From positions 1,464,248 through 1,528,247 of the forward strand of contig NC_020813.1 in the NCBI RefSeq assembly GCF_000348725.1: a stretch of DNA of 64,000 nucleotides, read 5' to 3'. The DNA is from Pseudobdellovibrio exovorus JSS. Lineage in GTDB: Bacteria > Bdellovibrionota > Bdellovibrionia > Bdellovibrionales > Bdellovibrionaceae. Under the pieces are notes generated by a model, which saw only the letters and a list, made by a program, of their open reading frames with translations, ran no database searches and was not told the origin of the DNA. The translations under genes were made by a program, and so were the position numbers. Below, one piece after another: positions 1 through 64,000 of the stretch (positions are counted from its first letter, which is position 1; every line of letters starts with the position of its first letter).

Positions 1-581
1 GCTTTAACTGATGAAATAACTCCTGACGCATCTTCTTTCTTTGATCTAAACGTCTTACCATATTTCTCAAAAGCTCTCTTCGCTAAAACACCCTTAGCTG
101 GCATCTCAGCTATCCGAAAACCTAAGATAAACCTTGTTTTATCCTCTACAGCCAAGCTGATCGATAGAGGTTTAAACTTTGTGGATTCAAAGGTTTCCAT
201 ATCATCGAATACGATCGTATCGATTGGTTTGTTTGGAATGTGGCTATTTTGCCTTAGATTCCACAAAGCCCACTGTCCAAGGAACATGAACTTACGAACG
301 ATGGTCTTTCTATTGGTTTTTAGAAGCCTTGCCATTCTTCTTTGAGAAACTCCACTTACAAGGTGTTCAAATACTGGAAAGTTCAGATGAGGTTTCTTTT
401 GATACTTACAGGGATGGTAAGTGTTATCTGAGAAGTTCTTATTACAGATAAGGCATTTATACCTTTGAATCCATGTTTGATCATGTTGACGGAGATATTT
501 CCCTGCAAGAATAAATCGTAAAGGACGAGGTTCGGATGGGGTTTGATTGGAGTTTAATTTAAAACATCGTGGACACTGCAT
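1..581 (-). CDS. IS1-like transposase, C-terminal part cut off by window edge
   Basis: The minus strand is open from an ATG at 579-581 to the window edge (193 codons). The product begins with a zinc ribbon (CPRC at residues 3-6, then CLIC about 40 residues later). An HTH follows with the pattern GVSQRRMARLLKTNRKTIVRKF (split here only for description: GVSQRR, then KTIVRKF). Next comes FDDMETFE, a likely first catalytic acidic residue, and then EMPAKGVLAKR. These blocks align in the same order with the complete transposase at 52561-53454, so the two are diverged members of one family. The family call IS1-like rests on the C-terminus of the complete copy, which is outside the window here. No stop or frameshift is seen in the visible part. 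Confidence 0.85.
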   Translation of the reverse strand, partial: MQCPRCFKLNSNQTPSEPRPLRFILAGKYLRQHDQTWIQRYKCLICNKNFSDNTYHPCKYQKKPHLNFPVFEHLVSGVSQRRMARLLKTNRKTIVRKFMFLGQWALWNLRQNSHIPNKPIDTIVFDDMETFESTKFKPLSISLAVEDKTRFILGFRIAEMPAKGVLAKRAFEKYGKTFRSKKEDASGVISSVK

Positions 582-608
582 GGCCTCAAATAGCGCAACT
601 TTGAGGCC
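582..608 (-). promoter_or_regulatory. Hairpin abutting the transposase start codon (element 1)
   Basis: On the minus strand GGCCTCAAA and TTTGAGGCC form a perfect 9-bp inverted repeat with a 9-nt loop. The 3' arm ends directly at the ATG (579-581). No Shine-Dalgarno sequence separates stem and start. In RNA the stem would hide the initiation region, as in transposon mRNAs protected from read-through expression. That role is inferred. The second element has the same layout with a different stem sequence. Confidence 0.7.
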
Positions 609-620
609 AAATGCATCTTA

Positions 621-631
621 AGGGGCCAGTT
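621..631. repeat. Terminal inverted repeat of IS1-like element 1
   Basis: AGGGGCCAGTT differs at one position from AGGGGGCAGTT, the 11-bp terminal repeat of the complete element at 52563-53533. It lies about 40 bp upstream of the transposase ATG, as a right end should. The partner end is outside the window, so target duplication cannot be checked. The stop codon of the peptidase gene lies seven bases outside this end. Confidence 0.7.
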
Positions 632-637
632 TAAAAA

Positions 638-1543
638 TTACTCCAAGATCAAACGCTGCAACACTCCGCGATCACAACGGCCTGTAAACAGATGGTCTGT
701 CACACGTTGTTTCGGTGATGTTTCTAAGAATCTGCGAATACCTGGGACATTCACTTCTATCATCGTTTGAATTGCCGATGGACTTGGGCTGTGCGAAAAG
801 CCTAACTCAAATAACAACGACCAAATACCATGCTTCCAGTAAGCATAATCTTCAAAGGCACCATCAGCGGCATAAAGCAACTGCGTGCTGTTTCCAACTT
901 GGTAATTGCTTTCTTGTGTTGCTGCTTTTGCTAATTCAATATATTGATCGCGCTGTGGGATATCTGTATCACGAGTTGAAATCCCCCACGGATAAGCCAC
1001 TGCAGGCCAGTACGTGTGTAATGTTGCCGAGATTTGAATATTCTTTTCTTCCAAAAGATCAGCTAAAGCTTTTGTCGATTTTAAATTGAAAATAGCTCCT
1101 CTTTTGCAAGGACCAGAGTAATCACGATTAGGATCCTGAGAGCCCTTCAGCCCTGTTTCAAAGCGACTGTTGCGATTGTAACCTGAGATATTAAGAACAG
1201 GAATAATATAGACTGTTTGTCCATCAACTGGATTTTTCGCGAAGCTTTCCGCTACGCCTAAAGCTACAGCTGTTGAACCATACTCATTCCCATGGTGAGT
1301 TCCGACAACCAAAGAAGCTACAGGACCGTTACCAATCTTTAAACCTTGAATAGGCACACCCTGATCATTCACACCAATAGTGATAACCTGAGCTGCAGCT
1401 GGGTTTTGCGCTTCGATTTGCTGTAGGGTTTGAACTACTTTGTCATAGTTGGTTGCGCTCGGGCTCACCAACATAAAAAGGCCGATGATCGTATCTAGCA
1501 TGACTGTATCGCTTTCTGGCAAGGAGACCCCTTGCACTGTCAA
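638..1543 (-). CDS. M14-family zinc carboxypeptidase (murein-peptide amidase type)
   Basis: The protein has the M14 metallocarboxypeptidase signature: zinc ligands H84 and E87 in THHGNE, the substrate-binding stretch DPNRDYSG near 137-144, the third zinc ligand H176 in LHTYW, and the catalytic glutamate E246 in LLFELGF. Family members remove C-terminal residues or cut peptidoglycan peptides (MpaA type), which would suit cell-wall turnover; the substrate is an inference. At 301 residues it is about one catalytic domain. The first codon is TTG without a clear ribosome site; ATG codons at residues 15 or 24 are alternatives, and residues 15-30 are hydrophobic enough to be a poor signal peptide. 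An IS end lies just beyond its stop. Confidence 0.85.
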   Translation of the reverse strand: MTVQGVSLPESDTVMLDTIIGLFMLVSPSATNYDKVVQTLQQIEAQNPAAAQVITIGVNDQGVPIQGLKIGNGPVASLVVGTHHGNEYGSTAVALGVAESFAKNPVDGQTVYIIPVLNISGYNRNSRFETGLKGSQDPNRDYSGPCKRGAIFNLKSTKALADLLEEKNIQISATLHTYWPAVAYPWGISTRDTDIPQRDQYIELAKAATQESNYQVGNSTQLLYAADGAFEDYAYWKHGIWSLLFELGFSHSPSPSAIQTMIEVNVPGIRRFLETSPKQRVTDHLFTGRCDRGVLQRLILE

Positions 1544-1598
1544 ATTTGACTGTATGATTGCATTCTTTCAGGAACCGAGCCCTGCAATCAAGAAAAGC

Positions 1599-2540
1599 CT
1601 AATAGTCGCACTGAGTTACGTGAAATTCTTTCTTACATTGGCCATTAATCGGTCTTTCCGTTTTGTCGCCCCATTGGCCGCTGACATTACAACGCTGACG
1701 GAAACATTTACCGCCCTCAAGACGCCAAGAACACTGATCTTTTTGGCCAAATGGGTTTTTACATAAGAAAGACGCCTCATGGGCCTTTTTCTTTTTCTGG
1801 CGCTCTTGCTCTTGTCTTAGCAGCTCTTTTCTTTTGGCATCGGCGGCCTGCTTGGCTAAGCGCTCTTCTTTTAGAAATTCATCTACACTAAAGAGCTCGA
1901 CGTCCGTAGCCTTCCCTTTAGGAACTTTGCGATCATTCAGCAAGTAATCATAGCGGATAGCGGACTTCTCATCATTGAGTTCACCTATAAACCGAATTTT
2001 TTCGCCTGCTTTAAGATTAAAATTTTTCTCATACTCGAAAAATTTCAGAGGTAATGTTCCCTCTAGAACCCAGATCTCAATACTTGGCACTTTCATGTTC
2101 AGCTCAACCACCATATCCACCAAAGACTCGGGGCGAAACTCAAAGAAAGGGGTCTTTAAATTCAGTGCCACATACTGTTTGTTAACCCCACGAAAAGTCG
2201 ACGTCAGTCTGATTTTACCATCCAAAAGGTAAAGATCGGACACCAAACCATGTTCATTTTCAAAGTCTGGAACTTGAATTTTGCTCTTGGGATAAACACG
2301 AATATGGTCAAAGGAATTAACAACCAATCCAAGACTGTCTTCATTAGCTGTTACAACAGCAAACGGAGACTTCAATTGCAAAGCCTTTTTTAAAGTGACC
2401 TCACGCTTGTTGTCATACACAACAAGCGGTTTAGCTTGCCACTCTTGGATCTGAGGAAAAGCCATAGCTCGAGTAGTACAAAGTACGGATGCAAATACCC
2501 AAGCACAGGTAACGGCCAATCCCAAACTCGTCCTTGCCAT
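1599..2540 (-). CDS. Secreted FecR-like protein with charged coil and cysteine-rich tail
   Basis: Residues 1-28 form a signal peptide ending near AMA-F. Residues 50-200 are beta-rich and resemble FecR-type sheets (for example the IEIWVLEGTLPLKFFEYEK region and LKAGEKIRF). Residues 215-260 are highly charged (Lys, Glu, Gln, Arg) and probably helical. The last 50 residues hold six cysteines, suggesting disulfides in the periplasm or outside. No enzyme motif is visible and I do not recognise a named gene. It lies two bases downstream of the glycosyltransferase at 2543-3325 and may be cotranscribed with it. FecR-like folds often bind envelope partners or polysaccharide, but the role here is unknown. 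Confidence 0.7.
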   Translation of the reverse strand: MARTSLGLAVTCAWVFASVLCTTRAMAFPQIQEWQAKPLVVYDNKREVTLKKALQLKSPFAVVTANEDSLGLVVNSFDHIRVYPKSKIQVPDFENEHGLVSDLYLLDGKIRLTSTFRGVNKQYVALNLKTPFFEFRPESLVDMVVELNMKVPSIEIWVLEGTLPLKFFEYEKNFNLKAGEKIRFIGELNDEKSAIRYDYLLNDRKVPKGKATDVELFSVDEFLKEERLAKQAADAKRKELLRQEQERQKKKKAHEASFLCKNPFGQKDQCSWRLEGGKCFRQRCNVSGQWGDKTERPINGQCKKEFHVTQCDY

Positions 2541-2542
2541 GA

Positions 2543-3325
2543 TTAACCCTCCAGCTCTTTCAGTTTAACCCATTTTAGGTAAACCGAATAGGCCGCATTC
2601 CGTGCGATTACATATCCCGCCCAGCCATCTAAAAGACCCAACTTCCAGAAATAGCATTCAACAAATTTTACATAAGGCTTTGTTAAAAAATGAAACAGAG
2701 AGAATCGCTTCCCTCGATCCCACATTTCTTGCGCCTGCAATGAAGAGTATTTATTATTCGTGCGAACCTGATCTGCAACATTTAAGAATACATAGTGATT
2801 TAAGTGAGATACAAATTTTTCATAAGAACTCGCTTCCACTTTTTCATGAATTTTAGCTTCATTCCAATTCGCAAATTTTCTGTTGAACAGCCTGATCTGA
2901 TAATCGGGATACCAACCACCATGACGAATCCAACGCTTCATGTGATAAGACAGCCGAGGAACTTTGTAGGCTACCTTAGGATTCAAATCAGGAAGTCTTT
3001 TTTGTATCTCTTGCTGTAAAGCCATATCGACTTCTTCATCACAGTCCAAAGAGAGGATCCAATCACAGTGAGCATTTTGAACAGCCATTCTTTTACTAGG
3101 ACCAAACCCTAACCATTCCCCTTGCACGACTCGTGCGCCCATTTTTTTAGCAATCTCGATCGTGTTATCTGTAGAGCCGGAATCATACACCACAATATCT
3201 TCCGCCCACTGAACAGACGATAGGGCTCGTTGAATATTACGCTCTTCATTCAAAGCAATCAGGGTCACAGTAATAGGAATTTTGATCTTTTGCTCACTCA
3301 CATTTTTTATGTCACAACCTTTCAT
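2543..3325 (-). CDS. Family 2 glycosyltransferase, LPS-core type (WaaE/KdtX-like)
   Basis: A GT-A fold starts with TVTLIALNEERNIQRAL, then VVYDSGSTDNT, and a DCDEE metal-binding motif. The middle region (RLFNRKFANWNEAKIHEKV) and the C-terminal region with DGWAGYVIARNAAYSVYLKW are typical of the WaaE-like enzymes that add a hexose to LPS core. The frame is open further upstream to 3466, but that would overlap the divergent gene at 3369 and adds nonconserved residues, so I chose the ATG at 3323-3325 (260 aa). Sugar and acceptor cannot be read from the sequence. The gene is cotranscribed at most with the FecR-like gene below it. Confidence 0.82.
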   Translation of the reverse strand: MKGCDIKNVSEQKIKIPITVTLIALNEERNIQRALSSVQWAEDIVVYDSGSTDNTIEIAKKMGARVVQGEWLGFGPSKRMAVQNAHCDWILSLDCDEEVDMALQQEIQKRLPDLNPKVAYKVPRLSYHMKRWIRHGGWYPDYQIRLFNRKFANWNEAKIHEKVEASSYEKFVSHLNHYVFLNVADQVRTNNKYSSLQAQEMWDRGKRFSLFHFLTKPYVKFVECYFWKLGLLDGWAGYVIARNAAYSVYLKWVKLKELEG

Positions 3326-3330
3326 CTTTG

Positions 3331-3360
3331 TTGTCAAACCAAACTCATGACAGCTAACAT
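3331..3360 (+). promoter_or_regulatory. Possible sigma-70 promoter for the barrel-mreB pair
   Basis: TTGTCA (3331-3336) and TAACAT (3355-3360) are 18 bp apart and sit 8 bases upstream of the ATG at 3369. The match to consensus is only moderate. If real, the transcript would have almost no leader. Confidence 0.3.
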
Positions 3361-3368
3361 ATTGAGAT

Positions 3369-4040
3369 ATGTTCAATTTTTTCAAAAAATCCGTAAAAAA
3401 ATCTGTCAACACATCTATTCGCATCTTCATCTTTGGTTTTGGATTTCTAATTCTAAACTCCCTCATAGCTCCATGCGTATCGCATGCCTACTTATCGCTC
3501 AATGAAACAGGCGAGCTTTTGCGCGAAGGCGACTTCCGTCTTGGAGCTATTCCACAAGCTTACCTCTCTGACGGCGGCGGAACTAACATCGCAGCCTTTA
3601 TGGATTTCAACGTATCACCAGCCGTTAACTCTCGCCTCTTGATCGGTGGCGGCTCCACTGACTTTTGGGCTCAAGCTTCTGCCAAATGGGTCCCATTTCC
3701 AGATTATCAAAATCAACCGGCTATGGGTTTACGCGGAGCTTTGATCTATGCGCGCGATAACAAATTAAATTTCTATAATATTCAAATCGCACCTATCATC
3801 AGTAAGGTCACTGACAGTGCTTATGGAAAAATGATTCCTTACATCGGCTTACCTATCACTGTTATTTATTCAGAGAACCGCAGCACAACAGCTATGCAAT
3901 TCGCAGTTGGAAACGAATGGGTTGTCAGTCAAGACTTCCAAGTGGGAGCCGAATTAGATTTAAATTTGTCCAACACGACAACAGCGATCTCTTTACACCT
4001 TAACTTCCCTTTTGATGGCAGAATAGGATACAGAAAATAA
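3369..4040 (+). CDS. Small outer-membrane beta-barrel protein
   Basis: A long basic n-region (residues 1-18) is followed by a hydrophobic core and a cleavage site near VSHA-Y (about residue 40). The mature 180 residues show alternating polar and hydrophobic strands with glycine and aromatic turns and no helical segments, as in small outer-membrane barrels. The last residues (GRIGYRK) do not end in the canonical aromatic, which lowers certainty. No substrate motif is visible. Its stop TAA overlaps the ATG of mreB as TAATG, so the two are probably translationally coupled. Pairing a surface barrel with a cytoskeletal protein is unusual and is treated as a finding. Confidence 0.65.
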   Translation: MFNFFKKSVKKSVNTSIRIFIFGFGFLILNSLIAPCVSHAYLSLNETGELLREGDFRLGAIPQAYLSDGGGTNIAAFMDFNVSPAVNSRLLIGGGSTDFWAQASAKWVPFPDYQNQPAMGLRGALIYARDNKLNFYNIQIAPIISKVTDSAYGKMIPYIGLPITVIYSENRSTTAMQFAVGNEWVVSQDFQVGAELDLNLSNTTTAISLHLNFPFDGRIGYRK

Positions 4041-5080
4041 TGTTTAATTGGTTATTCGGATCTTCTTCCGGCAGCGCAGATATCTACATTGATCTTGGAA
4101 CAGCCAACACTCTTATCGCCGTTAAGGACAAAGGCATCGTTTTAAATGAGCCAAGTCAGGTGATGGTTACCGAGAACAGTCTTAAACGTCGTAAAATTTT
4201 AGGCGTTGGCCTTGAAGGCGTCGAGATCTCGAAAAACAATCCTGGACATATTATCACCATTAAACCGATTCGCGATGGCGTGATCGCCGACTTCGATGCA
4301 ACACGGGCTATGCTCAAATACTTCATCGGTAAAGTTATTAAAAGCCACTCTTTATCACGCCCTTCCATTGTTGTTTCTTTGCCTTATGGCGTAACCGAAG
4401 TGGAAAAGAAATCTGTTATTGAAACCTGCCGTTCATCTGGAGCTAGCAAAACTTATTTGATTGATGAGCCTATGGCTGCGGCTATCGGCGCCGGACTTCC
4501 AATCAAAGAAGCCTCTGGGCAAATGATCATTGATATTGGCGGTGGAACAACAGAGATAGCCGTCATTGCCTTGGCTGATATCGTCTACTGTGAAGCCTTA
4601 CGATTAGGCGGTCACAAGTTTGATGAAAATATCATTCGCTATATTAAAGAAACTAAAAATTTAGTGATCTCGGAAACGACTGCTGAGTTTTTAAAAATTG
4701 AATTGGGTACAGCTTTACCAAAAAAGAATATCACCAGCTGCGAAATCGAAGGCCGCGACTTAGACACTGGTTTTACTCGCAAACAAGTGGTGACTTCCGA
4801 GGAAGTTGGTCAGGCTCTTTCGGATTCAATTCAACAAATTGTCCATGGTATTTTGAATGCATTGGAAAACACTCCTCCTGAGTTGGTTTCTGATATTATC
4901 GGTAATGGAATCACCCTTGCTGGTGGTGGAGCCCTGATAAAAGAACTCCCAGCCAAAATCGAGGCCGAGGTCCGCATCCCCGTTCGCGTGGTGGAATATC
5001 CGTTAATCGCTATTGCTATTGGGGGCGAAAAAGTTCTTTCAGATCCAGATCTTTTAGACAAGATCCAGCTCGAAGTTTAA
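4040..5080 (+). CDS. mreB: MreB actin-like cell-shape protein (probably the second MreB)
   Basis: Actin-fold ATPase of 346 residues with phosphate-1 motif DLGTANTLI (about 18-26), phosphate-2 motif IDIGGGTTEIAVI (about 164-176) and adenosine motif LAGGGALIKELP (about 293-304). MreB filaments guide wall synthesis at the inner membrane. The N-terminus MFNWLF is a probable amphipathic membrane anchor. mreC and mreD are not adjacent; Bdellovibrio is known to have two MreB proteins with different roles in predation, and this isolated copy best fits MreB2. That assignment is inference. The start overlaps the stop of the barrel gene (TAATG). Confidence 0.93.
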   Translation: MFNWLFGSSSGSADIYIDLGTANTLIAVKDKGIVLNEPSQVMVTENSLKRRKILGVGLEGVEISKNNPGHIITIKPIRDGVIADFDATRAMLKYFIGKVIKSHSLSRPSIVVSLPYGVTEVEKKSVIETCRSSGASKTYLIDEPMAAAIGAGLPIKEASGQMIIDIGGGTTEIAVIALADIVYCEALRLGGHKFDENIIRYIKETKNLVISETTAEFLKIELGTALPKKNITSCEIEGRDLDTGFTRKQVVTSEEVGQALSDSIQQIVHGILNALENTPPELVSDIIGNGITLAGGGALIKELPAKIEAEVRIPVRVVEYPLIAIAIGGEKVLSDPDLLDKIQLEV

Positions 5081-5140
5081 TCCAAACTGCAATCTGATTG
5101 GCTCTCTGACTTTTTATACTGTTTTATTTAAAGAGGTTTT

Positions 5141-7207
5141 ATGACGACTCTGGTAAAAAATTCTACAAAACGACAAATCGTAATGACCTGCGCACTTCCT
5201 TATGCCAATGGCCCTATTCACTTAGGTCACATGATCGAACATATCGAGGCTGATATTTACGCTCGCTTTCAAAAAATGCGTGGACACGAGTGTATTTTTA
5301 TTTGTGCCGACGATACACACGGAACTCCGATCATGATTAAAGCGCGCGAACAGGGCATCACACCTGAGCAATTAATCGCGCGCTCTTTTGATGACCACTG
5401 TAAAGATTTTTCTGATTTTAATATTCAATTCGATCACTACGGCTCGACTAACTCAGATGAAAACCGCCAATTATGTGAACTCTTTTACGAGCGCATGAGC
5501 GCAGGACAACATGTTCACAAGAAGCCTATCGAACAACTTTACTGTGAACATGACAAAATGTTCCTACCGGATCGCTTCGTTAAAGGGACCTGTCCTAAAT
5601 GTAAAACCACCGATCAATATGGTGACTCATGCGACTCTTGCGGAGCCACATACTCACCACAGGATTTAATTGGGCCGGGCTGTTCTTTATGCGGAACGCC
5701 TCCCGTAAAAAAATCTTCAGATCACATATTCTTTAAGCTAAATAGCTTTAAAGAATATCTAAAAGAGTGGCTTCCCCAACACACCTCATCTGAAATATCT
5801 AAAAAGATGATGGAGTGGTTTAATGAAGATCTACGCGATTGGGATATCTCGCGCGATGAGCCTTACTTCGGTTTTGCAATCCCTGGCGAAAAAGGAAAGT
5901 ATTTCTACGTTTGGGTAGATGCCCCAATGGGATATGTTTCGTCGCTAGATCAGTGGGCCAAGAAAAATAATCGCCAATTGAGTGAGTTCTGGTCTGCCGA
6001 TTCTAAAACAGAAATTTACCACTTTATCGGAAAAGATATCGTCTACTTCCATACGCTTTTTTGGCCCGCGTTGCTGAAAAGTGCCGGATTCAAATCACCA
6101 ACAGGAATCAACGTCCATGGACACGTGATGGTGAATGGCGAAAAGATGAGTAAGTCTAAAGGGACTTTTATTGCAGCACGAGTGTATTTGAACCATCTTG
6201 ACCCACAATTTTTACGTTATTATTACGCAACAAAAATCAATGGCAGCATTGATGATATGGATTTAAATTTTGATGACTTCACTTCGCGCGTGAACTCAGA
6301 TCTTGTTGGTAAAATTGTCAATCTAGCATCCCGTGGTGCACAAATGCTTTCTAAAAAAATGGATAGCACTATGAGCACTCCGGATGAAGCTGGATTAAAA
6401 GTGCTTAGCCAGATTGACCATCATGCCGAACAGATTGCTAAGTATTATGATGTGCGCGATTTTGCAAAAGCCACCACTTTGATTCGTGAGTGCGCTGAAA
6501 TCACCAATAAGTACTTTGATGAAAAAGCTCCGTGGAAGACGTTAGAAACCGATCCCGCTGGGACCAAACAAGTTTTAACCACGACTTTAAATGCTTTTAG
6601 AAAAATAGCCATCTTCCTACAGCCTGTCTTGCCAGCTATGGCCCAACAGGTAGCCACATTGCTAGGTGAAAGATCTTACGTTTGGAACGATCACACTGCT
6701 ATGCTGACAAATCACAAAGTTAATGACTACGTTCATTTAGCTCAGCGTGTGGACCCAGAAAAAATTAAGTCTATGATCGAAGAGCAAAAGCAAATCTACG
6801 CAGCCGTTGAAAAACCGAAAAAACCTGCTACTGCCGCTACTTCAGTCAAAGGTGCCAAAGCAGAAACCGCAGCTCCTACTGAAATTGAATTTGAAGACTT
6901 TGCTAAGATTGATTTACGTATTGCTCAAATTATTGAAGCCGAAGAAATCAAAGAAGCCGATAAGTTGCTTCGCCTTAAAGTCGAGCTAGAATCAGGTAAC
7001 ACAAAACAAATTATTGCCGGAATTAAATCTGCTTACTCGGCAGAAAAACTATTGGGTCGCAAAGTTTTGATCTGCGCCAACCTTAAACCGCGCAAGATGA
7101 AGTTCGGCATCAGCGAAGGAATGGTTCTAGCCGCTGGAGATGGCGGAACTGATTTATTCGTTTTGTCTGCGGATGAAGGTGCTAAAGCTGGCAGTAAAGT
7201 AAAATAA
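5141..7207 (+). CDS. metG: Methionyl-tRNA synthetase with C-terminal tRNA-binding domain
   Basis: Class I synthetase that charges tRNA-Met. The HIGH-type motif lies in YANGPIHLGHM (21-31), the four-cysteine zinc knuckle CPKC...CDSC near 150-168, and KMSKS at about 335-339. A linker rich in Ala, Lys and Pro (about 550-575) leads to a Trbp111/EMAP-type tRNA-binding domain (about 585-688) with the conserved DLRIAQI and KPRKMKFGISEGMVL stretches. The length is normal for the dimeric E. coli-type enzyme. An AGAGG ribosome site precedes the ATG. It is followed closely by two RNA-modification genes on the same strand, a plausible operon. Confidence 0.97.
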   Translation: MTTLVKNSTKRQIVMTCALPYANGPIHLGHMIEHIEADIYARFQKMRGHECIFICADDTHGTPIMIKAREQGITPEQLIARSFDDHCKDFSDFNIQFDHYGSTNSDENRQLCELFYERMSAGQHVHKKPIEQLYCEHDKMFLPDRFVKGTCPKCKTTDQYGDSCDSCGATYSPQDLIGPGCSLCGTPPVKKSSDHIFFKLNSFKEYLKEWLPQHTSSEISKKMMEWFNEDLRDWDISRDEPYFGFAIPGEKGKYFYVWVDAPMGYVSSLDQWAKKNNRQLSEFWSADSKTEIYHFIGKDIVYFHTLFWPALLKSAGFKSPTGINVHGHVMVNGEKMSKSKGTFIAARVYLNHLDPQFLRYYYATKINGSIDDMDLNFDDFTSRVNSDLVGKIVNLASRGAQMLSKKMDSTMSTPDEAGLKVLSQIDHHAEQIAKYYDVRDFAKATTLIRECAEITNKYFDEKAPWKTLETDPAGTKQVLTTTLNAFRKIAIFLQPVLPAMAQQVATLLGERSYVWNDHTAMLTNHKVNDYVHLAQRVDPEKIKSMIEEQKQIYAAVEKPKKPATAATSVKGAKAETAAPTEIEFEDFAKIDLRIAQIIEAEEIKEADKLLRLKVELESGNTKQIIAGIKSAYSAEKLLGRKVLICANLKPRKMKFGISEGMVLAAGDGGTDLFVLSADEGAKAGSKVK

Positions 7208-7245
7208 GTAAGACAAAATAGGTAAGTAAGCAGAGTAAAAAAGCT

Positions 7246-8025
7246 ATGTCGACAAAAGCTAAATTAGAAGAAATATACAATTTGTTTCAAGGTCTCGAGA
7301 TGGACTCTCGGGATGGACAATTTGATGAACCCCTACTTGAACATTTAATTAGCTGTATTACGGAATTAGAAAAGTCAGAGGATCCTATCCTGCAAAAATT
7401 GTCTAAGTACAAAACTCATTTGAATCCTCAGATGACACTGCGACACTTTTCAACCATTGCAGTTCCCTTCGAACGCTATCTAAAAAAGACTGTGCAAGAC
7501 GATGACTTTTTAGTTTCCAGTACGGACCGCGATCACCTTGTCACTGAGCGCGTACCCCTACATTTTGTTGTCGATAATATGAGGTCTGCATTTAATGTGG
7601 GCTCTATCTTTAGAACCGCAGACACTTTAGGAGCGAAAAAAATCTGGCTAACAGGTTACACGCCTACTCCGCACCAACCTCAGGTGGAAAAGTCAGCCTT
7701 GGGTGCGGCGTTTATTATGGATTGGCAAACCACTAGTTTTACCCAAGCCATTGAAGAGTTAAAAGCAGCAGGCACATATATTATCGCACTGGAAACATCA
7801 GCAAAAGCCTTGGACATCGGTTACCCTTATCAAGAAAATAAACCTATGGCGTTTGTCATTGGAAATGAAAGATTTGGGCTTGATGCGGATCAATTGGCTC
7901 TCTGTGATGAAATTCGCCGAATTCCTACATTTGGAATAAAGAATTCTTTGAATGCCGCCACCGCCGCTGCTATTGCTGGATATGAGTGGCGCAAACAGTG
8001 GAATGAAAGCAAAATCAAAGTTTGA
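7246..8025 (+). CDS. TrmH/SpoU-family RNA 2'-O-methyltransferase
   Basis: The SPOUT motifs appear in order: motif 1 NMRSAFNVGSIFRTAD (near 110-125), motif 2 FVIGNERFGL, and motif 3 GIKNSLNAATAAAIAGYE. These build the knotted SAM site and bind the target ribose. The N-terminal 85 residues are helical and specific to this subgroup. The RNA position cannot be told from sequence; tRNA G18 or an rRNA ribose are both possible. It lies 38 bp after metG and 38 bp before trmO, in an apparent translation-related operon. Confidence 0.88.
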   Translation: MSTKAKLEEIYNLFQGLEMDSRDGQFDEPLLEHLISCITELEKSEDPILQKLSKYKTHLNPQMTLRHFSTIAVPFERYLKKTVQDDDFLVSSTDRDHLVTERVPLHFVVDNMRSAFNVGSIFRTADTLGAKKIWLTGYTPTPHQPQVEKSALGAAFIMDWQTTSFTQAIEELKAAGTYIIALETSAKALDIGYPYQENKPMAFVIGNERFGLDADQLALCDEIRRIPTFGIKNSLNAATAAAIAGYEWRKQWNESKIKV

Positions 8026-8063
8026 GGTAGGCCGTACCTTATCCGGTAATATAAAGGGGTCTG

Positions 8064-8822
8064 ATGATTTTAAAACCGATCGGATATTTTAAATCCCAAC
8101 AGAAAGAATCCTATCAGGCCGGCCGACAACCCGATCCACTAGGACTACACGGAACAATTCAACTCAGTTCCGGTGAAAATTATGAACAGGCCTTGCAAGA
8201 TCTGATTGGCTGTTCCCATATCTGGCTGATTTTCGGCTTTCACCACAATCCGAATTGGAAACCGCTAGTGCAGACTCCGCGTTCGGACCGCAAAATCGGT
8301 GTATTCGCCACTCGGGCACCTTACCGCCCTAACCCGATCGGCCTGAGTCTGGTTAAGTTGATCGATATTAAAAACCTAGAAATTGAAGTCGGCGAAAATG
8401 ATCTGCTGGATGGTTCACCGATTTACGACATTAAGCCTTATCATCCTGAACATGATGTGGCCGAAGATGCTCATATCGAATGGCTTGAAAGTTCTTTAGT
8501 TCAAAAGCATCAAATTTCATTTTCCCCTTTAGTCGAATCACAGCTAGAGTTCTTAGAAGGACATGGCCTACGAGAGTTAAAAGCTTTTATTCTTCGCCAA
8601 TTGGAATATGATCCCACCAACTCTGATAAAAAACGTGTCACGTCCAATGGGCACTACTGGACACTGGCTTATCGCACATGGCGTATTGATTTCAGTTTAT
8701 CAGAGAAACAAATAGGTATTCTTTCCATTCGTTCGGGTTACACCGACGAAGAACTGCAAGACCTGAACACCGATACCTATCAAGACAAAGAAACTCATCG
8801 CCTTTTTAGTCGCGAGTTCTAA
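8064..8822 (+). CDS. trmO: TrmO (TsaA/YaeB) tRNA t6A37 N6-methyltransferase
   Basis: The family N-terminus LKPIGYFKS is followed by SHIWLIFGFHHN and then APYRPNPIGLSLVKL, the SAM-binding core of the VirR/TsaA beta-barrel. The YDIKPYHP motif is also present. E. coli TrmO methylates N6 of threonylcarbamoyl-adenosine 37 in tRNA-Thr(GGU). The length (252 aa) fits the two-domain bacterial form. The gene closes the metG cluster and is followed by a stem-loop terminator. Confidence 0.92.
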   Translation: MILKPIGYFKSQQKESYQAGRQPDPLGLHGTIQLSSGENYEQALQDLIGCSHIWLIFGFHHNPNWKPLVQTPRSDRKIGVFATRAPYRPNPIGLSLVKLIDIKNLEIEVGENDLLDGSPIYDIKPYHPEHDVAEDAHIEWLESSLVQKHQISFSPLVESQLEFLEGHGLRELKAFILRQLEYDPTNSDKKRVTSNGHYWTLAYRTWRIDFSLSEKQIGILSIRSGYTDEELQDLNTDTYQDKETHRLFSREF

Positions 8823-8858
8823 GAAACACCTCACTTACTACACACAGAAAAACCCAAT

Positions 8859-8888
8859 AAAAAAGGCCACCTTTCGGCAGCCTTTTTT
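8859..8888. terminator. Bidirectional intrinsic terminator between trmO and hppA
   Basis: An A6-GGC arm (8859-8867) pairs with GCC-T6 (8880-8888) around a 12-nt loop containing CTTTCGG. A run of A on one side and of T on the other lets it serve both convergent genes. Confidence 0.75.
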
Positions 8889-8943
8889 ATTTTTATGCAC
8901 ACCCTACTTTCGGAAGCATTGCGTCCGTAAATAGGGCCTGGCA

Positions 8944-11001
8944 CTATTTAAGCGCGATCAATTGAGCGATCAATAAGCTCACAACTGACATAACTTTGAT
9001 TAGGATCGCAATACCCGGTCCTGAAGTATCTTTGAATGGGTCACCAACAGTGTCACCGATAACTGCCGCTTTGTGAGCGTCAGAACCTTTTTTGTGACCT
9101 GGCAATCCACCTTTTTCGATGAATTTCTTAGCGTTATCCCATGCTCCACCCGCGTTGGCCATGAACAAGCTCATTGTTGCTCCGACAGCTAAACCACCAG
9201 CTAACATACCAGCTAATGCTTGAGGACCCATCAAGAAACCTACAGCTACTGGAGCTACAACAGCTACCATACCTGGCAAGATCATTTCATATAATGCCGC
9301 TGTAGTTGCGATATCTACGATCTTCGCTGGTTGAGGCTCAGCCTTACCTTGCAATAGACCTGGGATCTCTTTGAATTGACGAGCGATCTCAACCACGATT
9401 TTACCAGCAGCTTTACCTACTGAAGTCATCGTTGTTGCACCGACTAGGAATGGCAAGATCGAACCAATCAAGATACCGATCAAAACTCCTGAAGATGTTA
9501 AATCCAATTGCATCGCTTCAAGACCAGCGCCTTGACGTACGTGATTCACTTCCATATTGAAAGCCGAGAATAATGCCACAACCGTCAAGATGGCAGAACC
9601 AATCGCAAAACCTTTACCGATAGCTGCTGTTGTATTTCCAACTGCATCTAATTCGTCTGTGATTTCACGAACTTTAGGATCCAAACCTGACATTTCAGAA
9701 ATACCACCAGCATTATCTGCGATAGGACCATAAGCATCAACTGTCATCACAACAGCTGTACCTGCCAACATACCCACAGCAGAAAGGGCAATACCGTATA
9801 AACCTAAGAAGTGATCAGCAATGTAAGCTGCGATCACCACGATGATGATAGGAAGAGCTACTGATTCCATACCCACAGCTAAACCACGGATAACACCAGT
9901 ACCAGCACCTGTTTGAGCGGCTTCAGCCACCAAACGGATTGGCTTCATAGCTGTGTAGTATTCAGTTACTAAACCAATAAGAGCTCCACCGAACGCACCT
10001 GCAGCTAAAGCCCAAGTTACGTTTTGAGTTACACCGATCATTGGCATCACGATGAAAGAAACAATCGTCAGAATTACCGGAGGTAACATCAATGACGAAC
10101 GTAATACTGTAGCTGGCTTAAAGTTTTTCAAAGCACGCGCCATGAAGATCACGATGATTGAAATGATCAAACCAAGAGTCGAAAGAACCAATGGAAGAGT
10201 TACACCCATCAAACGAGCTTGCTCAACTGTCGCATCCGCAGAAGCCATGATGTTTGGCAAAGTCGTGATTGTTAATGCAATCGCCATTGCCGAAACGATC
10301 GCAGCTACCATAGATTCATAGATGTCCGCGCCCATACCGGCAACGTCACCTACGTTATCACCTACGTTATCCGCGATAACGCCCGGATTACGAGGATCAT
10401 CTTCAGGGATGTTTTCGATAACTTTACCCGCGATATCCGCACCCACGTCAGCAGCTTTTGTGTAGATACCACCACCGATACGCGCGAATAATGCGATAGA
10501 AGAAGCACCAACTGCAAATGAGTGCAGGATAGTTCCTACGTGTTCAGACGTTTGGTAGAAGTAATAAACAAGGCCCAAACCAAGTAAACCCAAAGCGGCA
10601 ACAGAAAGACCCATAACCGCGCCGCCATCTAAAGCGACCAGCAAGGCATTACCTTTTGTCGATACCGCAGCAGCTTGAGTTGTACGTACGTTCGCAAAAG
10701 TTGCGGCTTTCATACCGACAAAACCTGCAAACAATGACAAGGCAGCACCGATGATGAACCACAACGCTGCTAAGCTACCCAAAGCATAGAACATCAAAGC
10801 GCCGACTACTAAACAGTAGACTGCCAACACTTTGTATTCACGTACTAAGAACGCCATCGCACCTTCACGGATATAACCCGCAATACGATTCATAGTTTCG
10901 TTTCCTGAAGGCTGTGCCTTCACTCGGAAGTAAAGAACTGCAGCGATGATTAACCCTACAACTCCGGCAATAATCGGCGATATCAAATAAATTGAATCCA
11001 T
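8944..11001 (-). CDS. hppA: Membrane-bound ion-pumping pyrophosphatase, K+-dependent type
   Basis: About 16 membrane helices in 685 residues. Active-site motifs include the [13 protein letters not shown] stretch, [16 protein letters not shown] and, near the C-terminus, [14 protein letters not shown]. The enzyme couples PPi hydrolysis to H+ or Na+ export. The motif GNTTAAIG has Ala and Gly at the two positions that are Lys and Thr in the K+-independent class, so it belongs to the K+-dependent class; whether it moves H+ or Na+ is not settled by this. A GGAG ribosome site lies just before the ATG. It is convergent with trmO and downstream of cysK, separated by a strong hairpin. Confidence 0.96.
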
Positions 11002-11191
11002 AATCCAGATAACTCCTTGTTTTGATAAGCTAAAGCTAGAGTTATCAGGTACTTAAGTCAAAGAAATTGCAGAGATCTCAATGGGATGATGAAGGCTTAG
11101 GCAGACTAGTTAATTTGATCAGCAGAAGTTCGACATCAGCGCGATGGTTGAGCCTGATAGTTGATGAATGTTGATGTGCCTTGTGCCTAAA

Positions 11192-11224
11192 GTTAGGTGT
11201 CGGCATGATGTACCAACACCTAAC
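11192..11224 (-). promoter_or_regulatory. Strong 13-bp hairpin in the cysK-hppA interval
   Basis: GTTAGGTGTTGGT pairs with GCCGACACCTAAC around a 7-nt loop, with two G-U pairs on the minus strand. Only three T follow, so it is not a typical intrinsic terminator. It could stabilise the cysK mRNA 3' end or act in hppA leader control. The rest of 11002-11250 holds no gene that I can support. Confidence 0.5.
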
Positions 11225-11250
11225 ATTGGGCGGAAGACACCCAAAAAGAT

Positions 11251-12258
11251 CTACAATCCCGGATACACTTCGTCGATCTTTTTTAGCCATTCTTCCGGCA
11301 CTGTTTGCACAGCTAAAGCCGCCGCTTTTTCGCGCTCTGGTTGAGCCAACAAAGTGGACAAATAGCGTTCGGAATAGCTGGGAACAATCACGACGATTTT
11401 CTTACCTTTGTTTTCGGGCAATTTTGCCAAACGCAAACCCACAGTAATCGACGCGCCGGATGAAATTCCCACGGGAATCCCTTCGCGCTTGATCACCTCA
11501 CGGGCCATCGCTAAGGCTTCGTCACTGCTCACTTGCTCGATTTGATCGACCACTTTTTTATCGTAAACACGTGGGACAAAACCCGCGCCGATACCTTGAA
11601 TTTTATGAGGCCCACCTTTACCACCAGATAATACCGGAGACTCCGTCGGCTCTACCGCCACCATCTGTACAGAAGCTTTGCGTGACTTCAGCACTTGGCC
11701 CACGCCACTGATCGTTCCCGCTGTTCCGACCCCAGAAACTACGATGTCCACTTGTCCATCGGTGTCTTTCCAGATCTCTTCAGCTGTGGTTTTGCTATGA
11801 ACTTCTGGATTTGCTTTATTTGTAAATTGTGATGGAAAAAAGGCGTTGGAGTTTTCACTGACCATTTGCATCGCTTTTGCGATAGCTCCACGCATTCCAT
11901 TTGCTCCCGGAGTTAAGACAAGCTCGGCTCCCAGTAAAAGCAATAGCGTGCGGCGCTCTTGAGACATGGTTTCTGGCATCACTAAGGTTAGCTTGTAACC
12001 TTTGGCAGCAGCGACAAAGGCCAAAGCGATTCCGGTATTGCCAGAAGTGGGCTCGATGATTTCCATTCCTTGTTTTAAGGCCCCAGATTTTTCAGCATCC
12101 TCAATCATATTCAAACCAATACGATCTTTGACCGATCCCAATGGATTGAAGAATTCTAATTTCAAATAAATATCGGCAACTGAATCCGCATTGAGCCTTT
12201 GCATTTTAACTAATGGTGTACGGCCGATTGTTTTGGTGATGTCAGAGTAGACTTGCAT
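11251..12258 (-). CDS. cysK: Cysteine synthase (O-acetylserine sulfhydrylase)
   Basis: PLP enzyme that makes cysteine from O-acetylserine and sulfide. The PLP lysine lies in [11 protein letters not shown] (about 38-48), the substrate loop in [11 protein letters not shown], and the phosphate-binding loop in [22 protein letters not shown] closes the site. At 335 residues it is slightly longer than usual, with an extra C-terminal helix ([15 protein letters not shown]). A GAGG element precedes the ATG, and the short palindrome GTTTCA-G-TGAAAC (12331-12343) lies about 75 bp upstream. It is encoded alone between hipA and hppA. Confidence 0.95.
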
Positions 12259-12393
12259 GGGGGACCTCGCATAAAAAATTAACCTAAACTCAGTTTATTT
12301 TAACTCTTGTCGTCTATGGTGGGCAGTCTAGTTTCAGTGAAACATAGAGGAAACTGCTCCTTGAAATTGCGGCGTCGCATCTGGCTTCATATA

Positions 12394-13650
12394 TTATGTG
12401 GAAAAAGCTCTTTCGACACGCTGACTTAAAGACTTCACCTCAGTAGCCACTGTCCGGATAAACGAGTAGGCCGAAGTTCCCTGAAATAGCTTGGCTTGCT
12501 CGTCAGCCTGCGCCAGAAGAGTATCCACGATAGGCAATGCGATCTCGCGTCGTAATTTGTCGTAACTGTAGTTGACGTCGTTTGCCAACTGCCTCCAATG
12601 ATTTTCAGATAAGTTCGCTCCGTCAAATAGGCCTCCGATACTCATGGCCTGATTTTTAGTTAAGTTGCTGTAGATCCGAGTACAAAGCAAATCGTAAAAC
12701 GGACTTAATCGCCAACGGCGATCCGCCGACATTAAAAAAGAGATATTTTTACCGTGGTGATCACAATTGCCAACACAGACATTGAACACTAACCATTTCA
12801 GCAACTGCTCTAGGTCCTCTAGCGGGGAAACACTGATATCTTCAACAAAATTAAACGCCTGAACAAATGTGGGACCACCCTCTTCTTCGTATTTTTGCTG
12901 ATAGGAAATCCCCATGGCTTGGCAAAGATCCTCTTGATGCAATCTTTGCGGCAGTCCTTTTACTTTGCCCTCTGTCCGGTCATAGCGCTCCACCAGCAAT
13001 CCCGTAAACGTGCCATGCCGTACCAGCTGCACAGGCATCATCTTGAAGTCGCAATCTAGTGCCAACTGAGAAATATAGTATTCATTTTCAGTCAGATAGG
13101 CGTAGTCTTTACTGGGAAATTTCAGAATATGCGAGCTCGGGGCTCCACCACTGGGAAGGAAATACTTCCCACCCTGCACCGATAGCGCCACTTTGTCTTG
13201 GGCTCCAGCCAAACTAAGCCTGATATCTTTTCCTTCAAATCCCAGATAAAAAATCGGCTGCTCAGCATAGATGCGAGATATTTTCGCCAAACTGATCGGG
13301 ATATATTTTTCCGACTCTGTTTGGGTCGATTCGCCCGCAGAGCCTATAGTAAAAGCACCGGCACAATCTTCGCCCAATGCCTGCAAAAGCGAAAAGTCAT
13401 TCTCTTCGCTGACACCTAAGCGCTTCGCGATCAGCTTACGCAGCTTTCCTTCCGGCAAAAGATTCCCGAAATAAACCGCAGCACCCTCAACATAAGTCAC
13501 GGAATCCAACGGAAGACTGTGGGATAAAGCGAAAGAGCGGGGATCCGTTAGCCATTCCTTTGTGTATTCAAAACAAAGTTGGCCTTCAAAATCCAGATAT
13601 AGCTTTCCTATTGGCCGTGAATCATAAAAAACAGCTAAGGATGGCACCAT
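12394..13650 (-). CDS. hipA: HipA-family serine/threonine kinase toxin
   Basis: Toxin kinase of a type II module; the E. coli relative phosphorylates glutamyl-tRNA synthetase and induces persistence. Visible features are the N-terminal subdomain (FGNLLPEGKLR near 61-71), SLAGAQDK (146-153), an autophosphorylation-type loop PSSHILKFP with Ser172 at the E. coli S150 position, the catalytic Asp297 in GNCDHHGKN, and the metal Asp320 in PFYD. All key residues are present, so the kinase should be active. Length 418 is near normal. It starts two bases after the hipB stop, so the pair is one operon. The target protein here is unknown. Confidence 0.95.
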   Translation of the reverse strand: MVPSLAVFYDSRPIGKLYLDFEGQLCFEYTKEWLTDPRSFALSHSLPLDSVTYVEGAAVYFGNLLPEGKLRKLIAKRLGVSEENDFSLLQALGEDCAGAFTIGSAGESTQTESEKYIPISLAKISRIYAEQPIFYLGFEGKDIRLSLAGAQDKVALSVQGGKYFLPSGGAPSSHILKFPSKDYAYLTENEYYISQLALDCDFKMMPVQLVRHGTFTGLLVERYDRTEGKVKGLPQRLHQEDLCQAMGISYQQKYEEEGGPTFVQAFNFVEDISVSPLEDLEQLLKWLVFNVCVGNCDHHGKNISFLMSADRRWRLSPFYDLLCTRIYSNLTKNQAMSIGGLFDGANLSENHWRQLANDVNYSYDKLRREIALPIVDTLLAQADEQAKLFQGTSAYSFIRTVATEVKSLSQRVERAFST

Positions 13651-13652
13651 GG

Positions 13653-13880
13653 TTAAACCTCCGACTCACGATCCCCGATTTGCAGCTCAAAGCCCATACG
13701 GTTCAGAACTCGCAATGTCAGCCCCAAGTCGTAAGTTTCTTTTTTTCCACCCTCGAGCTCAGAAATAAACCGTCTCCCTACCCCACACATTTCCGCCAGA
13801 TCTGTCTGAGACAGTTTTTTCTTTTTTCTTTTTTGCTGAATTAATCGGCCTATGTCTTTGGGTTTGTTTACTTTTGCCAT
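13653..13880 (-). CDS. hipB: HipB-family antitoxin and repressor
   Basis: Small XRE-type HTH protein (75 aa from the ATG at 13878-13880) with the helix pattern KLSQTDLAEMCGVGRRFISELE, given here only as its helix-turn-helix span, residues about 23-44. Antitoxins of this family bind HipA and repress their own operon. The ORF extends two codons upstream to a TTG, but the ATG is preferred. Only seven bases separate the ATG from the first operator and no Shine-Dalgarno is present; a -10-like hexamer ends just upstream, so the message may be leaderless. Three palindromic operators lie upstream. Confidence 0.93.
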   Translation of the reverse strand: MAKVNKPKDIGRLIQQKRKKKKLSQTDLAEMCGVGRRFISELEGGKKETYDLGLTLRVLNRMGFELQIGDRESEV

Positions 13881-13886
13881 ATACAA

Positions 13887-13915
13887 ATGATCCCGTACGG
13901 GATCAAAATAGTCAA
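13887..13915 (-). promoter_or_regulatory. hipBA promoter overlapping operator 1
   Basis: On the minus strand TTGACT (13915-13910) and GATCAT (13892-13887) are separated by exactly 17 bp. Operator 1 fills most of the spacer and part of the -10 hexamer, so a bound repressor would block polymerase. The predicted start of transcription, about seven bases on, falls at the A of the hipB ATG. Confidence 0.55.
13888..13905. promoter_or_regulatory. hipBA operator 1 (18-bp perfect palindrome)
   Basis: TGATCCCGTACGGGATCA is a perfect 18-bp palindrome next to hipB. The half-site ATCC/GGAT spacing resembles the known E. coli HipB operator form TATCC-N8-GGATA. Confidence 0.9.
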
Positions 13916-13926
13916 TATTTAATAAA

Positions 13927-13944
13927 TGATCCCGTACGGGATCA
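13927..13944. promoter_or_regulatory. hipBA operator 2 (identical palindrome)
   Basis: This is an exact copy of operator 1, starting 39 bp farther from hipB. It shares the flanking AAAAT on the same side. Confidence 0.9.
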
Positions 13945-13965
13945 AAATGAGTAAAAGTAGTGTTC

Positions 13966-13983
13966 TGTTCCCGTACGGGAACA
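13966..13983. promoter_or_regulatory. hipBA operator 3 (symmetrically altered palindrome)
   Basis: TGTTCCCGTACGGGAACA begins again exactly 39 bp from the previous copy. It differs from operators 1 and 2 by one change in each half, A to T and the matching T to A, so perfect symmetry is kept. The AAAATAG flank is conserved. Confidence 0.88.
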
Positions 13984-14020
13984 AAATAGCTCTGGGTGAA
14001 TCTGCCGAGCCAGCATTTGA

Positions 14021-15151
14021 TTAAAGAGGCCTGTCTATTATTGAAGAAACGGCCTTTATAACTTCACTCACATTTACATTATTAATATCATCCGGAGCTG
14101 ATTCTTTAGACGCCGCGGTAACAACCACAGCTTGTGTTCCAAATGGTCCCCAGATGACAGCGTTACTTTCAGCTGGATTCCGCTCTTCACGATAAACAGC
14201 GACCACTTTCTTTTTTAGAGCCGAGGCTACATGCACCCATGCGGTGTCGGGAGTAATTAAGATGTCCGCCTTATTCAAAATCGCCATATTTTCCTGAAGA
14301 GTCGAAAATTCGGGATTATGAATCCATCGGCTGTCTGGCGCCTCAGATATCCACTCATTTAGAATTCTATGGTCCCCTATATTGGCCACACTTAGCACGC
14401 AAGCCTCGGGCCACCGCTGCAACAGTTCACTGACAATTTTCTTTGTCGTTTGTAAATTAAAATTTCGCAGTCGAGCCCCAGCAAAACTGTTAAGAACAAT
14501 GATCTGCCGATATTTTTTGCGCAGATCTTGTAAATAAGCCTCGGCTTTTCGCGCCGACTCTAATTCAATATTCACCTGATAACTCAAATCTGCCTTGGAC
14601 AGCTTCATCGCCGTTAGCACTTTTTGATAACGATCTGTGATGTGCTCGGCATGAAAATCAATAGAAAGACAGTCGGAAAAGATCCCTTTCATTTTAAGAT
14701 TTTCAAAAGAAATTTTTCGGAAAGCCTTCAGGAAACTATTCAAAAAAATCACCTGTGGGGTTAAGATATGTGACGTATTGACAATGTAGGCGTAACTATT
14801 ACGTTTCAATTGCGCAAATAACGCCAACGTCGACCCTATCCCTTTTTGACCAATCAGAACTTGATCGATAAAACTCAGGGACTGATAAATCTCAGCGGCT
14901 CCTTTGTTGGTGGCGACTATAAGTTGATAATCAGGATATGAGTTTTTAATAGCTCTTAAAAACCCTGTGGCCGTTACACTGTCCCCTACCTTGCCATCTA
15001 AGCGCAAAACTAAAATCTTTTTGTCAGCTTTATCTTCAGTTAGAAACCTTGAAAAGGGACCAAATACAAACCTCGCCATTTGTAGTTTCCACGCACGCAT
15101 TTTGTCGATTCTTTTGTGGTTCCAATGGCGGATGCGTTGGTTTAAGGTCAT
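14021..15151 (-). CDS. Family 9 glycosyltransferase (heptosyltransferase-like)
   Basis: GT-B enzyme of the LPS heptosyltransferase family. The N-terminal domain begins with KILVLRLDGKVGDSVTATGFL, described here as the family entry motif near residues 45-65, and the C-terminal nucleotide-binding region contains ILITPDTAWVHVASAL, typical of WaaC/WaaF/WaaQ. Length 376 is normal. The sugar donor is not certain; ADP-heptose is the family norm. It stands alone upstream of hipBA and begins the glycan gene region, so a role in core or O-chain assembly is likely. Confidence 0.85.
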   Translation of the reverse strand: MTLNQRIRHWNHKRIDKMRAWKLQMARFVFGPFSRFLTEDKADKKILVLRLDGKVGDSVTATGFLRAIKNSYPDYQLIVATNKGAAEIYQSLSFIDQVLIGQKGIGSTLALFAQLKRNSYAYIVNTSHILTPQVIFLNSFLKAFRKISFENLKMKGIFSDCLSIDFHAEHITDRYQKVLTAMKLSKADLSYQVNIELESARKAEAYLQDLRKKYRQIIVLNSFAGARLRNFNLQTTKKIVSELLQRWPEACVLSVANIGDHRILNEWISEAPDSRWIHNPEFSTLQENMAILNKADILITPDTAWVHVASALKKKVVAVYREERNPAESNAVIWGPFGTQAVVVTAASKESAPDDINNVNVSEVIKAVSSIIDRPL

Positions 15152-15259
15152 AAGGGTATTATCTAAAGCCCGACATGTTAAGGCAACCTGTTTTCAATGA
15201 TAATGAGGACAACTTAACTTACCTCTAAGGGTTCAGAGTACGGACGGATCTTGAGTTCG

Positions 15260-15592
15260 TCAGGCTGCGCTCTTATCAAAGGCTGTCATAATCTTGCAGA
15301 GTGTATCTAGGGATGGATTACCTTGCTTACCCGTGGCTTCATACACTACAGTACGGCTTAGTCCTGTCCGACGACAGACCTCTAGAATATTATGAGTTCT
15401 TACGTACCCGGCCAGTATTTCAATAAAAGCTTCTCGGTCACCATCGAATAAGGACTCTGCGAGAGCTAATTTGATTTCTTTATGGTTTTTAAAAATGTGA
15501 CTTGGGTCATGCGGTATCAGTTGCAACCCGTTACTGAGCATGAATTTTCTCGGCGATCTTTTGTGCTTTTTTGATATCTTTATCTTGCCCAT
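15260..15592 (-). CDS. Antitoxin of a RelE/HigB-like module (COG3636-type HTH)
   Basis: The 110-residue protein has the addiction-module antidote layout: a middle segment IKLALAESLFDGDREAFIEIL, then an HTH (EVCRRTGLSRTVVYEATGKQGNPSLDTLCKIM, spanning about residues 72-104). It should bind its toxin and repress the operon. Its ribosome site AGGAGG is perfect and is made by the last codons of the truncated toxin gene just upstream (15601-15606). The reading frame is intact although the toxin is not. Confidence 0.82.
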   Translation of the reverse strand: MGKIKISKKHKRSPRKFMLSNGLQLIPHDPSHIFKNHKEIKLALAESLFDGDREAFIEILAGYVRTHNILEVCRRTGLSRTVVYEATGKQGNPSLDTLCKIMTAFDKSAA

Positions 15593-15597
15593 TTTTA

Positions 15598-15780
15598 TTA
15601 CCTCCTAGAATCAAGAACACTGCCATGCTCTGCAATATTCAGCAAGCGACCGTCAATTTGCGCTCTGACTTTTGGACTCTGCTTCTTATACCAAACTGTA
15701 TACTCTTCTGTTGCAAGAAATACAGTTAGTCTTGATTGTACGCTATTCCGTACAAAATAGCAAGCCCATTTGTTATCCAT
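15598..15780 (-). pseudogene. Truncated RelE/HigB-like toxin (C-terminal half missing)
   Basis: Sixty codons resemble the N-terminal half of the HigB-like/Gp49 addiction toxins (a TEEYTVWYKKQ segment, then VRAQIDGRLLNIAEHGSVLDSR). Full-length relatives are about 95-110 residues and continue with a glycine-rich strand and the catalytic arginine/tyrosine region, which is absent. The frame ends TCT-AGG-AGG-TAA, directly against the antitoxin start. A GAAGG ribosome site lies six bases before the ATG and can pair with CCTTC just upstream. I infer an internal deletion that left the antitoxin and its signals. The piece probably has no nuclease activity. Confidence 0.7.
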
Positions 15781-15834
15781 AAAACACCTTCAGCAAGAAG
15801 GCTGTACAAAGGAATTACCAATGTCTGAAGCTAC

Positions 15835-15846
15835 CTATTCGAATAG
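15835..15846. promoter_or_regulatory. Palindrome upstream of the decayed toxin-antitoxin module
   Basis: CTATTCGAATAG is a perfect 12-bp palindrome 55 bp upstream of the toxin ATG, a suitable place for an antitoxin operator. The role is inferred from position. Confidence 0.4.
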
Positions 15847-15915
15847 AGTAAATTTTCCGAAATGGGATTTCAAAATACGGACAAAGTGCATTTGCGGGAA
15901 GACTTCAAATAACTT

Positions 15916-16884
15916 CTATTCGTGTTGGCGTTTCATCCACTGATACGTCGAAACGCAGATTTCTTTTAATGGGTCTTCAAAGCGGGATTTCCAGTTCAGA
16001 TGTTGTTTTAATAATTGTGTGTCCCCGACTAGGTAAGCCGGATCTCCTTGACGACGTGGTGCAGTTTTCTTTTGAATTTTTACATTGTTGTACTTTTCAA
16101 AATTTTCTACGATTTGATGGATTGAAAATCCCTCTTCATAACCACAATTAAGAATTAAAGATGTAAAATTTTTTTTGAAGTATTTTAAACAGGCTATGTG
16201 AATATCTGCAATATCTTCAACGTGAATGTAGTCACGTACACAGGTACCATCATTTGTTGGATAATCGTGTCCATTAATATTGAATGGTCTATCCTCAATA
16301 GCCGCTTTTGCCAAATGAAAAAATAACCGTTGCGAGCCCTGCCCACGTGGTCCATTGGTTAAGTCCTGCCTCGCACCAGCCACATTGAAGTAACGTAAAA
16401 TTATATAGTTGATTTTTGAATGACAAATCAGCTCCTCACAGGCCAGCTTTGTACGACCATAAGGATTTATGGCTCTCTGTTTATCAGTTTCCTTCAGTTT
16501 ACCCCTTCCATTCACATCACCATAGATTGTAGAGGAAGACGAAAAAATTAGATTGGAAACTTTAAACTCCTTACAGCAACTCAAAATATTTTTCGTGCCG
16601 ATGATGTTATTTTCTTCGTAGTCTTTTTCGCGAGAGAAGGATTCTTCAACTATCGCTAGACCAGCCAAGTGAATCACATAAGAAAACTTATGTTTCGCAA
16701 AAATTTCCCGTAAAGAATTTTTATCACGGATATCTGTTAGATAAAATGGAATACTGGGGTGTAAAGCTTCACGATGTCCATTAGATAAATTGTCGAGGGC
16801 TATGGCATTGTAACCTAGGTTTTGTAATTCGTTAGCTGTATGAGAGCCGATATAACCGGCGGCACCGGTAATAAGAATATCCAC
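15916..16884 (-). CDS. galE: UDP-glucose 4-epimerase
   Basis: Extended SDR enzyme of 322 residues. The NAD-binding motif GAAGYIGSH lies at residues 7-15, LDNLSNGH follows, and the catalytic motif is YxxxK in NPYGRTK. It interconverts UDP-Glc and UDP-Gal (or the N-acetyl forms), supplying glycan precursors. A GalE-type ending (SRFEDPLKEICVSTYQW) is present. It is 11 bases downstream of the PglF/CapD-like gene and probably cotranscribed with it. galU elsewhere in the window (39107) would supply its substrate. Confidence 0.93.
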   Translation of the reverse strand: MDILITGAAGYIGSHTANELQNLGYNAIALDNLSNGHREALHPSIPFYLTDIRDKNSLREIFAKHKFSYVIHLAGLAIVEESFSREKDYEENNIIGTKNILSCCKEFKVSNLIFSSSSTIYGDVNGRGKLKETDKQRAINPYGRTKLACEELICHSKINYIILRYFNVAGARQDLTNGPRGQGSQRLFFHLAKAAIEDRPFNINGHDYPTNDGTCVRDYIHVEDIADIHIACLKYFKKNFTSLILNCGYEEGFSIHQIVENFEKYNNVKIQKKTAPRRQGDPAYLVGDTQLLKQHLNWKSRFEDPLKEICVSTYQWMKRQHE

Positions 16885-16895
16885 AACAATAAGTA

Positions 16896-18743
16896 TTACT
16901 TAGCCGGCAGATATTCTTTTACTGATTTTCTTAAAATTTCTATAACTTTACCTGCATCCTGCTCATCACAACCAACCTTTAATAACTCAAGCAAGCCCAT
17001 CAAATCTGAAAATTCTATAAAGTCCTCATCGGCTTTCATTATTCTTGGATGTTGCGTTATACCCACATTGTATCCAATCAAAAGCTCTTCATACAATTTC
17101 TCACCCGGCCTTAAACCAATATATTGAATGGCTATGTCACCCCTTTTAGTTTCAGGGTCTTTAACTTCTAGGCCACTTAGCACAATCATTTTTTTTGCTA
17201 GATCTGAGATACGTACTGACTCACCCATATCGAGAACAAAAACCTCTCCACCCGCTCCCATCGCACCAGCTTGCAAAACAAGCTGAGATGCCTCAGGTAT
17301 TGTCATAAAATATCTTGTGACTTCTGGATGAGTGACCGTCACTGGGCCACCATTACGTATCTGCTCTCGAAACAGTGGAACAACAGATCCTGACGAACCC
17401 AAGACATTTCCAAATCTGACCATGCAAAATCGCGTAGATGGCTTTTTACTAGCCAATGCTTGTAAGATTAGCTCTGCAAGCCTTTTTGTAGCACCCATAA
17501 CATTGGTAGGCCTCACCGCTTTATCAGTGGATATAAGTACAAATGTTTCAACCTTTTGATCAATCGCCGCTTTGGCAACATTTAAAGTTCCAAAGACATT
17601 ATTCATAACTCCTGCTACTATGTTAGCTTCCACCAAGGGTACATGCTTGTATGCTGCCGCATGATATATCGTCTTAACATCGTATTGCCGTATAACTCGA
17701 TCAACAGATTGCTTGTCTAAAACATCGCCTAAAATAGGAACCACTTCAGCATGGCAACAGAGCTCAGACAGCTCTCGTTCAATCTTATATAATAAATACT
17801 CTGACCTTTCGAATAAAATCACGCGAGCGGGGTGATGTCTTAATATTTGCCTACATAGTTCAGATCCAATCGAACCTCCAGCTCCAGTAACTAAAACAAC
17901 TTTTTTCTCTATACAAACGGATATTAAATGTTCAAACGGCGGTACTGGATCGCGACCTAGTAAATCTTCAATACCTACTTCTCTAATGTCATCAACCTTC
18001 ACTTGCCCAGTAACCAACTCCCCCATACCTGGGATTGTTTTTAAGTGAATATTTTTGCCTTCAAAGCGTCGTATGATCTCACGACGCTTTGATCGTGGTG
18101 CCGAGGGCACGGCTAGTAATAACTGATTGCAGCCATATTGTAACATGGTTTCTTCAGCTAGCTTCGGATTAAATACACGTATCCCCGCTATAGTCGTCCC
18201 GTGTAACTCGACGTTATCATCAAAAAATAATACAGGCTTATACTCTGGGCCGTTCATCAAAGCTAAGGCCGTCTGAAGCCCCGCCTTGCCTCCACCGTAA
18301 ATAGCAACTTTCTGCTTGTAGCGTTCCTTAGACTCTAGCGAAAGCAGAATTCCTCTTGCTAAATATCTACTTGCGGCAATGTAAAGCGCAGAAAGTATCC
18401 AATAAATAATAATTGAAGAGCGCGGCAATCCTTGAACCCGTGTCATTGTCACTATCGTTGTCAACAAAAGCACCGAAATAGTTACCCCATATAACACTGT
18501 TTTCATAATTTCAGTGTCTACATAGCGTATCACAGCCCTATAAAGACCCAATCGCGCAAAGATCGGAATGGTAAATAAAGGTAAAACACCGAATAACCAC
18601 CAATAATCTTGAACATACGGCTGAAATGTCCCAAAACGAAGTGCAACTGCCGACCATAAAGCTAATGGTAAAAGAATTAGATCACTAAAAAGCACTATTA
18701 AAATTTTGATTCGTCGAGGTAATCGGGCCACTGACATATGCAT
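16896..18743 (-). CDS. Membrane UDP-GlcNAc 4,6-dehydratase (PglF/WbpM/CapD type)
   Basis: Four N-terminal membrane helices (residues about 10-130) are followed by a CoA-binding-like Rossmann segment (IYGGGKAG near 150) and a catalytic SDR domain with VTGAGGSIGSELCRQ near 281-295. The usual catalytic tyrosine is replaced by Met in NVMGATKR, the hallmark of PglF, WbpM and FlaA1 enzymes. The family converts UDP-GlcNAc to the 4-keto-6-deoxy sugar, the first step to bacillosamine-type sugars. Length 615 is normal. A PglE-like aminotransferase (23261), PglD-like acetyltransferase (25549) and PglC-like transferase (22654) in the locus support this role. Confidence 0.9.
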   Translation of the reverse strand: MHMSVARLPRRIKILIVLFSDLILLPLALWSAVALRFGTFQPYVQDYWWLFGVLPLFTIPIFARLGLYRAVIRYVDTEIMKTVLYGVTISVLLLTTIVTMTRVQGLPRSSIIIYWILSALYIAASRYLARGILLSLESKERYKQKVAIYGGGKAGLQTALALMNGPEYKPVLFFDDNVELHGTTIAGIRVFNPKLAEETMLQYGCNQLLLAVPSAPRSKRREIIRRFEGKNIHLKTIPGMGELVTGQVKVDDIREVGIEDLLGRDPVPPFEHLISVCIEKKVVLVTGAGGSIGSELCRQILRHHPARVILFERSEYLLYKIERELSELCCHAEVVPILGDVLDKQSVDRVIRQYDVKTIYHAAAYKHVPLVEANIVAGVMNNVFGTLNVAKAAIDQKVETFVLISTDKAVRPTNVMGATKRLAELILQALASKKPSTRFCMVRFGNVLGSSGSVVPLFREQIRNGGPVTVTHPEVTRYFMTIPEASQLVLQAGAMGAGGEVFVLDMGESVRISDLAKKMIVLSGLEVKDPETKRGDIAIQYIGLRPGEKLYEELLIGYNVGITQHPRIMKADEDFIEFSDLMGLLELLKVGCDEQDAGKVIEILRKSVKEYLPAK

Positions 18744-18790
18744 GCAACAATACTAATTAAATATCTGATTACTTGCAATCTATTAGGTTA

Positions 18791-20155
18791 CTATTCAATT
18801 TTCTGCCTTTTTATGAAGAACTCTTGCATCAATGATACACAAGCAGCACAACCAATCACTCCCCCAAGCGATATGTAACCAAAGCGCAATCTATAAAATG
18901 TAGCCATGTTGACAGTAGAGGCAGCTAAAACAAGTAAAAAAAATGAAGCTATTAGCAAGGGAACCAATATGGGCCATTTAGACCGAGTAATCATATAAAA
19001 TAGCGCAATAGATAGAAACAGCAAATTCAACCCAGTTTCCAATATAGAAAAGTAGTGAAACATGGTCCAATTTTCCTTTTTACTCAAAAATACTATGGGT
19101 TCAACATATGCTAACCTCAACAATATCGGGATATTACCCAAAGCATAGCTCGGGGTATCTACCCGCAGGTCAGTATATGCTTGCATCTCATAATATGCCT
19201 TATCTCTACTTTCTGGGAAATTGGCGACAGATCTCAAGCGTATTATTTGAATATTACATAACTGACGCCTAACAATTTCGGGGAAGAAGCGATCAAAAGA
19301 GTTCTCAGGCTGACAAAACTCTGTCTCTTCTTGCTGATGCGCCACGGCCCTTGATGGTAAGACAGTCCCAGCAGGCACTCCTCTGCTCTGGTGTAATGCT
19401 CCTATATGGCCTATTTTTTGACCGACAAAAAGTAAGACTAACGAAATTAAAAGCAAACATACCGAGCGTTTAAGAGCCTCTTTAGTTTTTAAATGAACAG
19501 CCAAATATAGAGCCAGACCCACAATACATATTGAGTAAAAATTAAGTAGATAAGTTCTAAATATCAATACTAACACTATACTTAAAAATAAAGTTAGATA
19601 AGACGTAAACCTTTTTTTTTCCTTCAGGAACTGATCTAATATAAAGACGACAAACAAGTAAAATGAGAGAAACACTAATCCGTCCCTATGAACTTGGGAA
19701 TAAAGCACTGAAGCTGTAGGAACTGCAAAAAACACTAAAATTGCTACACACGCAGATAACGACGAAAACTTCAGTCTTTGCAAAATTATAATTAAACACA
19801 CACAACTCAGCGCATGAACCAGAGCATTGAACGGAAGCAGCACCCAAGGTTCATATATGTCTGTGATATAATAAGCTGTTCCTAATAAGTACACAGGAGA
19901 GAGCTCTAGCGGAACTAGCTTAAAGTTAAACCCCGTAACTTTAGCAGTTTCCGCAAACTGAATTGCCATCTCATGAAAATAAACCCAATCCCCTTGCGTA
20001 AGACCATGCCCCCAATAAGTACCTGAAAACCAAACTGGATAAATATAGAACTGAAGTAAAAGCCCTACAGATAACGCCCATATATAGGGGGCACCAAATA
20101 TCCATAACCACTTGATGTTATATTTCTGTAAATTTCGCACCATCCCCCGCTTCAT
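18791..20155 (-). CDS. Polytopic membrane protein, GT-C glycosyltransferase-like
   Basis: 454 residues with about 10-12 predicted membrane helices. The first external loop holds GDWVYFHEMAIQFAE, an acidic aromatic pattern of the kind seen in GT-C enzymes that use polyprenyl-phosphate sugars. A large periplasmic loop (about 255-330) contains cysteines near ETEFCQPEN and RRQLCNIQ. No family name can be assigned with certainty. Its place between the dehydratase and the polymerase/ligase pair suggests a transferase acting on the lipid-linked glycan outside the inner membrane. The ATG at 20153-20155 is the only early one; upstream lies the divergent gene at 20295. Confidence 0.55.
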   Translation of the reverse strand: MKRGMVRNLQKYNIKWLWIFGAPYIWALSVGLLLQFYIYPVWFSGTYWGHGLTQGDWVYFHEMAIQFAETAKVTGFNFKLVPLELSPVYLLGTAYYITDIYEPWVLLPFNALVHALSCVCLIIILQRLKFSSLSACVAILVFFAVPTASVLYSQVHRDGLVFLSFYLFVVFILDQFLKEKKRFTSYLTLFLSIVLVLIFRTYLLNFYSICIVGLALYLAVHLKTKEALKRSVCLLLISLVLLFVGQKIGHIGALHQSRGVPAGTVLPSRAVAHQQEETEFCQPENSFDRFFPEIVRRQLCNIQIIRLRSVANFPESRDKAYYEMQAYTDLRVDTPSYALGNIPILLRLAYVEPIVFLSKKENWTMFHYFSILETGLNLLFLSIALFYMITRSKWPILVPLLIASFFLLVLAASTVNMATFYRLRFGYISLGGVIGCAACVSLMQEFFIKRQKIE

Positions 20156-20294
20156 TTTTATCTTAAAATACTACCTCACTATTGGGAAATACATGTCAAC
20201 TTGGTTCTCAAATACCATCAATATGACTGCTCAAAAAATAACCCTAAGCTTTTCTTTTAGTTGTAAATATAGTACTAACTGATAGCTTTGGAGG

Positions 20295-21482
20295 ATGTTT
20301 GAGTTTTTAGTTGGATTAGCCACATTAGGTGGGGTGACATCACAGACCCTGATGGACACCTCGTTTATATTAATTTTCTTATGTTTTATTTTCTCAGCAT
20401 GGAAAAGTAAAAGTGTACAGCCTCATTTTAAACCTACTGGAATTGAGTGGGCATTTTTAGGATATGTCTTTGTCGTTATTGTCAGCTTAATCATCAATGG
20501 GAAAGAACCCGTACCTTGGTTGTTTTATCTTTCAAAATTTAATTGGATCATAAATTTTTATCTTTTGATTTATGCATTCAGCAAAATCAATGTAAACTAT
20601 GAAAGATGGATAAATTTTTTTTCAATTGCTTTTTTGCTGCCAAACATCTACGCGATAGTCATATACTTCTTAGGCTATGATCTAATTACCCAAAAAGTCA
20701 TTCATGGGACAGTCGGCCTAGTAAACAGCGCGACATACCATGCCCATGGTAACTCCCTGATTTTCATGTTTTTTGTAACAATTTACTTATTGAACTTTGA
20801 AAAAATTCACAAAAGAACAAAAATATCTGGGGCGATCACTCTATGCATCATGGGCATAAGTATTTTTCTTACGTACACTCGTGGAATTTGGGGCGCATTA
20901 TTTATTTCATTGCTAATTCTTAGCTACATCAAAAATAAGAAACTCTGTCTACTCTATATAATATCAACAACAATTATCTTATCAATTGGCTTGCTAACAT
21001 CCGAAACTCTTTATTTGCGGGTAGTTAACAGCTTTTCAAGCGATTCTGACCAAATGAGATCACAACTTTTACAGGTTCATTGGCTCATGTTTAAAGATCA
21101 TCCTTGGTTTGGAATTGGCTATTGGGAGTCTTACAGACAAATCGCCGATTACTGGCCTCGTATCGGCTTACCCGCCGATCACTTTGAATCTCACTCCCAT
21201 AATCAATACTTAAACGTACTAGCGACGACCGGAATAACAGGCTTTATATTTTTCATGTCTATTCTCGTATTCTTTCTACGCAAGAGCGTTTCTTTTATGA
21301 GTAAAACCTTTAATGACCAGCTTTACCCCCTCGCCTGTGCATGTTTTTTAGTTTTGATTCAATTTTTACTCGCGTGTCTGACCGATGTCACTTTTGAATA
21401 CTCGAAAATTCGGATGTTGGTTGTGATCACTTTTGCAATGCTAATCTCATTCTCACAGCAAAAACGCCAAGATCAGATATGA
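20295..21482 (+). CDS. O-antigen ligase/polymerase family protein (Wzy_C; WaaL-like)
   Basis: 395 residues with about 10-12 membrane helices. The periplasmic loop contains DHPWFGIGYWES and, about 30 residues later, ESHSHNQYLNVLATTGITGF, the Wzy_C signature; the TYTRGIWGA motif precedes it. WaaL ligases join finished O-chain to lipid A-core, while Wzy polymerases of the same fold extend the chain. The His-rich loop fits WaaL slightly better. It starts the plus-strand operon with 21479, pglC-like and pglE-like genes, the next start overlapping its stop as ATGA. Confidence 0.8.
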   Translation: MFEFLVGLATLGGVTSQTLMDTSFILIFLCFIFSAWKSKSVQPHFKPTGIEWAFLGYVFVVIVSLIINGKEPVPWLFYLSKFNWIINFYLLIYAFSKINVNYERWINFFSIAFLLPNIYAIVIYFLGYDLITQKVIHGTVGLVNSATYHAHGNSLIFMFFVTIYLLNFEKIHKRTKISGAITLCIMGISIFLTYTRGIWGALFISLLILSYIKNKKLCLLYIISTTIILSIGLLTSETLYLRVVNSFSSDSDQMRSQLLQVHWLMFKDHPWFGIGYWESYRQIADYWPRIGLPADHFESHSHNQYLNVLATTGITGFIFFMSILVFFLRKSVSFMSKTFNDQLYPLACACFLVLIQFLLACLTDVTFEYSKIRMLVVITFAMLISFSQQKRQDQI

Positions 21483-22657
21483 ACCTCAATATCCAAGCTT
21501 TCAGCTTTAAGCATAATTTTATATATAGACTTGTCGCTTTAACCATGATTATCGGTTTTCCAAGGATCTACAATACCGAAATTCCCCTAGCCGCCCTGCT
21601 ACTTCCTTTTTATCTGAAGGAAATTTACCAATTCTCAAAAAAAAATGCGGGTCTAGTCAGCATCTTCGTTTTATTGGTCTTACTTTTCTTACTAATCGGC
21701 TCCCTGTCTTTTTTAATAGGCTCAGGAGAATTCCGAGACATTTCCTTTCACTTTCAAATTCTTATCAAAATAATACTCAGTACATTATTCGGCATAATCT
21801 TATATGAAATCCTACGCCCATCAAAAGGTCCACTGTTGACCTGGTTAGTAATCCAAATATGTATTATTATAGTTTCTGGACTCAGCTCCTCTTTTTTCCA
21901 ATTTATGCTGGGATTCATTTCTCCTAAGTCTGCCGATGTTTTCCAACATATCTGGGGACTTCGAACCGTAGGGTTAGGTTTACTTCATGTAGATGGTGCA
22001 ACGAATATTATCTCGGCGGTTTTCTACCTATCATTACTTTCGAAACAAATGTTTCTAACATTTATCCTTTGGTTCATTATATTTCCTATATCGATGACTC
22101 TTGCTCGAAGTGCCTTGATACCCTATTCATTATTCAGTATTTTTTCATCTCGCATGCATATTAGAATACCTTTATTGTTCTCTTTGTTATGCATGTTTAT
22201 TCTTAGCCCCTTTATCAGTTCAGGCCCTATGTTCGAAGCTTTGGAGTTATTCAGAAACTTTATATCTCAAGGGTCTTTCAGTAGCACCAGTGTCAGTGGC
22301 ACAGCTGATATGTACAAACTGCCAACACAAATCTCGACATGGATTATTGGCGACGGACTTTTTTTCATCAACAGCCCCCTTAGCCTACAGTTTTACATGA
22401 ATACCGACATTGGCTATTTACGGATTCTCTTTTTTGGAGGATTGCCATATCTTTTGCTGTTCATAGCAATAAATTCATACTTCCTGCTGCCTCTAATCTT
22501 CTGCAGGAAGACAAAGAAAACTCGCGAGATTTCGATTTTTTCTTTTGTACTCCTTTTGGTATTTGCTATCTTAAATACCAAAGGAATCCAAACAATACCC
22601 GTTTTTGCAACGGCAATCTTTTGTGTGTTTAAAGATATTAAAAAATATACGCCATGA
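21479..22657 (+). CDS. Polytopic membrane protein, probable O-chain polymerase (Wzy)
   Basis: 392 residues and about 11 hydrophobic segments. It lacks a clear conserved signature but has the TLARSALIP stretch after the middle helices and NTDIGYLRILFFGG in a late loop, a pattern common in Wzy proteins. Sequence poorly conserved between strains is normal for Wzy. Neighbours are a WaaL-like gene upstream (4-bp overlap) and the initiating transferase downstream (4-bp overlap), which is the usual setting for Wzy. The choice between ligase and polymerase for the two tandem proteins is inference. Confidence 0.6.
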   Translation: MNLNIQAFSFKHNFIYRLVALTMIIGFPRIYNTEIPLAALLLPFYLKEIYQFSKKNAGLVSIFVLLVLLFLLIGSLSFLIGSGEFRDISFHFQILIKIILSTLFGIILYEILRPSKGPLLTWLVIQICIIIVSGLSSSFFQFMLGFISPKSADVFQHIWGLRTVGLGLLHVDGATNIISAVFYLSLLSKQMFLTFILWFIIFPISMTLARSALIPYSLFSIFSSRMHIRIPLLFSLLCMFILSPFISSGPMFEALELFRNFISQGSFSSTSVSGTADMYKLPTQISTWIIGDGLFFINSPLSLQFYMNTDIGYLRILFFGGLPYLLLFIAINSYFLLPLIFCRKTKKTREISIFSFVLLLVFAILNTKGIQTIPVFATAIFCVFKDIKKYTP

Positions 22658-23268
22658 TTAAAAGCCAACCTCTTCATAAATTTATTTTCGACTTTACGAT
22701 AGCATTGATTTTACTATTGTTACTGTCACCAATTTTAATTGTGTTCAGTATATTGATATTATTAATTGAGGGGCGTCCTGTATTTTTCACACAACCACGC
22801 CCTGGACTTAATTCTAAAATATTTAATATTTATAAATTCCGCACTATGTCTAACTCAGCGAACACACTTAATAGCTCAGAAGACTATCAACGAATCACTA
22901 GATTAGGATCTTTTTTACGAAGAACGTCTATAGATGAACTACCCCAACTTTTTAACGTTCTCAAAGGAGAGCTTAGTTTGGTCGGCCCAAGACCTCTTTT
23001 GGTGGAATACATTCCACTATACAACGAACGCCAGAAAAAACGACATTGCGTCAAGCCAGGAATCACAGGTTGGGCACAGGTTAACGGACGAAATGCAATA
23101 ACATGGGAAGAAAAATTCGATCTTGATGTATGGTATGCTGAAAACTGGTCTATAACTCTTGATATAAAAATTTTGTTTTTAACATTCTTTAAAGTAATTC
23201 GTCCTAAAGACATTGACTCTTCCCAAGGCATTACTATGGAAAAATTTAAAGGATCATCTGATGCATAA
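22654..23268 (+). CDS. PglC-like phosphoglycosyl transferase that starts the glycan
   Basis: Small bacterial-sugar-transferase (204 aa): one N-terminal membrane helix (about 8-35), then FTQPRPGLN, YKFRTM, the catalytic dyad in SIDELPQL, and the GPRPLL and KPGITGWAQVNGR motifs. This is the monotopic PglC/WbaP core without the extra WbaP helices. It moves a sugar phosphate from a UDP-sugar to undecaprenyl phosphate. Given the PglF, PglE and PglD-like genes around it, UDP-diNAcBac (or a similar QuiNAc4NAc) is the likely donor, by inference. The gene overlaps both neighbours (4 bp upstream, 8 bp downstream). Confidence 0.92.
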   Translation: MIKSQPLHKFIFDFTIALILLLLLSPILIVFSILILLIEGRPVFFTQPRPGLNSKIFNIYKFRTMSNSANTLNSSEDYQRITRLGSFLRRTSIDELPQLFNVLKGELSLVGPRPLLVEYIPLYNERQKKRHCVKPGITGWAQVNGRNAITWEEKFDLDVWYAENWSITLDIKILFLTFFKVIRPKDIDSSQGITMEKFKGSSDA

Positions 23269-24406
23269 ATTTGAAAAGCGCATTTTACTTTCTCCTCCAC
23301 ATATGAGTGGGAATGAGATGCAATACATACAAAAAGCCTTTGATGACAATTGGGTTGTACCTTTAGGACCCAATGTAGACAGATTTGAAAAAGATATAGC
23401 TACTTATCTACAAGAGCAAGAAATATACCCAATTGCTACGTCATCAGGAACAGCGGCAATCCATATTGCGTTGAGGCTCTTAAATCTGCAGGAAAAGGAA
23501 GAAGTTTTCTGCTCTAGCAGTACCTTTATTGCGAGCGCAAATCCAGTTATGTACGAAAAGGCCGTACCTATTTTCATAGATTCCGAAAAGGATACATGGA
23601 ATATCTGCCCGGCTTCTTTACTTAGAGCCATTGAGGAAAAGAAAAAAACTGGCAAGATCCCACGAGTATTGATATGTGCAGACCTGTTTGGAATGAGCGC
23701 TCGGTACGACGAAATAACGGATATCTGCAACAGCTACGGAATCTCTATTATTTCCGACGCAGCAGAGGCTCTCGGTTCTTCTTATAAAAACCGTAAGTGC
23801 GGCACACTTGGAAACTACGGAGTTTTATCGTTTAATGGAAATAAGATTATCACAACCTCTGGCGGGGGGATGCTAATAACTCACTCTAAAGAAGAGGCGA
23901 ATAAAGCTCTGTTTTTGATTACTCAAGCACGCGACCAAGCCCCTTACTATCTTCACTCTGAAATAGGATATAATTATAGAATGAGTAATATTTTAGCTGG
24001 GATAGGAATAGCACAACTGCAAGTATTAGATAGTAGAGTTGAGGCTAGACGTAATGTCTATTCGTCATATAAAAACTATCTAGTAGACACGCCATTGATC
24101 TTTCTTGATGAACCAGAAGGCTACAGATCTAATAGGTGGCTATCTACCGCACTGATTCCCGACAATACCCGTATTTCTGCAAGCCAACTTATCGCTCACC
24201 TTAACGAGTATAATATAGAGGCAAGAAGAATATGGAATCCTATGCATAAACAACCCATCTTCGAGAAGAATGAGTTTTTTCATACAGAATCTAAGCCAAT
24301 ATCTGAATATATTTTCCAAAATGGCATCTGTCTTCCGTCTGGGAGTAATATGCCTGATGATACCGTGTATAGAATTTCAGAAATTATCAAGCTTGCCTTC
24401 CAGTAA
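23261..24406 (+). CDS. PglE-like sugar 4-aminotransferase (DegT/DnrJ family)
   Basis: PLP enzyme with the fold-type I motifs: SSGTAAIHIALRL, then ADLFGM, SDAAEALGSSY, and the lysine in SFNGNKIIT. The start LSPPHMSGNEMQYI and the NWVVPLGPN stretch match PglE and related enzymes that aminate UDP-4-keto-6-deoxy-GlcNAc. The frame opens at 23213, but the ATG at 23261 has AAGGA about eight bases upstream and begins at the conserved part, so it is preferred (381 aa). It overlaps the transferase stop by 8 bp. Its 3' end overlaps that of the convergent GT4 gene by 20 bp. Confidence 0.9.
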   Translation: MHKFEKRILLSPPHMSGNEMQYIQKAFDDNWVVPLGPNVDRFEKDIATYLQEQEIYPIATSSGTAAIHIALRLLNLQEKEEVFCSSSTFIASANPVMYEKAVPIFIDSEKDTWNICPASLLRAIEEKKKTGKIPRVLICADLFGMSARYDEITDICNSYGISIISDAAEALGSSYKNRKCGTLGNYGVLSFNGNKIITTSGGGMLITHSKEEANKALFLITQARDQAPYYLHSEIGYNYRMSNILAGIGIAQLQVLDSRVEARRNVYSSYKNYLVDTPLIFLDEPEGYRSNRWLSTALIPDNTRISASQLIAHLNEYNIEARRIWNPMHKQPIFEKNEFFHTESKPISEYIFQNGICLPSGSNMPDDTVYRISEIIKLAFQ

Positions 24407-25538
24407 GCTTGATATATTCATCCACCTGCAACTTCGATAGCAACTGAGTACTATAATCCCTTTTCGCTCTATCTTGTGCCAATTGGGCCATTTTTTTTCT
24501 CAAAGTCTCGTCTATAGCTAATCGACAGATCGATTCAGTTAAGGAGTCTACCTCACCTAATTTAACTAAAAGGCCTGTCTCTCCATCAACGATAGCATCC
24601 TCAAGACCAGGAATTCTTGTACCAATCGAAGGTAACCCACATGATGCAGCCTCTATAATAACAGTGCCAAAGCCCTCTCTATAACTCGGTAGACAGAGAA
24701 AATCACACGCAGAGAAGTATCGTTCGGGTTCAGAAGAAAAACCTTCATAAAACACATCTTTATGTTGGTGAATCAAATCAACGGTTATTTGATTCAAAGG
24801 GTCCAATTCTGGCTCAAATTTACCTAACAAAACTAATTTAATTCTGGAGTTAAACTTATTTGCTTTAATAAAAGCCGCCACTAAATCCTCGACACCCTTG
24901 TCCTTTGTCAATCGTCCAACAAAAAGCAATAATATATCAGTTTGCTGCAATCCAAGTCTTTCACAAAGTGCTTCCCTTGCATTTGGAAAACGAGCTGCAT
25001 CGAATCGCTCGCAGTCGATACCCCCATATGATCCCTTATGTAGGCATTCAATCTGTCCTATTGCTGCCACATTTTCTTTTTCTAAGAATTTAATTTGAGA
25101 AAAACTATCAGCATAACACTTACTATTTAGTCGAATAACTAATTTATCCAAAAACTTCAACAGTGCTCGCAGTGGACCACGTAAAGTCGCCCAACGCTGC
25201 CCAGTAAACGTGTGAATAAAAACTGTATGTGGCACAAATATACCTGCTACAGCACAAAGAAGACCTGCCTTCGGAGTAGACGAATGAACAATATCGAACT
25301 TTTCTTTTCTGAAATAAAAGATTAGTTTAAAAACAGAAATTAAATCACTTATTAAATTGATCTCTCGTGCTATATTCAGCTCATACATACGGCACGCATT
25401 CTCATTTTTGAGAGTTTCTCCATACTCTCCTGGAGATGACACTAATGTCACATCACAACCGCTTATAACAAGGTATTTTAATAAATATCTTATATGCACA
25501 AAAGCTTCTGGAACAGTAACAACCCTAGCTATTTTCAT
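24387..25538 (-). CDS. Family 4 glycosyltransferase (PglA/WbnH-like)
   Basis: GT-B fold with MKIARVVTVPEAF at the start, SSTPKAGLLCAVAG in the acceptor domain, LLFVGRLTKDKGVEDLV opening the donor domain, and the E-x7-E pair in SYREGFGTVIIEAASCG. About 383 residues. In diNAcBac systems the second sugar (GalNAc) is added by the GT4 enzyme PglA, and the position next to pglD-like suggests the same, though the acceptor is inferred. The frame extends to 25604, but the ATG at 25536-25538 begins the conserved domain and leaves 10 bases after the pglD-like stop. Confidence 0.85.
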   Translation of the reverse strand: MKIARVVTVPEAFVHIRYLLKYLVISGCDVTLVSSPGEYGETLKNENACRMYELNIAREINLISDLISVFKLIFYFRKEKFDIVHSSTPKAGLLCAVAGIFVPHTVFIHTFTGQRWATLRGPLRALLKFLDKLVIRLNSKCYADSFSQIKFLEKENVAAIGQIECLHKGSYGGIDCERFDAARFPNAREALCERLGLQQTDILLLFVGRLTKDKGVEDLVAAFIKANKFNSRIKLVLLGKFEPELDPLNQITVDLIHQHKDVFYEGFSSEPERYFSACDFLCLPSYREGFGTVIIEAASCGLPSIGTRIPGLEDAIVDGETGLLVKLGEVDSLTESICRLAIDETLRKKMAQLAQDRAKRDYSTQLLSKLQVDEYIKLTGRQA

Positions 25539-25548
25539 CTTTTGATTC

Positions 25549-26205
25549 CTAAAGATACTTCTCACCTTTAATACGTCGTTTGACACTCCTACAAGGTGAA
25601 CCATATGCTACAACTTCAGATTCGATATCGTGTAAAACAGTAGCTCCTGCACCTATCACAGTATGCCGACCTATTGTTCGACCATGTATAACTTTTGCCC
25701 CTAAAGAAATAGCGGAATACTCCCCGATAGCCACATTACCACCCAAAGTCGCTCCTGGCGCTAGGCTACTGAAATCTTCCAATATACAATCATGATCCAC
25801 TGAACTAGCTGTATTTACAATAACATGCATACCTACTCGAACATCTGGATTTATAACAGCCCCAGCCATTACAACCACGCCATCACCTAGCGCTACACTG
25901 TTACTAATACATGATCTAGGATGTATCGCTTTTATAAATTTAAACTTTGGATTTGTTGTACGTACAAAATTTACAACTTGGCTTCTTATCCAGTTATCGC
26001 CTATAGCAACTATACCCGTATCAACATTCAAACTAGAAAAGTTATCCTGAAAAACATGGATACATCCAAGAAATTCTTGTTTACTCTCATCTTTACTACA
26101 GAATATTATTCTTTCTTTGCATCCTGTAGCCATCAAAATATCAAATACTACCTTGGCATGCCCGCCTGTTCCAAAAATTATTATTGAGTCTTTTAAATTA
26201 CTCAT
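25549..26205 (-). CDS. PglD-like sugar N-acetyltransferase
   Basis: NeuD/PglD family: Rossmann-like N-terminal domain with IIIFGTGGHAKVV, then a left-handed beta-helix of hexapeptide repeats. The catalytic histidine lies in SSVDHDCILED, and the SLAPGATLGGNVAIGEYSAI repeats bind acetyl-CoA. PglD acetylates UDP-4-amino-sugar to UDP-diNAcBac. Start chosen at the second Met (26203-26205), giving 218 residues; the upstream ATG adds MYFTEKV and overlaps the previous gene more. It follows the Wzz-like gene (8-bp overlap) and precedes the GT4 gene. Confidence 0.9.
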   Translation of the reverse strand: MSNLKDSIIIFGTGGHAKVVFDILMATGCKERIIFCSKDESKQEFLGCIHVFQDNFSSLNVDTGIVAIGDNWIRSQVVNFVRTTNPKFKFIKAIHPRSCISNSVALGDGVVVMAGAVINPDVRVGMHVIVNTASSVDHDCILEDFSSLAPGATLGGNVAIGEYSAISLGAKVIHGRTIGRHTVIGAGATVLHDIESEVVAYGSPCRSVKRRIKGEKYL

Positions 26206-26884
26206 AACTTTTTCTGTAAAATACATATTTAGGATGCAAGCTTCTTATATAGAAATACGCCATATACAGAGCTGAAACTAAGATACCAAAAGATACAAAT
26301 AGAATTAAGTAAATCCCCACCCAAGAGATCACCCCTCTTTTTGATGATTCCATGAAATTTTCCATCAGTATCTTAGGCTGAGTGACAAACTTAGCCTTTT
26401 CTTTGAACAAAACCCCTTCACCTTTAGATACTGACGCATAGTTAGCATTAGCTTGTTTCGTTTGCTCTTGCATATACTCGAACAATCTCTTCATTACGCC
26501 TGCATGAAACAATTGAATAGGCTCTAAATCTGATTTGCTAAATATGTATATCTTTGATGATAGCTTAAGAACTTGTTCTTTACTGTCTATATAGCTAGAT
26601 TTAACCTGATACACATGTCCTATTTCTTCGCTAATCTTAGGGGCTATTTCTTCTTCAATTAAAAAATCTACAAACTCTTTACTAATTAACGCATGAGTAT
26701 ACTCATGCGTAGGCACTTGTATAATAGACACATTACGCTTTGCAGATAAGAATATCCAAGACACTGCAAAAACACACAAACTTAAAACAGCCGAGCAATA
26801 GACAATTTTCCATCTATTAGAATAAAGATAAAATAGATAATATAAATATCCTTCCTCTTCAGATATTTGTATTTGATCTTTCAT
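26198..26884 (-). CDS. Short Wzz-like chain-length protein
   Basis: 228 residues with a hydrophobic helix near 27-49 and another near 187-212, and a mostly helical periplasmic part between them, the layout of polysaccharide co-polymerases. The periplasmic part is shorter than usual Wzz (about 135 rather than 220-280 residues), and no proline-rich motif precedes the second helix. It may set glycan length with the polymerase at 21479. Overlaps pglD-like downstream, 19 bases after the GT-C-like gene. Family assignment rests on topology and context. Confidence 0.55.
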   Translation of the reverse strand: MKDQIQISEEEGYLYYLFYLYSNRWKIVYCSAVLSLCVFAVSWIFLSAKRNVSIIQVPTHEYTHALISKEFVDFLIEEEIAPKISEEIGHVYQVKSSYIDSKEQVLKLSSKIYIFSKSDLEPIQLFHAGVMKRLFEYMQEQTKQANANYASVSKGEGVLFKEKAKFVTQPKILMENFMESSKRGVISWVGIYLILFVSFGILVSALYMAYFYIRSLHPKYVFYRKSYE

Positions 26885-26903
26885 TCATGCCACCTTTGAC
26901 CTT

Positions 26904-28046
26904 TTAAACTGAAAATGGTCCTCGTCCTACACCCGTTAATACGATAAAAGCTAAGCCGCATATAGCATGCAAAGCCAAAATAGAAACAACGGTTTTTTTC
27001 CATTTACTGCTATAAGAATCTATATTCCGTGTAAACTCAACAACAGATACAAGAAAGAGTATATCCACGGCCACTACATATCCCCAGATAAAATTCATAC
27101 CCTCATAACGATGTCCAGATTCAGCCAAGAACAGCCCTTGTAACAAAGCCACCAAAACAATAGACCAAATAAGCTTATACTTATGACTAAAAGCTTCGAT
27201 TTTGAATAATGTATAAGTAATCAATATGGGAGCCAATAGGTTTTGAATGATAGCTCCTAGTATATTGTTGCTGTACACTGACCATGGACCTGCAAGCGTA
27301 AAGACTACCGAGGACTTTTGTTCTATATCGGCCGCAAAAGTAATAAGATACTGCCCTAACAAAACACATAATGTAGGCAAAATAATTAGGACCCCTTGAT
27401 ATACTTTCTTTCTGAAAAGCATATCCATAAAGAGAACAGGTATAAAGCAAAGTGCGAAATTTGGTTTAATAACAGCTCCAAGGAATATCAACAAAGCCAA
27501 TAGCCAACTCTGTTTAATATTCTTCCTGTCATCATCTAATAATTTAAAATAAATAAAGATAGTCAACAAAGCTACAGGCTTCAACCACGTAGATGTCGGA
27601 TTATGATACGCTAATGGCGACCAAATACCTAAATAGCTATAACTATTGAAGAGAGGAAAATAAATTGCTCCCATAAGCATCGTTATACCGGCTAAAAAAC
27701 CAACCCTATACTTTTCGGCATTAGGCAAGCTGTAACGAACAAAAAGCACTTTAACAATTGCCAACCCTAAAATACTTAAAACTGTAAAAACAAAAAAAGT
27801 CGTGTTCAATGTAACGTTGAATACATTAGAAATATTCAACAAAATATAATGCACAGTCAAATGAGGTAATCCCAAAGAAATAAGATCGCCAAAAGCCTTA
27901 CCCTCAATAAATCTCATATGTGCAAAATAATCTGGTCCATCTATAAAACAGTACCTATATATCGAAGGGATTATTAAAGTCGCAAAAAGCAACACCACTA
28001 ACAAGTCTACATGTCTCTTATTAATAATTTTCATCATTCTATGCAT
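26904..28046 (-). CDS. Polytopic GT-C-like membrane glycosyltransferase
   Basis: About 380 residues with around ten membrane helices. The first loop has DGPDYFAHMRFIEGKA, with acidic residues after helix 1 as in GT-C enzymes that use polyprenyl-phosphate-linked sugars. No assigned name. It follows a DPM1/GtrB-like gene with 8-bp overlap; such pairs usually make a polyprenyl-phosphate-linked sugar and transfer it outside the membrane to modify a glycan. The ATG at 28044-28046 has AGGGA just upstream; a TTG one codon earlier is also open. Confidence 0.6.
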   Translation of the reverse strand: MHRMMKIINKRHVDLLVVLLFATLIIPSIYRYCFIDGPDYFAHMRFIEGKAFGDLISLGLPHLTVHYILLNISNVFNVTLNTTFFVFTVLSILGLAIVKVLFVRYSLPNAEKYRVGFLAGITMLMGAIYFPLFNSYSYLGIWSPLAYHNPTSTWLKPVALLTIFIYFKLLDDDRKNIKQSWLLALLIFLGAVIKPNFALCFIPVLFMDMLFRKKVYQGVLIILPTLCVLLGQYLITFAADIEQKSSVVFTLAGPWSVYSNNILGAIIQNLLAPILITYTLFKIEAFSHKYKLIWSIVLVALLQGLFLAESGHRYEGMNFIWGYVVAVDILFLVSVVEFTRNIDSYSSKWKKTVVSILALHAICGLAFIVLTGVGRGPFSV

Positions 28047-28965
28047 CAATCCCTGTTATATCTTTAACAACAAAAATAGGCCTATTCTTTGTTTGTTCAA
28101 AAACTTTATTTAAATACAACCCGATAATACCCATATTAAACATGATGATCCCTGTAGAAAACAATATCGTCACCATCATACTAGTCCATCCAGATGGAGC
28201 TAATCCAATTGAAAAATATCTAACTACAAAAATAATACCTAACAAAATACTGAAAAATGAAACCATGCCACCAAAAAGCATACATAGATATAAAGGACGT
28301 CCTGAAGATGAAATAGCAATATCAACAGCTAGCTTCAATGCCTTACGAAGAGTGTAGCCAGACACTCCTTCTACTCGTTCATTTTGGACAACTTCAACTT
28401 TGGACGAATTGAAACCCAACCATGACACTAAGTATGGAAAAAATCTCATGCGATCTCCAAGTTTTATAATATGATCAACCACTGTTTTTGAATAGATACC
28501 ATAGTTTGCAACAGAATAATCTAGCTGGACACCAAGAAATACACTTAAGGATTTATAAAACATCCATGATTGTGTTCGTTTAAAGAAACTTTCGTGCCTA
28601 AATATTCTTCTAGCTTGCACAATGTCATATCCTTCATTCATTTTATCTATGAGCGCAGGTATGTATTTCGGATCATCTTGTAAATCACAATCCATAATGA
28701 TGATTCGGCTCCCTCTTGCATATTGTAGCCCACAAGTGATAGCTGCATGCTGCCCAAAATTCCTAGAAAGATTAATTCCTCTTACTTTTTTTTCATGCAA
28801 GCAAATATTCTGTATCTGCGACCATGAATCCAAAGGACACGCATCATTCACCAATATAACTTCATGATCTGCATTTTGTGTTTGAAAAATTTTATTAATT
28901 TCATTAACTAACGGATAAAGTGTTTTTGGAGTTCCATAACACGGAATAACGATAGAAACCAACAT
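28039..28965 (-). CDS. Polyprenyl-phosphate glycosyltransferase (GtrB/ArnC-like GT2)
   Basis: GT-A enzyme with SIVIPCYGTPKTLYPLV, VNDACPLDSW, NLSRNFGQHAAITCGL and the metal site MDCDLQDDP. Two C-terminal membrane helices (about 230-300) and the TLRKALKLAVD linker match GtrB, ArnC and PglI-like polyprenyl-phosphate sugar synthases. It would make an undecaprenyl-phosphate-linked sugar at the cytoplasmic face. The adjoining GT-C-like protein at 26904 is the likely user. Two bases separate it from the GT2 gene upstream. Confidence 0.85.
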   Translation of the reverse strand: MLVSIVIPCYGTPKTLYPLVNEINKIFQTQNADHEVILVNDACPLDSWSQIQNICLHEKKVRGINLSRNFGQHAAITCGLQYARGSRIIIMDCDLQDDPKYIPALIDKMNEGYDIVQARRIFRHESFFKRTQSWMFYKSLSVFLGVQLDYSVANYGIYSKTVVDHIIKLGDRMRFFPYLVSWLGFNSSKVEVVQNERVEGVSGYTLRKALKLAVDIAISSSGRPLYLCMLFGGMVSFFSILLGIIFVVRYFSIGLAPSGWTSMMVTILFSTGIIMFNMGIIGLYLNKVFEQTKNRPIFVVKDITGIDA

Positions 28966-28967
28966 AT

Positions 28968-29876
28968 CTACTCATTCTCCTTATCTACCAACCCATTACT
29001 TAGACGGGCTGTATAAGCACTTTTTATATAGGATGGATTGAAATAAAAAATATTCCTCAATAAAAACTTAAACAGTGATAGATCAATCGTATGTACATTT
29101 TTAAGCATACCCAAAAAAGAAACTACCGCATTTGCAAATAATTGTGGACGCAAATCAGGATTTAATCCGAAGTAGTGATAAATATCCTGAAAATAGATCC
29201 GATAAGCCTTCATCTTTCCTTTGCCAGTCGACAAATACGAATTACCATTCTGGTTTATTCGGTATTTTACAAGCACATCATTGATAAAAAGGCCTTTACC
29301 ATCTGGCAATAAAGAATCCATTGCAAAAAACCACTCCATAAATTCCCTGCCAATATCGTGTACCTTTCTTGATGATCTTCTATAAGCGTAGGAACTGTGT
29401 ACAGCGATACTTCCCCACATAGCCATCTCTCTTGCTGAAAAAGAGACAATTTCTTGACCCGCCATAAACCCTTTTGTCGGCTTTAACAAGCTTCCATCAT
29501 CGGAAAAATACAAGGCCCTGTGAAATATTATATTAACTTCACTGTCTACAGAGAACATCTGCATCTGTTTTTGAATCTTGGATGGAAGCATAACATCATC
29601 ACCATCCATGTGAAAAATAATATCGCCATCAGCCTCATTATGTACTCCTACATAATTTGCCGCTGCACCTACATTCTTATCACGCAAAATCAGAGAAATT
29701 CGATCAGGATACTTATAAGAGTATTCTTTTAAAATAATGGGGGTTTTATCTTTCGAATTATCATCTGAAACTATAATATTAAACTGATAATCGGATTCTT
29801 GCGACAGAATGCTTTCTAAACATTCCACGATATATTTTTCTTGATTATACGTAGATACTACTACTGTGGCGCGCAT
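28968..29876 (-). CDS. Family 2 glycosyltransferase
   Basis: GT-A fold: TVVVSTYNQEKYIVECLESIL (the family entry, residues 4-24 region), VSDDNSKDKT, NVGAAANYV, and the metal-binding FHMDGDDVMLPSKI. Middle and end segments are family-specific, with a YRINQNGNSYL loop that suits a soluble enzyme. Length 302. It sits between the flippase and the GtrB-like gene with short overlaps, so it belongs to the glycan operon. Neither sugar nor acceptor can be named. The long DxD-like loop suggests a nucleotide sugar donor. Confidence 0.8.
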   Translation of the reverse strand: MRATVVVSTYNQEKYIVECLESILSQESDYQFNIIVSDDNSKDKTPIILKEYSYKYPDRISLILRDKNVGAAANYVGVHNEADGDIIFHMDGDDVMLPSKIQKQMQMFSVDSEVNIIFHRALYFSDDGSLLKPTKGFMAGQEIVSFSAREMAMWGSIAVHSSYAYRRSSRKVHDIGREFMEWFFAMDSLLPDGKGLFINDVLVKYRINQNGNSYLSTGKGKMKAYRIYFQDIYHYFGLNPDLRPQLFANAVVSFLGMLKNVHTIDLSLFKFLLRNIFYFNPSYIKSAYTARLSNGLVDKENE

Positions 29877-31135
29877 ATCTGTTCCTTCGAAAAAATATCT
29901 TTACGGTATGAGAAAAGAAAAACACACCCCGCGAGAGCAAAATAGAGCATATTTGTTAAAATAAGTGCATTATACACTTCAGAAAGACTCGAAATATAAA
30001 GCAGCTTAGTAAAAAACACAAAGCCTGCTGCTTGCAGTACCTCAGCCGCTATGTACAATTTAAAACAACCCCGCCCGACAGCAACAAAGCCAAAAACATA
30101 TGCGCAGACTTTGAATAAATCAGCAATCAATTGCTGATGAATATATTGAGACGCCGCTAAAAACTCAACCGAAAGAGCAAAAGAAATCACTTCATTTCTT
30201 AAAAAATACAGAATTACAGCAAAGCAAGAAAAAAGAGCACTTAAGAACCCCACATAGCGTAATGACTGATAGAAAATAAAGGCATTGGATTTCGTATTAG
30301 AAATCTTTGGCATAAAATAATATGCTAAAAACAAAGATATAAAACTGATGTATACTGCAGAAAGCCTTAAAAGTGATTGAAAATATCCTGCATCTAATAA
30401 ACTGTTTCTCTCTATCACTAAATTTCGTACGAATATTTCAGCGGCTGGTAAAAACACGGCACTGCTAACTAACATTAAGGAATATTTGAAAAGCTTTTGA
30501 TATTCGCTGAACGTCTTAACATAAGATATATTCTTTAAAATGCTTATTTTCTTTCCGAAATATAACGCCGGCAACAAGATAACTGCATTTGTCACGATTA
30601 AAGCTATAGCCGCACCATTGAAGCCAAATTTAAATATAAAATAGCCCGCTAATGGCAGGGCAATAGAGCTTCCTATAACCGTAATAAAAGAAAAATAGTG
30701 TATTTTCCCCAGTCCATTTATAATGCCTATAATAAAATTTGAAAATGCATACGCAACTTGAGCAACAGCAAGAAGTAATACTAAATACCAATATTCAGCT
30801 GATCCAAAAATATAAGTAGAAATTTGATTGCGAAAAACGATAGCGATAATCAAAATCGAGACGGCACAAACAGACGTATATAAACCAGCAGCTGAGATAA
30901 ACGATTTACATTTATCCTCGTCTTCTCTGTACTCGGCAACGTACTTAACAACAGCAGTCAAAATACCACCACCTGCAAACGTTACCATAGCAGAAGTCAA
31001 ACTCATAAAGTTACCAAGTAACCCCAACCCTTCAGGGCCTAAACGCCAAGCAATCATCTTAATGATCACAAATGCAACCAAAATTTTAGAGCCTTGTGAG
31101 ATAGTAGTTAAAAAATATGCTTGGATACTTTTCAC
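29861..31135 (-). CDS. Wzx flippase (WzxE-like polysaccharide translocase)
   Basis: 424 residues and about 12 membrane helices. The start (SIQAYFLTTISQGSKIL) and the WRLGPEGLGLLGNFMSLTS segment, followed by GGGILTAVVKYVAEY, closely follow the WzxE group that flips the ECA-type lipid-linked unit. Its partners include wecE and rmlAB, which make dTDP-Fuc4N, the sugar in ECA, so a Fuc4N-bearing unit is a coherent substrate. That link is inference. A GTG start overlaps the formyltransferase stop as GTGA. Confidence 0.88.
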   Translation of the reverse strand: MKSIQAYFLTTISQGSKILVAFVIIKMIAWRLGPEGLGLLGNFMSLTSAMVTFAGGGILTAVVKYVAEYREDEDKCKSFISAAGLYTSVCAVSILIIAIVFRNQISTYIFGSAEYWYLVLLLAVAQVAYAFSNFIIGIINGLGKIHYFSFITVIGSSIALPLAGYFIFKFGFNGAAIALIVTNAVILLPALYFGKKISILKNISYVKTFSEYQKLFKYSLMLVSSAVFLPAAEIFVRNLVIERNSLLDAGYFQSLLRLSAVYISFISLFLAYYFMPKISNTKSNAFIFYQSLRYVGFLSALFSCFAVILYFLRNEVISFALSVEFLAASQYIHQQLIADLFKVCAYVFGFVAVGRGCFKLYIAAEVLQAAGFVFFTKLLYISSLSEVYNALILTNMLYFALAGCVFLFSYRKDIFSKEQICAPQ

Positions 31136-32025
31136 TTCAATCTTGTCCTAATTTTTGTCCAGACAACATCTGTCTGATCATCGTCATATTTGGCACTTAT
31201 AACCTTCAACATACCTTGCCCGCAAACAACAGTCGCTTCGTGGTGTGATATAGAAAATACTTTTCCTGGGGTTCTATTCTCAATTCTTAAATCAGGGGCC
31301 ACTTCAGCCTCCATAATCCTCACAAGCCGGCTGCCCATCATTGTGCTGGCTCCCATAAAAGGACTTCCTACACACGAAATAAAATGGCAAATTTCTTCAG
31401 ATTTATCGCACCACTGGATACGATAGTCCTCATCATCAAGCCACATACTGTAACTAATTTCGTCGATATTCTGAACTCTACCTGATAGATCTACACCTTG
31501 TGTTTCAAACATCTCCGATACCTTAACAGCAAGATTAGCATATTCATTTGAAATCCTATTAATTTGCTCTGCAATTGTCGTTGGATAATCTACCTTCAAG
31601 ACTACTTGCCCGAGTATATTACCAGCATCATAATCTTTGTTCCCCCACAAAGCCGTAACACCAATTTCTTGGTCTTTATTCTTAAGGCAACTCACCAATG
31701 GAGCAAAGCCACGATAGCGCGGCAGTATCGAATCATGAAAAACAACTAGCTGATTTTCAGGGATATCACGAATCATCCACCTCCATCCTGCCGCAATTGC
31801 ATATGAGTAATGAAAAGGAAGATCCTTTACAGAACAGTTATTTGATTTAAGAAAAGGAATTTGATGTGCTTGGCATAGCTCAATTACCTCATCAGAATAA
31901 TCGGTTTTGACATTTTTATCTGTTCCCACAATTACAAAAAGACGACTCTGATTTAGGCCTTTTCCTATTAGTCCTTTAACGACCGAATAACCCTTTTGTC
32001 CTAAAGAAAACACTAAGAAATTCAT
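31132..32025 (-). CDS. Sugar N-formyltransferase (methionyl-tRNA formyltransferase fold)
   Basis: 297 residues with a formyltransferase-type Rossmann N-domain. The core has FHDSILPRYRGFAPL and DAGNILGQVVLKV; the catalytic His and Asp of the fold are both seen, but the usual Asn two residues before the His is Val here. The neighbouring wecE, rmlA and rmlB make dTDP-4-amino-4,6-dideoxygalactose, so formylation to dTDP-Fuc4NFo is the likely role, by inference. The C-domain is not that of Fmt or ArnA. A GTG at 32037 is an alternative start; the ATG at 32023-32025 begins at MNFLVFSLGQ. Confidence 0.8.
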   Translation of the reverse strand: MNFLVFSLGQKGYSVVKGLIGKGLNQSRLFVIVGTDKNVKTDYSDEVIELCQAHQIPFLKSNNCSVKDLPFHYSYAIAAGWRWMIRDIPENQLVVFHDSILPRYRGFAPLVSCLKNKDQEIGVTALWGNKDYDAGNILGQVVLKVDYPTTIAEQINRISNEYANLAVKVSEMFETQGVDLSGRVQNIDEISYSMWLDDEDYRIQWCDKSEEICHFISCVGSPFMGASTMMGSRLVRIMEAEVAPDLRIENRTPGKVFSISHHEATVVCGQGMLKVISAKYDDDQTDVVWTKIRTRLK

Positions 32026-32160
32026 ATCTTTACCCACAAATTTGATTAAATAAATTTAAACAAAAGACAGTATCCTAGGGATAACCTTAACACAAAACAA
32101 ATGCCGCGACGCAATACGTTGTTTTTTGTGTTAGATATAATTTCACATTACTATGCCGCT

Positions 32161-33294
32161 ATGACTATTCCATTTAATATACCACCACACTCAGAAAATG
32201 CCCTTAAATATATTGAAAATTCATTTCGAGGCAGCAAGCTAAGTGGCGATGGTGACTACAATAAAAAATGTGTCCACTGGTTGAATAACTATTTTAAATC
32301 AAAACTCAGTGTCGTAACTCCCTCATGTACATCTGCATTAGAAATGTCCATGCTATTAGCAGATATCGGTCCCGGCGATGAAGTGATTTTGCCCTCTTAC
32401 ACATTTTCTTCTACTGCCAATGCAGTCGTAATTTTTGGCGCCATACCGGTATTCGTTGATATTGAGCCAGACACTATGAATATCAGCCCAGCTGAAATCA
32501 AAAAAGCAATTACACCAAAAACAAAAATGATCATGCCTGTGCACTACGCTGGAGTAGGATGCAAAATGGATGAAATTATGGCTATTGCACAAGAGCATTC
32601 ATTAATAGTTGTCGAAGATGCCGCACAGGGAATGCTGGCTTCTTATAAAAACAAACCTCTAGGTGCCATCGGACATATGTCTGCAGTCAGCTTTCATGAT
32701 ACAAAAAATATTGTATGCGGAGAAGGCGGATGTCTCGTCATTAACGACGACAAATTTCTCGCACGCGCAGAGATTATTCGTGACAAAGGAACCAACCGTC
32801 AGAAGTTTCTTAACGGACAAGTTGATAAATACACTTGGGTAGATAAAGGATCCTCTTACCTTATTTCAGAAGTAACAGCGGCATTTCTTCTTGCTCAATT
32901 AGAAGATTCCCAACAAATTACACTCCCTCGTCTTAGTGCATGGGCCACCTATCACAATGGACTAAAACAAATAGAAGAAAAAGGACATCTTAAGCGCATG
33001 AGCATTCCAAAGGAATGTCTTGGAAATGCACATATTTATTATATTTTGTTAAATAGCCAAGATGATAGAAACAAACTTGCACAATTTCTCAAAAACGAAG
33101 GTATTATGACAACCAGCCACTATGTACCACTACATTCGGCCCCCGCAGGAAGAAGTTTTGGCCGCTTTGTTGGTGATATGAATATCACGGATGATCTTTC
33201 AAACAGATTGTTACGTCTACCAATGCATTCTCATCTTAAGAATGAGGATACATTGACTGTAGTAAATAAGATCAACCTTTTCTTTCAAAACTAA
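32161..33294 (+). CDS. wecE: dTDP-4-amino-4,6-dideoxygalactose transaminase
   Basis: DegT-family PLP enzyme of the RffA/WecE group: MTIPFNIPP start, [31 protein letters not shown], the VEDAAQG site, SFHDTKN with the PLP lysine, GEGGCLVI, and [19 protein letters not shown], all typical of WecE. It converts dTDP-4-keto-6-deoxyglucose to dTDP-Fuc4N. The frame opens at 32101, but the conserved protein starts at the ATG at 32161 (377 aa). Convergent overlap of 4 bp with rmlA. It supplies the amino sugar for the formyltransferase transcribed divergently. Confidence 0.93.
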
Positions 33295-34175
33295 CCGTTA
33301 AAAACTGTTTCGTTTTTAACTAAATTTTTAAGATACATACCATAGCTGCTTTGCGGGTAAGACTCTGCTATCTTTTCTAACTCACTCAATGTGATAAAAT
33401 TCATAAGGTAAGCAATCTCTTCTAAACAGGCAATTTTCAGGCCCTGACGCTGTTCGACGGTTTGAACAAACAATGATGAACTCAAAAGGGAATCATGCGT
33501 CCCCGTATCGAGCCAAGCCGTTCCGCGACCCAATGTTTTTACATCAAGACGTTCCTGCTCCAAATACACTCTATTTAAATCTGTAATTTCCAACTCTCCA
33601 CGCTTTGACGGCTTTAGAGATTTAGCAATATTAACAACATTATGATCATAAAAATAGAGGCCCGTTACTGCCCAATTTGACTTCGGTTGCTGTGGTTTTT
33701 CTTCAATACTTACAGCCCTCTTATCTTTATTAAACTCCACAACACCGTAGCGTTCGGGATCTTGAACTCTATAAGCAAAAACCGTAGCCCCTTGTTCCTT
33801 CTTAGCCGCTTCACGTACCAATTGTGGCAACTCATTGCCATAGAATAAATTATCTCCGAGAATCAATCCACAAGGTTTATTATCTATAAATCTTTCACCA
33901 ATTGTAAAAGCTTGAGCAATGCCCTTAGGTTCAGGTTGTTCTGCGTAAGAAAAATTTACGCCTAAATGATTTCCATCACCCATTAAATCACGAATTAATG
34001 GCAAATCTCTTGGAGTTGAAATAATCAAAATATCACGAATACCCGCTAACATCATAACCGATATTGGATAATACACAGTTGGTTTATCATATACTGGAAG
34101 CAACTGCTTACTTAAAGACTTTGTCGAGGGGTACAGCCTTGATCCTGATCCTCCTGCCAATACTATAGCTTTCAT
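33291..34175 (-). CDS. rmlA: Glucose-1-phosphate thymidylyltransferase
   Basis: Nucleotidyltransferase with the signature [19 protein letters not shown] (residues 6-24), [11 protein letters not shown], and the catalytic and nucleotide-binding region GDNLFYG and [15 protein letters not shown]. It makes dTDP-glucose. Length 294 is standard. The start ATG overlaps the rmlB stop as TAATG, so translation is coupled. rmlC and rmlD are not in the window; the product more likely goes to dTDP-Fuc4N through rmlB and wecE than to rhamnose. Confidence 0.96.
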
Positions 34176-35206
34176 TATTTCGCTCCTTTACTGATAGACT
34201 CTACCCAGCCAGAGTTTTCCAAATACCAATTAATGGTAGACTCTAAACCTTCTTCAAAAGTCGAAAACCTTCTTTTATATCCTAATTCTTCTTGTGCGAG
34301 TTGATCATCAATAGCATATCGAAAATCATGACCTAGGCGATCTTCAACAAAGGTGATTAACTCTTTATAACTTTGATTATTCCGACGAGGTTTTTTCCTA
34401 TCTAAAATTTCACAAATGGCTGTCACAACCTCTATATTTTTTCGTTCTGAATTTCCACCTAAACAGTAAGTGTCTCCAGCTTTACCCTTAGTTAAAGCCA
34501 ACCAAATACCTTCTGAATGGTCATCCACATATATCCAATCACGTACATTCTGACCTTTCCCATAAACAGGTAAAGCCTTATCAGCAAGAGCATTTAATAT
34601 CATTCTTGGTATTAGTTTTTCTGGAAATTGACGAGGACCATAGTTGTTAGAACAATTTGTAACGATACATGGTAATCCGAATGTTCTGTGCCATGCTCTA
34701 ACTAAGTGATCACTTGAGGCTTTTGATGCAGAATAAGGCGAACTTGGATCATAAGCTGTAGTCTCCGAAAATTTACCAGTTTCACCTAACTCACCAAATA
34801 CTTCGTCAGTTGAGACATGAACAAATTTAAACTTATCGACATCTACCTTTCGTGACGAATATAGCTCTCTAGAGCACTCTAAAAGATTAAATGTGCCTAT
34901 TACATTTGTCTCAATAAACACACGAGGTCCACTAATAGAATTATCCACATGTGATTCCGCAGCTAAATGTACTACGGATGAAGGTTCATATTTTTGAAAC
35001 ACACTACGTAGGCTTTCATAGTTACGTATATCTACATTTTCAAAAATGACATCCCTATCATTAACATAATCAATGAAGTTTTCTTTGCGTCCAGCATAAG
35101 TTAACGAATCAATAATCACAATTTTGCCATAAATACCATGCGCTTTTGCTACCCTTAAAAAAGAACTCCCGATGAATCCTGCCGCACCAGTGATAAATAA
35201 AGTCAT
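34175..35206 (-). CDS. rmlB: dTDP-glucose 4,6-dehydratase
   Basis: Extended SDR enzyme: GAAGFIGSS (about 8-16), [22 protein letters not shown] with catalytic Asp-Glu, [18 protein letters not shown] with Tyr and Lys, and [15 protein letters not shown]. It makes dTDP-4-keto-6-deoxyglucose. The frame continues to 35260, but the ATG at 35204-35206 has AGGAGA five bases upstream and fits family length (343 aa). The promoter-like TATAAT at 35229-35234 on the same strand suggests the rmlBA transcript starts here. Confidence 0.96.
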
Positions 35207-35228
35207 TTGCTCTCCTAGAATCAAAAAA

Positions 35229-35257
35229 TTATAAACTACTCTATTGAGTCTTAAAAT
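35229..35257 (-). promoter_or_regulatory. Possible rmlBA promoter
   Basis: A perfect TATAAT (35234-35229) lies about 24 bases upstream of the rmlB ATG, with a weak -35 region (TTTTAA) 17 bp upstream. The -10 is good, the -35 poor. Confidence 0.35.
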
Positions 35258-35327
35258 CAATATATTGCCATACTCTGATGATTAATCCATTGTTCATTCT
35301 CAAGCTTTTTGAGATATTCTAAGCATA

Positions 35328-36623
35328 ATGAATTTATGTATTATAGGCTGTGGCCGAATCGGACTGACAACTGCTCTTTGCTTCGCTAAACAAGGAGTTT
35401 CTGTAAAATGTCACGATACGGACTCTAACATCATTGATAGACTAAAAAGTGGGCAAAATACATTTTTTGAGCCTGAAATCACACCTCTACTTCAAGATCT
35501 AACTCATACTCAGAAAATCACTTTTGAGTTAGATCTTATAAAATGCTTAACTCAATACAATATTCTTATGGTCTGCGTCGGAACCCCAAATACTTTGAAC
35601 CGGTCTGCTGACCTCAGTAGTTTTGAAAAGCTCATCGCATCCATAAATAACCACTCATCCTCCCCAAAAACTATTATTATTCGTTCCACTGTTCCCCCCG
35701 GAACTCAAAGCCGCTTGACACAGAAGTATCCCAAACATCGGTTTATCTCCAGCCCCGAATTCTTACGAGAGGGCTCCGCTATCCATGACTGCCTGAATCC
35801 GGACCGGATTATTGTGGGCTCTAACGATCATGAAGATTTGAATTTATTCAAAGAGCTCTATACAGGCTTTAAATTACAATCTGAACAATTCCTTTTTATG
35901 GACCCGACATCGGCTGAGATGTCCAAATACGCATCTAATATTTTTTTAGCCGCCCGCGTGTCTCTAATGAATGAGTTTTCACGTATCTGTGCGAAAAACA
36001 GTGCTGATATTAAACAGGTTCAAAGATCTTTAGCCGCGGACCATCGTATTGGGGATAAATTCCTAAATGCAGGACTAGGTTACGGAGGTAGTTGCTTCCC
36101 TAAGGATTTAGAAGCATTTGTTCATTATGCTCGCGAACTGCATGAGGATACAGTTATAACCTCAGCTGTACACCACACAAATCAATTACAGATCCAAAAT
36201 TTTGCAGAAAAAATTGTTCAAAGTCTCTCCAGCTATAATAAGGCTCAACCGATCGCAATATGGGGACTGAGCTTTAAACCAAATACAGATGATTTGCGCG
36301 AAGCACCAGCATTAAAAGTTGCAGATATTCTTCTACAAAAAGGCCATAAATTAAAACTCTACGATCCAAAAGCAAATGGGAACCTCGTCAAACATTATCA
36401 ACACGATTCACAAGTTATTGTCTGTGCAACTGCAGAGGAGGCAGTAAAAGACTGTTCCGGCTTAGTAATTTGTACTGAATGGTCTGAATTCCTCAACGCT
36501 GATCTTCAACATATTAAGTCGCTAATGAAATATCCTATTATTTTTGATGGACGCAACATCTACTCTCCTGAAAAAATGAAGTCTTTAGGATTTAAATACT
36601 ACGCTGTTGGACGCCATTCATGA
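35328..36623 (+). CDS. ugd: UDP-glucose 6-dehydrogenase
   Basis: NAD-dependent enzyme with an N-terminal GCGRIGLTTAL Rossmann motif, the EFLREGSAIHDCLNPDRI stretch, catalytic cysteine in YGGSCFPKDLEAF, and the C-terminal FKPNTDDLREAPAL and YDPKA segments. It makes UDP-glucuronate from UDP-glucose. Length 431 is normal. The uxs-like gene overlaps its stop as ATGA, so UDP-GlcA is probably passed on to it. It is divergent from rmlB, with 121 bp between the starts. Confidence 0.94.
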   Translation: MNLCIIGCGRIGLTTALCFAKQGVSVKCHDTDSNIIDRLKSGQNTFFEPEITPLLQDLTHTQKITFELDLIKCLTQYNILMVCVGTPNTLNRSADLSSFEKLIASINNHSSSPKTIIIRSTVPPGTQSRLTQKYPKHRFISSPEFLREGSAIHDCLNPDRIIVGSNDHEDLNLFKELYTGFKLQSEQFLFMDPTSAEMSKYASNIFLAARVSLMNEFSRICAKNSADIKQVQRSLAADHRIGDKFLNAGLGYGGSCFPKDLEAFVHYARELHEDTVITSAVHHTNQLQIQNFAEKIVQSLSSYNKAQPIAIWGLSFKPNTDDLREAPALKVADILLQKGHKLKLYDPKANGNLVKHYQHDSQVIVCATAEEAVKDCSGLVICTEWSEFLNADLQHIKSLMKYPIIFDGRNIYSPEKMKSLGFKYYAVGRHS

Positions 36624-37573
36624 ATAGCATCTTGATCACGGGCTCTGCGGGATTTATTGGAACCCACTTGTCTGAACATTATCTAAAAGCCGGTTATCGT
36701 GTATATGGAGTGGATAATTATCTAACAGGTTCTATACAGAATACAGACTACCTACTACACAAATATCCTAAGAATTTTGTTTTTTCTGAACAGGATATCA
36801 GTGATAAGTGGACTTTAGATTCTGTGGGTATACAAAATCTAAAATACGTCTTCCATCTAGCGAGTCCCGCTTCCGTAAAGCTATATCAAAAATTCCCGAT
36901 TGAAACTATGCAAGCCAATTCCATAGGGCTTGAAAATTCGTTGCAATTTGCTGACCACTATCGTGCCCGCCTTGTTTTTTCTTCAACCAGTGAAATCTAC
37001 GGAAGTCCCTTATCTTCACCTCAAAAAGAAAGTGATTGGGGTCATGTTAATTCATTCGGGCCGCGTAGTTGTTACGACGAATCTAAGCGCTTTGGTGAAG
37101 CTTTAATTTTTTCTTATAACCAGAAGAATCAAACCTCACATGGGCTTGTCCGTATCTTCAATACTTATGGCGATCGGATGCATCCCAATGATGATCGTGT
37201 TATCAATAGCTTTTTACAACAAGCATTGAAAAATGAAGACATGACTATTTACGGAGATGGACAACAAACCCGCAGCTTTTGCTATATTGATGATTTAGTT
37301 GCTGGACTAGTACGGTATGCAGAATCTAACCTGAAACAGCCAATTAATTTAGGCAATGATCACGAAGTTCGTATTTTAGACTTAGCCAAACTTGTTTTAG
37401 AGGTTACAGGTTCAAAATCTAAAATCCGTTTTGAACCACTTCCTCAAGATGACCCTCTTCAGCGTCGGCCAGATTTGACTCTGGCCCGACAGCTTCTTGA
37501 ATACAATCCGAATATCACACTGATGGACGGATTGAAAAAAATGATGAGTGTTATTGATAGTACTCAGTTATGA
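36620..37573 (+). CDS. UDP-glucuronate decarboxylase (UDP-xylose synthase type)
   Basis: Extended SDR of 317 residues: ITGSAGFIGTHL, VDNYLTGS, FHLASPASVKLY, STSEIYGSP, and the diagnostic RSCYDESKRFGEALIF with the catalytic Tyr-x3-Lys, then RIFNTYGDRM and YGDGQQTRSFCYIDDLV. These match UXS enzymes that decarboxylate UDP-GlcA to UDP-xylose (or the 4-keto pentose). Strictly coupled to ugd. The glycan probably contains xylose or a related pentose; that is an inference from the pair. Confidence 0.85.
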   Translation: MNSILITGSAGFIGTHLSEHYLKAGYRVYGVDNYLTGSIQNTDYLLHKYPKNFVFSEQDISDKWTLDSVGIQNLKYVFHLASPASVKLYQKFPIETMQANSIGLENSLQFADHYRARLVFSSTSEIYGSPLSSPQKESDWGHVNSFGPRSCYDESKRFGEALIFSYNQKNQTSHGLVRIFNTYGDRMHPNDDRVINSFLQQALKNEDMTIYGDGQQTRSFCYIDDLVAGLVRYAESNLKQPINLGNDHEVRILDLAKLVLEVTGSKSKIRFEPLPQDDPLQRRPDLTLARQLLEYNPNITLMDGLKKMMSVIDSTQL

Positions 37574-37586
37574 CAACGGTCCTGTG

Positions 37587-38222
37587 TCACGTATGAGCAG
37601 CCCTCATAGGCTTCATCTTTTTGCTACTTTTATGAACGGAAGTTACTTTTCGGATACCAAATCCACTCCAAAAGAAACTCATACCGACCAAGAGTAAATC
37701 AATTCCGAATAACACTCCCAAAAGAACCAAACTCGTTTCAGGCATATTCATTAAGACGTAGGCTCCAAGAGCTGTTGTGATCATACCACCTAAAAATGAC
37801 CAACCCCACTCACTGTATCGTAAGGTCGCCGCATACGCCGCGCGAAATAATCCACTGACGATAAAAAAGAAAGCCAAAAATAATGTAAGCGTTGCAGCTC
37901 CTACGATCGGATTAAAAATCAGAAAAGCTCCCGTTACACCATAAAGAACAAATAACAATAAATGAACTCCTACGCCTACCCAGCGCCCAGCCGTAATAGC
38001 AAAGACAACTTGAAAGATAGAGGCTACCAACAACATCGCTCCAATAAAAACGATCGACATTAAAGTCGTTGCGACTGAAGCCACGAGTGCAAATATTCCC
38101 AGAACCATAAGAGCTATCCCCAAAGCCATGAGCCATCGTCCAGACCCCAGAGGAACTGAAACCGCATTAAACAGTCCATCTGATTTCACTGTTGTGACTT
38201 CTGTCGTAGATTCGCTTGCCAT
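37587..38222 (-). CDS. HdeD-family membrane protein
   Basis: 211 residues and six hydrophobic helices in pairs, with GRWLMALGIALMVLG early, WVGVGVHLLLFVLYG in the middle and FNPIVGAATLTLFLAFFFIVSG thereafter (motif spans only), a layout typical of HdeD (DUF308) acid-resistance/envelope proteins. Function in this organism is unknown. It lies convergent to the uxs-like gene with a 13-bp gap, and is the last gene of the left-to-right glycan region before the higBA module. Confidence 0.75.
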   Translation of the reverse strand: MASESTTEVTTVKSDGLFNAVSVPLGSGRWLMALGIALMVLGIFALVASVATTLMSIVFIGAMLLVASIFQVVFAITAGRWVGVGVHLLLFVLYGVTGAFLIFNPIVGAATLTLFLAFFFIVSGLFRAAYAATLRYSEWGWSFLGGMITTALGAYVLMNMPETSLVLLGVLFGIDLLLVGMSFFWSGFGIRKVTSVHKSSKKMKPMRAAHT

Positions 38223-38402
38223 AAAACCTCCTTAAGATGTGTCGTTAATACCCGTACGAATTCCTTTTCTTGGACACTCAGCGTCCTCAATTAAAACTCA
38301 TAACAAGTACATAACCTCAATCATCAGTACAGCAAGCTTAAGGCCATAAATACGGATCTTATTCCGAAATTAGGAATTTAAAAACTAAGTACACCTACTA
38401 CA

Positions 38403-38420
38403 GCAAAATTCTGATTTTGC
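38403..38420. repeat. Inverted repeat upstream of higBA (distal)
   Basis: GCAAAAT and ATTTTGC form a perfect 7-bp inverted repeat with a 4-nt spacer, 59 bp upstream of the probable higB start. It may be an operator for the antitoxin, by position. Confidence 0.4.
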
Positions 38421-38453
38421 ATCAATTTCACAGCATGAAGATTGTATTGAAAT

Positions 38454-38472
38454 GTACTCCTTTTTGGAGTAC
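38454..38472 (+). promoter_or_regulatory. Inverted repeat covering the higB ribosome site
   Basis: GTACTCC and GGAGTAC form a perfect 7-bp inverted repeat around TTTTT. The GGAG of the 3' arm lies nine bases before a GTG (38479), the probable start. As RNA it hides the ribosome site; as DNA it could be an antitoxin operator. Confidence 0.6.
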
Positions 38473-38478
38473 TATATA

Positions 38479-38754
38479 GTGGACAAGGTAGTTTTTGACA
38501 AAGTCCACAAAAACATAAAAAAACTTCCTTATTTCGTTATCGACAAATTGATAGCTTGGGCGAAATCAGTAGAGATGAAGGGGCTACGGGAAATACGAAA
38601 AATACCGGGTTATCATGACGAACCGCTATATGGGAAACGACAGCACCAAAGATCGATTAGACTCACAAAGTCCTATAGAGCCATCTATGTAGAGATCCAA
38701 AGTGGCCCTGTTAACTATATTATTTTAGAGGAGGTTCACAAACATGAGTACTAA
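38479..38754 (+). CDS. HigB/RelE-like mRNA interferase toxin
   Basis: Ninety-one residues from the GTG start. The RelE-fold pattern shows as VIDKLIAWAKSV, then GLREIRKIPGYHDEPLYGKRQHQRSIRLTKSYRAIY (span about 34-69), with the basic catalytic-type residues and EVHKHEY at the end. Such toxins cut mRNA at the ribosome. An ATG 27 bases upstream is open in frame but lies inside the inverted repeat, so the GTG is preferred. It overlaps the antitoxin gene by 11 bp, toxin first, as in higBA. Confidence 0.85.
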   Translation: MDKVVFDKVHKNIKKLPYFVIDKLIAWAKSVEMKGLREIRKIPGYHDEPLYGKRQHQRSIRLTKSYRAIYVEIQSGPVNYIILEEVHKHEY

Positions 38755-39064
38755 AAATATAACCCTTAGTAAAATGGAGAAAGAATTCTCACCATTAACA
38801 TTCGGTCGGCTCTTGAAGTCCCACCGCCTTGGCGAAGAAATGACACAAGTCGAATTGGCAAAAAAACTTAAAATCTCAAAGCAAGGACTTAATGACCTCG
38901 AGCATGGGCGAAAAATTCCATCCTTACGTCGTACTATTAAAATAGCCCGCCGAATTGGTTTACTAGAAGATCTTTTAATACAATTGGTACTTCAGGATCA
39001 GCTACGAAAAGAAAAACTTAACTTTACCGTAAATCTGAGTCGCCGCCTTCAAAAAGCATCGTAG
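38744..39064 (+). CDS. HigA-like HTH antitoxin
   Basis: XRE-family HTH of 106 residues: TFGRLLKSHRLGEEMTQVELA, then KLKISKQGLNDLEHGRKIPS (residues about 19-55). It should bind the toxin and repress the operon. The start overlaps the toxin stop; a GGAGG ribosome site (TTAGAGGAGG region) lies about ten bases before the ATG. No promoter of its own is visible. Confidence 0.87.
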   Translation: MSTKNITLSKMEKEFSPLTFGRLLKSHRLGEEMTQVELAKKLKISKQGLNDLEHGRKIPSLRRTIKIARRIGLLEDLLIQLVLQDQLRKEKLNFTVNLSRRLQKAS

Positions 39065-39106
39065 ATTTCTTCAACTTCTTCTCAATTACTAGAATCTTTA
39101 ATTAGT

Positions 39107-40015
39107 TTAAAGCTTCAACTTTCCTTTTAAGTATTGCAGCAGATCCTCGCGCAGATCCTCGCGCTCTAGAGCCAAATCCACATTAGCAATTAAAAAACCT
39201 AACTTATCACCAGCATCGTAACGACGAGAATCAAAACTATAGGCATTCAAACCACCCGCTTGTGCTAATAAATTCATGGCATCGCTCAATTGAATTTCTC
39301 CGTTTTTCCCCGCCTCAATCTTATCTAGATAATCAAAGATTTTTGCATCGAATACATAGCGACCCGGTAGTGCCCAGTGCGAAGGTGCTTTATCTGTGGC
39401 CGGTTTTTCAACCACACCCAAAACAGTTTTTCCTGAGGCCAGATTTTGCTTATCCGGTCCCACATCCACTATTCCATATTTATGGGAATCCTTTGGATCA
39501 ATGGGCAAAACCCAAACTGAACTTTTTTGCGTTGAAGAGTATTGATCACACAAAAAAGCCGTTACATTATGATCACGATTCTGGCTCAATGTAATCTCAT
39601 CACCAAGTAATACAGCAAAAGACTCATCTCCAACTACTGGCTTTGCACAGCGAACTGCATGTCCTAAGCCCAAAGCGGATTTTTGTCTTAACGAAATAAT
39701 ATTCACTGACGAGCGGATTTGGTGAATACTCTGAAGAATATCCTCTTTCCCATCTTTTACCAATTTATCTTCAAGCTCATAGGAAATATCAAAGAAATCC
39801 TCAATGGCTGTCTTTCCACGTCCTTGAATTAAAACAATATCTTCAATGCCCGCTTGAATAGCTTCCTCAATTACATAGAGAATTGTCGGCTTATCGACAA
39901 TAGGTAGCATCTCTTTTGGGATAGTTTTGGTAGCAGGAAAAAATCGTGTCCCTAAACCGGCCGCAGGAATAATTGCTTTTGTCACTTTCGTGTTTTTATT
40001 CATACTTGCAGTCAT
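39107..40015 (-). CDS. galU: UTP-glucose-1-phosphate uridylyltransferase
   Basis: IPAAGLGTRFFPATKTIPKEMLPI (the family start, residues 16-39) and PTILYVIEEA, LLGDEI and GVVEKPATDKAPS identify GalU, which makes UDP-glucose for galE, ugd and glycan synthesis. Length 302 is normal. Its ATG overlaps the pstB stop as TAATG, which places galU at the end of the manC-pstC-pstA-pstB block. A second Met four codons on is an alternative start. Confidence 0.95.
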   Translation of the reverse strand: MTASMNKNTKVTKAIIPAAGLGTRFFPATKTIPKEMLPIVDKPTILYVIEEAIQAGIEDIVLIQGRGKTAIEDFFDISYELEDKLVKDGKEDILQSIHQIRSSVNIISLRQKSALGLGHAVRCAKPVVGDESFAVLLGDEITLSQNRDHNVTAFLCDQYSSTQKSSVWVLPIDPKDSHKYGIVDVGPDKQNLASGKTVLGVVEKPATDKAPSHWALPGRYVFDAKIFDYLDKIEAGKNGEIQLSDAMNLLAQAGGLNAYSFDSRRYDAGDKLGFLIANVDLALEREDLREDLLQYLKGKLKL

Positions 40016-40809
40016 TATCCAAACCTTCCTGTAATATAATTTTCTGTACGAGACTCTTTCGGATTCGTGAAAACCTGTGAGCTTTCGCCAAACTCAACTA
40101 AATCTCCTAAATACATAAAAGCCGTGTAGTCAGCCGTACGTGCCGCCTGATGCAGATTATGAGTCACCATTAAGATAGTGACTGTTTTCTTAAGCTCCAT
40201 AACGAGCTCTTCAATGTGCGCCGTAGAGATAGGATCTAATGCTGAAGTCGGCTCATCTAAAAGCAATAAATCTGGCTCTGTGGCTAAAGCACGCGCAATA
40301 CATAGACGCTGCTGTTGTCCACCGGATAAGGCACTAGCAGATGTATTGAGACGATCAGAAACCTCGGCCCACAATCCTGCCTTTTGTAAAGAGTCTTCAA
40401 CTTTTTCATCTATATAGGATTTCTTTTTCACCCCACGCACACGCAGCCCATAGGCGATATTTTCATAAATACTTTTAGGAAACGGGTTTGGTTTTTGGAA
40501 AACCATTCCAATTTTCATTCGCACTTCAATCGGATCAATTTGTTTTCCTAAAATATTCACATTGTCAGGATAAAGTTGAATTTCGCCATTGTAATGGACT
40601 TCACCATACAAATCATGCATGCGATTAAAACAACGAAGTAATGTGGTTTTACCACAACCCGATGGTCCAATTAATGCTGTTACCTTATTTTGATATACAG
40701 GCAATGTAATGTGATTCAAAACTTTTTTATTACTGACGTAACCAAAATTCAAATCCAGCACTTCAGCTTTTTTGATAAGGCTATCTTGATTTATTTTACT
40801 ATCTACCAT
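40015..40809 (-). CDS. pstB: Phosphate ABC transporter ATPase PstB
   Basis: ABC ATPase of 264 residues: Walker [17 protein letters not shown], PstB-specific [21 protein letters not shown] (motif span), signature [15 protein letters not shown], Walker [14 protein letters not shown]. Drives high-affinity phosphate import with PstA and PstC at the inner membrane. It overlaps pstA by 7 bp and galU by 1. The periplasmic binding protein PstS and the regulator PhoU are not in the window. Confidence 0.97.
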
Positions 40810-41735
40810 TTGTATTTCTTTCTAAATCTATAACGAATAAAAATCGCGGCTCCGTTCAATAATAATGTCATGGTTAACAAGACCAATCCCGCTGCCGCAG
40901 CATTCACATGAAACTCTTCCTGCGGACGCGAAACCCAATTGAACATCTGAATAGGCATCACTGTATAAGGATCATGTAACCACTGCCCACTCACAAACGG
41001 CGGCTCCGCACTGATTGGCGAGGTCGGCAAAAAAGCGATAAATGTTAAAGCACCAACTGTAATTAATGGAGCCGTTTCACCAATAGCCCGCGATAAGGCA
41101 ATCACCACGCCTGTTAAGATACCACCGGACGAATAGGGCAAAATATGGTTCCATACCGTTTGCCACTTAGTCGCCCCTAGAGAATACGAAGCTTCGCGAA
41201 TGTGCGAAGGCACCGTTCGAATGGCCTCCCTTGTTGTCACAATAATGATAGGTAAAATTAAAAGTCCTAACGTCATACCTGCTGTGATGATCGTCTGCCC
41301 TAACTTCATGTAATAGACAAAAAAGCCAAGCGCCATGAGCCCGTAAGTGATGGAAGGAATCCCCGCTAAATTCAAAATATTGATTTCAATAATTTTAGTC
41401 CAAAAATTCTTCTTCGAATATTCTTCTAAATAAACACCTGATGCGACTCCCAGCGGGATAGCCATCATCGCCGTAACAAGGACAACACAAAGACTTCCCA
41501 CCCATGCCGAATAGATCCCCGCTCGTTCGGGAAATCGGGAAGGAAACGAAAAGAAGAAGCTCTGGGTAATACGAGGCCATCCGCTTATAGCCATGTCCAC
41601 GATCAAACTAGTCAAAGTTACTAGTGCAAATAACAAAGTCATCAAACCGACAATCCAAAACAGAGCATCTTGTCGCTTCAAGCGAGCCACCTGCTGATTC
41701 ACATTAATTACGGAGACCTTATCAAGAGAACTCAT
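40803..41735 (-). CDS. pstA: Phosphate ABC transporter permease PstA
   Basis: Six membrane helices and the permease EAA-type loop ([22 protein letters not shown], motif region near 180-200), followed by [11 protein letters not shown], the PstA signature. The frame is open to 41801, but the ATG at 41733-41735 overlaps the pstC stop as ATGA and fits the family, giving 310 residues. The long version would overlap pstC by 70 bp. Confidence 0.94.
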
Positions 41736-42670
41736 TTGTATTTTTTCTCCATATGCGAACGCACCTTTTGACCTATCATGTTGAATATCAAGGTAAAGCA
41801 AAGCAAGACCACACCTGCGACATAGATGGTTTTATATCCAATAGATCCATGGGGAAGATCTCCCTGACTCACTTGTACGATATAAGCAGTTAATGTCTGA
41901 GTTGACTCAAATGGATTCAAAGAAATCTTCGGTTGAAGTCCTGCTGCGATGGCAACCACCATGGTCTCACCTAAAGCTCGTGATATACCGAGAACATACG
42001 CTGAAGCGATACCAGAAAAAGCTGATGGCACGATCACCTTAAATGAAGTTTGCAGATTAGAAGCACCTAAAGCCAAGCTGCCTTCACGCAAGTAAACTGG
42101 AACTGCTCGCATAGCATCTTCAGACAAACTACTTACATAAGGGATAATCATGACTCCCATAACAAGCCCAGCACTCAGAGCATTAAAGCTCGATAAGCTC
42201 GGAAAAATCACTTGCAGCAACGGCGTCACAAACAAAAGGGCAAAGTAGCCGTAAACTACCGTGGGAACAGCGGCAAGAAGCTCCAATACGGGCTTTAAAA
42301 ATTCACGCACGCGCGAAGACGCATACTCGCTTAGGAATACAGCAGTGATAGTTCCTAAAGGAATTGCCACTGATAGCGCAATCAGTGTTGTCAGAAACGT
42401 TCCAGAAATTAAGTTTAAAATACCATACTGAGGATTTTCAAAAAGAGGCGTCCACTCTTTATCGAAAAAAAAGTTTTTCAACGAAACTTCTTGGAAAAAG
42501 GGCCATGCTTCTTTTAATAAAGTCCAGACAACGCCAAATGTAATCAGAACCGAACTTGTCGCACACAAAAATAGAATCGAACGGATTAAAAACTCTTTAG
42601 CATCGCGGATGCGACGACGGACACTCTGCGGACTTGAAAACTCAGACTTTAACGCCTTATTTACGGCCAT
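41732..42670 (-). CDS. pstC: Phosphate ABC transporter permease PstC
   Basis: Six membrane helices in 312 residues with the loop AVPVYLREGSLALGASNLQT and the SRALGETMVVAIAAG motif of PstC. Pairs with PstA to form the channel. It overlaps the manC stop by 14 bp, so it is cotranscribed with a GDP-mannose gene, an unusual arrangement. No pho-box repeat that I would defend is seen upstream. Confidence 0.95.
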   Translation of the reverse strand: MAVNKALKSEFSSPQSVRRRIRDAKEFLIRSILFLCATSSVLITFGVVWTLLKEAWPFFQEVSLKNFFFDKEWTPLFENPQYGILNLISGTFLTTLIALSVAIPLGTITAVFLSEYASSRVREFLKPVLELLAAVPTVVYGYFALLFVTPLLQVIFPSLSSFNALSAGLVMGVMIIPYVSSLSEDAMRAVPVYLREGSLALGASNLQTSFKVIVPSAFSGIASAYVLGISRALGETMVVAIAAGLQPKISLNPFESTQTLTAYIVQVSQGDLPHGSIGYKTIYVAGVVLLCFTLIFNMIGQKVRSHMEKKYK

Positions 42671-44057
42671 AGTCGTCCTGATAGCGCACGATATCGTCTT
42701 CGCCGAAATAGCTTCCTACCTGAACTTCTATAAACTCAACTAACGATTGACTGCGGTTCATAATTCGATGTTTAGCGCCTTGGGGAATAAAAATATGCTC
42801 ACCCGCTTTTAAGACGTGCTCCTCATCATTTAGAACTACAATAGCTTCGCCTTTAACAATAACCCAGTGTTCCGCACGTTTAGCATGAGATTGATAGGAT
42901 AATTTACGACCAGGCTCAACTTGGATTACTTTTGATTTATAGTGCTCTTCATCTCGCAATATTTCAAAACGTCCCCACGGACGATTTTCAAATACATGCT
43001 CAGTGGTTAGCTCTTCGTCGCTGATCTTAAGTGAGTCCACTAGATCTTTCACTTTTTGCGATTCACCTTTTTTACAAATCAAAGTGGCATCTGCCGTATC
43101 CACCACAATCAGATCATCACATCCGACAACAGTGTATTTTTTCTTTTGATGAGAAAATATTGAATTGGATTTAGATGCTATTTGCACCGGTTGCTTCTTC
43201 AAACTGTGCTCTGTAAATGGCATCGCTTCAGTGACTTCTGCTAAGGCGTCCCACGACCCCACATCACTCCAACCTATGTCACAAGGGACACAACGAAGCT
43301 CATCGGAGTCTAGCTTTTCGATAATCGCGTAGTCTAAAGAAATACTTTTTATCTTACTGTAAATCGCATCTAAATTGGAAAGATCTGAAGCCAATTGGTT
43401 AATGGATTCCCACAAAGTTGGTTCATTTTTTTTGAAGTGCTCAATCATGCGACTCACTTTAAAAATAAAAATGCCCGCATTCCAAAAGTAATGGCCATCT
43501 TGAATAAAGCTTTGAGCTTTCTCTAATGTTGGTTTCTCGTGGAATTTCATCACCTCAGTTGCTGTATGAGTATTTAATGCGCGATCTTTAACTTGGATAT
43601 AGCCAAAGCCTGTCTCTGGACTGCGCGGCTGAATTCCCAAAGTCACAACAAATCCATTTTGCGCTGAAGACACAGCAGCCTGTAATGCCCGAGAAAATTC
43701 AACTTGATTTAAAACAAGAGCATCTGAAGAAAAGACTCCAGCAACTTGATCGGCTCTACCTGTTAACTCTAAATACTTACAGGCCAACGCGACCGCCGCA
43801 GCGGTATTTTTACCCGTTGGCTCATAGAGTACTTTTTCGATTTTCAATTGATTCTGTAAGATATCTTTTTCAGTTAGATCTTTCAGCTTTTCAGACGTTA
43901 CCAACAAACCGGCACCATACTTCTGCAATCTTTCGATTGTTAGCGTTTGTAACGGCTTGTCTAATAACTCACAGAATTGTTTTGGATACTTCACTCGTGA
44001 TACTGGCCATAGACGTGTACCACTTCCACCACTTAAAATAACAGGTATAAATTGCAT
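42657..44057 (-). CDS. manC: Mannose-1-phosphate guanylyltransferase/mannose-6-P isomerase
   Basis: Two-domain type II enzyme (466 aa). The GMP domain starts FIPVILSGGSGTRLWPVSR (residues 3-21), followed by FVVTLGIQPRSPETGFGYI. The C-terminal cupin (about 350-460) holds HWVIVKGEAIVVL and GEHIFIPQGAKHRI, with metal-binding His and Glu. It makes GDP-mannose, a precursor of mannose-bearing glycans and mannosyl lipids. The gene heads the manC-pstCAB-galU run; 172 bp upstream hold no gene. Confidence 0.95.
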   Translation of the reverse strand: MQFIPVILSGGSGTRLWPVSRVKYPKQFCELLDKPLQTLTIERLQKYGAGLLVTSEKLKDLTEKDILQNQLKIEKVLYEPTGKNTAAAVALACKYLELTGRADQVAGVFSSDALVLNQVEFSRALQAAVSSAQNGFVVTLGIQPRSPETGFGYIQVKDRALNTHTATEVMKFHEKPTLEKAQSFIQDGHYFWNAGIFIFKVSRMIEHFKKNEPTLWESINQLASDLSNLDAIYSKIKSISLDYAIIEKLDSDELRCVPCDIGWSDVGSWDALAEVTEAMPFTEHSLKKQPVQIASKSNSIFSHQKKKYTVVGCDDLIVVDTADATLICKKGESQKVKDLVDSLKISDEELTTEHVFENRPWGRFEILRDEEHYKSKVIQVEPGRKLSYQSHAKRAEHWVIVKGEAIVVLNDEEHVLKAGEHIFIPQGAKHRIMNRSQSLVEFIEVQVGSYFGEDDIVRYQDDYGRK

Positions 44058-44229
44058 GCCCTATACTGCCTTTTTTTACCTAGACCAGCAAGGCCTTTAC
44101 ATTCTTATCTGCTGATATTTTAAACATATTTTGTCAGGATATTTTTAAGATTTACGCCGTTACCAATCACCCCCTTTTCCCATTATGAAACAGGTTCAAA
44201 TTAAAGGCTGTTTTGACCGATAAGCGGTT

Positions 44230-45885
44230 GTGACACTTTTTCTACAAGAGCATTTACAAGAGAGACTTCGCAGCGAACTTGAAGAGACTACGGTTCGTTC
44301 GGCTATTGCCAGTATTGCTCTGATTGTCATCTATCAAGTTTCAGCAGTCTCGTTTCTTGGCTTTAATCTTTATCACATCGCTATTTCGACCGCTTTAATT
44401 CTGAGTTATGTATGTCGTCTAGCACTGAAAAAACTGTCCAACCTATCGAATAAAGAATGGCTTTTCGTCCACCTGATAGTCATCATGTCGCACTCAACAT
44501 TCTGGTCTTTGACTCTTTTAGAAATTGCAACAATGGATCTAGTCTCACCCGAACTACACATTGTCACTTATTTGGTTTTTGCAGGACTCATAGCCGCGGC
44601 ATCCTACACTTTATCTATTTCAAAATACGATTTCTTTGCTTTTGTTCTACCTATCCTCGGAACACAAATTGTCGTTATCTTTCAAAGTTTCGACTATCTT
44701 ACGTTGAAGATTTCAAGCGTACTTATGATTTTATTATTCTTCAACTTTCTTATCCACCAGCGCCGCCGAATGGAAAAAAGCTGGATTGAACAACGTACGA
44801 AAAACTTCGAGATGCAGAATATTGTCGACGCCGTCCCTGGGGGCCTTTCTGTTTTAAAAGGCTACAACTACCATCTCGTTAATAAATATATGCGACAGGC
44901 AACACCCGCAAATGTTCAGCTTATTGGAAACCCCATAGGCAGCGCTTGGAATGACAACCCCCAATTCACCAGTCGTATTCGTGAATTTATTTCTTCGAAA
45001 GAACGCCGACTTCAATATGAAACTGAACTCAGTGCCATGGGGGAAGTACGTACTTATCTAGTTACGGCAGTGAAATCCTTCAATGATGAAACAATCATCT
45101 CTATTATCGACATTGAAGAGGTGAAACAAATTGAACGTGAAATGAATGCTCAAAAAATTAAGCTTCAACAAAGCGCAAAGATGGCTGCTCTTGGGGAAAT
45201 GGCCAGCGGTCTAGCACACGAGATTAATAATCCTGTCGCCATCATATCGGGAAGAGCCCAACAACTTATTCTAGCTACCAAAAAAGAGATGGCCACAAAA
45301 GAGGTTTTACTTAAAGGCCTTCTAGACATCAACACAACAGCCGAACGTATTAACCGCATCGTCAAAGGACTGCGCAGTTTTGCCCATGACACAACAAACG
45401 AACCTCTTTTGCCACATCCGCTTAAAGATATTGTAGAGGACACCCTCACCTTTTGTGAAGCCAAGCTACGCAACAATGGTATCGACTTAAGTTATTCCAT
45501 TCCTGACAATTTAGAAATACTCTGTGTTCCAACTCAAATATCACAGGTGATTTTAAATGCTTTAAATAACTCGCACGATGCTATTGCACACGAAGAAACC
45601 AACAAGTGGATTCGTATCACTGCCGAGCAGAAAGAAGACAGCATTCGTATTAGCATTACAGATTCCGGAAAAGGCATTATACCCGATATTCGCGACAAAC
45701 TGATGCAGCCTTTCTTCACCACAAAAGAAGTCGGCAAAGGAACTGGATTAGGACTTAGTATTTCAAAGGGAATTATTAATGCCCATAAAGGACAGATATT
45801 TTTTAACTATGACAATACAGAAAACACTGAGCTCGTTATTGTCCTGCCACTTCCTCAGCAGCAGAACTTAAACTCAATTAGTTAA
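44230..45885 (+). CDS. Membrane sensor histidine kinase with PAS-like domain
   Basis: 551 residues: about six N-terminal membrane helices (25-175), a PAS-like segment (195-300), HisKA with LGEMASGLAHEINNP (phosphorylated His330), and HATPase with N-box NALNNSHDAI, G1 DSGKGI and G2 GKGTGLGLSISKG. The membrane domain has no recognisable ligand pocket, so the signal is unknown. No response regulator is encoded nearby, so it acts as an orphan or on a distant partner. The first codon is GTG without a clear ribosome site. It converges with merR, overlapping by 8 bp. Confidence 0.9.
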   Translation: MTLFLQEHLQERLRSELEETTVRSAIASIALIVIYQVSAVSFLGFNLYHIAISTALILSYVCRLALKKLSNLSNKEWLFVHLIVIMSHSTFWSLTLLEIATMDLVSPELHIVTYLVFAGLIAAASYTLSISKYDFFAFVLPILGTQIVVIFQSFDYLTLKISSVLMILLFFNFLIHQRRRMEKSWIEQRTKNFEMQNIVDAVPGGLSVLKGYNYHLVNKYMRQATPANVQLIGNPIGSAWNDNPQFTSRIREFISSKERRLQYETELSAMGEVRTYLVTAVKSFNDETIISIIDIEEVKQIEREMNAQKIKLQQSAKMAALGEMASGLAHEINNPVAIISGRAQQLILATKKEMATKEVLLKGLLDINTTAERINRIVKGLRSFAHDTTNEPLLPHPLKDIVEDTLTFCEAKLRNNGIDLSYSIPDNLEILCVPTQISQVILNALNNSHDAIAHEETNKWIRITAEQKEDSIRISITDSGKGIIPDIRDKLMQPFFTTKEVGKGTGLGLSISKGIINAHKGQIFFNYDNTENTELVIVLPLPQQQNLNSIS

Positions 45886-46426
45886 ACATTTCTTTTGTTT
45901 TTTTAATCTCATCAACAAAGCTTTTAATTTGCGATTGAACAAACTCAATACGTTGGATAACAGAGTTGAAATCTTTTTCCTTCTTAATCGCGTATTTTAC
46001 ATCTTTTAAAGCTTGGCGTGCCCCTTCGATAGAAAACTTATCGCGGTACAAAAGCTTACGAATTAAAAAAGCATTTTCGACATCTTTTTTTGTATAAAGA
46101 CGTTGGTTATTTGAGGCTTTTTTGGGCTTTAAGATATCAAACTCTTGTTCCCAATAACGAAGTACATATTGCTTGATACCTAAGAGATCAGCTACATCAC
46201 CAATTTTAAATCCAAACCGATCTGGAATAGACTGCATTTCTTGTAAAAGTTGTTCATCAACAAGAACACTGGGTAAGCTCGCAGCCTCAGCTTTAATTTC
46301 TGTGTTTTCTGACGCCTCTTCCGAATCTGATGCTTTGATATTCGTTAAAAATTTATCTTCTAAAGAAAGTTCAATATCCGAATCGGCATTATTCGATGGA
46401 TTTGGTGCTGGATTATTCGTCGTCAT
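45878..46426 (-). CDS. MerR-family transcriptional regulator downstream of ihfA
   Basis: 182 residues: an acidic low-complexity N-terminus (residues 1-55), then a MerR winged HTH (FKIGDVADLLGIKQYVLRYW and QRLYTKKDVENAFLIRKLL segments), and a coiled C-terminus. This form follows pheST-ihfA in many Gram-negatives. The effector is unknown. The ATG at 46424-46426 overlaps the ihfA end by 14 bp and has AAGGAT eight bases upstream, so it is preferred over the earlier in-frame Met residues. Confidence 0.87.
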   Translation of the reverse strand: MTTNNPAPNPSNNADSDIELSLEDKFLTNIKASDSEEASENTEIKAEAASLPSVLVDEQLLQEMQSIPDRFGFKIGDVADLLGIKQYVLRYWEQEFDILKPKKASNNQRLYTKKDVENAFLIRKLLYRDKFSIEGARQALKDVKYAIKKEKDFNSVIQRIEFVQSQIKSFVDEIKKTKEMFN

Positions 46427-46760
46427 CTTCATCATCCTTGAGGTGGGCATACTCTTCTCCGTTGAGCATGGCTTTTAAGACTTGGCTAGGTCTAAAGGTT
46501 AATACACGCCGAGCTGAAATTTTAATTTGCTCACCTGTCTGAGGATTGCGACCTATACGCTCGCTTTTCCCACGCACGACAAAGTTGCCAAAGCCTGAAA
46601 TTTTAACTTTCTCTCCGTTCTGAAGAGTCTTTTTCAATTCCTGAAAAACAACCTCAACCAATTCACTCGCTTCTTTTTTTGAAAAGCCGATTGTTTCATA
46701 AACTTTTTCAACAATATCTGCTTTAGTTACGGTTGAGTTACCGACATTCTGTCCTGCCAT
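46413..46760 (-). CDS. ihfA: Integration host factor alpha subunit (HU family)
   Basis: 115 residues: TKADIVEKVYETIGFSKKEASELVE dimer arm, then VKISGFGNFVVRGKSERIGRNPQTGEQI, the DNA-bending beta arm with the Pro of NPQTG (motif spans about 12-36 and 55-82). The acidic tail DDEDDDE is an addition. The longer frame to 46826 is rejected because the ATG at 46758-46760 has AGGAGAAG just upstream. It follows pheT, the common proteobacterial order. Confidence 0.95.
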   Translation of the reverse strand: MAGQNVGNSTVTKADIVEKVYETIGFSKKEASELVEVVFQELKKTLQNGEKVKISGFGNFVVRGKSERIGRNPQTGEQIKISARRVLTFRPSQVLKAMLNGEEYAHLKDDEDDDE

Positions 46761-46879
46761 GAGAAAACTTCTCCTATTCCTCAGATTAAGATGAGTAAAT
46801 CGTAGCAAGTATATGAAATGAATCAAGTTTTTGAAACAGGTTCACACCCTCATTATACTTAGCGTTACGTCTATACCCT

Positions 46880-49303
46880 CTAGCGTAGTTCTGCCGCTAC
46901 CGATTTCTTAGCCGCATCAATCAATTTTTGGCTGACCTGTTGAATATCAGCATCCGTTAGAGCCGCATCAGCCCCTTGAAACTGAGCTCTCAGCGCCACC
47001 GATTTTTGTCCTTGAGGTAATTTGTCACCTTCATAGATATCAAAAACACTGAGGTCTTTTAACAGCGCCCCACATGATTTCTTCGCCTCTTTCAAAAGAT
47101 CACCAATAACTTTGTCAGTCGCCATGACAAAAGCAAAGTCTCTTTCAACAGGTTGAAACTTCGATAAAGACTTAAACTTCAACGGACGAGGCTGGCCTTT
47201 TAAAATCTGCTGCAGATTCAGTTCAGCAACAACCACTGGCACTCTGACCTTTTCTTGATCTAGAAGCCTTGGATGAACCGAACCAATATAACCTACAGGT
47301 TGACCTTCAACAACCAACTGAGCCCACTGTCCGATATGCAGGAAAGAGGGAGTCTGTGCTGACGTTACAAAGCTATAAGCCGTGATATTAAGAGACTGTA
47401 ACAACTTCTCAATAGACGATCTTAAACTGTACACCAGAGGAGCCTTGGACGAATAAAGACCCAATTGGCTTCCCCAAGCAATAAGTCCCAAACGAGAGCT
47501 TTCAACAAATGAATCTGTTTTACTAAAAACAGAACCAATTTCAAACAATGCCCCAAACGAACTGCCCGAGCGAATATTCTCTAGTGTGTTCTTCCAGAGT
47601 CCTTGGGATAAAGAACGCCTCATAACATTCAGCTCTTCACTAAGAGGATTGCGTATTTTGATAGCGGACACATCCGTTGCCAACCCCTGCTGAGAGTGAC
47701 CTTTTATATCACCCAACCATGTAGACTCTGCATGATCTGAAGTAAATGCGTAGTTAAAGGCTTGATTGTAGCCTTCAGCACGCAAGAATTGACTGACTTT
47801 TTGATTTAACATGTAGTTTGCATCATGAACTGTCGGCTGAACATGCAAAGCCGGAATATTTTCTTGAATGTGTTCATAGCCATGAAGGCGCGCATATTCC
47901 TCTACCAAATCCATGTCTTGTTCTAGGTCAAATCTAAATAACGGCGGCGTCATTTCATATTCACCACCACCTAAATCATTCACTTGAATTTGTAAGCCGC
48001 CCATAAACTTTAAGAAAAGCTCTTTATCTACAGAATATCCTAAGCGGTCTGTCACCGTCTGCAAACTGATACGAATCTTCTTAGGAGTCTGAGGACGTGA
48101 ATTCACATCATAGGCGTCTCCGTACACTTCACCACCCGCCACTTGCTGTATCAATAAAGCGGCGCGGTCCATAATCGTAGCGGTAGAACTTGGATCAACT
48201 CCACGGGAAAATCTATAAGCTGAATCCGTTTCAACCCCGTGAACGCGTGAGGACTTACGTGTGCTCATCGCATTGAAGAATGCACTTTCTAAGAAAATAT
48301 TTTTTGTAGCCTCAGAGACTCCAGAGTTTAAACCACCAATAACTCCCGCAAGAGCTACAGCTTTAACCCCATCGCAAATAAGAAGTTCTTCACCAGACAA
48401 CGTCAGGTCTTGCTCTTTAAGAGTTTTAAATGTCTCACCTTTCACAGCACTGCGAACTTGCACTTCACTTTTTTCAAGGCGATCTGCATCGAAAGCATGA
48501 AGTGGTTGCCCCATCTCGAGCATCACATAGTTTGTAATATCAACCACATTGTTAATCGAATTCTGGCCCACAGCTTCAAGACGCTGTACAAGCCATGCAG
48601 GACTTGGCCCAACCTTCACGTTCGCTATATAGCGGCCGCAGTATCGCGGACAAAGCTCTGTGTTCTTTACTTCCAATTTAATTTTTTGACGAGTCGACCC
48701 AGACGCAAATTTTGTTAAAACTTCCGGCGACTTCACAGGCTTACCCAGCAGACAACCCAACTCGCGCGCCAAACCATAATGACTTAAGCAATCAGCACGA
48801 TTAGGAGTGACTTTAAGTTCAAAAGTCACATCATCTAATCCACTGAACTCAGCAAAGCTTTGCCCCACAACGGCATCCACGGGCAATATTGCAATTCCAT
48901 CTGATGTTTCCGCCATACCTAGCTCTTTATAAGAACAGAGCATCCCGTTGCTTTCAACATCACGGATTTTAGATTTTTTTATCGCAAAATTCCCCGGCAA
49001 AACGGCACCCGGTAGTGCCACGATAACTTTATCACCTGCTTTATGATTTTGAGCACCACAGACGATTTGTTCTACTTTGCCAGCAGCTACTTCTACCTGA
49101 CAAAGGGAAAGCTTATCTGCATTTGGATGTTTATCTTTAACTTGGATATGACCAACAACTACGTTAGCAAAGTCGCGAGCGCGATCTTGGATTTCTTCAA
49201 CCTCTAGCCCAGCCTTTGTTAAAATATCAGCTAATACTTGTGGTTGAGCTGCATATTCAGCCACATCAATAAAATCATTTAACCACTTAAGAGAAATCTT
49301 CAT
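46880..49303 (-). CDS. pheT: Phenylalanyl-tRNA synthetase beta subunit
   Basis: 807 residues: tRNA-binding domain (about 40-150), B3/B4 region with editing site (about 215-370, NVVDITNYVMLEMGQPLHAFD), B5 domain, class II-like domain, and the C-terminal FDX-ACB domain (KFQPVERDFAFV). Works as an alpha2-beta2 tetramer with PheS. It lies 30 bp downstream of pheS and upstream of ihfA, one operon. Confidence 0.97.
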   Translation of the reverse strand: MKISLKWLNDFIDVAEYAAQPQVLADILTKAGLEVEEIQDRARDFANVVVGHIQVKDKHPNADKLSLCQVEVAAGKVEQIVCGAQNHKAGDKVIVALPGAVLPGNFAIKKSKIRDVESNGMLCSYKELGMAETSDGIAILPVDAVVGQSFAEFSGLDDVTFELKVTPNRADCLSHYGLARELGCLLGKPVKSPEVLTKFASGSTRQKIKLEVKNTELCPRYCGRYIANVKVGPSPAWLVQRLEAVGQNSINNVVDITNYVMLEMGQPLHAFDADRLEKSEVQVRSAVKGETFKTLKEQDLTLSGEELLICDGVKAVALAGVIGGLNSGVSEATKNIFLESAFFNAMSTRKSSRVHGVETDSAYRFSRGVDPSSTATIMDRAALLIQQVAGGEVYGDAYDVNSRPQTPKKIRISLQTVTDRLGYSVDKELFLKFMGGLQIQVNDLGGGEYEMTPPLFRFDLEQDMDLVEEYARLHGYEHIQENIPALHVQPTVHDANYMLNQKVSQFLRAEGYNQAFNYAFTSDHAESTWLGDIKGHSQQGLATDVSAIKIRNPLSEELNVMRRSLSQGLWKNTLENIRSGSSFGALFEIGSVFSKTDSFVESSRLGLIAWGSQLGLYSSKAPLVYSLRSSIEKLLQSLNITAYSFVTSAQTPSFLHIGQWAQLVVEGQPVGYIGSVHPRLLDQEKVRVPVVVAELNLQQILKGQPRPLKFKSLSKFQPVERDFAFVMATDKVIGDLLKEAKKSCGALLKDLSVFDIYEGDKLPQGQKSVALRAQFQGADAALTDADIQQVSQKLIDAAKKSVAAELR

Positions 49304-49333
49304 TTTGTTCTACTCCTGCAATCTTCGAACGAC

Positions 49334-50353
49334 TTAGAATTGTTTTAAGAAACGCACATCATTACTAGGAAAGTGACGAATATCATCGACACCGTACTTG
49401 ATGATTGCCATTCGCTCGACACCAAAACCAAATGCGAAACCTTGCCACTTAGGATATTCCACGTTGGCATGGGCAAAAACTTTTGGATTAATCAAACCAC
49501 TACCGCCGATTTCGATCCAACCTGTCTGTTTACACATCGAACAGCCTTTACCTTTACAAATAGGGCAAGAGCAATCCACTTCTGCCGAAGGTTCTGTAAA
49601 CGGAAAGAAGCTCGGTCTAAAACGCGTCTTCAAGCCTGGCCCAAAAAACTCACGCACAAAAAATGAAATGGTCCCCTTCAAATCTGACATCGACACTTTT
49701 TCATCTACACACATACCTTCAATTTGATGAAAGTTCGGCAGATGCGAAATATCGCTATCGCAACGAAACACCGGACCAGTTCCTATAATTCTTAATGGTG
49801 GCTTTTCATTTTCAAGAGAATGAATTTGAATCGGAGACGTATGAGTTCTGAGTACATGGCTTTCATCCACAAAAAATGTATCTTGCATATCACGCGCAGG
49901 ATGATTCGGAGGAATGTTCAGTGCCTCAAAGTTATAATAATCTTTTTCAATCAATGGACCTGTGCGCAGGCTGTATCCCAAACGAGCCATGATCGAAAAA
50001 ATTTCGTTCGTCACTTTGTGAATAGGATGTTCTTTTCCCTGCTCTTTTGCTGCCGTTGAAAAGCTAAGGTCTAACTTTTCTGACAACATCTTCGCATCGA
50101 TTTCTTTATTTTTTAAAGAGGCTTCAGCTTGCTCATAGGCAGCCTCTAGCTCGGTCTTAATTTCATTTACCATTTTACCAAAAAGAGGCTTTTCTTCTTT
50201 TGGCAAAGTCGCCATTAATTTCATGGATTCAGTTAACGAACCACTTTTGCCAAGGTATTGAACCTTGAAACCGTACAGCTCTTGCGAGTTCTGAGCCGAC
50301 GAGAAGGCTTTAAGTGCATTTTCTTTGATTTGAGTCAGTTGTGTTTGTGACAT
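49334..50353 (-). CDS. pheS: Phenylalanyl-tRNA synthetase alpha subunit
   Basis: 339 residues: N-terminal coiled coil (1-90), class II catalytic core with [35 protein letters not shown] and [13 protein letters not shown]. An insertion [15 protein letters not shown] before [11 protein letters not shown] is a cysteine-rich loop known in many bacterial PheS proteins. Charges tRNA-Phe with PheT. Heads the pheST-ihfA-merR operon; a divergent rsmG begins about 90 bp away. Confidence 0.97.
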
Positions 50354-50442
50354 AGGGGTTTATTATCTGTAATATTTTTAGTCTTTTCAAGGGTTTAGCA
50401 TTGTGGTAGCTTGCATCCATAAGGTTTTCCGTAGGGTTTGTT

Positions 50443-51243
50443 GTGGCGCACAAAAATAAGCAGAATTATTCTCCATATAAGGCACGTAAAGAAAAGGCTG
50501 GCGTCAGTCTACGGGGGCAAGCTCCGACTTCAAAAAGAGACTTCAAACCTGAACAAGTCTACAGCATCGAAGAAGCCAACGACCGCTTTGCAGATATTTT
50601 TCGCAACCATCAGTTTGAGTGCAGCCACGAAGAACGCCGCAAACTCGCGCACTTTTACCATCTTTTGATGAAAAATCAGGAACATCAAAACTTCACTCGC
50701 CTACTCAAACTACGTGATGTGGCTATCAAACATTTTATAGACTCTCTGATTATTACCGAGATGGTCGACATCAAGTTCCCCTTAATTGATGTCGGTACTG
50801 GCCCAGGCTTTCCCGGAATCCCTTTAAAAATTCGCTATCCTCAAGAAAAAATTCTGCTAGGTGAAGGTGTACAAAAACGTGTTGAGTTTTTAAAGACAGT
50901 GCGCGAGGAATTGCAGCTCGAAAACTTGGATATTATCGGCCGCAATATCAATGAGTACTTCGTTTATCCAGTTCAATCCGTTATCACTCGTGCGGTAGAA
51001 GATATTCCCAATACCCTTCGCAATGTGATGAGCTGCCTACAATGTGGTGGGCATGTCTATTTTATGAAGGGTCCTTCGGTTGATCCTGAAATCAAAATGG
51101 CTGAAGACTTGAAAGAGTTTTATCAACTTGAACAAGATATCGCTTACGATTTAAAGCACACACAGAATCAACGACGTCTTGTCGTCTACCGCAAGATTAA
51201 GAATGCGCCCCTACCTGAAGATCCAGACGAAGAGGTCGAATAA
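50443..51243 (+). CDS. rsmG: 16S rRNA m7G527 methyltransferase RsmG
   Basis: GidB-family methyltransferase: FTRLLKLRDVAIKHFIDSL, SAM-binding LIDVGTGPGFPGIPLKI, and EDIPNTLRNVMSCLQCGGHVYFMKG. It has a basic N-terminal extension of about 45 residues rich in Lys and Arg that most RsmG proteins lack. The start is GTG at 50443 with a GGTTTG-like weak site; the frame in that region has no better choice. The stop overlaps the next start as TAATG. Confidence 0.93.
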   Translation: MAHKNKQNYSPYKARKEKAGVSLRGQAPTSKRDFKPEQVYSIEEANDRFADIFRNHQFECSHEERRKLAHFYHLLMKNQEHQNFTRLLKLRDVAIKHFIDSLIITEMVDIKFPLIDVGTGPGFPGIPLKIRYPQEKILLGEGVQKRVEFLKTVREELQLENLDIIGRNINEYFVYPVQSVITRAVEDIPNTLRNVMSCLQCGGHVYFMKGPSVDPEIKMAEDLKEFYQLEQDIAYDLKHTQNQRRLVVYRKIKNAPLPEDPDEEVE

Positions 51244-52031
51244 TGTCTAAATCCATAGCTAAACCCCTTGCTAAATCTACAGCTACTCAAATTACATCTT
51301 CATCGAATTCTTTATTTCGTATTTGGAAGAGTCTTCTGACTTCAAAGGGTATCAAAGAGCATCGTCAGTTCTTCTTAATGGGCGCAAAACTCATTCAAGA
51401 ATTTCTAGATCAACCAGTTGATGGTTTCCATATCGAATACCTCATTTATGATTCAGAGTGCCCATATGATATCAACTGTAAAAAAACTCAGCTCACAAAA
51501 GAACTTTTTCAAGAGCTTGATGTTTTAGGTACGAAGTCCGCACTGCTTATTCTTTCTTATCATGACTTTATTGAAAAAGATTTTTCTAAAGAGGCTCAAG
51601 GCCTTGAGTTGATTTGCCCCCTAGGTGACCCTCGAAACTTAGGTGCCTTAACACGCTCGGCAACAGGACTTTCTGCCGCTGAAATCATTCTAACAAAAGA
51701 ATCAACTCACCCTTATTTACCACAGGCAATGAAAGCCTCTGCTGGGTCGGCTCTAAAAATGAAGTTCACACGCACCGCTTTAGCTTTGAATGAAATTCCC
51801 TTGGTAGGAGCTAACTACGCACTGGCTTTACATGGAAATAAAATCACAGATATCCAATGGCCCAAGAGTTTACGTCTGTGGGTCGGCGAAGAAGGACCCG
51901 GACTCAGCCTTCAGCACGAACAGAAAAAACAAATTCGCTTCGTGAACATCCCAACACAGGAAGTAGAATCCTTGAATGCCATGGTTTCCACCAGTATTGC
52001 GATCTGGGAATGGAAAAAAGCCCAAAAATAG
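51243..52031 (+). CDS. TrmH/SpoU-family RNA methyltransferase (RlmB-like)
   Basis: SPOUT methylase with an N-terminal L30e-like substrate domain (LLTSKGIKEHRQFFLMGAKLIQEFL region) and motifs ICPLGDPRNLGALTRSA, LWVGEEGPGL and ESLNAMVSTSIAIWEW at the C-terminus. The domain order resembles RlmB/TsnR. It probably methylates a ribose in rRNA or tRNA; the target is unknown. Translationally coupled to rsmG (TAATG). Confidence 0.87.
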   Translation: MSKSIAKPLAKSTATQITSSSNSLFRIWKSLLTSKGIKEHRQFFLMGAKLIQEFLDQPVDGFHIEYLIYDSECPYDINCKKTQLTKELFQELDVLGTKSALLILSYHDFIEKDFSKEAQGLELICPLGDPRNLGALTRSATGLSAAEIILTKESTHPYLPQAMKASAGSALKMKFTRTALALNEIPLVGANYALALHGNKITDIQWPKSLRLWVGEEGPGLSLQHEQKKQIRFVNIPTQEVESLNAMVSTSIAIWEWKKAQK

Positions 52032-52039
52032 AAGCTGAT

Positions 52040-52189
52040 TTATCGTCTAGAAATGGGTGCGGACTCAACGTAGCCCAAGACCACTTCTTTTTTGGCATCC
52101 GATCGAGGTTGCGCCAGAATATTTCCAATTAGAAATGCTAAGCCAAAGACAACCGCTAGCCCACTTCCAATAATAATTCTGTTACGCAT
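52040..52189 (-). CDS. Small membrane or exported protein, 49 residues
   Basis: A short frame with an ATG at 52187-52189 and a GGAGAT ribosome site five bases upstream. Residues 5-26 are strongly hydrophobic (IIIGSGLAVVFGLAFLIGNI), followed by a polar tail with VLGYVESAPISRR. It could be a single-pass small protein or a short exported peptide. No family is recognised. The stop is only 8 bp from the end of the RNA methylase gene, so the two converge. Confidence 0.6.
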   Translation of the reverse strand: MRNRIIIGSGLAVVFGLAFLIGNILAQPRSDAKKEVVLGYVESAPISRR

Positions 52190-52290
52190 ACATCTCCTTT
52201 TTTGCACTCCAATTGCACTTAATAATCATTTATTGTAATCGGTTTTCTTACTGTTCACTCATAAAGTACGTACTCATAGACAAGATGTAG

Positions 52291-52539
52291 ATGCGTGATG
52301 ATCCGAGTTCTGAACTTCATTATCAGCCTCATTACAAAATCAGCAGTGAATGCTTACCATGTAACTCGGCTATAATATCTCAACTATAAAACTTATCGGC
52401 CGACCAAAAAAAGACTAGAGTCCTAGCGCCGCAAATAAAAAAAATATCCAATGAAGATATTGAATCAGACGAACTTCTAGACACCCCTATTGGGTGGGTG
52501 TCTCAGATGAACTCAAATTTAAACCTAAGAAAAAAATAA
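52291..52539 (+). pseudogene. Possible relic reading frame with one internal stop
   Basis: From an ATG at 52291 the frame reads 32 codons (RDDPSSELHYQPHYKISSE, then ECLPCNSAIISQL) to TAA at 52387, and continues 49 codons in the same frame (SADQKKTRVLAPQIKKISNEDIE, then LDTPIGWVSQM) to TAA at 52537. Composition looks coding rather than random, so one gene broken by a nonsense change is possible. No homology is recognised. It ends 20 bp before the IS element. Weak evidence. The remaining interval, 52190-52290, shows nothing. Confidence 0.3.
52479..52503. repeat. 8-bp inverted repeat in the interval before the IS element
   Basis: AGACACCC and GGGTGTCT pair around a 9-nt loop. No T run follows on either strand, so it is not an intrinsic terminator of the usual kind. 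It lies inside the relic frame. Confidence 0.35.
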
Positions 52540-52560
52540 TTTTGTTAATGGTTTTTAACA

Positions 52561-53454
52561 TCAACTGCCCCCTCTAGCTGTTGCAAGTCTGCGGTTATGC
52601 TCAAGAGCATAAAGCGCAATATGCTTCTCTAATTGATCTGGCTTCTTTGTCGTACACCAAGTTTTTCTAAACAGCCTATTAATATGAGCCCGCAACATGG
52701 CACAGGTGTGATTTAAACTAAATATAGGATCCCATACCTGCTTCTTTAACTCCCCCTGACCGGTAATAGCTCCTCTTCCACCCAAAACCACCTCATATCT
52801 GGCTTTAGGAAAATATCTTTTCACATCACTTCTATAATGAGGATTTGAATCTGAACGAATAACCGCTGTCGACGAGATTAACCCTTTCACTTCATTAAAT
52901 AGATCCCTCCTTGCCTTAGCTCTGTCATCTACTCGATATCCATACTTTTTCCGAGACGAAGCTGCCAATAGGCCCTTAGCTGGCATCGACGCCACTCGAA
53001 ACCCTAAAATACGCCTACTTTTAAACTCTACCATTAACGTTACAGAAAGAGGTTTGAGCTTTGTGTGTTCAAAGGTTTCAAGGTCATCGAACTCTACTTC
53101 TTGGCATTTGGGTAACTTCCTGTTCCACTCTTTTAGTTTGTCTAAAGCCAAGTCCGATCCTTTTCTGAATTTACGGACTATAGTTTTTGGGTTGAGTTTT
53201 AAGATGCGAGCAGCTTCTCTTTGACTGACTCCACCGGTTAACAGGTCGCAGACAGATTTATTAAACTGCCGTTTCTTTTGAAATTTCAGTGGGCTAGTAG
53301 ACGCAGCCGAGAATGTCTTGCGGCAGTTAGAACACCAGTATCTGGTGAGGTGCTGACCATCGGAAGATCGGTAGTACTTACCCCAGCGACGGATGGTCCG
53401 ATAACCGGAGGAAGAGGTTCTTGTAGTTTGACAATAAGGACAGATGAGTTTCAT
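52561..53454 (-). CDS. IS1-like transposase
   Basis: 297 residues. N-terminal zinc ribbon (CPYCQTT at 4-10, WCSNCRKTF about 41-49), HTH GVSQREAARILKLNPKTIV, first acidic site FDDLETFE (about 122-129), SDSNPHY as second acidic site, and a C-terminus of LNHTCAMLRAHINRLFRKTWC then EKHIALYALEHNRRLA. The RL.RKT.C pattern is the one seen in IS1 transposases, so I call the family IS1-like, tentatively. The product is not frameshifted as IS1 is. Its last codons are inside the terminal repeat and the stop depends on flanking DNA. No divergent passenger gene. Confidence 0.85.
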   Translation of the reverse strand: MKLICPYCQTTRTSSSGYRTIRRWGKYYRSSDGQHLTRYWCSNCRKTFSAASTSPLKFQKKRQFNKSVCDLLTGGVSQREAARILKLNPKTIVRKFRKGSDLALDKLKEWNRKLPKCQEVEFDDLETFEHTKLKPLSVTLMVEFKSRRILGFRVASMPAKGLLAASSRKKYGYRVDDRAKARRDLFNEVKGLISSTAVIRSDSNPHYRSDVKRYFPKARYEVVLGGRGAITGQGELKKQVWDPIFSLNHTCAMLRAHINRLFRKTWCTTKKPDQLEKHIALYALEHNRRLATARGGS

Positions 53455-53533
53455 GGCTTGCTAGTAGTGCTAGGTTCAAGCCATATGAATAGAACTTGCT
53501 GATTATTGAAGACAACAGAGTAAGGGGGCAGTT
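52563..53533. mobile_element. IS1-like insertion sequence with 11-bp terminal repeats
   Basis: AACTGCCCCCT (52563-52573) and AGGGGGCAGTT (53523-53533) are perfect inverted terminal repeats of a 971-bp element with one transposase. Flanks (TTAACATC and ACGAGCGG) show no target duplication of up to 8 bp. The stop codon of the flanking glycosyltransferase is made of one host T plus AA of the right end, and the transposase stop is made of the last T of the left end plus host GA. The element ends at both genes, so insertion by target joining is well supported. A related end occurs at 621-631. Confidence 0.8.
53455..53482 (-). promoter_or_regulatory. Hairpin abutting the transposase start codon (element 2)
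   Basis: On the minus strand GGCTTG pairs with CAAGCC and, inside it, CTAG with CTAG around a 5-nt loop, with a 3-nt bulge. The outer arm ends directly at the ATG (53452-53454), as in element 1. The stem sequence differs from that of element 1, so the structure rather than the sequence appears kept. A role in shielding initiation is inferred. Confidence 0.65.
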
Positions 53534-54224
53534 ACGAGCGGATCAGCCACACTTTATAGAATGCTTCCAACACAATTTTCAAAGACATCTTGCTTTGTCC
53601 TACTCGTCTATCTTCAAAAACGATTGGCAATTCCTGAACTTTATAACCTGCACGTTGAGCTTTGTACTTTAATTCAATTTGGAAACTATAACCATTAGAG
53701 CGGATAGAATCTAAATTAATATCGCGCAGGACTTGAGCCCGCCATCCATTAAAACCGCCTGTCCAATCTTGCGTGGGATAGCCCAAAATAAGACGCGAAT
53801 ACAAACCACCACCACGAGAAATCAGCTTGCGAATAAAGCCCCAGTTCAATGTAGCTCCACCTTCTACGTATCTTGAGCCCACGACAACGTGTTCTGTATC
53901 TAAAGCCTTTAAAAGCTTCACTAGGTCCACAGGACGATGTGAAAAGTCCGCATCCATTTCTACAAGAGCATCATATTTTCTTTCAAGTCCCCATTTAAAG
54001 CCGGCAATATAGGCTTGCCCCAAACCATTTTTTTGATTTCTCAACAAGAGATTTACTCGAGGCTGAGTTGCCGCAAATTCACGTACGAAGTCTGCAGTTT
54101 TATCTGGTGAAGAATCATCGACAACTAAGACGTCAAAGTTGGCATCTAGCTCCATCAAAGTTGGTAGCATGACTTTCATGTTATCTAATTCATTGTATGT
54201 CGGAATAATCACCAGTTTTTTCAT
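53532..54224 (-). CDS. Polyprenol-phosphate glycosyltransferase (DPM1-like)
   Basis: GT-A enzyme of 230 residues with LVIIPTYNELDNM, VVDDSSPDKT, GLGQAYIAGFKWGLE, the metal site EMDADFSHRP, and VGSRYVEGGATLNWG with QDWTGGFNGWRA later, the DPM1 pattern. It lacks the C-terminal membrane helices. It would make polyprenyl-phosphate-mannose or glucose. The last codons (VWLIRS) end inside the IS repeat, so a few native residues may be lost. It is the final gene of the mevalonate operon, 14 bases after mvk, which fits a polyprenol user. Confidence 0.9.
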   Translation of the reverse strand: MKKLVIIPTYNELDNMKVMLPTLMELDANFDVLVVDDSSPDKTADFVREFAATQPRVNLLLRNQKNGLGQAYIAGFKWGLERKYDALVEMDADFSHRPVDLVKLLKALDTEHVVVGSRYVEGGATLNWGFIRKLISRGGGLYSRLILGYPTQDWTGGFNGWRAQVLRDINLDSIRSNGYSFQIELKYKAQRAGYKVQELPIVFEDRRVGQSKMSLKIVLEAFYKVWLIRS

Positions 54225-54238
54225 ATCTTCTTATCCCA

Positions 54239-55210
54239 TTATTCAGGAAAGCAGGCAATCATTTCACTGCCCAATTCATTTGCTAACTGAGTCTTCTGCG
54301 GCTCCGTCGTCAGTGGCTTTTCCCACAAACTCAGCACATAGCCACCGCCACCAGAGCCTGTCAGTTTAACAGCAAGCGCGCCCGCATCGAGTAAAGTTTT
54401 TTGATGTTTTTTTACATTTTCGGTAACAAGTCCCCACTGCTCAAAACAATTATTAGCTTTACGCATAGTCTTGATCCAATTCAACAATGTGCCTTCATTC
54501 TGTAATTCACTATGTACTTTGCTTTGCAACAATGCTTTGAATTCGGATACGGCATCTTGCATTTGTCTATCTATAGAAATAGCTAACTCAGGGCTCTCAA
54601 CGAAAATGTTCTTTACCTTTTCAATACAATCTTTTGTCACACCACGCTCACCTGAATAAGATAGATAGAGATATGGCATCTGTGCTATTTGGATTTCTGA
54701 AAAACCTTTATCCCGTAAAAAAACTAATGGTTTTCTAGCCAATGTTACCGCTACGTCTACCCCGCTGCTTTCGCCGTGAAATAGGTTTTCTAGGTCGCGA
54801 GCAAATGAAAATTTATTTTCATGCGGTACAAATCCCAGATAGTGTAACCACTCGGTTAAAGCCACACACAATGTAGCCGATGCTCCCATGCCCCCGCCAA
54901 GCGCAATATGGGATCTCATGTCAACAAGCCCTTTAAGCTCTGAACGACGCAGACCTAATAACTTCAGGGCTTTTTCGATCACTGACCAGATAATCAGTTC
55001 CAGCTCAGCACTTTTTTCTCCGGAAATTTGCAGCTCTAAATCAGAATCTTTACGACTGTACTGAAGTTGCAAGTAGCGTGACTCTAAAGGAAATACAACG
55101 GCCTCGCAGCCGCGCAAAACAGCATGTTCACCGGCCAGTATCCATTTGCCCGGAACACGGACCTCGAAGTCTACAGTGAGCGCATCATTGTTTTTCAAGA
55201 TAACCCTCAT
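54239..55210 (-). CDS. Mevalonate kinase (GHMP family)
   Basis: 323 residues: N-terminal PGKWILAGEHAVLRG, ATP loop GGGMGASATLCVALTEW, the HGESSGVDVAVTLARKP loop with catalytic Asp, and C-terminal KLTGSGGGGYVLSL. These fit mevalonate kinase, which phosphorylates mevalonate with ATP. It starts inside the mvaD 3' end (26-bp overlap), with a GGA element before the ATG. Distinguishing mevalonate from other GHMP kinases rests on the operon context. Confidence 0.87.
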   Translation of the reverse strand: MRVILKNNDALTVDFEVRVPGKWILAGEHAVLRGCEAVVFPLESRYLQLQYSRKDSDLELQISGEKSAELELIIWSVIEKALKLLGLRRSELKGLVDMRSHIALGGGMGASATLCVALTEWLHYLGFVPHENKFSFARDLENLFHGESSGVDVAVTLARKPLVFLRDKGFSEIQIAQMPYLYLSYSGERGVTKDCIEKVKNIFVESPELAISIDRQMQDAVSEFKALLQSKVHSELQNEGTLLNWIKTMRKANNCFEQWGLVTENVKKHQKTLLDAGALAVKLTGSGGGGYVLSLWEKPLTTEPQKTQLANELGSEMIACFPE

Positions 55211-56165
55211 CTGTCCATAAAGGCATTAAAGGACGAAACTCAGCTAAGACTTCCTCATAAGCCGACTGCTGATCTGGACGATATAAAAGATGTATATTAC
55301 TTCCAGCATCCATTGTGATCAGAGGTCCATCCTGTTTGACCGACCATCTGTCATGTAGCAGGCGCAATGCCTTTAACGTCATATCATTCATGTACATGAA
55401 CGACGGAACAGAAGTATGAAATAGCGTGTGCATATCCCAAAATTCATTCCAACAGATCTCATAGGCACTTTTCCAGTTTTCTTTTCTAAGAGCTTCGATC
55501 AAATGCTGTAATCTTGCTTCTACGCGCTCTACACGGCCTCTAAAAAGATCTGAGGTCAATACGCGAACATGGGCCTCACTTGAAGAAACAGATTTAATGC
55601 TCTCATCGCAGAGTAAAACTTGATGTTTCAAGCTCTGATAAGGAATTTGTATCGATTCCGCACCATCTGCATGCCACAGTGACCACGGAGAGAAAAAAGA
55701 TCGACAAGACGAACCCGAACCTTTTTGCGAAAGCTTTGCAAGTTCTTTCGGACGATAACCTAACTTCCCATCTGCCGAATTCTGAATTAACCAATCATGT
55801 AATGCCAGAGTTAAAGCCGCATAGCTAGAAGCCGAACTTGCCAGTCCGCAATCGGAAGGAAAATTATTTGCAGATTCGATTTCAAAGAAACCTTCAATTT
55901 TGAATTCTTTCTTAAGAAAAGAAAAGTGGTTGAGGAATTTTTCTAAACCACGCTCACTGAGTTCAATCGGACGCAGGTCTTTCCGCTGATAAGCCCTCCA
56001 TACATCCTGAGTGAGTTCTGGATTCTGCCTAACCCGTACAAATGTACGTAGCTTTTCAAGACAAAAAGAAAAAGAAGAGTTAGTCGGACGATTGCTTTTT
56101 ACATCCGTCTTTCCCATATATTTAATAAGCGCAATATTAGAAGGCGCTGAAGACTCAACCCACAT
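55185..56165 (-). CDS. mvaD: Diphosphomevalonate decarboxylase
   Basis: 326 residues with the family motifs APSNIALIKYMGK, NNFPSDCGLASSASSYAAL and KGSGSSCRSFF, typical of MvaD, plus the late TMDAGSNIHLLYRP. It makes isopentenyl diphosphate by ATP-driven decarboxylation. Overlaps the phosphomevalonate kinase stop by 11 bp and mvk by 26 bp. This is the most diagnostic gene of the operon. Confidence 0.95.
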   Translation of the reverse strand: MWVESSAPSNIALIKYMGKTDVKSNRPTNSSFSFCLEKLRTFVRVRQNPELTQDVWRAYQRKDLRPIELSERGLEKFLNHFSFLKKEFKIEGFFEIESANNFPSDCGLASSASSYAALTLALHDWLIQNSADGKLGYRPKELAKLSQKGSGSSCRSFFSPWSLWHADGAESIQIPYQSLKHQVLLCDESIKSVSSSEAHVRVLTSDLFRGRVERVEARLQHLIEALRKENWKSAYEICWNEFWDMHTLFHTSVPSFMYMNDMTLKALRLLHDRWSVKQDGPLITMDAGSNIHLLYRPDQQSAYEEVLAEFRPLMPLWTDEGYLEKQ

Positions 56166-57081
56166 ACGAAGCGTCCCCTTTCAAAATGTAATCACGTTTT
56201 TTTAAAATTTCACTTTTAACACCATCATGTAATGACGATTTATCAGCAAGAACTTGATACGAGTGACTTTGTAAATATTCTGACACTGCTACTTTTTTCT
56301 CTGATGGATAAAATGCTAGAATCACATCTGCACCTAAAGCGCCACATGGTTTAGCAATCAAAATATCTTTATTTGCTTTTAAATGTTCGCATATCTCTAA
56401 TGAAGACGGACACGTTAAGTTCAAAGCTTTAAGAGCTAACACCCATTCTTGTAGAGCTCGCAGAAAGTCCTCTTCTTTTGCATTTACGTACGTCTTACAA
56501 ACCTCTGCTGAGAGATGTGGAAGAGGATGCAGTCGCGATTTATCTAGCTGCGCTAAGTGCTCATGTGTGGCGATTTTATGACCTGTGGCTATAACAGAGA
56601 AATCAAGACCTTCAAAAAGCCAACCATGACTTTTAAAATCAGCATCAGGCTTAGCATCAAAGTCAGGCTCAGACCCTGCCTTGTTCGGCACCACCTCAGT
56701 AACTCTACCAAAATACTGAATAGCTAAATCAATTCCACTTCCTGTGTGCAGAGCTCTGTACTCTTGTAGAATGTCAGAAAAGTTCTGATTGTTACCAACC
56801 ATGTTCGGTAAAACTGCGGCCCAATATTCAGCTGTGGATTTACCAAAACCACCCGTATAAGGATTGGATACTGCCGCTAAAATATCTTGCGACGGGTTTG
56901 GGTAATGACGATTTAAGTAAAGCCCTGCAGGACTTTCTGGGTGAGTTTGGCTTTTTAAAGAAATCCCTTGTCCATAACTCACCTCGAAACAAGGAGATGT
57001 AGCTAATCCTAAAGCGGCTCCACCCAATAAGACTGCATATTCACCAACCAAATAAGTCTTACCTGGAATATGCAGACCCAT
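56155..57081 (-). CDS. Phosphomevalonate kinase (GHMP family)
   Basis: 308 residues: PGKTYLVGEYAVLLGG, the ATP loop region GGFGKSTAEYWAAVL, the HTGSGIDLAIQYFGRV loop, and late KPCGALGADVILAFYPS. The loop is not the canonical GLGSSAA type but has the same position and small residues; position in the operon between mvaA and mvaD makes phosphomevalonate kinase the best call. The start ATG follows the mvaA stop without gap. Confidence 0.8.
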   Translation of the reverse strand: MGLHIPGKTYLVGEYAVLLGGAALGLATSPCFEVSYGQGISLKSQTHPESPAGLYLNRHYPNPSQDILAAVSNPYTGGFGKSTAEYWAAVLPNMVGNNQNFSDILQEYRALHTGSGIDLAIQYFGRVTEVVPNKAGSEPDFDAKPDADFKSHGWLFEGLDFSVIATGHKIATHEHLAQLDKSRLHPLPHLSAEVCKTYVNAKEEDFLRALQEWVLALKALNLTCPSSLEICEHLKANKDILIAKPCGALGADVILAFYPSEKKVAVSEYLQSHSYQVLADKSSLHDGVKSEILKKRDYILKGDASYVG

Positions 57082-58383
57082 CTAAGGATTGGCCTGTTTT
57101 CTAAGGTCCTTCAAGACCTCAATTGCATTTGATAATGAAATTCGTTTTCTGAGAGCCAGAATTTCTTCTAATTTTTTTACAACTAAAGGCATCTCGGTCT
57201 CGGTAGCTCCTGCACCTAAAGACAAATTTTTGATATGCAACTTCATGTGTCCTTCAATAATTCCAACTGTTGTTAGAGCTCTTAAAGCACCTAAATTTTG
57301 CACAAGCCCCACCGCGGCCATAATACGCGCTAATTCATTAGCCGAGGTCACTCCTAGCATCTTCATAGAAAGTTTCGCTGAAGGATGTAAAGTTGTTACT
57401 CCGCCAACAGTTCCAACAATGAGTGGAGCTTCAAATACCCCGACTAAGCCCTTATCGGTCTTACGCCAGCGTGTGATTGAGCGATACTGTCCATCCCGAC
57501 AAGCATAGGCATGGATTCCGGCTTCGACCGCGCGCCAGTCATTTCCAGTCGCAATCAATATAGGATCAATCCCGTTCAACACACCTTTATTATTCGTTGC
57601 TGCACGATAAGAATCTAATTCAGCAAAACGTGACGCCTCTTCAATTTTTTCGGCCAGATCAGCTTCGATGTTTTCGATAGTGACAGTAGCTCTTGTGATT
57701 TTAGAATCTACAAGATTCGACAGAATACACATCGTTACTTTTTCACCAGTGAATTGCTCTAGTGGTTCTTTCAAAAACTCACAGACTTGATTGATGACAT
57801 TTGCGCCCATAGCGTCACATGGGTTCATATAGATATGGACAATAGCCATATCAAAACCATCACCACGACTTAACTGGCGAACTTGAATTTCGCTAACACC
57901 GCCACCACGAGCTACTAACCCAAAGGCCACTTCACGATTAGCCATTTCAATCAGATAGTTTTTTTGTAGAAGTACATTTTTTTGAAAAGCGGCAAAATCT
58001 TTTACTTTAGCAAACTGAATCTGACCAATGATATCCGAGCCAATAGTCTCTGTTTTAATCGAGCCACTTTCACGCACCCACTTCGCTGTTTTACTGGCGG
58101 CAGCAATGATCGATGTCTCTTCAACTGCCATTGGAATTACAAGGTCTTTTCCGTCGATGTTAAAATTAGTCGCCACTCCCATTGGTAATTGAAAATATCC
58201 GATAACATTTTCGACAAATTTTTCTGCTAAATTCACATCTTGCAAACCACCATTTTTAAGGTAGCTCATATCTTGATCAGAAAGAACATTCGCCTCGTTT
58301 AATAACTTCAGACGTTCTTGATAATTGAACTTAGAAAACCCTTTAAATATATCAGACAGTTTCTTTTTAATGGTTTGTGCCAT
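57082..58383 (-). CDS. mvaA: HMG-CoA reductase, class II
   Basis: 433 residues from the ATG at 58381-58383: FSKFNYQERLKLL, EKFVENVIGYFQLPMGVATNF, EETSIIAAAS, DAMGANVINQVCE, and ATNNKGVLNGIDPI identify class II HMG-CoA reductase, which yields mevalonate. The usual bacterial use can be synthesis or breakdown; the other pathway genes point to synthesis. The open frame extends ten codons further, overlapping idi2 more. HMG-CoA synthase (mvaS) is not in the window. Confidence 0.94.
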   Translation of the reverse strand: MAQTIKKKLSDIFKGFSKFNYQERLKLLNEANVLSDQDMSYLKNGGLQDVNLAEKFVENVIGYFQLPMGVATNFNIDGKDLVIPMAVEETSIIAAASKTAKWVRESGSIKTETIGSDIIGQIQFAKVKDFAAFQKNVLLQKNYLIEMANREVAFGLVARGGGVSEIQVRQLSRGDGFDMAIVHIYMNPCDAMGANVINQVCEFLKEPLEQFTGEKVTMCILSNLVDSKITRATVTIENIEADLAEKIEEASRFAELDSYRAATNNKGVLNGIDPILIATGNDWRAVEAGIHAYACRDGQYRSITRWRKTDKGLVGVFEAPLIVGTVGGVTTLHPSAKLSMKMLGVTSANELARIMAAVGLVQNLGALRALTTVGIIEGHMKLHIKNLSLGAGATETEMPLVVKKLEEILALRKRISLSNAIEVLKDLRKQANP

Positions 58384-59410
58384 ACCACACCTTCTGATGA
58401 AGAAAATCTTCACATTTTTTTAAACCAGAGCAATACATAGCCGCTTTCAATTGGAAATCAAATTGCTGCATGGTTTTTATAGTTTCCTCTTCACTCACAA
58501 CGGCGGCTTTCATTAATGGCTGCGCGATTCCCACAGCACGAGCCCCTAAAGCTAGGCATTTAGCAGAATCAACTCCGCTACGAACTCCGCCTGAAGCCCA
58601 AATATGACTGAAAAGATTTTGATCTTGTAGATCAAGAAGACACTCAACTGTCGATTGTCCCCAATCACGGAACGCATAGGCTGTATTAGCTAACAGACTT
58701 CCCTGTTCTTGCCTCATCGCCTCTAGCTGTCCCCAGTGAGTTCCCCCATTTCCAGAGACATCCACAATTTTAACTCCGACCGAGAAAAGACGACGACTAA
58801 GATCGGTGTTGATACCAAAGCCCACTTCTTTTACTAGAACAGGCACTGTGCTTTGCTTCACTAATTCTTCAATAGCCTTTAAAGCTCCAGTCATATCGAC
58901 TTGAGGATTTCCCTGAAACAACTCTTGCAGAGGGTTAAGATGGACAAAAATGCCAATTGCTCCAAGATTTTCTACTAACTTTAGAACATTTTCAGTTGGA
59001 TGCGATAACAGCTCAAGAATTCCAATATTGGATATGAGATTTAAACCTGCCACATCAGAATTGATATTTTTCCATTCTTGTACCGCAGCCGCATCCGTCA
59101 GTTCACGGCGCTGCGAACCTACAGCCATCAACCAATTATTAGCTACTGCTGCTCGTGCAAGGTTAAGATTAATTTTATAACTATTTTCATGTCCCGCCGT
59201 CATAGAAGAAACAAAGTGCGGTGATGAAAAATCGCGATCCAGAAGTTTTACATTAAGGTTAACATCATTAAATGAAAACTCTGGCAAGGCTTGATGAATA
59301 AGACGAATACGATTGAATCCCGAGCTGGTTAAAGCTTGAGTTCCTTCATCTAATGCCAGACGAATATGATCTTTTTTTCTTTTTTCAAAATCGTCAAAAG
59401 ATGTCTTCAT
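58367..59410 (-). CDS. fni: Type 2 isopentenyl-diphosphate isomerase
   Basis: FMN enzyme of 347 residues: KKDHIRLALDEG, FVSSMTAGHENSYKINLNLA, GSQRREL, then VKEVGFGI, VDVSGNGGTHWGQLE and WASGGVRSGVDSAKCLALGARAVGIAQPLM as FMN-binding parts. It interconverts IPP and DMAPP. First gene of the mevalonate operon; the next gene starts 17 bp inside its 3' end. The rplT terminator lies about 70 bp upstream, so a separate promoter is expected in 59411-59480. Confidence 0.95.
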   Translation of the reverse strand: MKTSFDDFEKRKKDHIRLALDEGTQALTSSGFNRIRLIHQALPEFSFNDVNLNVKLLDRDFSSPHFVSSMTAGHENSYKINLNLARAAVANNWLMAVGSQRRELTDAAAVQEWKNINSDVAGLNLISNIGILELLSHPTENVLKLVENLGAIGIFVHLNPLQELFQGNPQVDMTGALKAIEELVKQSTVPVLVKEVGFGINTDLSRRLFSVGVKIVDVSGNGGTHWGQLEAMRQEQGSLLANTAYAFRDWGQSTVECLLDLQDQNLFSHIWASGGVRSGVDSAKCLALGARAVGIAQPLMKAAVVSEEETIKTMQQFDFQLKAAMYCSGLKKCEDFLHQKVWYGTNH

Positions 59411-59479
59411 AAAACTCCGATTCTGAGGTCAAAATAGCCTTGTTAAAGCGCGTCTTTAACAGACCTAAAAATAGCTGAA

Positions 59480-59509
59480 AATAAAAAAAGCGAGCCTCAT
59501 CAGCCCGCT
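59480..59509 (-). terminator. Intrinsic terminator after rplT
   Basis: On the minus strand AGCGGGC pairs with GCTCGCT (one G-U pair) around a 7-nt loop, then a run of seven T. It closes the thrS-infC-rpmI-rplT transcript. Confidence 0.85.
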
Positions 59510-59537
59510 TTCATAATTTTCGATTTCTTTATAACAA

Positions 59538-59888
59538 CTACTGCTTAATAGCGTGTTGGCACAAAGATGAAAACGCTGCTGCATCTGTGATAGCCAGATC
59601 AGCTAATACTTTTCTGTCTAACTCGATACCAGCTTTGATCAAGCCACCGATAAGACGAGAGTAAGTAGTTCCATTCAATCTTGCCGCTGCATTGATTCTT
59701 TGAGTCCACAAAGCACGGAAAGAACGTTTTTTCATCTTTCTGTGTTTGTAAGCGAAAGCCATACCACGGTCATTTTTTTCAACCGCGTGAGTGTATGATC
59801 TTGAACCTGCTGAGTAGTAACCTTTTGTTCTTTTTAAAACTTTTTTGTGACGACGACGATTCGTCATGCCGGATTTTACGCGTGCCAT
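59538..59888 (-). CDS. rplT: Ribosomal protein L20
   Basis: 116 residues: ARVKSGMTNRRRHKKVLKRTKGYY (first 25 residues) and the RALWTQRINAAARLNGTTYSRLIGGLIKAGIELDRKVLADLA core are typical L20. The start has GGAG seven bases upstream. Ten bases follow the rpmI gene. In E. coli L20 represses rpmI translation through a leader RNA; whether that holds here is not shown. Confidence 0.98.
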   Translation of the reverse strand: MARVKSGMTNRRRHKKVLKRTKGYYSAGSRSYTHAVEKNDRGMAFAYKHRKMKKRSFRALWTQRINAAARLNGTTYSRLIGGLIKAGIELDRKVLADLAITDAAAFSSLCQHAIKQ

Positions 59889-59898
59889 GATCTACTCC

Positions 59899-60084
59899 TT
59901 AAAAGCCGAATTGGCGCTTCACTTGAAGCATGTTAGCGTCATCTACGTAAGCACCTTGGCCTAAGTGACGTTTTGTTTTTGAACTCATGTGAGAATTTAA
60001 GTGACGCATTTTAGTTTGTTTGCGTTTCACTTTACCGCTTTTAAGAACGCGTAAGCGTTTCTTTGCACCCGAATGGGTTTTCAT
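59899..60084 (-). CDS. rpmI: Ribosomal protein L35
   Basis: 61 residues: MKTHSGAKKRLRVLKSGKVKR and the LNSHMSSKTKRHLGQGAYVD stretch match L35. A GGAGG ribosome site lies ten bases before the ATG. The usual neighbour infC is farther away because a lipoprotein gene and a 278-bp leader lie between. Confidence 0.97.
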   Translation of the reverse strand: MKTHSGAKKRLRVLKSGKVKRKQTKMRHLNSHMSSKTKRHLGQGAYVDDANMLQVKRQFGF

Positions 60085-60229
60085 ATTTACCTTCCTCCGA
60101 TAGGGCGAGCGTTCAAAATGAACAACTTCTTATTGGCACATCTATCAGCCTTAATTTTTAGTCTTCTAGAAATAGGTGTTTTCGGCAGAAAAAGCAAGTC
60201 TTTTAAGGGGGTTAAATAGCCATTAAGGG

Positions 60230-60286
60230 CCTGATTGAGAGCCTGAATGAAGGCCTACATAAAAACCTGAAATAGGCCTGAAAAGA
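60230..60286. repeat. Five CCT-led units with 12-bp spacing in the rpmI leader
   Basis: CCTGA or CCTA occurs at 60230, 60242, 60254, 60266 and 60277, so the spacing is 12, 12, 12 and 11 bp. Each unit is followed by an A-rich part. The units lie between the lipoprotein gene and rpmI. No gene is supported in 60085-60362 apart from these repeats and a terminator-like hairpin. Confidence 0.6.
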
Positions 60287-60327
60287 AAAAAGCCATAAAC
60301 CCTTGAAATCACTTACAGGATTATGGC
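60281..60327 (-). terminator. Terminator or attenuator before rpmI
   Basis: On the minus strand GGCCATAA-type arm GCCATAA/TTATGGC pairs with a 22-nt loop, followed by TTTTTTC. It lies downstream of the lipoprotein gene and upstream of rpmI, so it may end most infC messages or attenuate rpmI-rplT. Confidence 0.65.
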
Positions 60328-60362
60328 CTATTTATTTTCAAACTGCCTAATTTAAAGGCTTT

Positions 60363-60809
60363 TTATTGATTTAATATTCCCGAAGGGCATTTAAAGGCCG
60401 TCGCAAGGAAAACCAAGGGTCCCTCGCTTGAGCTCGAAGCCTCATCAGAGGAACTATCAGACTCAACCTCGACCACTTTAACCGGCTCAGTAGCTTTAGG
60501 AGCTGTCGCCGTCGCTGATGTTGTCCCGACCGCACTTTTCGGCTTCATAAAGACAAGGACGTTGGCTCCCAGCTTATAAGCCTTATTGCGCAAGTCGATA
60601 CGCGTGTCCAAAGACATTTCAGTGGCTAAGGTGCTCAGCTCACGTTTTTTTTGAATGCTAGAAACCTCTCCGATATAAAGACAGCCTTTCGGCTCGGACT
60701 CAAAAACTCGAACTCGCTCGGACCCTGGTACCACATCCACTGAGGTACACCCAGCAAACGCAGCTATTAATAATCCTAAAACAAGATGGCTCGCTCTAGC
60801 TTTCGTCAT
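60363..60809 (-). CDS. Lipoprotein between infC and rpmI (DUF4156-like)
   Basis: 148 residues. Residues 1-20 form a signal peptide with a lipobox, AAFAGC, so Cys21 should be lipidated. The body has EPKGCLYIGEVSS and RNKAYKLGANVLVFMKP, as in DUF4156-type envelope proteins, then an Ala/Thr/Ser-rich and acidic Ser-rich linker (about 95-130) and a final FLATAFKCPSG. The start ATG lies 14 bp inside the infC 3' end, so it is part of the translation operon, an unusual position. Function unknown. Confidence 0.75.
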   Translation of the reverse strand: MTKARASHLVLGLLIAAFAGCTSVDVVPGSERVRVFESEPKGCLYIGEVSSIQKKRELSTLATEMSLDTRIDLRNKAYKLGANVLVFMKPKSAVGTTSATATAPKATEPVKVVEVESDSSSDEASSSSEGPLVFLATAFKCPSGILNQ

Positions 60810-61452
60810 CCGCCTCTTCCTTCATTGGCTCAAGAGGTTCATCTTTTTTATTCGGATTCGCTTTTAAGTACTCTTTAATTTTAGCTGGGTCCGGAGCCAA
60901 CATGGTGAACATGTTTTTTCCTTCTGTTTTTGGCGGAGCCTCAACAGTTGCTAAGTCTTTTACGTACTCAATAGCCTTATTCACAACAGCCAAACCTGTT
61001 TCTTGATGGGCCATTTCACGTCCCATGAAACGCAGATTCACTTTTACTTTATCACCTTCCAAAAGGAAGCGACGAGCGTGTTTCATTTTAGTTTCAAAGT
61101 CATGTTGATCCGTGCGTGGACGCATTTGGATCTCTTTAATAGTGACGATCACTTGGTTTTTTCTTGAAGCTGCGGCTTTCTTTTTCTCTTCATATTTGTA
61201 CTTGCCGTAGTCCATGATTTTACACGTTGGAGGCTGAGCATTTGGAGCAATCTCAAGTAAATCTAATCCGCGATCTTCCGCGATTCTTAAAGCCTCGGGT
61301 ACAGACATAACGCCAAGCATTTTTCCTTCTTCATCAATCAATCTGACTTGAGGGGCTCGGATATCGCGGTTAACGCGTAATCCGTCTTTTTCTCTTTTTT
61401 TATCACGATCAAATTTTGATGGGCCCCTAGGGCGCGGCTGAAATGTATTAAT
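60796..61452 (-). CDS. infC: Translation initiation factor IF3 with ATT start
   Basis: IF3 of 218 residues. The body has RAPQVRLIDEEGKMLGVM, DLLEIAPNAQPPTCKIMDYGKYKYE, KEIQMRPRTDQHDFETK and RFMGREMAHQETG, typical of both domains. The ATT at 61450-61452 has AAGGAG seven bases upstream and gives the conserved N-domain start (residues QVRLIDEEGK at about 33-42); a TTG at 61339-61341 would cut the N-domain. The rare ATT start is the known basis of IF3 self-control. The last residues are acidic. Lies 20 bp after thrS. Confidence 0.95.
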   Translation of the reverse strand: MNTFQPRPRGPSKFDRDKKREKDGLRVNRDIRAPQVRLIDEEGKMLGVMSVPEALRIAEDRGLDLLEIAPNAQPPTCKIMDYGKYKYEEKKKAAASRKNQVIVTIKEIQMRPRTDQHDFETKMKHARRFLLEGDKVKVNLRFMGREMAHQETGLAVVNKAIEYVKDLATVEAPPKTEGKNMFTMLAPDPAKIKEYLKANPNKKDEPLEPMKEEADDES

Positions 61453-61465
61453 GGGTTCTCTCCTT
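61450..61465 (-). promoter_or_regulatory. infC ribosome site with rare ATT start codon
   Basis: AAGGAG (61465-61460 on the minus strand) is seven bases from ATT (61452-61450). An ATT start on infC lets IF3 limit its own translation, a mechanism established in E. coli. Confidence 0.85.
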
Positions 61466-61472
61466 CGTTAAA

Positions 61473-63431
61473 TTAAACTTTTTCAGTCTGACTCATTTCA
61501 GACTGAAGTTTTCTTTCTTTAATATTTTTTAAAATAATCTGATGAGCATCCGCCCACAAGATATTGTTGTGCATAGTTCCGTCACGCAAACGAACTGAAA
61601 CTGACTTCTGCTCAGCTTCTTTATCCCCAACAATCAACATGTAAGGTGTTTTACGCAACTGAGCTTCACGGATTTTAAAGTTCAATTTTTCGTTACGGCG
61701 ATCAAATTCAACTCGTACACCCGATGCTTTTAAGTCCTGCTCTACTTGCTCGCAAAATGCATTAACTCGATCTGTAACATTTAGGATAGTCACTTGATTA
61801 GGCGACATCCACGTCGGCAAGTGGCCAGCTGTATGTTCTAGGTAAACACTAATAAAACGCTCAAGTGAACCCAGAACCGCACGATGAAGCATGATTGGTC
61901 TATGCTCTTTATTATCTTCGCCTGTATATTTTAAATCAAAAGCCTCAGGAAGATTTGGATCTACCTGAATTGTTCCTGTCTGCCATGATCTACCCAAAGC
62001 ATCAACGAAGTGCATTTCCAGCTTAGGACCATAGAAGGCCCCTTCACCCGGAAGATAGCTAAACTCTAGACCCATCTCTTGAATAGCTTCAGCTAAAGCC
62101 GTTTCAGCCTTATCCCAGTACTCGTCAGACCCCATACGATTATCAGGGCGAGTTGCTAAAAATAATTTATAATTTGGCATCCCTAACGTGTGATAAATCG
62201 TATTTAACATTTCAATGAACTTGAAAATTTCAGTTTTCAACTGCTCTAGCGAACAGAAAATATGAGCATCGTCCTGACAGAAAGTTCTAACACGTGAAAG
62301 TCCATGTAACGATCCTGACTTTTCGTAGCGATGTAAACGCCCAAAATCCGCCATACGCAAAGGTAACTCACGATAAGAATGCTTCTCAGAAGCAAACAAT
62401 AGACAATGACTTGGACAGTTCATGGGTTTTAAACCGAACTCGCGATCATCGGGCTTTGTGAAGTACATATTTTCTTTGTAATTCGAATAGTGTCCCGAAG
62501 TCTTAAATAGATCCAAATCAAAAATTTGCGGAGTGATAACCTCTTGGTAATCATACTTCTGATAAAGTTCACGAATATAATTCGTTAGTTCATTATAGAT
62601 AACAGTTCCGCGACCTGTGAAGAAAGGTGACGCTGGAGCCCACTCATGAAACATGAACAGACCTAATTCTTTACCCAGTTTACGATGATCACGTTTTTTT
62701 GCTTCCTCTAACTGATGTAAATACTGCTCTAGATCTTTCTTATCCATAAAGGCTGTTGCATAAACACGTTGGAGCATTGGGTTCTTTTCGTCCCCTCTCC
62801 AATACGCACCAGCTACAGACATCAACTTGAAGGCTTTGATTTGTCCTGTCGACTGCACATGAGGCCCACGGCATAGATCAAACCAATTTCCTTGATGGTA
62901 AATACCAACTACAGTCTCGCCTTTAGAAGCTAAGTCCTCGATGATTTCAACTTTGAATCGCTCTTTCATTTCCTTGAAGGTTTCAATAGCTTTTGCGATT
63001 GGCCAGTTCTCGCGAACTAATGGAAGATCTTTTTTTTGTAGCTCTTCCATCTTTTTTTCAATCTTTTCAAAGTGTTCTTCCGTAAAGTTAAACGGAGAAT
63101 CGAAGTCATAGTAGAAACCATTATCGATCACAGGACCGATAGTCACCTTCACTTCTGGCCAAATCTCTTGAACAGCCTGAGCCATCAAGTGAGCCGCCGA
63201 GTGACGGATAACCTCTAAAGCCTCAGGAGACTTAGTGGTAATTAATTGCAACTGAGTCCCATTAGCCAATGGAGTTCTAAAGTCGATGATTTCATTTGAT
63301 CCATTGATCTTCGCACCTAAAGTATCTTTAGCTAGGCGAGAGCCAATAGAGGCCGCGACCTCAAGAGCCGTTGGCTCATGATCAAATGTACGTACAGAGT
63401 TATCAGGTAAAATAATTTGAATGTTAGACAT
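61473..63431 (-). CDS. thrS: Threonyl-tRNA synthetase
   Basis: 652 residues: N-terminal TGS domain (1-65), editing domain with HSAAHLMAQAV and CRGPHV, class II core with KPMNCPSHCLLF (zinc Cys) and RMADFGRLHRYEKSGSLHG, and the C-terminal anticodon-binding domain. Zinc ligands (Cys of NCPSH, the following His pair) are present. Charges tRNA-Thr. No ribosome site is clear before the ATG, but the leader has two hairpins. It heads the operon with infC. Confidence 0.98.
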   Translation of the reverse strand: MSNIQIILPDNSVRTFDHEPTALEVAASIGSRLAKDTLGAKINGSNEIIDFRTPLANGTQLQLITTKSPEALEVIRHSAAHLMAQAVQEIWPEVKVTIGPVIDNGFYYDFDSPFNFTEEHFEKIEKKMEELQKKDLPLVRENWPIAKAIETFKEMKERFKVEIIEDLASKGETVVGIYHQGNWFDLCRGPHVQSTGQIKAFKLMSVAGAYWRGDEKNPMLQRVYATAFMDKKDLEQYLHQLEEAKKRDHRKLGKELGLFMFHEWAPASPFFTGRGTVIYNELTNYIRELYQKYDYQEVITPQIFDLDLFKTSGHYSNYKENMYFTKPDDREFGLKPMNCPSHCLLFASEKHSYRELPLRMADFGRLHRYEKSGSLHGLSRVRTFCQDDAHIFCSLEQLKTEIFKFIEMLNTIYHTLGMPNYKLFLATRPDNRMGSDEYWDKAETALAEAIQEMGLEFSYLPGEGAFYGPKLEMHFVDALGRSWQTGTIQVDPNLPEAFDLKYTGEDNKEHRPIMLHRAVLGSLERFISVYLEHTAGHLPTWMSPNQVTILNVTDRVNAFCEQVEQDLKASGVRVEFDRRNEKLNFKIREAQLRKTPYMLIVGDKEAEQKSVSVRLRDGTMHNNILWADAHQIILKNIKERKLQSEMSQTEKV

Positions 63432-63444
63432 TATATAGAACTAC

Positions 63445-63487
63445 CGACATTAAAATGTCGTGGTTTTTACAACTGTGACTGTTGTAA
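63445..63487 (-). promoter_or_regulatory. Two hairpins in the thrS leader
   Basis: CGACAT/ATGTCG (63445-63460, 4-nt loop) and TTACAAC/GTTGTAA (63467-63487, 7-nt loop) lie upstream of the thrS ATG. Such a leader recalls E. coli thrS operator control, but the 7-nt loop does not contain a Thr anticodon. Function is inferred. Confidence 0.45.
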
Positions 63488-63562
63488 CGGTTAAAAAATT
63501 TGGCTTATTAGAAAGTAAAGCTGTTGAAGAACAGAATCTCATATACTGGCGATATAATCTCA

Positions 63563-63590
63563 GAAAAAAGCCCCTTTTTCAAGGAGCTTT
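63563..63590 (-). terminator. Intrinsic terminator after the actF-like gene
   Basis: On the minus strand AAAGCTCC pairs with GGGGCTTT (one U-G pair) around an 8-nt loop, then T run. It ends the respiratory-complex transcript before the thrS promoter region. Confidence 0.75.
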
Positions 63591-63608
63591 ATCCAAGTTT
63601 TCAGCATT

Positions 63609-64000
63609 TTAGTAAGTTACATGATGCTTAAGAGCTTCATGCATACGGGGGTCATTTACTGCCACTAGTTTGTTCTTAGACATAAACTGGATCATAGTCA
63701 TAAGGAAAAGACCCGCAAATCCTAAGAAAATACCAATTTCCCAGAATCCAAACTGAGGCACGCCATCGTAGAAGTTAGGATAAACTAACCAGTACATATC
63801 TACGTATTGCATAACCAATACAAGAATAGCCGTGCTCACCAAGATAGTGTTATTTCTTTTTGAAGCTCTTGGCAAAAGTACCAAAAACGGAACAACAAAT
63901 CTGAAGATCAGCAAAGCAAAAGAAATAGGCGTCCAACCATTCAATGAACGCAGGATGTAAAACTCTGTCTCTTCCGGAATATTAGCGTACCAGATCAATA
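63609..64000 (-). CDS. ActF-like subunit of alternative complex III, 5' part missing
   Basis: The visible 130 codons are the C-terminal part of a polytopic protein: WYANIPEETEFYILRSL, LVLLPRASKRNNTILV, then QYVDMYWLVYPNFYDG and two hydrophobic helices. These match the quinol-oxidising subunit of alternative complex III (ActF/NrfD-like), with the acidic pair in IPEETE. The codon at 63996-63998 is TTG inside the gene, not the start; the gene continues beyond the window. Function: quinol to cytochrome c electron transfer. The complex is known in Bdellovibrio relatives. Confidence 0.8.
   Translation of the reverse strand, partial: LIWYANIPEETEFYILRSLNGWTPISFALLIFRFVVPFLVLLPRASKRNNTILVSTAILVLVMQYVDMYWLVYPNFYDGVPQFGFWEIGIFLGFAGLFLMTMIQFMSKNKLVAVNDPRMHEALKHHVTY

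Follow-up and report, generated by a model that had tools for sequence, protein, structure and literature searches.

Why would three copies of one palindrome stand at exactly equal intervals in front of a toxin-antitoxin operon? The question is raised by a locus of the epibiotic predator Pseudobdellovibrio exovorus JSS, lying in a 64,000-nt stretch of its genome (the window), which is an ordinary hipBA type II toxin-antitoxin module and whose interest lies in a spacing pattern that extends over the family. The hipB gene (13653..13880, minus strand) encodes a 75-aa helix-turn-helix antitoxin/repressor, for which the best NCBIfam match is TIGR03070 couple_hipB (63.6 bits, under the cut-off of 71.65), HTH_3 and HTH_19 being matched over their cut-offs. 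It lies 2 nt upstream of hipA on the same strand (12394..13650), encoding a 418-aa HipA-family Ser/Thr kinase (HipA_C, 9.2e-54; Couple_hipA, 1.4e-23) with both the N-terminal and the C-terminal HipA domains. Aligned by phmmer to HipA of E. coli (152 bits, alignment spanning residues 3–323), this protein has the kinase motifs GAQxK, DxHxKN and FYD intact (as SLAGAQDKVA, CDHHGKN and SPFYD), and is predicted from them to be an intact kinase. The locus is read as a standard hipBA module because of these domain matches and this motif-bearing alignment. With hipA as one 418-aa frame, and without separate hipS and hipT genes, it is not a HipBST system, and its half-site, TGATCCCG, places it outside the E. 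coli hip operator class (TATCCN8GGATA, the 27–28-bp clade). A second antitoxin-like gene (dnstrm_HI1420, PF21716) is found at 15260–15592 (minus strand), about 1.3 kb from the palindromes, and adjoins a 60-aa open reading frame (15598–15780) without Pfam match that could be its partner.

The palindromes occupy the interval between hipB (ATG at 13880, minus strand) and the end of the upstream gene (14021), and are ordered along transcription as O1, O2 and O3. O1 (13888..13905, closest to hipB) and O2 (13927..13944) both read TGATCCCGTACGGGATCA, O3 (13966..13983) reads TGTTCCCGTACGGGAACA, and all three are perfect 18-bp palindromes with start-to-start distances of 39 and 39 bp, as had been described in the initial annotation; its description of O3 also holds, an A>T change at position 3 being mirrored by T>A at position 16. 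The half-sites of the array are TGATCCCG/TGTTCCCG, of which TGTTCCCG is also found in a Rhizobium locus (L201). Four perfect 18-bp palindromes occur in the whole 64-kb window, including O1–O3, versus 0–2 in each of ten dinucleotide-shuffled windows. The fourth (GCATGAGTATACTCATGC, 26691–26708) lies within an unrelated 228-aa membrane-protein-like open reading frame, probably by chance. In the 2,657,893-bp single-contig genome, the core CCCGTACGGG is confined to O1–O3, and a genome-wide search retrieved no additional site with at most two mismatches to TGWTCCCGTACGGGAWCA; at three mismatches, four scattered sites were found versus three for a reversed control pattern, so that no extra HipB site stands out above background elsewhere in the genome. 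Taken with their position, their sequence and the comparison with relatives, the palindromes are best interpreted as hipBA operators, as first proposed.

The mirrored substitution in O3 had been taken as a strong sign of selection on dimer binding, and this argument proved weak. Across arrays, the outer seven pairs show 545 changes on one side only, against 100 that are mirrored, which indicates that imperfect symmetry is well tolerated. Quasi-palindrome templating can moreover create a mirrored pair in a single event.

What could such an array do? We consider it quite probable, from the sequence and its comparison with relatives, that an autoregulated hipBA operon has the three palindromes as its operators, and that they mediate cooperative autorepression by HipA–HipB complexes placed in helical register. 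A HipB dimer, usually with two HipA, would sit on each 18-bp palindrome. A candidate sigma-70 promoter on the minus strand (13887..13915, TTGACT-17-GATCAT) has its -10 element (13892–13887) inside O1 and its -35 element in the O1–O2 linker, and is a weak match (9/12); an alternative candidate, read from the sequence at 13917–13945 (TTGATC-17-TTAAAT), spans O2. As O1 would lie over the candidate -10 and the hipB start region, and O2 beside the -35, occupancy would shut the promoter off. Neighbouring complexes would be separated by a fixed rotational offset (39 bp, or 3.7 turns of 10.5 bp), so that they may touch or share a bent DNA path, leading to cooperative binding. The selected trait would then be evenness and register rather than the number 39, register being retained in relatives whose gaps have shifted by about one full turn. 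From what is directly read (the operators, their uniqueness and even spacing, discrete classes across the family, diverged linkers, and absence from higBA), we infer HipB binding at O1–O3, repression, cooperativity and the geometric cause of the latter. HipB does bind operators in E. coli (PMC3376134) and Legionella (PMC10653801), and the E. coli HipA–HipB2–HipA complex bends its operator by 70 degrees (PMC3376134).

The initial annotation took the E. coli hip operators to follow no known 39-bp rule. The four operators of E. coli K-12 (TATCCN8GGATA) nevertheless start at 565, 593, 632 and 660 of the retrieved locus (L005), with gaps of 28, 39 and 28 bp, and 39 bp is therefore not new, being exactly the middle gap of this promoter; its two gap lengths are 11 bp, or about one turn, apart. 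Both systems have serial 18-bp palindromic operators upstream of hipB, including at least one 39-bp gap, but E. coli has four sites with a TATCC half-site while the window has three sites at 39/39 with TGATCCCG/TGTTCCCG half-sites. Legionella HipBST also has three evenly spaced, HipB-bound operators, with 53-bp gaps (PMC10653801), that is, about 71 bp centre to centre (6.8 turns) for an assumed operator length of 18 bp. There too the operators are not identical, O2 and O3 being slightly unlike O1; unlike in the window, the Legionella O2 and O3 lose symmetry, where O3 here retains it, and hipS and hipT are split. Serial identical inverted repeats are likewise known from Caulobacter hipBA1 and hipBA2, a likeness that follows the authors' description of the intervals, which in their view agree with the higher-order complex of E. 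coli (PMC7029023). In YefM–YoeB, altered palindrome spacing breaks cooperative binding (PMC4803016, a review), although that system has an unrelated antitoxin fold and two palindromes 12 bp apart, as opposed to three hip palindromes 39 bp apart. The broader spacing pattern was not found described as such in the literature covered, which did not include the 2015 paper on the E. coli HipBA–promoter structure, and the novelty of a general spacing statement is uncertain.

To what extent is even spacing shared by other hip promoters? HipA_N loci were gathered over the order and the phylum, together with 19 plasmid or phage-scaffold regions, yielding a final set of 167 hipBA/hipBST promoters, in which the promoter of each neighbouring hipB was scanned for pairs of alike palindromes without any consensus; outside the phylum, the set was small and consisted mostly of plasmids. 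A palindrome pair scoring at least 54 was present in 102 of the 167 promoters versus none of 668 dinucleotide-shuffled promoters, and no matching pair was found in 27 promoters of higBA, a specificity control from the same order in which the antitoxin is also a helix-turn-helix protein. Among lower-scoring pairs (47–53; 42 loci), 31 fall within the spacing bands versus 28% for shuffles, and they do not represent a clean hold-out since some were already known when the bands were set. It was the first 26 loci that suggested the helical idea, most loci having been gathered later.

Within a promoter, consecutive gaps are equal in 56 cases, 1 bp apart in 37 and 10–11 bp apart in 6, with some other difference in 11. 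Across promoters, gaps fall into classes of 27–28, 38–41, 49–50 and 60–61 bp. The proposal of a fixed 39-bp spacing, which irregular homologues would have undermined, thus came through this check on the 167 promoters in modified form: homologues are as a rule evenly spaced, but the gap varies among promoters, and 39 is neither universal nor new (28/39/28 in E. coli, and the other classes in relatives), so that evenness together with helical register appears to be the conserved feature. In the single-linkage HipA_N family that includes the window (54 loci), gaps of 27–28 (48 cases), 38–39 (10) and 48–52 bp (54) account for 112 of 114, the remaining two being 36 and 54 (twice 27). One relative (L007), whose HipA is 41% identical to that of the window, has gaps of 39/39 and a different core, and an Oscillospiraceae MAG has gaps of 38/38 and the same core, CCCGTACGGG. 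Outside the phylum, gaps of 49–50 bp are found in Rhizobium (50/49), Rhodovastum (50) and Leisingera (49/50), and gaps of 27–28 bp in Microvirga (27/27), Raoultella (27/27/27), Klebsiella (28/28/27) and a phage scaffold (27/27/27). Some arrays are mixed (41/30/41/31 bp in L029), and exceptions occur (49/52 in L068).

Other arrays were encountered in the same survey. A second hipBA operon of the P. exovorus genome (L077/L251, G000:C1:2473856) has four imperfect TATAAAATCGTATAAA-type palindromes at steps of about 26 bp, slightly outside the 27–28-bp class. Operators of the TTACTG..CAGTAA family (L029, L188, L196, L173) have mixed gaps of 30–31 and 41 bp, which again differ by about one turn inside a single array, with apparent sums of 60–61 and 71–72. 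The phylum also commonly has split HipS/HipT-like (HipBST) operons (L056–L071, L105, L106 and similar), mostly with TATACCC..GGGTATA operators at 40–41 bp.

Spacing class also follows the type of toxin. HipA N-subdomains with LLPD/CVGA go with gaps of 27–28 bp, those with LLPE/CAGA with 39 and 49 bp, and mostly split HipS proteins (about 105 aa) with 40–41 bp; the HipA of the window carries LLPE and CAGA, not LLPD/CVGA, and is placed in the 39/49 clade. Since N-subdomain type tracks spacing class, the toxin, and not HipB alone, may set the register. A HipA of the 27-bp class is clearly E. coli-like (304 bits to E. coli versus 87 to Shewanella), and the HipA of the window (152/143 bits) and one of the 49-bp class (133/106) are nearer equidistant; these scores do no more than suggest that a compact (E. 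coli) versus an extended (Shewanella, HipBST) architecture is reflected in spacing class. We lean slightly towards a general form of this pattern, an even, turn-stepped gap code across the HipBA and HipBST systems of bacterial phyla, in which each subfamily would have its own gap, changing only by about one turn (27–28, 38–41, 49–50, 60–61, perhaps 71 bp) because the HipA–HipB assembly would require neighbouring complexes to be in register, the class going with the HipA N-subdomain.

The helical component was assessed by a Rayleigh test at 10.5 bp, which, for 22 clusters at 50% HipA_N identity, gives R 0.73 with a mean phase of 0.70 turn (p ~8.5e-6), the best-fitting period in this set being 11.1 bp. 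At 40% identity, where 9 clusters are left and a single median stands for all classes of the large family, significance is lost (p ~0.1), indicating that independent origins are few. For this reason, the helical claim is carried mostly by discreteness within families and by the mixed arrays of E. coli (28/39/28) and L029 (41/30/41/31). The step from class to class is about one helical turn, while the phase offset varies by family, from about 0.6 turn (27–28 bp) to 0.7 (39 and 49–50 bp) and 0.8–0.9 (40–41 and 60–61 bp). This varying offset, the 9-cluster test, the spacing exceptions and the weak promoter match, together with a Legionella mobility-shift assay, count against the register mechanism.

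That assay shows no sign of cooperativity for Legionella HipB, intermediate occupancy being what its authors propose (PMC10653801), as might be expected if HipB complexes bound their operators independently and spacing were dictated by promoter architecture, that is, by the RNA polymerase contacts to be covered, rather than by repressor contacts. Two relatives (L007 and L039) do have good promoters with an operator enclosed in the 17-bp spacer. We nevertheless regard this explanation as unlikely: where a third and a fourth operator lie upstream of the promoter, they are spaced like the others, the best-scoring promoter lies at differing offsets in different classes, and HipB binding has been reported as cooperative in E. 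coli (PMC3376134).

Could even spacing instead be a matter of history only, a unit of some 39 bp having been duplicated in tandem, or the spacing having been inherited with no selection on register? As inheritance would predict, spacing class tracks the HipA tree (11 changes versus a shuffled mean of 53), and the three sites have short CAAAAT flanks in common. Linkers are however 35% identical versus 32% for shuffled sequence, while operators are 82% identical, which argues against a recent tandem duplication, and this origin of the array was left unsupported. Of the two 21-bp linkers of the window (13906..13926 between O1 and O2, 13945..13965 between O2 and O3), the first has an inner part that resembles the other no more than shuffled sequence does. 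In the HipA tree, the four loci with 39-bp gaps (the window and L007 among them) are interspersed with 49–50-bp loci, at weakly supported forks, and both gaps shift jointly by about a turn. Because of this scatter, both gaps of the 39/39 array in the window look shortened by one turn relative to 49/50 relatives, a change that perhaps happened more than once, though such forks would also allow a single origin. Differences of 11 bp inside one promoter, as in the mixed arrays mentioned above, likewise do not fit, and history as the only cause appears rather less likely still than independent binding. It is, finally, very improbable that the palindromes are RNA hairpins (terminator or attenuator) or GATC methylation sites, as their terminator-like scores, strong RNA folding (z -8) and two GATC each in O1 and O2 might suggest, since such folding is expected of any perfect palindrome, no Rfam match was obtained, the even arrays of relatives are AT-rich palindromes that would be weak terminators, O3 lacks GATC, and no MethyltransfD12 (Dam) match was found in the genome; the terminator, RNA-family and Dam readings were dropped.

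Two TCCCGTACGGGA cores close together were found in 20 contigs collection-wide, of which only one (L039) is a hipBA, and this pattern was dropped; in the remaining contigs (from Streptomyces, Tannerella and Flavobacterium, among others) hipBA is absent from the neighbourhood, and no paired TCCCGTACGGGA cores were found in viral contigs. Dispersed paired TCCCGTACGGGA repeats occur in several contigs of a Tannerella MAG (L036, L042, L043, L047, L048) and of a Flavobacterium MAG (L041, L052), again with no hipBA nearby.

Cooperative autorepression in helical register, the reading that we favour, bears on the biology of HipA, the classic persistence toxin. The hipA7 change of E. coli is thought to disturb HipA–HipA contacts in the promoter-bound complex (PMC7029023). 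An even, turn-stepped spacing that recurs in many HipBA families, although their linkers are unrelated and their operators differ in sequence, makes the generality of such higher-order promoter complexes directly testable, and helps the prediction of operators from sequence alone.

Follow-up and report, generated by a model that had tools for sequence, protein, structure and literature searches.

An IS1-like insertion sequence clade of Bdellovibrionota lies at gene 3' ends, chiefly of tight convergent pairs, and is probably placed there at insertion

The stretch of DNA analysed here, referred to as the window, comprises 64,000 nucleotides from the genome of Pseudobdellovibrio exovorus JSS, a single contig of 2,657,893 bp with eight elements of one IS1-like family (ten matches). 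One of these elements stands beside a family 2 glycosyltransferase gene, which faces the gene of a SpoU-type rRNA methyltransferase, and a second copy, element 1, is cut by the window edge (Table 1). The transposase frame closes AGT-TGA, with the T of the stop at 52563, and the glycosyltransferase frame closes TCG-TAA, with the AA of the stop at 53532-53533. The first-pass annotation had read both stop codons at these letters, and there they are.

Table 1. Features of the window element, its neighbours and element 1
Feature	Position	Strand	Remarks
Element 1 (L024), second family copy	1..633	-	cut by window edge; two frames broken
SpoU-type rRNA methyltransferase	51243..52031	+	convergent with glycosyltransferase
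Stretch between methyltransferase and element	52032..52560		529 bp
IS1-like insertion sequence	52561..53535	-	two bases per end beyond the core assigned by the family rule
Transposase, 297 aa	52561..53454	-	stop TGA 52561-52563; zinc-ribbon/HTH-like N-terminus, RNase H-like core
Core AACTG..CAGTT	52563..53533		read in the sequence; starts AACTGCCCCC, finishes GGGGGCAGTT
Inverted end, transposase 3' side	52563..52583		AACTGCCCCCTCTAGCTGTTG
AGA codon	52573..52575	-	TGA/TAA transposase stop at the same place in 9/10 close relatives
Inverted end, transposase 5' side	53513..53533
Family 2 glycosyltransferase, 230 aa	53532..54224	-	stop TAA 53532-53534 at element junction

The glycosyltransferase is of full length, as indicated by 12 orthologues from the genus that end within one residue of it. 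In a relative that is 83% identical (G050), the stops of the glycosyltransferase and methyltransferase genes overlap as CTAG, and in another (G045) the same two genes overlap as CTAA, in a reading of the sequence by eye. The window copy is tight against its neighbours on one side only and has 529 bp on the other. A DNA search of the 13 remaining genomes of the genus gave no match for this stretch, and its reading as a known repeat was unsupported. It holds a 55-aa ORF on the minus strand (52040-52207) and, seen by eye, an inverted repeat GACACCC...GGGTGTC near 52481-52504. Element 1 also stands beside a gene 3' end, as annotated at first, the stop at 638-640 lying 4 bp away. It is 97.7% identical to another copy (L023), and in each of the two the transposase frame is broken near residue 182-195. 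These copies may be moved by the transposase of another element, or may use an IS1-like frameshift.

The transposase shows a weak but consistent affinity to IS1. Against the NCBIfam IS1 profile NF033558 the window protein scored 39.6 bits (E 5e-10), below the curated cut-off of 100 bits, and 16 of the 17 family members scanned matched the same profile at E up to 0.01. The protein is encoded in one frame of 297 aa, in place of the two overlapping frames with a -1 frameshift of classical IS1; single-frame subgroups exist within the IS1 family. Residues D123, D202, E235, C41 and C44 are invariant across 17 aligned sequences and are candidates for the DDE catalytic residues and the N-terminal zinc finger. 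The predicted structure (mean pLDDT 81) has the ISCth4 transposase and retroviral integrases as its nearest folds, with TM-scores of about 0.3-0.5, so that the model is compatible with an RNase H-like transposase. The window protein gave no match to PF00872 (IS256 family) with an E value of 0.1 or lower, and a sequence search for a relative of solved structure returned a chance hit only. Four of the 17 family members matched Pfam TnsD very weakly in their N-terminal part (best E 0.005), which may reflect merely a common zinc-ribbon/HTH type and is no evidence of kinship. Matches to the element family occur in 35 of 66 genomes of the host family and, at E up to 1e-20, in 135 of 368 genomes of the phylum. 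Among 24 genomes of one genus (G003-G026), 14 had matches to the IS1-like family, and PF01609 transposases (E up to 1e-10) were absent from all 24.

The borders of the elements were derived from the family as a whole. Among 74 copies with candidate ends, 12 were removed for weak ends, which left 62. In these, a 9-bp target duplication sits 2 bp beyond AACTG/CAGTT, exactly in 10 copies and with at most one mismatch in 13, compared with 3 of 3782 mismatched flank pairs; a register shifted by one base, or a length of 10 bp, fits about equally well. The dinucleotides directly outside AACTG agree between the two ends in 35/62 copies (shuffled mean 11.4, maximum 24), and the next dinucleotides outward agree in eight copies, only at shuffle level (mean 8.5). 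The 8-9 bp duplication typical of IS1 is also a property of this family, as seen in 17 of 86 copies of a larger set and in one empty-site comparison: for copy L064, the genome G005 has both flanks joined and the 9 bp present once. Since protein and duplication length resemble IS1, but the score lies under the profile cut-off and the two-frame layout is missing, we use the name "IS1-like".

Applied to the window copy, the border rule makes GA and T element bases, and the element at 52561-53535 then holds both stops. The outer dinucleotides of this copy are GT and TC, which differ from those of its nearest relatives, and comparison of the flanks revealed no target duplication; its own edges are therefore uncertain by 2 bp. 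The first-pass annotation had divided both stop codons between host and element. The letters are as it described, but a host origin of GA and T is doubtful, given that the duplication in relatives begins 2 bp outside the core. Nor is the proposed dependence of the transposase end on the target supported: the stop lies within the element in 60 of the 62 located copies (including the window copy, whose stop has its final base right at the border), the exceptions being L066 at +3 and L036 at +52. Among close relatives (60-73% identity), nine of ten have TGA or TAA 12 nt inside the border, where the window copy has AGA and its frame continues to the border TGA. Judged by this alignment of relatives, the run of the transposase to the border reflects the loss of a stop in this copy and does not characterise the family. 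In L066 of genome G005, the transposase ends on a TAA within its own target duplication, TAAAGATCA; this copy is the clearest instance of the target-supplied transposase stop suggested for the window copy.

For the position relative to genes, two further copies with short flanks were removed, and ORFs of at least 90 aa were called in the two flanks, each extended by 30 bp into the element, in the 60 copies with both ends and enough flank; the genes counted below are ORF calls, not annotations, and few were compared with orthologues. A gene 3' end faced the element on 101 of 120 sides, and convergent ORFs flanked 44 of the 60 copies. In 35 of 60 the arrangement was tight, with both stops of ORFs of at least 90 aa within -20 to +17 bp of the borders (definition B). 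After merging of related flanks, 35/47 were convergent and 27/47 tight; flank proteins were joined by single linkage at identities as low as 26% (49 clusters), which over-collapses copies. Two other definitions of tightness were used, a strict one (A: stops at -16 to +4, ORFs of at least 100 aa) and one measured from the core (C: stops at -22 to +6), which gives 41 copies. The element ends carry stops and incoming ORFs thus often terminate early, so the informative observations are pairs of long ORFs arriving from opposite sides, and native stops in flanking DNA. Under definition A, 27 of 60 copies were tight, compared with 25 of 6660 random positions, 4 of 1014 AT-rich positions and 6 of 955 YTAR positions. 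On one side or both, 24/60 copies and 85/6660 random positions had a native stop no more than 9 bp away. Convergent ORFs did not flank the other 16 of 60 copies, and L076 resembles an insertion without a nearby gene 3' end.

Such sites are rare in the genomes. Tight convergent positions made up 480 of 464,000 sampled (464 kb), or 0.1%, and within the window 2 of 2500 random positions. The preference for gene ends that the first-pass annotation had suggested, and for which it had proposed a map of the family, is thus borne out by that map, and more strongly than had been supposed. It also extends to a hold-out set. From 40 copies fetched from other host families we dropped ten already used, two with weak ends and four with short flanks, which left 24. 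Thirteen of these were convergent and nine tight, with gene 3' ends on 37 of 48 sides. Our prior prediction of at least 50% tight copies (with failure set at less than 20%) was missed in size, yet the value lies far above 0.1%.

Taken together, we consider it probable that an IS1-like clade widespread in Bdellovibrionota sits at gene 3' ends, chiefly between tight convergent pairs, and that this placement arises at insertion. The annotation had also offered selection for insertions that spare the host. On that account there would be no special targeting: insertion would be broad with an AT-rich bias, and purifying selection in compact genomes would leave the copies that spare genes and promoters. 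The duplications are indeed AT-rich (22% GC vs 46% in the flanks), and those neighbouring genes that were examined are intact. However, intergenic positions are rarely tight convergent ends (2/202 in the window), and other IS families in the phylum are placed differently. With a method blind to the element ends, 38 of 61 IS1-like copies were convergent, compared with 1 of 16 PF01609 elements from host-family genomes (Fisher 5e-5) and 6 of 25 PF00872 elements from the phylum (Fisher 0.002); 3' ends pointed toward the element on 96/122, 12/32 and 25/50 sides, respectively. These controls are small, mostly from other genera and chosen differently, and five of 21 PF01609 and five of 30 PF00872 loci were dropped. 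If selection had sorted the copies, young ones should be more scattered. Copies with a duplication or a close sister are not, though the numbers are small: 9/15 with and 35/69 without a duplication are tight (Fisher 0.58), a gene 3' end is in range on at least one side in 15/15 and 64/69, and tightness holds for 12 of the 16 copies that have a sister of 90% identity or more, one sister pair (L063, L065) being the same, shared old site in two species. Selection alone therefore fits these data poorly, and we regard it as an unlikely explanation.

Restored target sites indicate how an insertion affects the two genes. Among the 41 tight copies of definition C, 12 keep the 9-bp duplication, and removal of the element and one repeat brought both stops back to the same codon in 12/12 (L063 and L065 are the same site found in two species; L220 is not tight under the hold-out method). 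The restored sites had 4-nt stop overlaps in 7/12, compared with 9/64 sampled convergent pairs, and gaps of at most 3 bp in 12/12 compared with 17/64. At the L064 site, the sequence is CTAG or CTAA in four of nine relatives read (G005, G012, G024, G017) and CTAT in G021; the alignment is shorter in the other four. The left gene of L064 retains its TAA in the duplication, and the TAG of the right gene has become TA plus an A from the element. Completion of a host stop by the element in this way, as TA plus A, is frequent. A second site, that of L020, is empty in G048, where both proteins end at the same residues (168/168, 404/404) and the stops are 25 bp apart. Two further candidates for empty sites were rejected: relatives differ around the L068 site, and at the L069 site G016 retains about 47 bp of the left element end (L166), the remainder being deleted.

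Could the transposase simply read a DNA word built of stop codons, for example YTAA..TTAR, that is blurred in a weight matrix by register shifts of 1-2 bases? The weak consensus TAA...TTA within the duplication and the seven 4-nt overlaps among the 12 restored sites speak for such a word. Yet the scores of half of the sites do not exceed those of the best 8% of genome positions, and tight convergent ends account for only 0.16% of the positions that reach this level, which leaves this reading somewhat unlikely. A weight matrix of the target as the full explanation was rejected, the consensus being too weak to find such sites. Target hairpins or terminators were sought by folding 17 duplication sites on both strands against mononucleotide shuffles; the z-scores scatter, a few are low (L067, L049) and no common structure emerged.

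The remaining 29 tight copies fall into eight that fit a TA duplication and 21 that fit neither 9 bp nor TA. Duplication of TA was rejected as a rule for all members of the family and is retained here for some copies, which would consist of exactly AACTG..CAGTT and duplicate TA only, the stops being split between host and element. Keeping a single TA returns both stops to the same codon in those eight of the 41 tight copies, all without a 9-bp duplication, and 11/69 copies have TA directly abutting the core at both ends, against 4.7 in shuffles. The TA beside the core may nevertheless be the terminal dinucleotide of the element itself, and by a rough estimate about a quarter of TA/TA copies are expected to pass by chance. 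Moreover, 17/86 copies show 9 bp, an empty site agrees with that length, and the window copy has no TA on either side in that register. A TA-duplicating subset thus appears improbable.

Insertion commonly duplicates some 9 bp that include or adjoin the stops, in many cases a 4-nt stop overlap YTAR. In the worked case of L064, one gene retains its stop in its copy of the duplication and the first A of the element completes the other stop after TA, leaving both proteins unchanged. The site would be chosen at insertion and not sieved afterwards, and what the transposase or a partner senses would go beyond a short DNA word and might be, for instance, convergent transcription. As a tentative and possible explanation, the transposase or a host partner may find its sites through the condition of the DNA where genes converge (transcription collisions, supercoiling or ribosomes at termination) and not by a sequence word, the element's own termini completing the stops. 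The window copy may have inserted where the stops of the glycosyltransferase and methyltransferase genes overlapped, as they do in G050, with the 529 bp arriving later; such a later arrival would account for its absent duplication.

Should the site be selected at the time of insertion, a single small transposase would locate gene ends genome-wide and harm neither gene. This would explain the persistence of the elements in compact predator genomes, offer a route to inserting DNA at neutral sites, and make the sensing of convergent transcription by a transposase testable. A literature search found no description of insertion sequences at convergent stops; it covered subscription journals thinly, and is weak evidence of novelty.

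Several known elements spare their hosts in a comparable manner. Tn7 inserts by the 3' end of glmS, which stays intact, and is directed to this one gene by TnsD. The family described here likewise inserts beside the end of a gene that remains intact, but does so with one transposase and at many gene pairs. The dif-targeting IS1202 family reportedly also uses a defined harmless site, set by DNA sequence. REP-targeting insertion sequences are reported to insert at a defined type of harmless site, again set by DNA sequence (PMC1525189). The targets of such elements are defined sequences, whereas the sites described here have in common that two gene 3' ends meet, and share only a weak sequence. 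IS1 of E. coli resembles our family in the weak profile match, the 8-9 bp duplications and, for our family putatively, the zinc-finger/HTH N-terminus and the DDE-type core, but has insA/insB with a frameshift, whereas our family has one uninterrupted frame, a score far below the cut-off and copies at gene ends (PMC12428005). The family behaves like a target-specific insertion sequence, and is IS1-like in its protein and duplication length.
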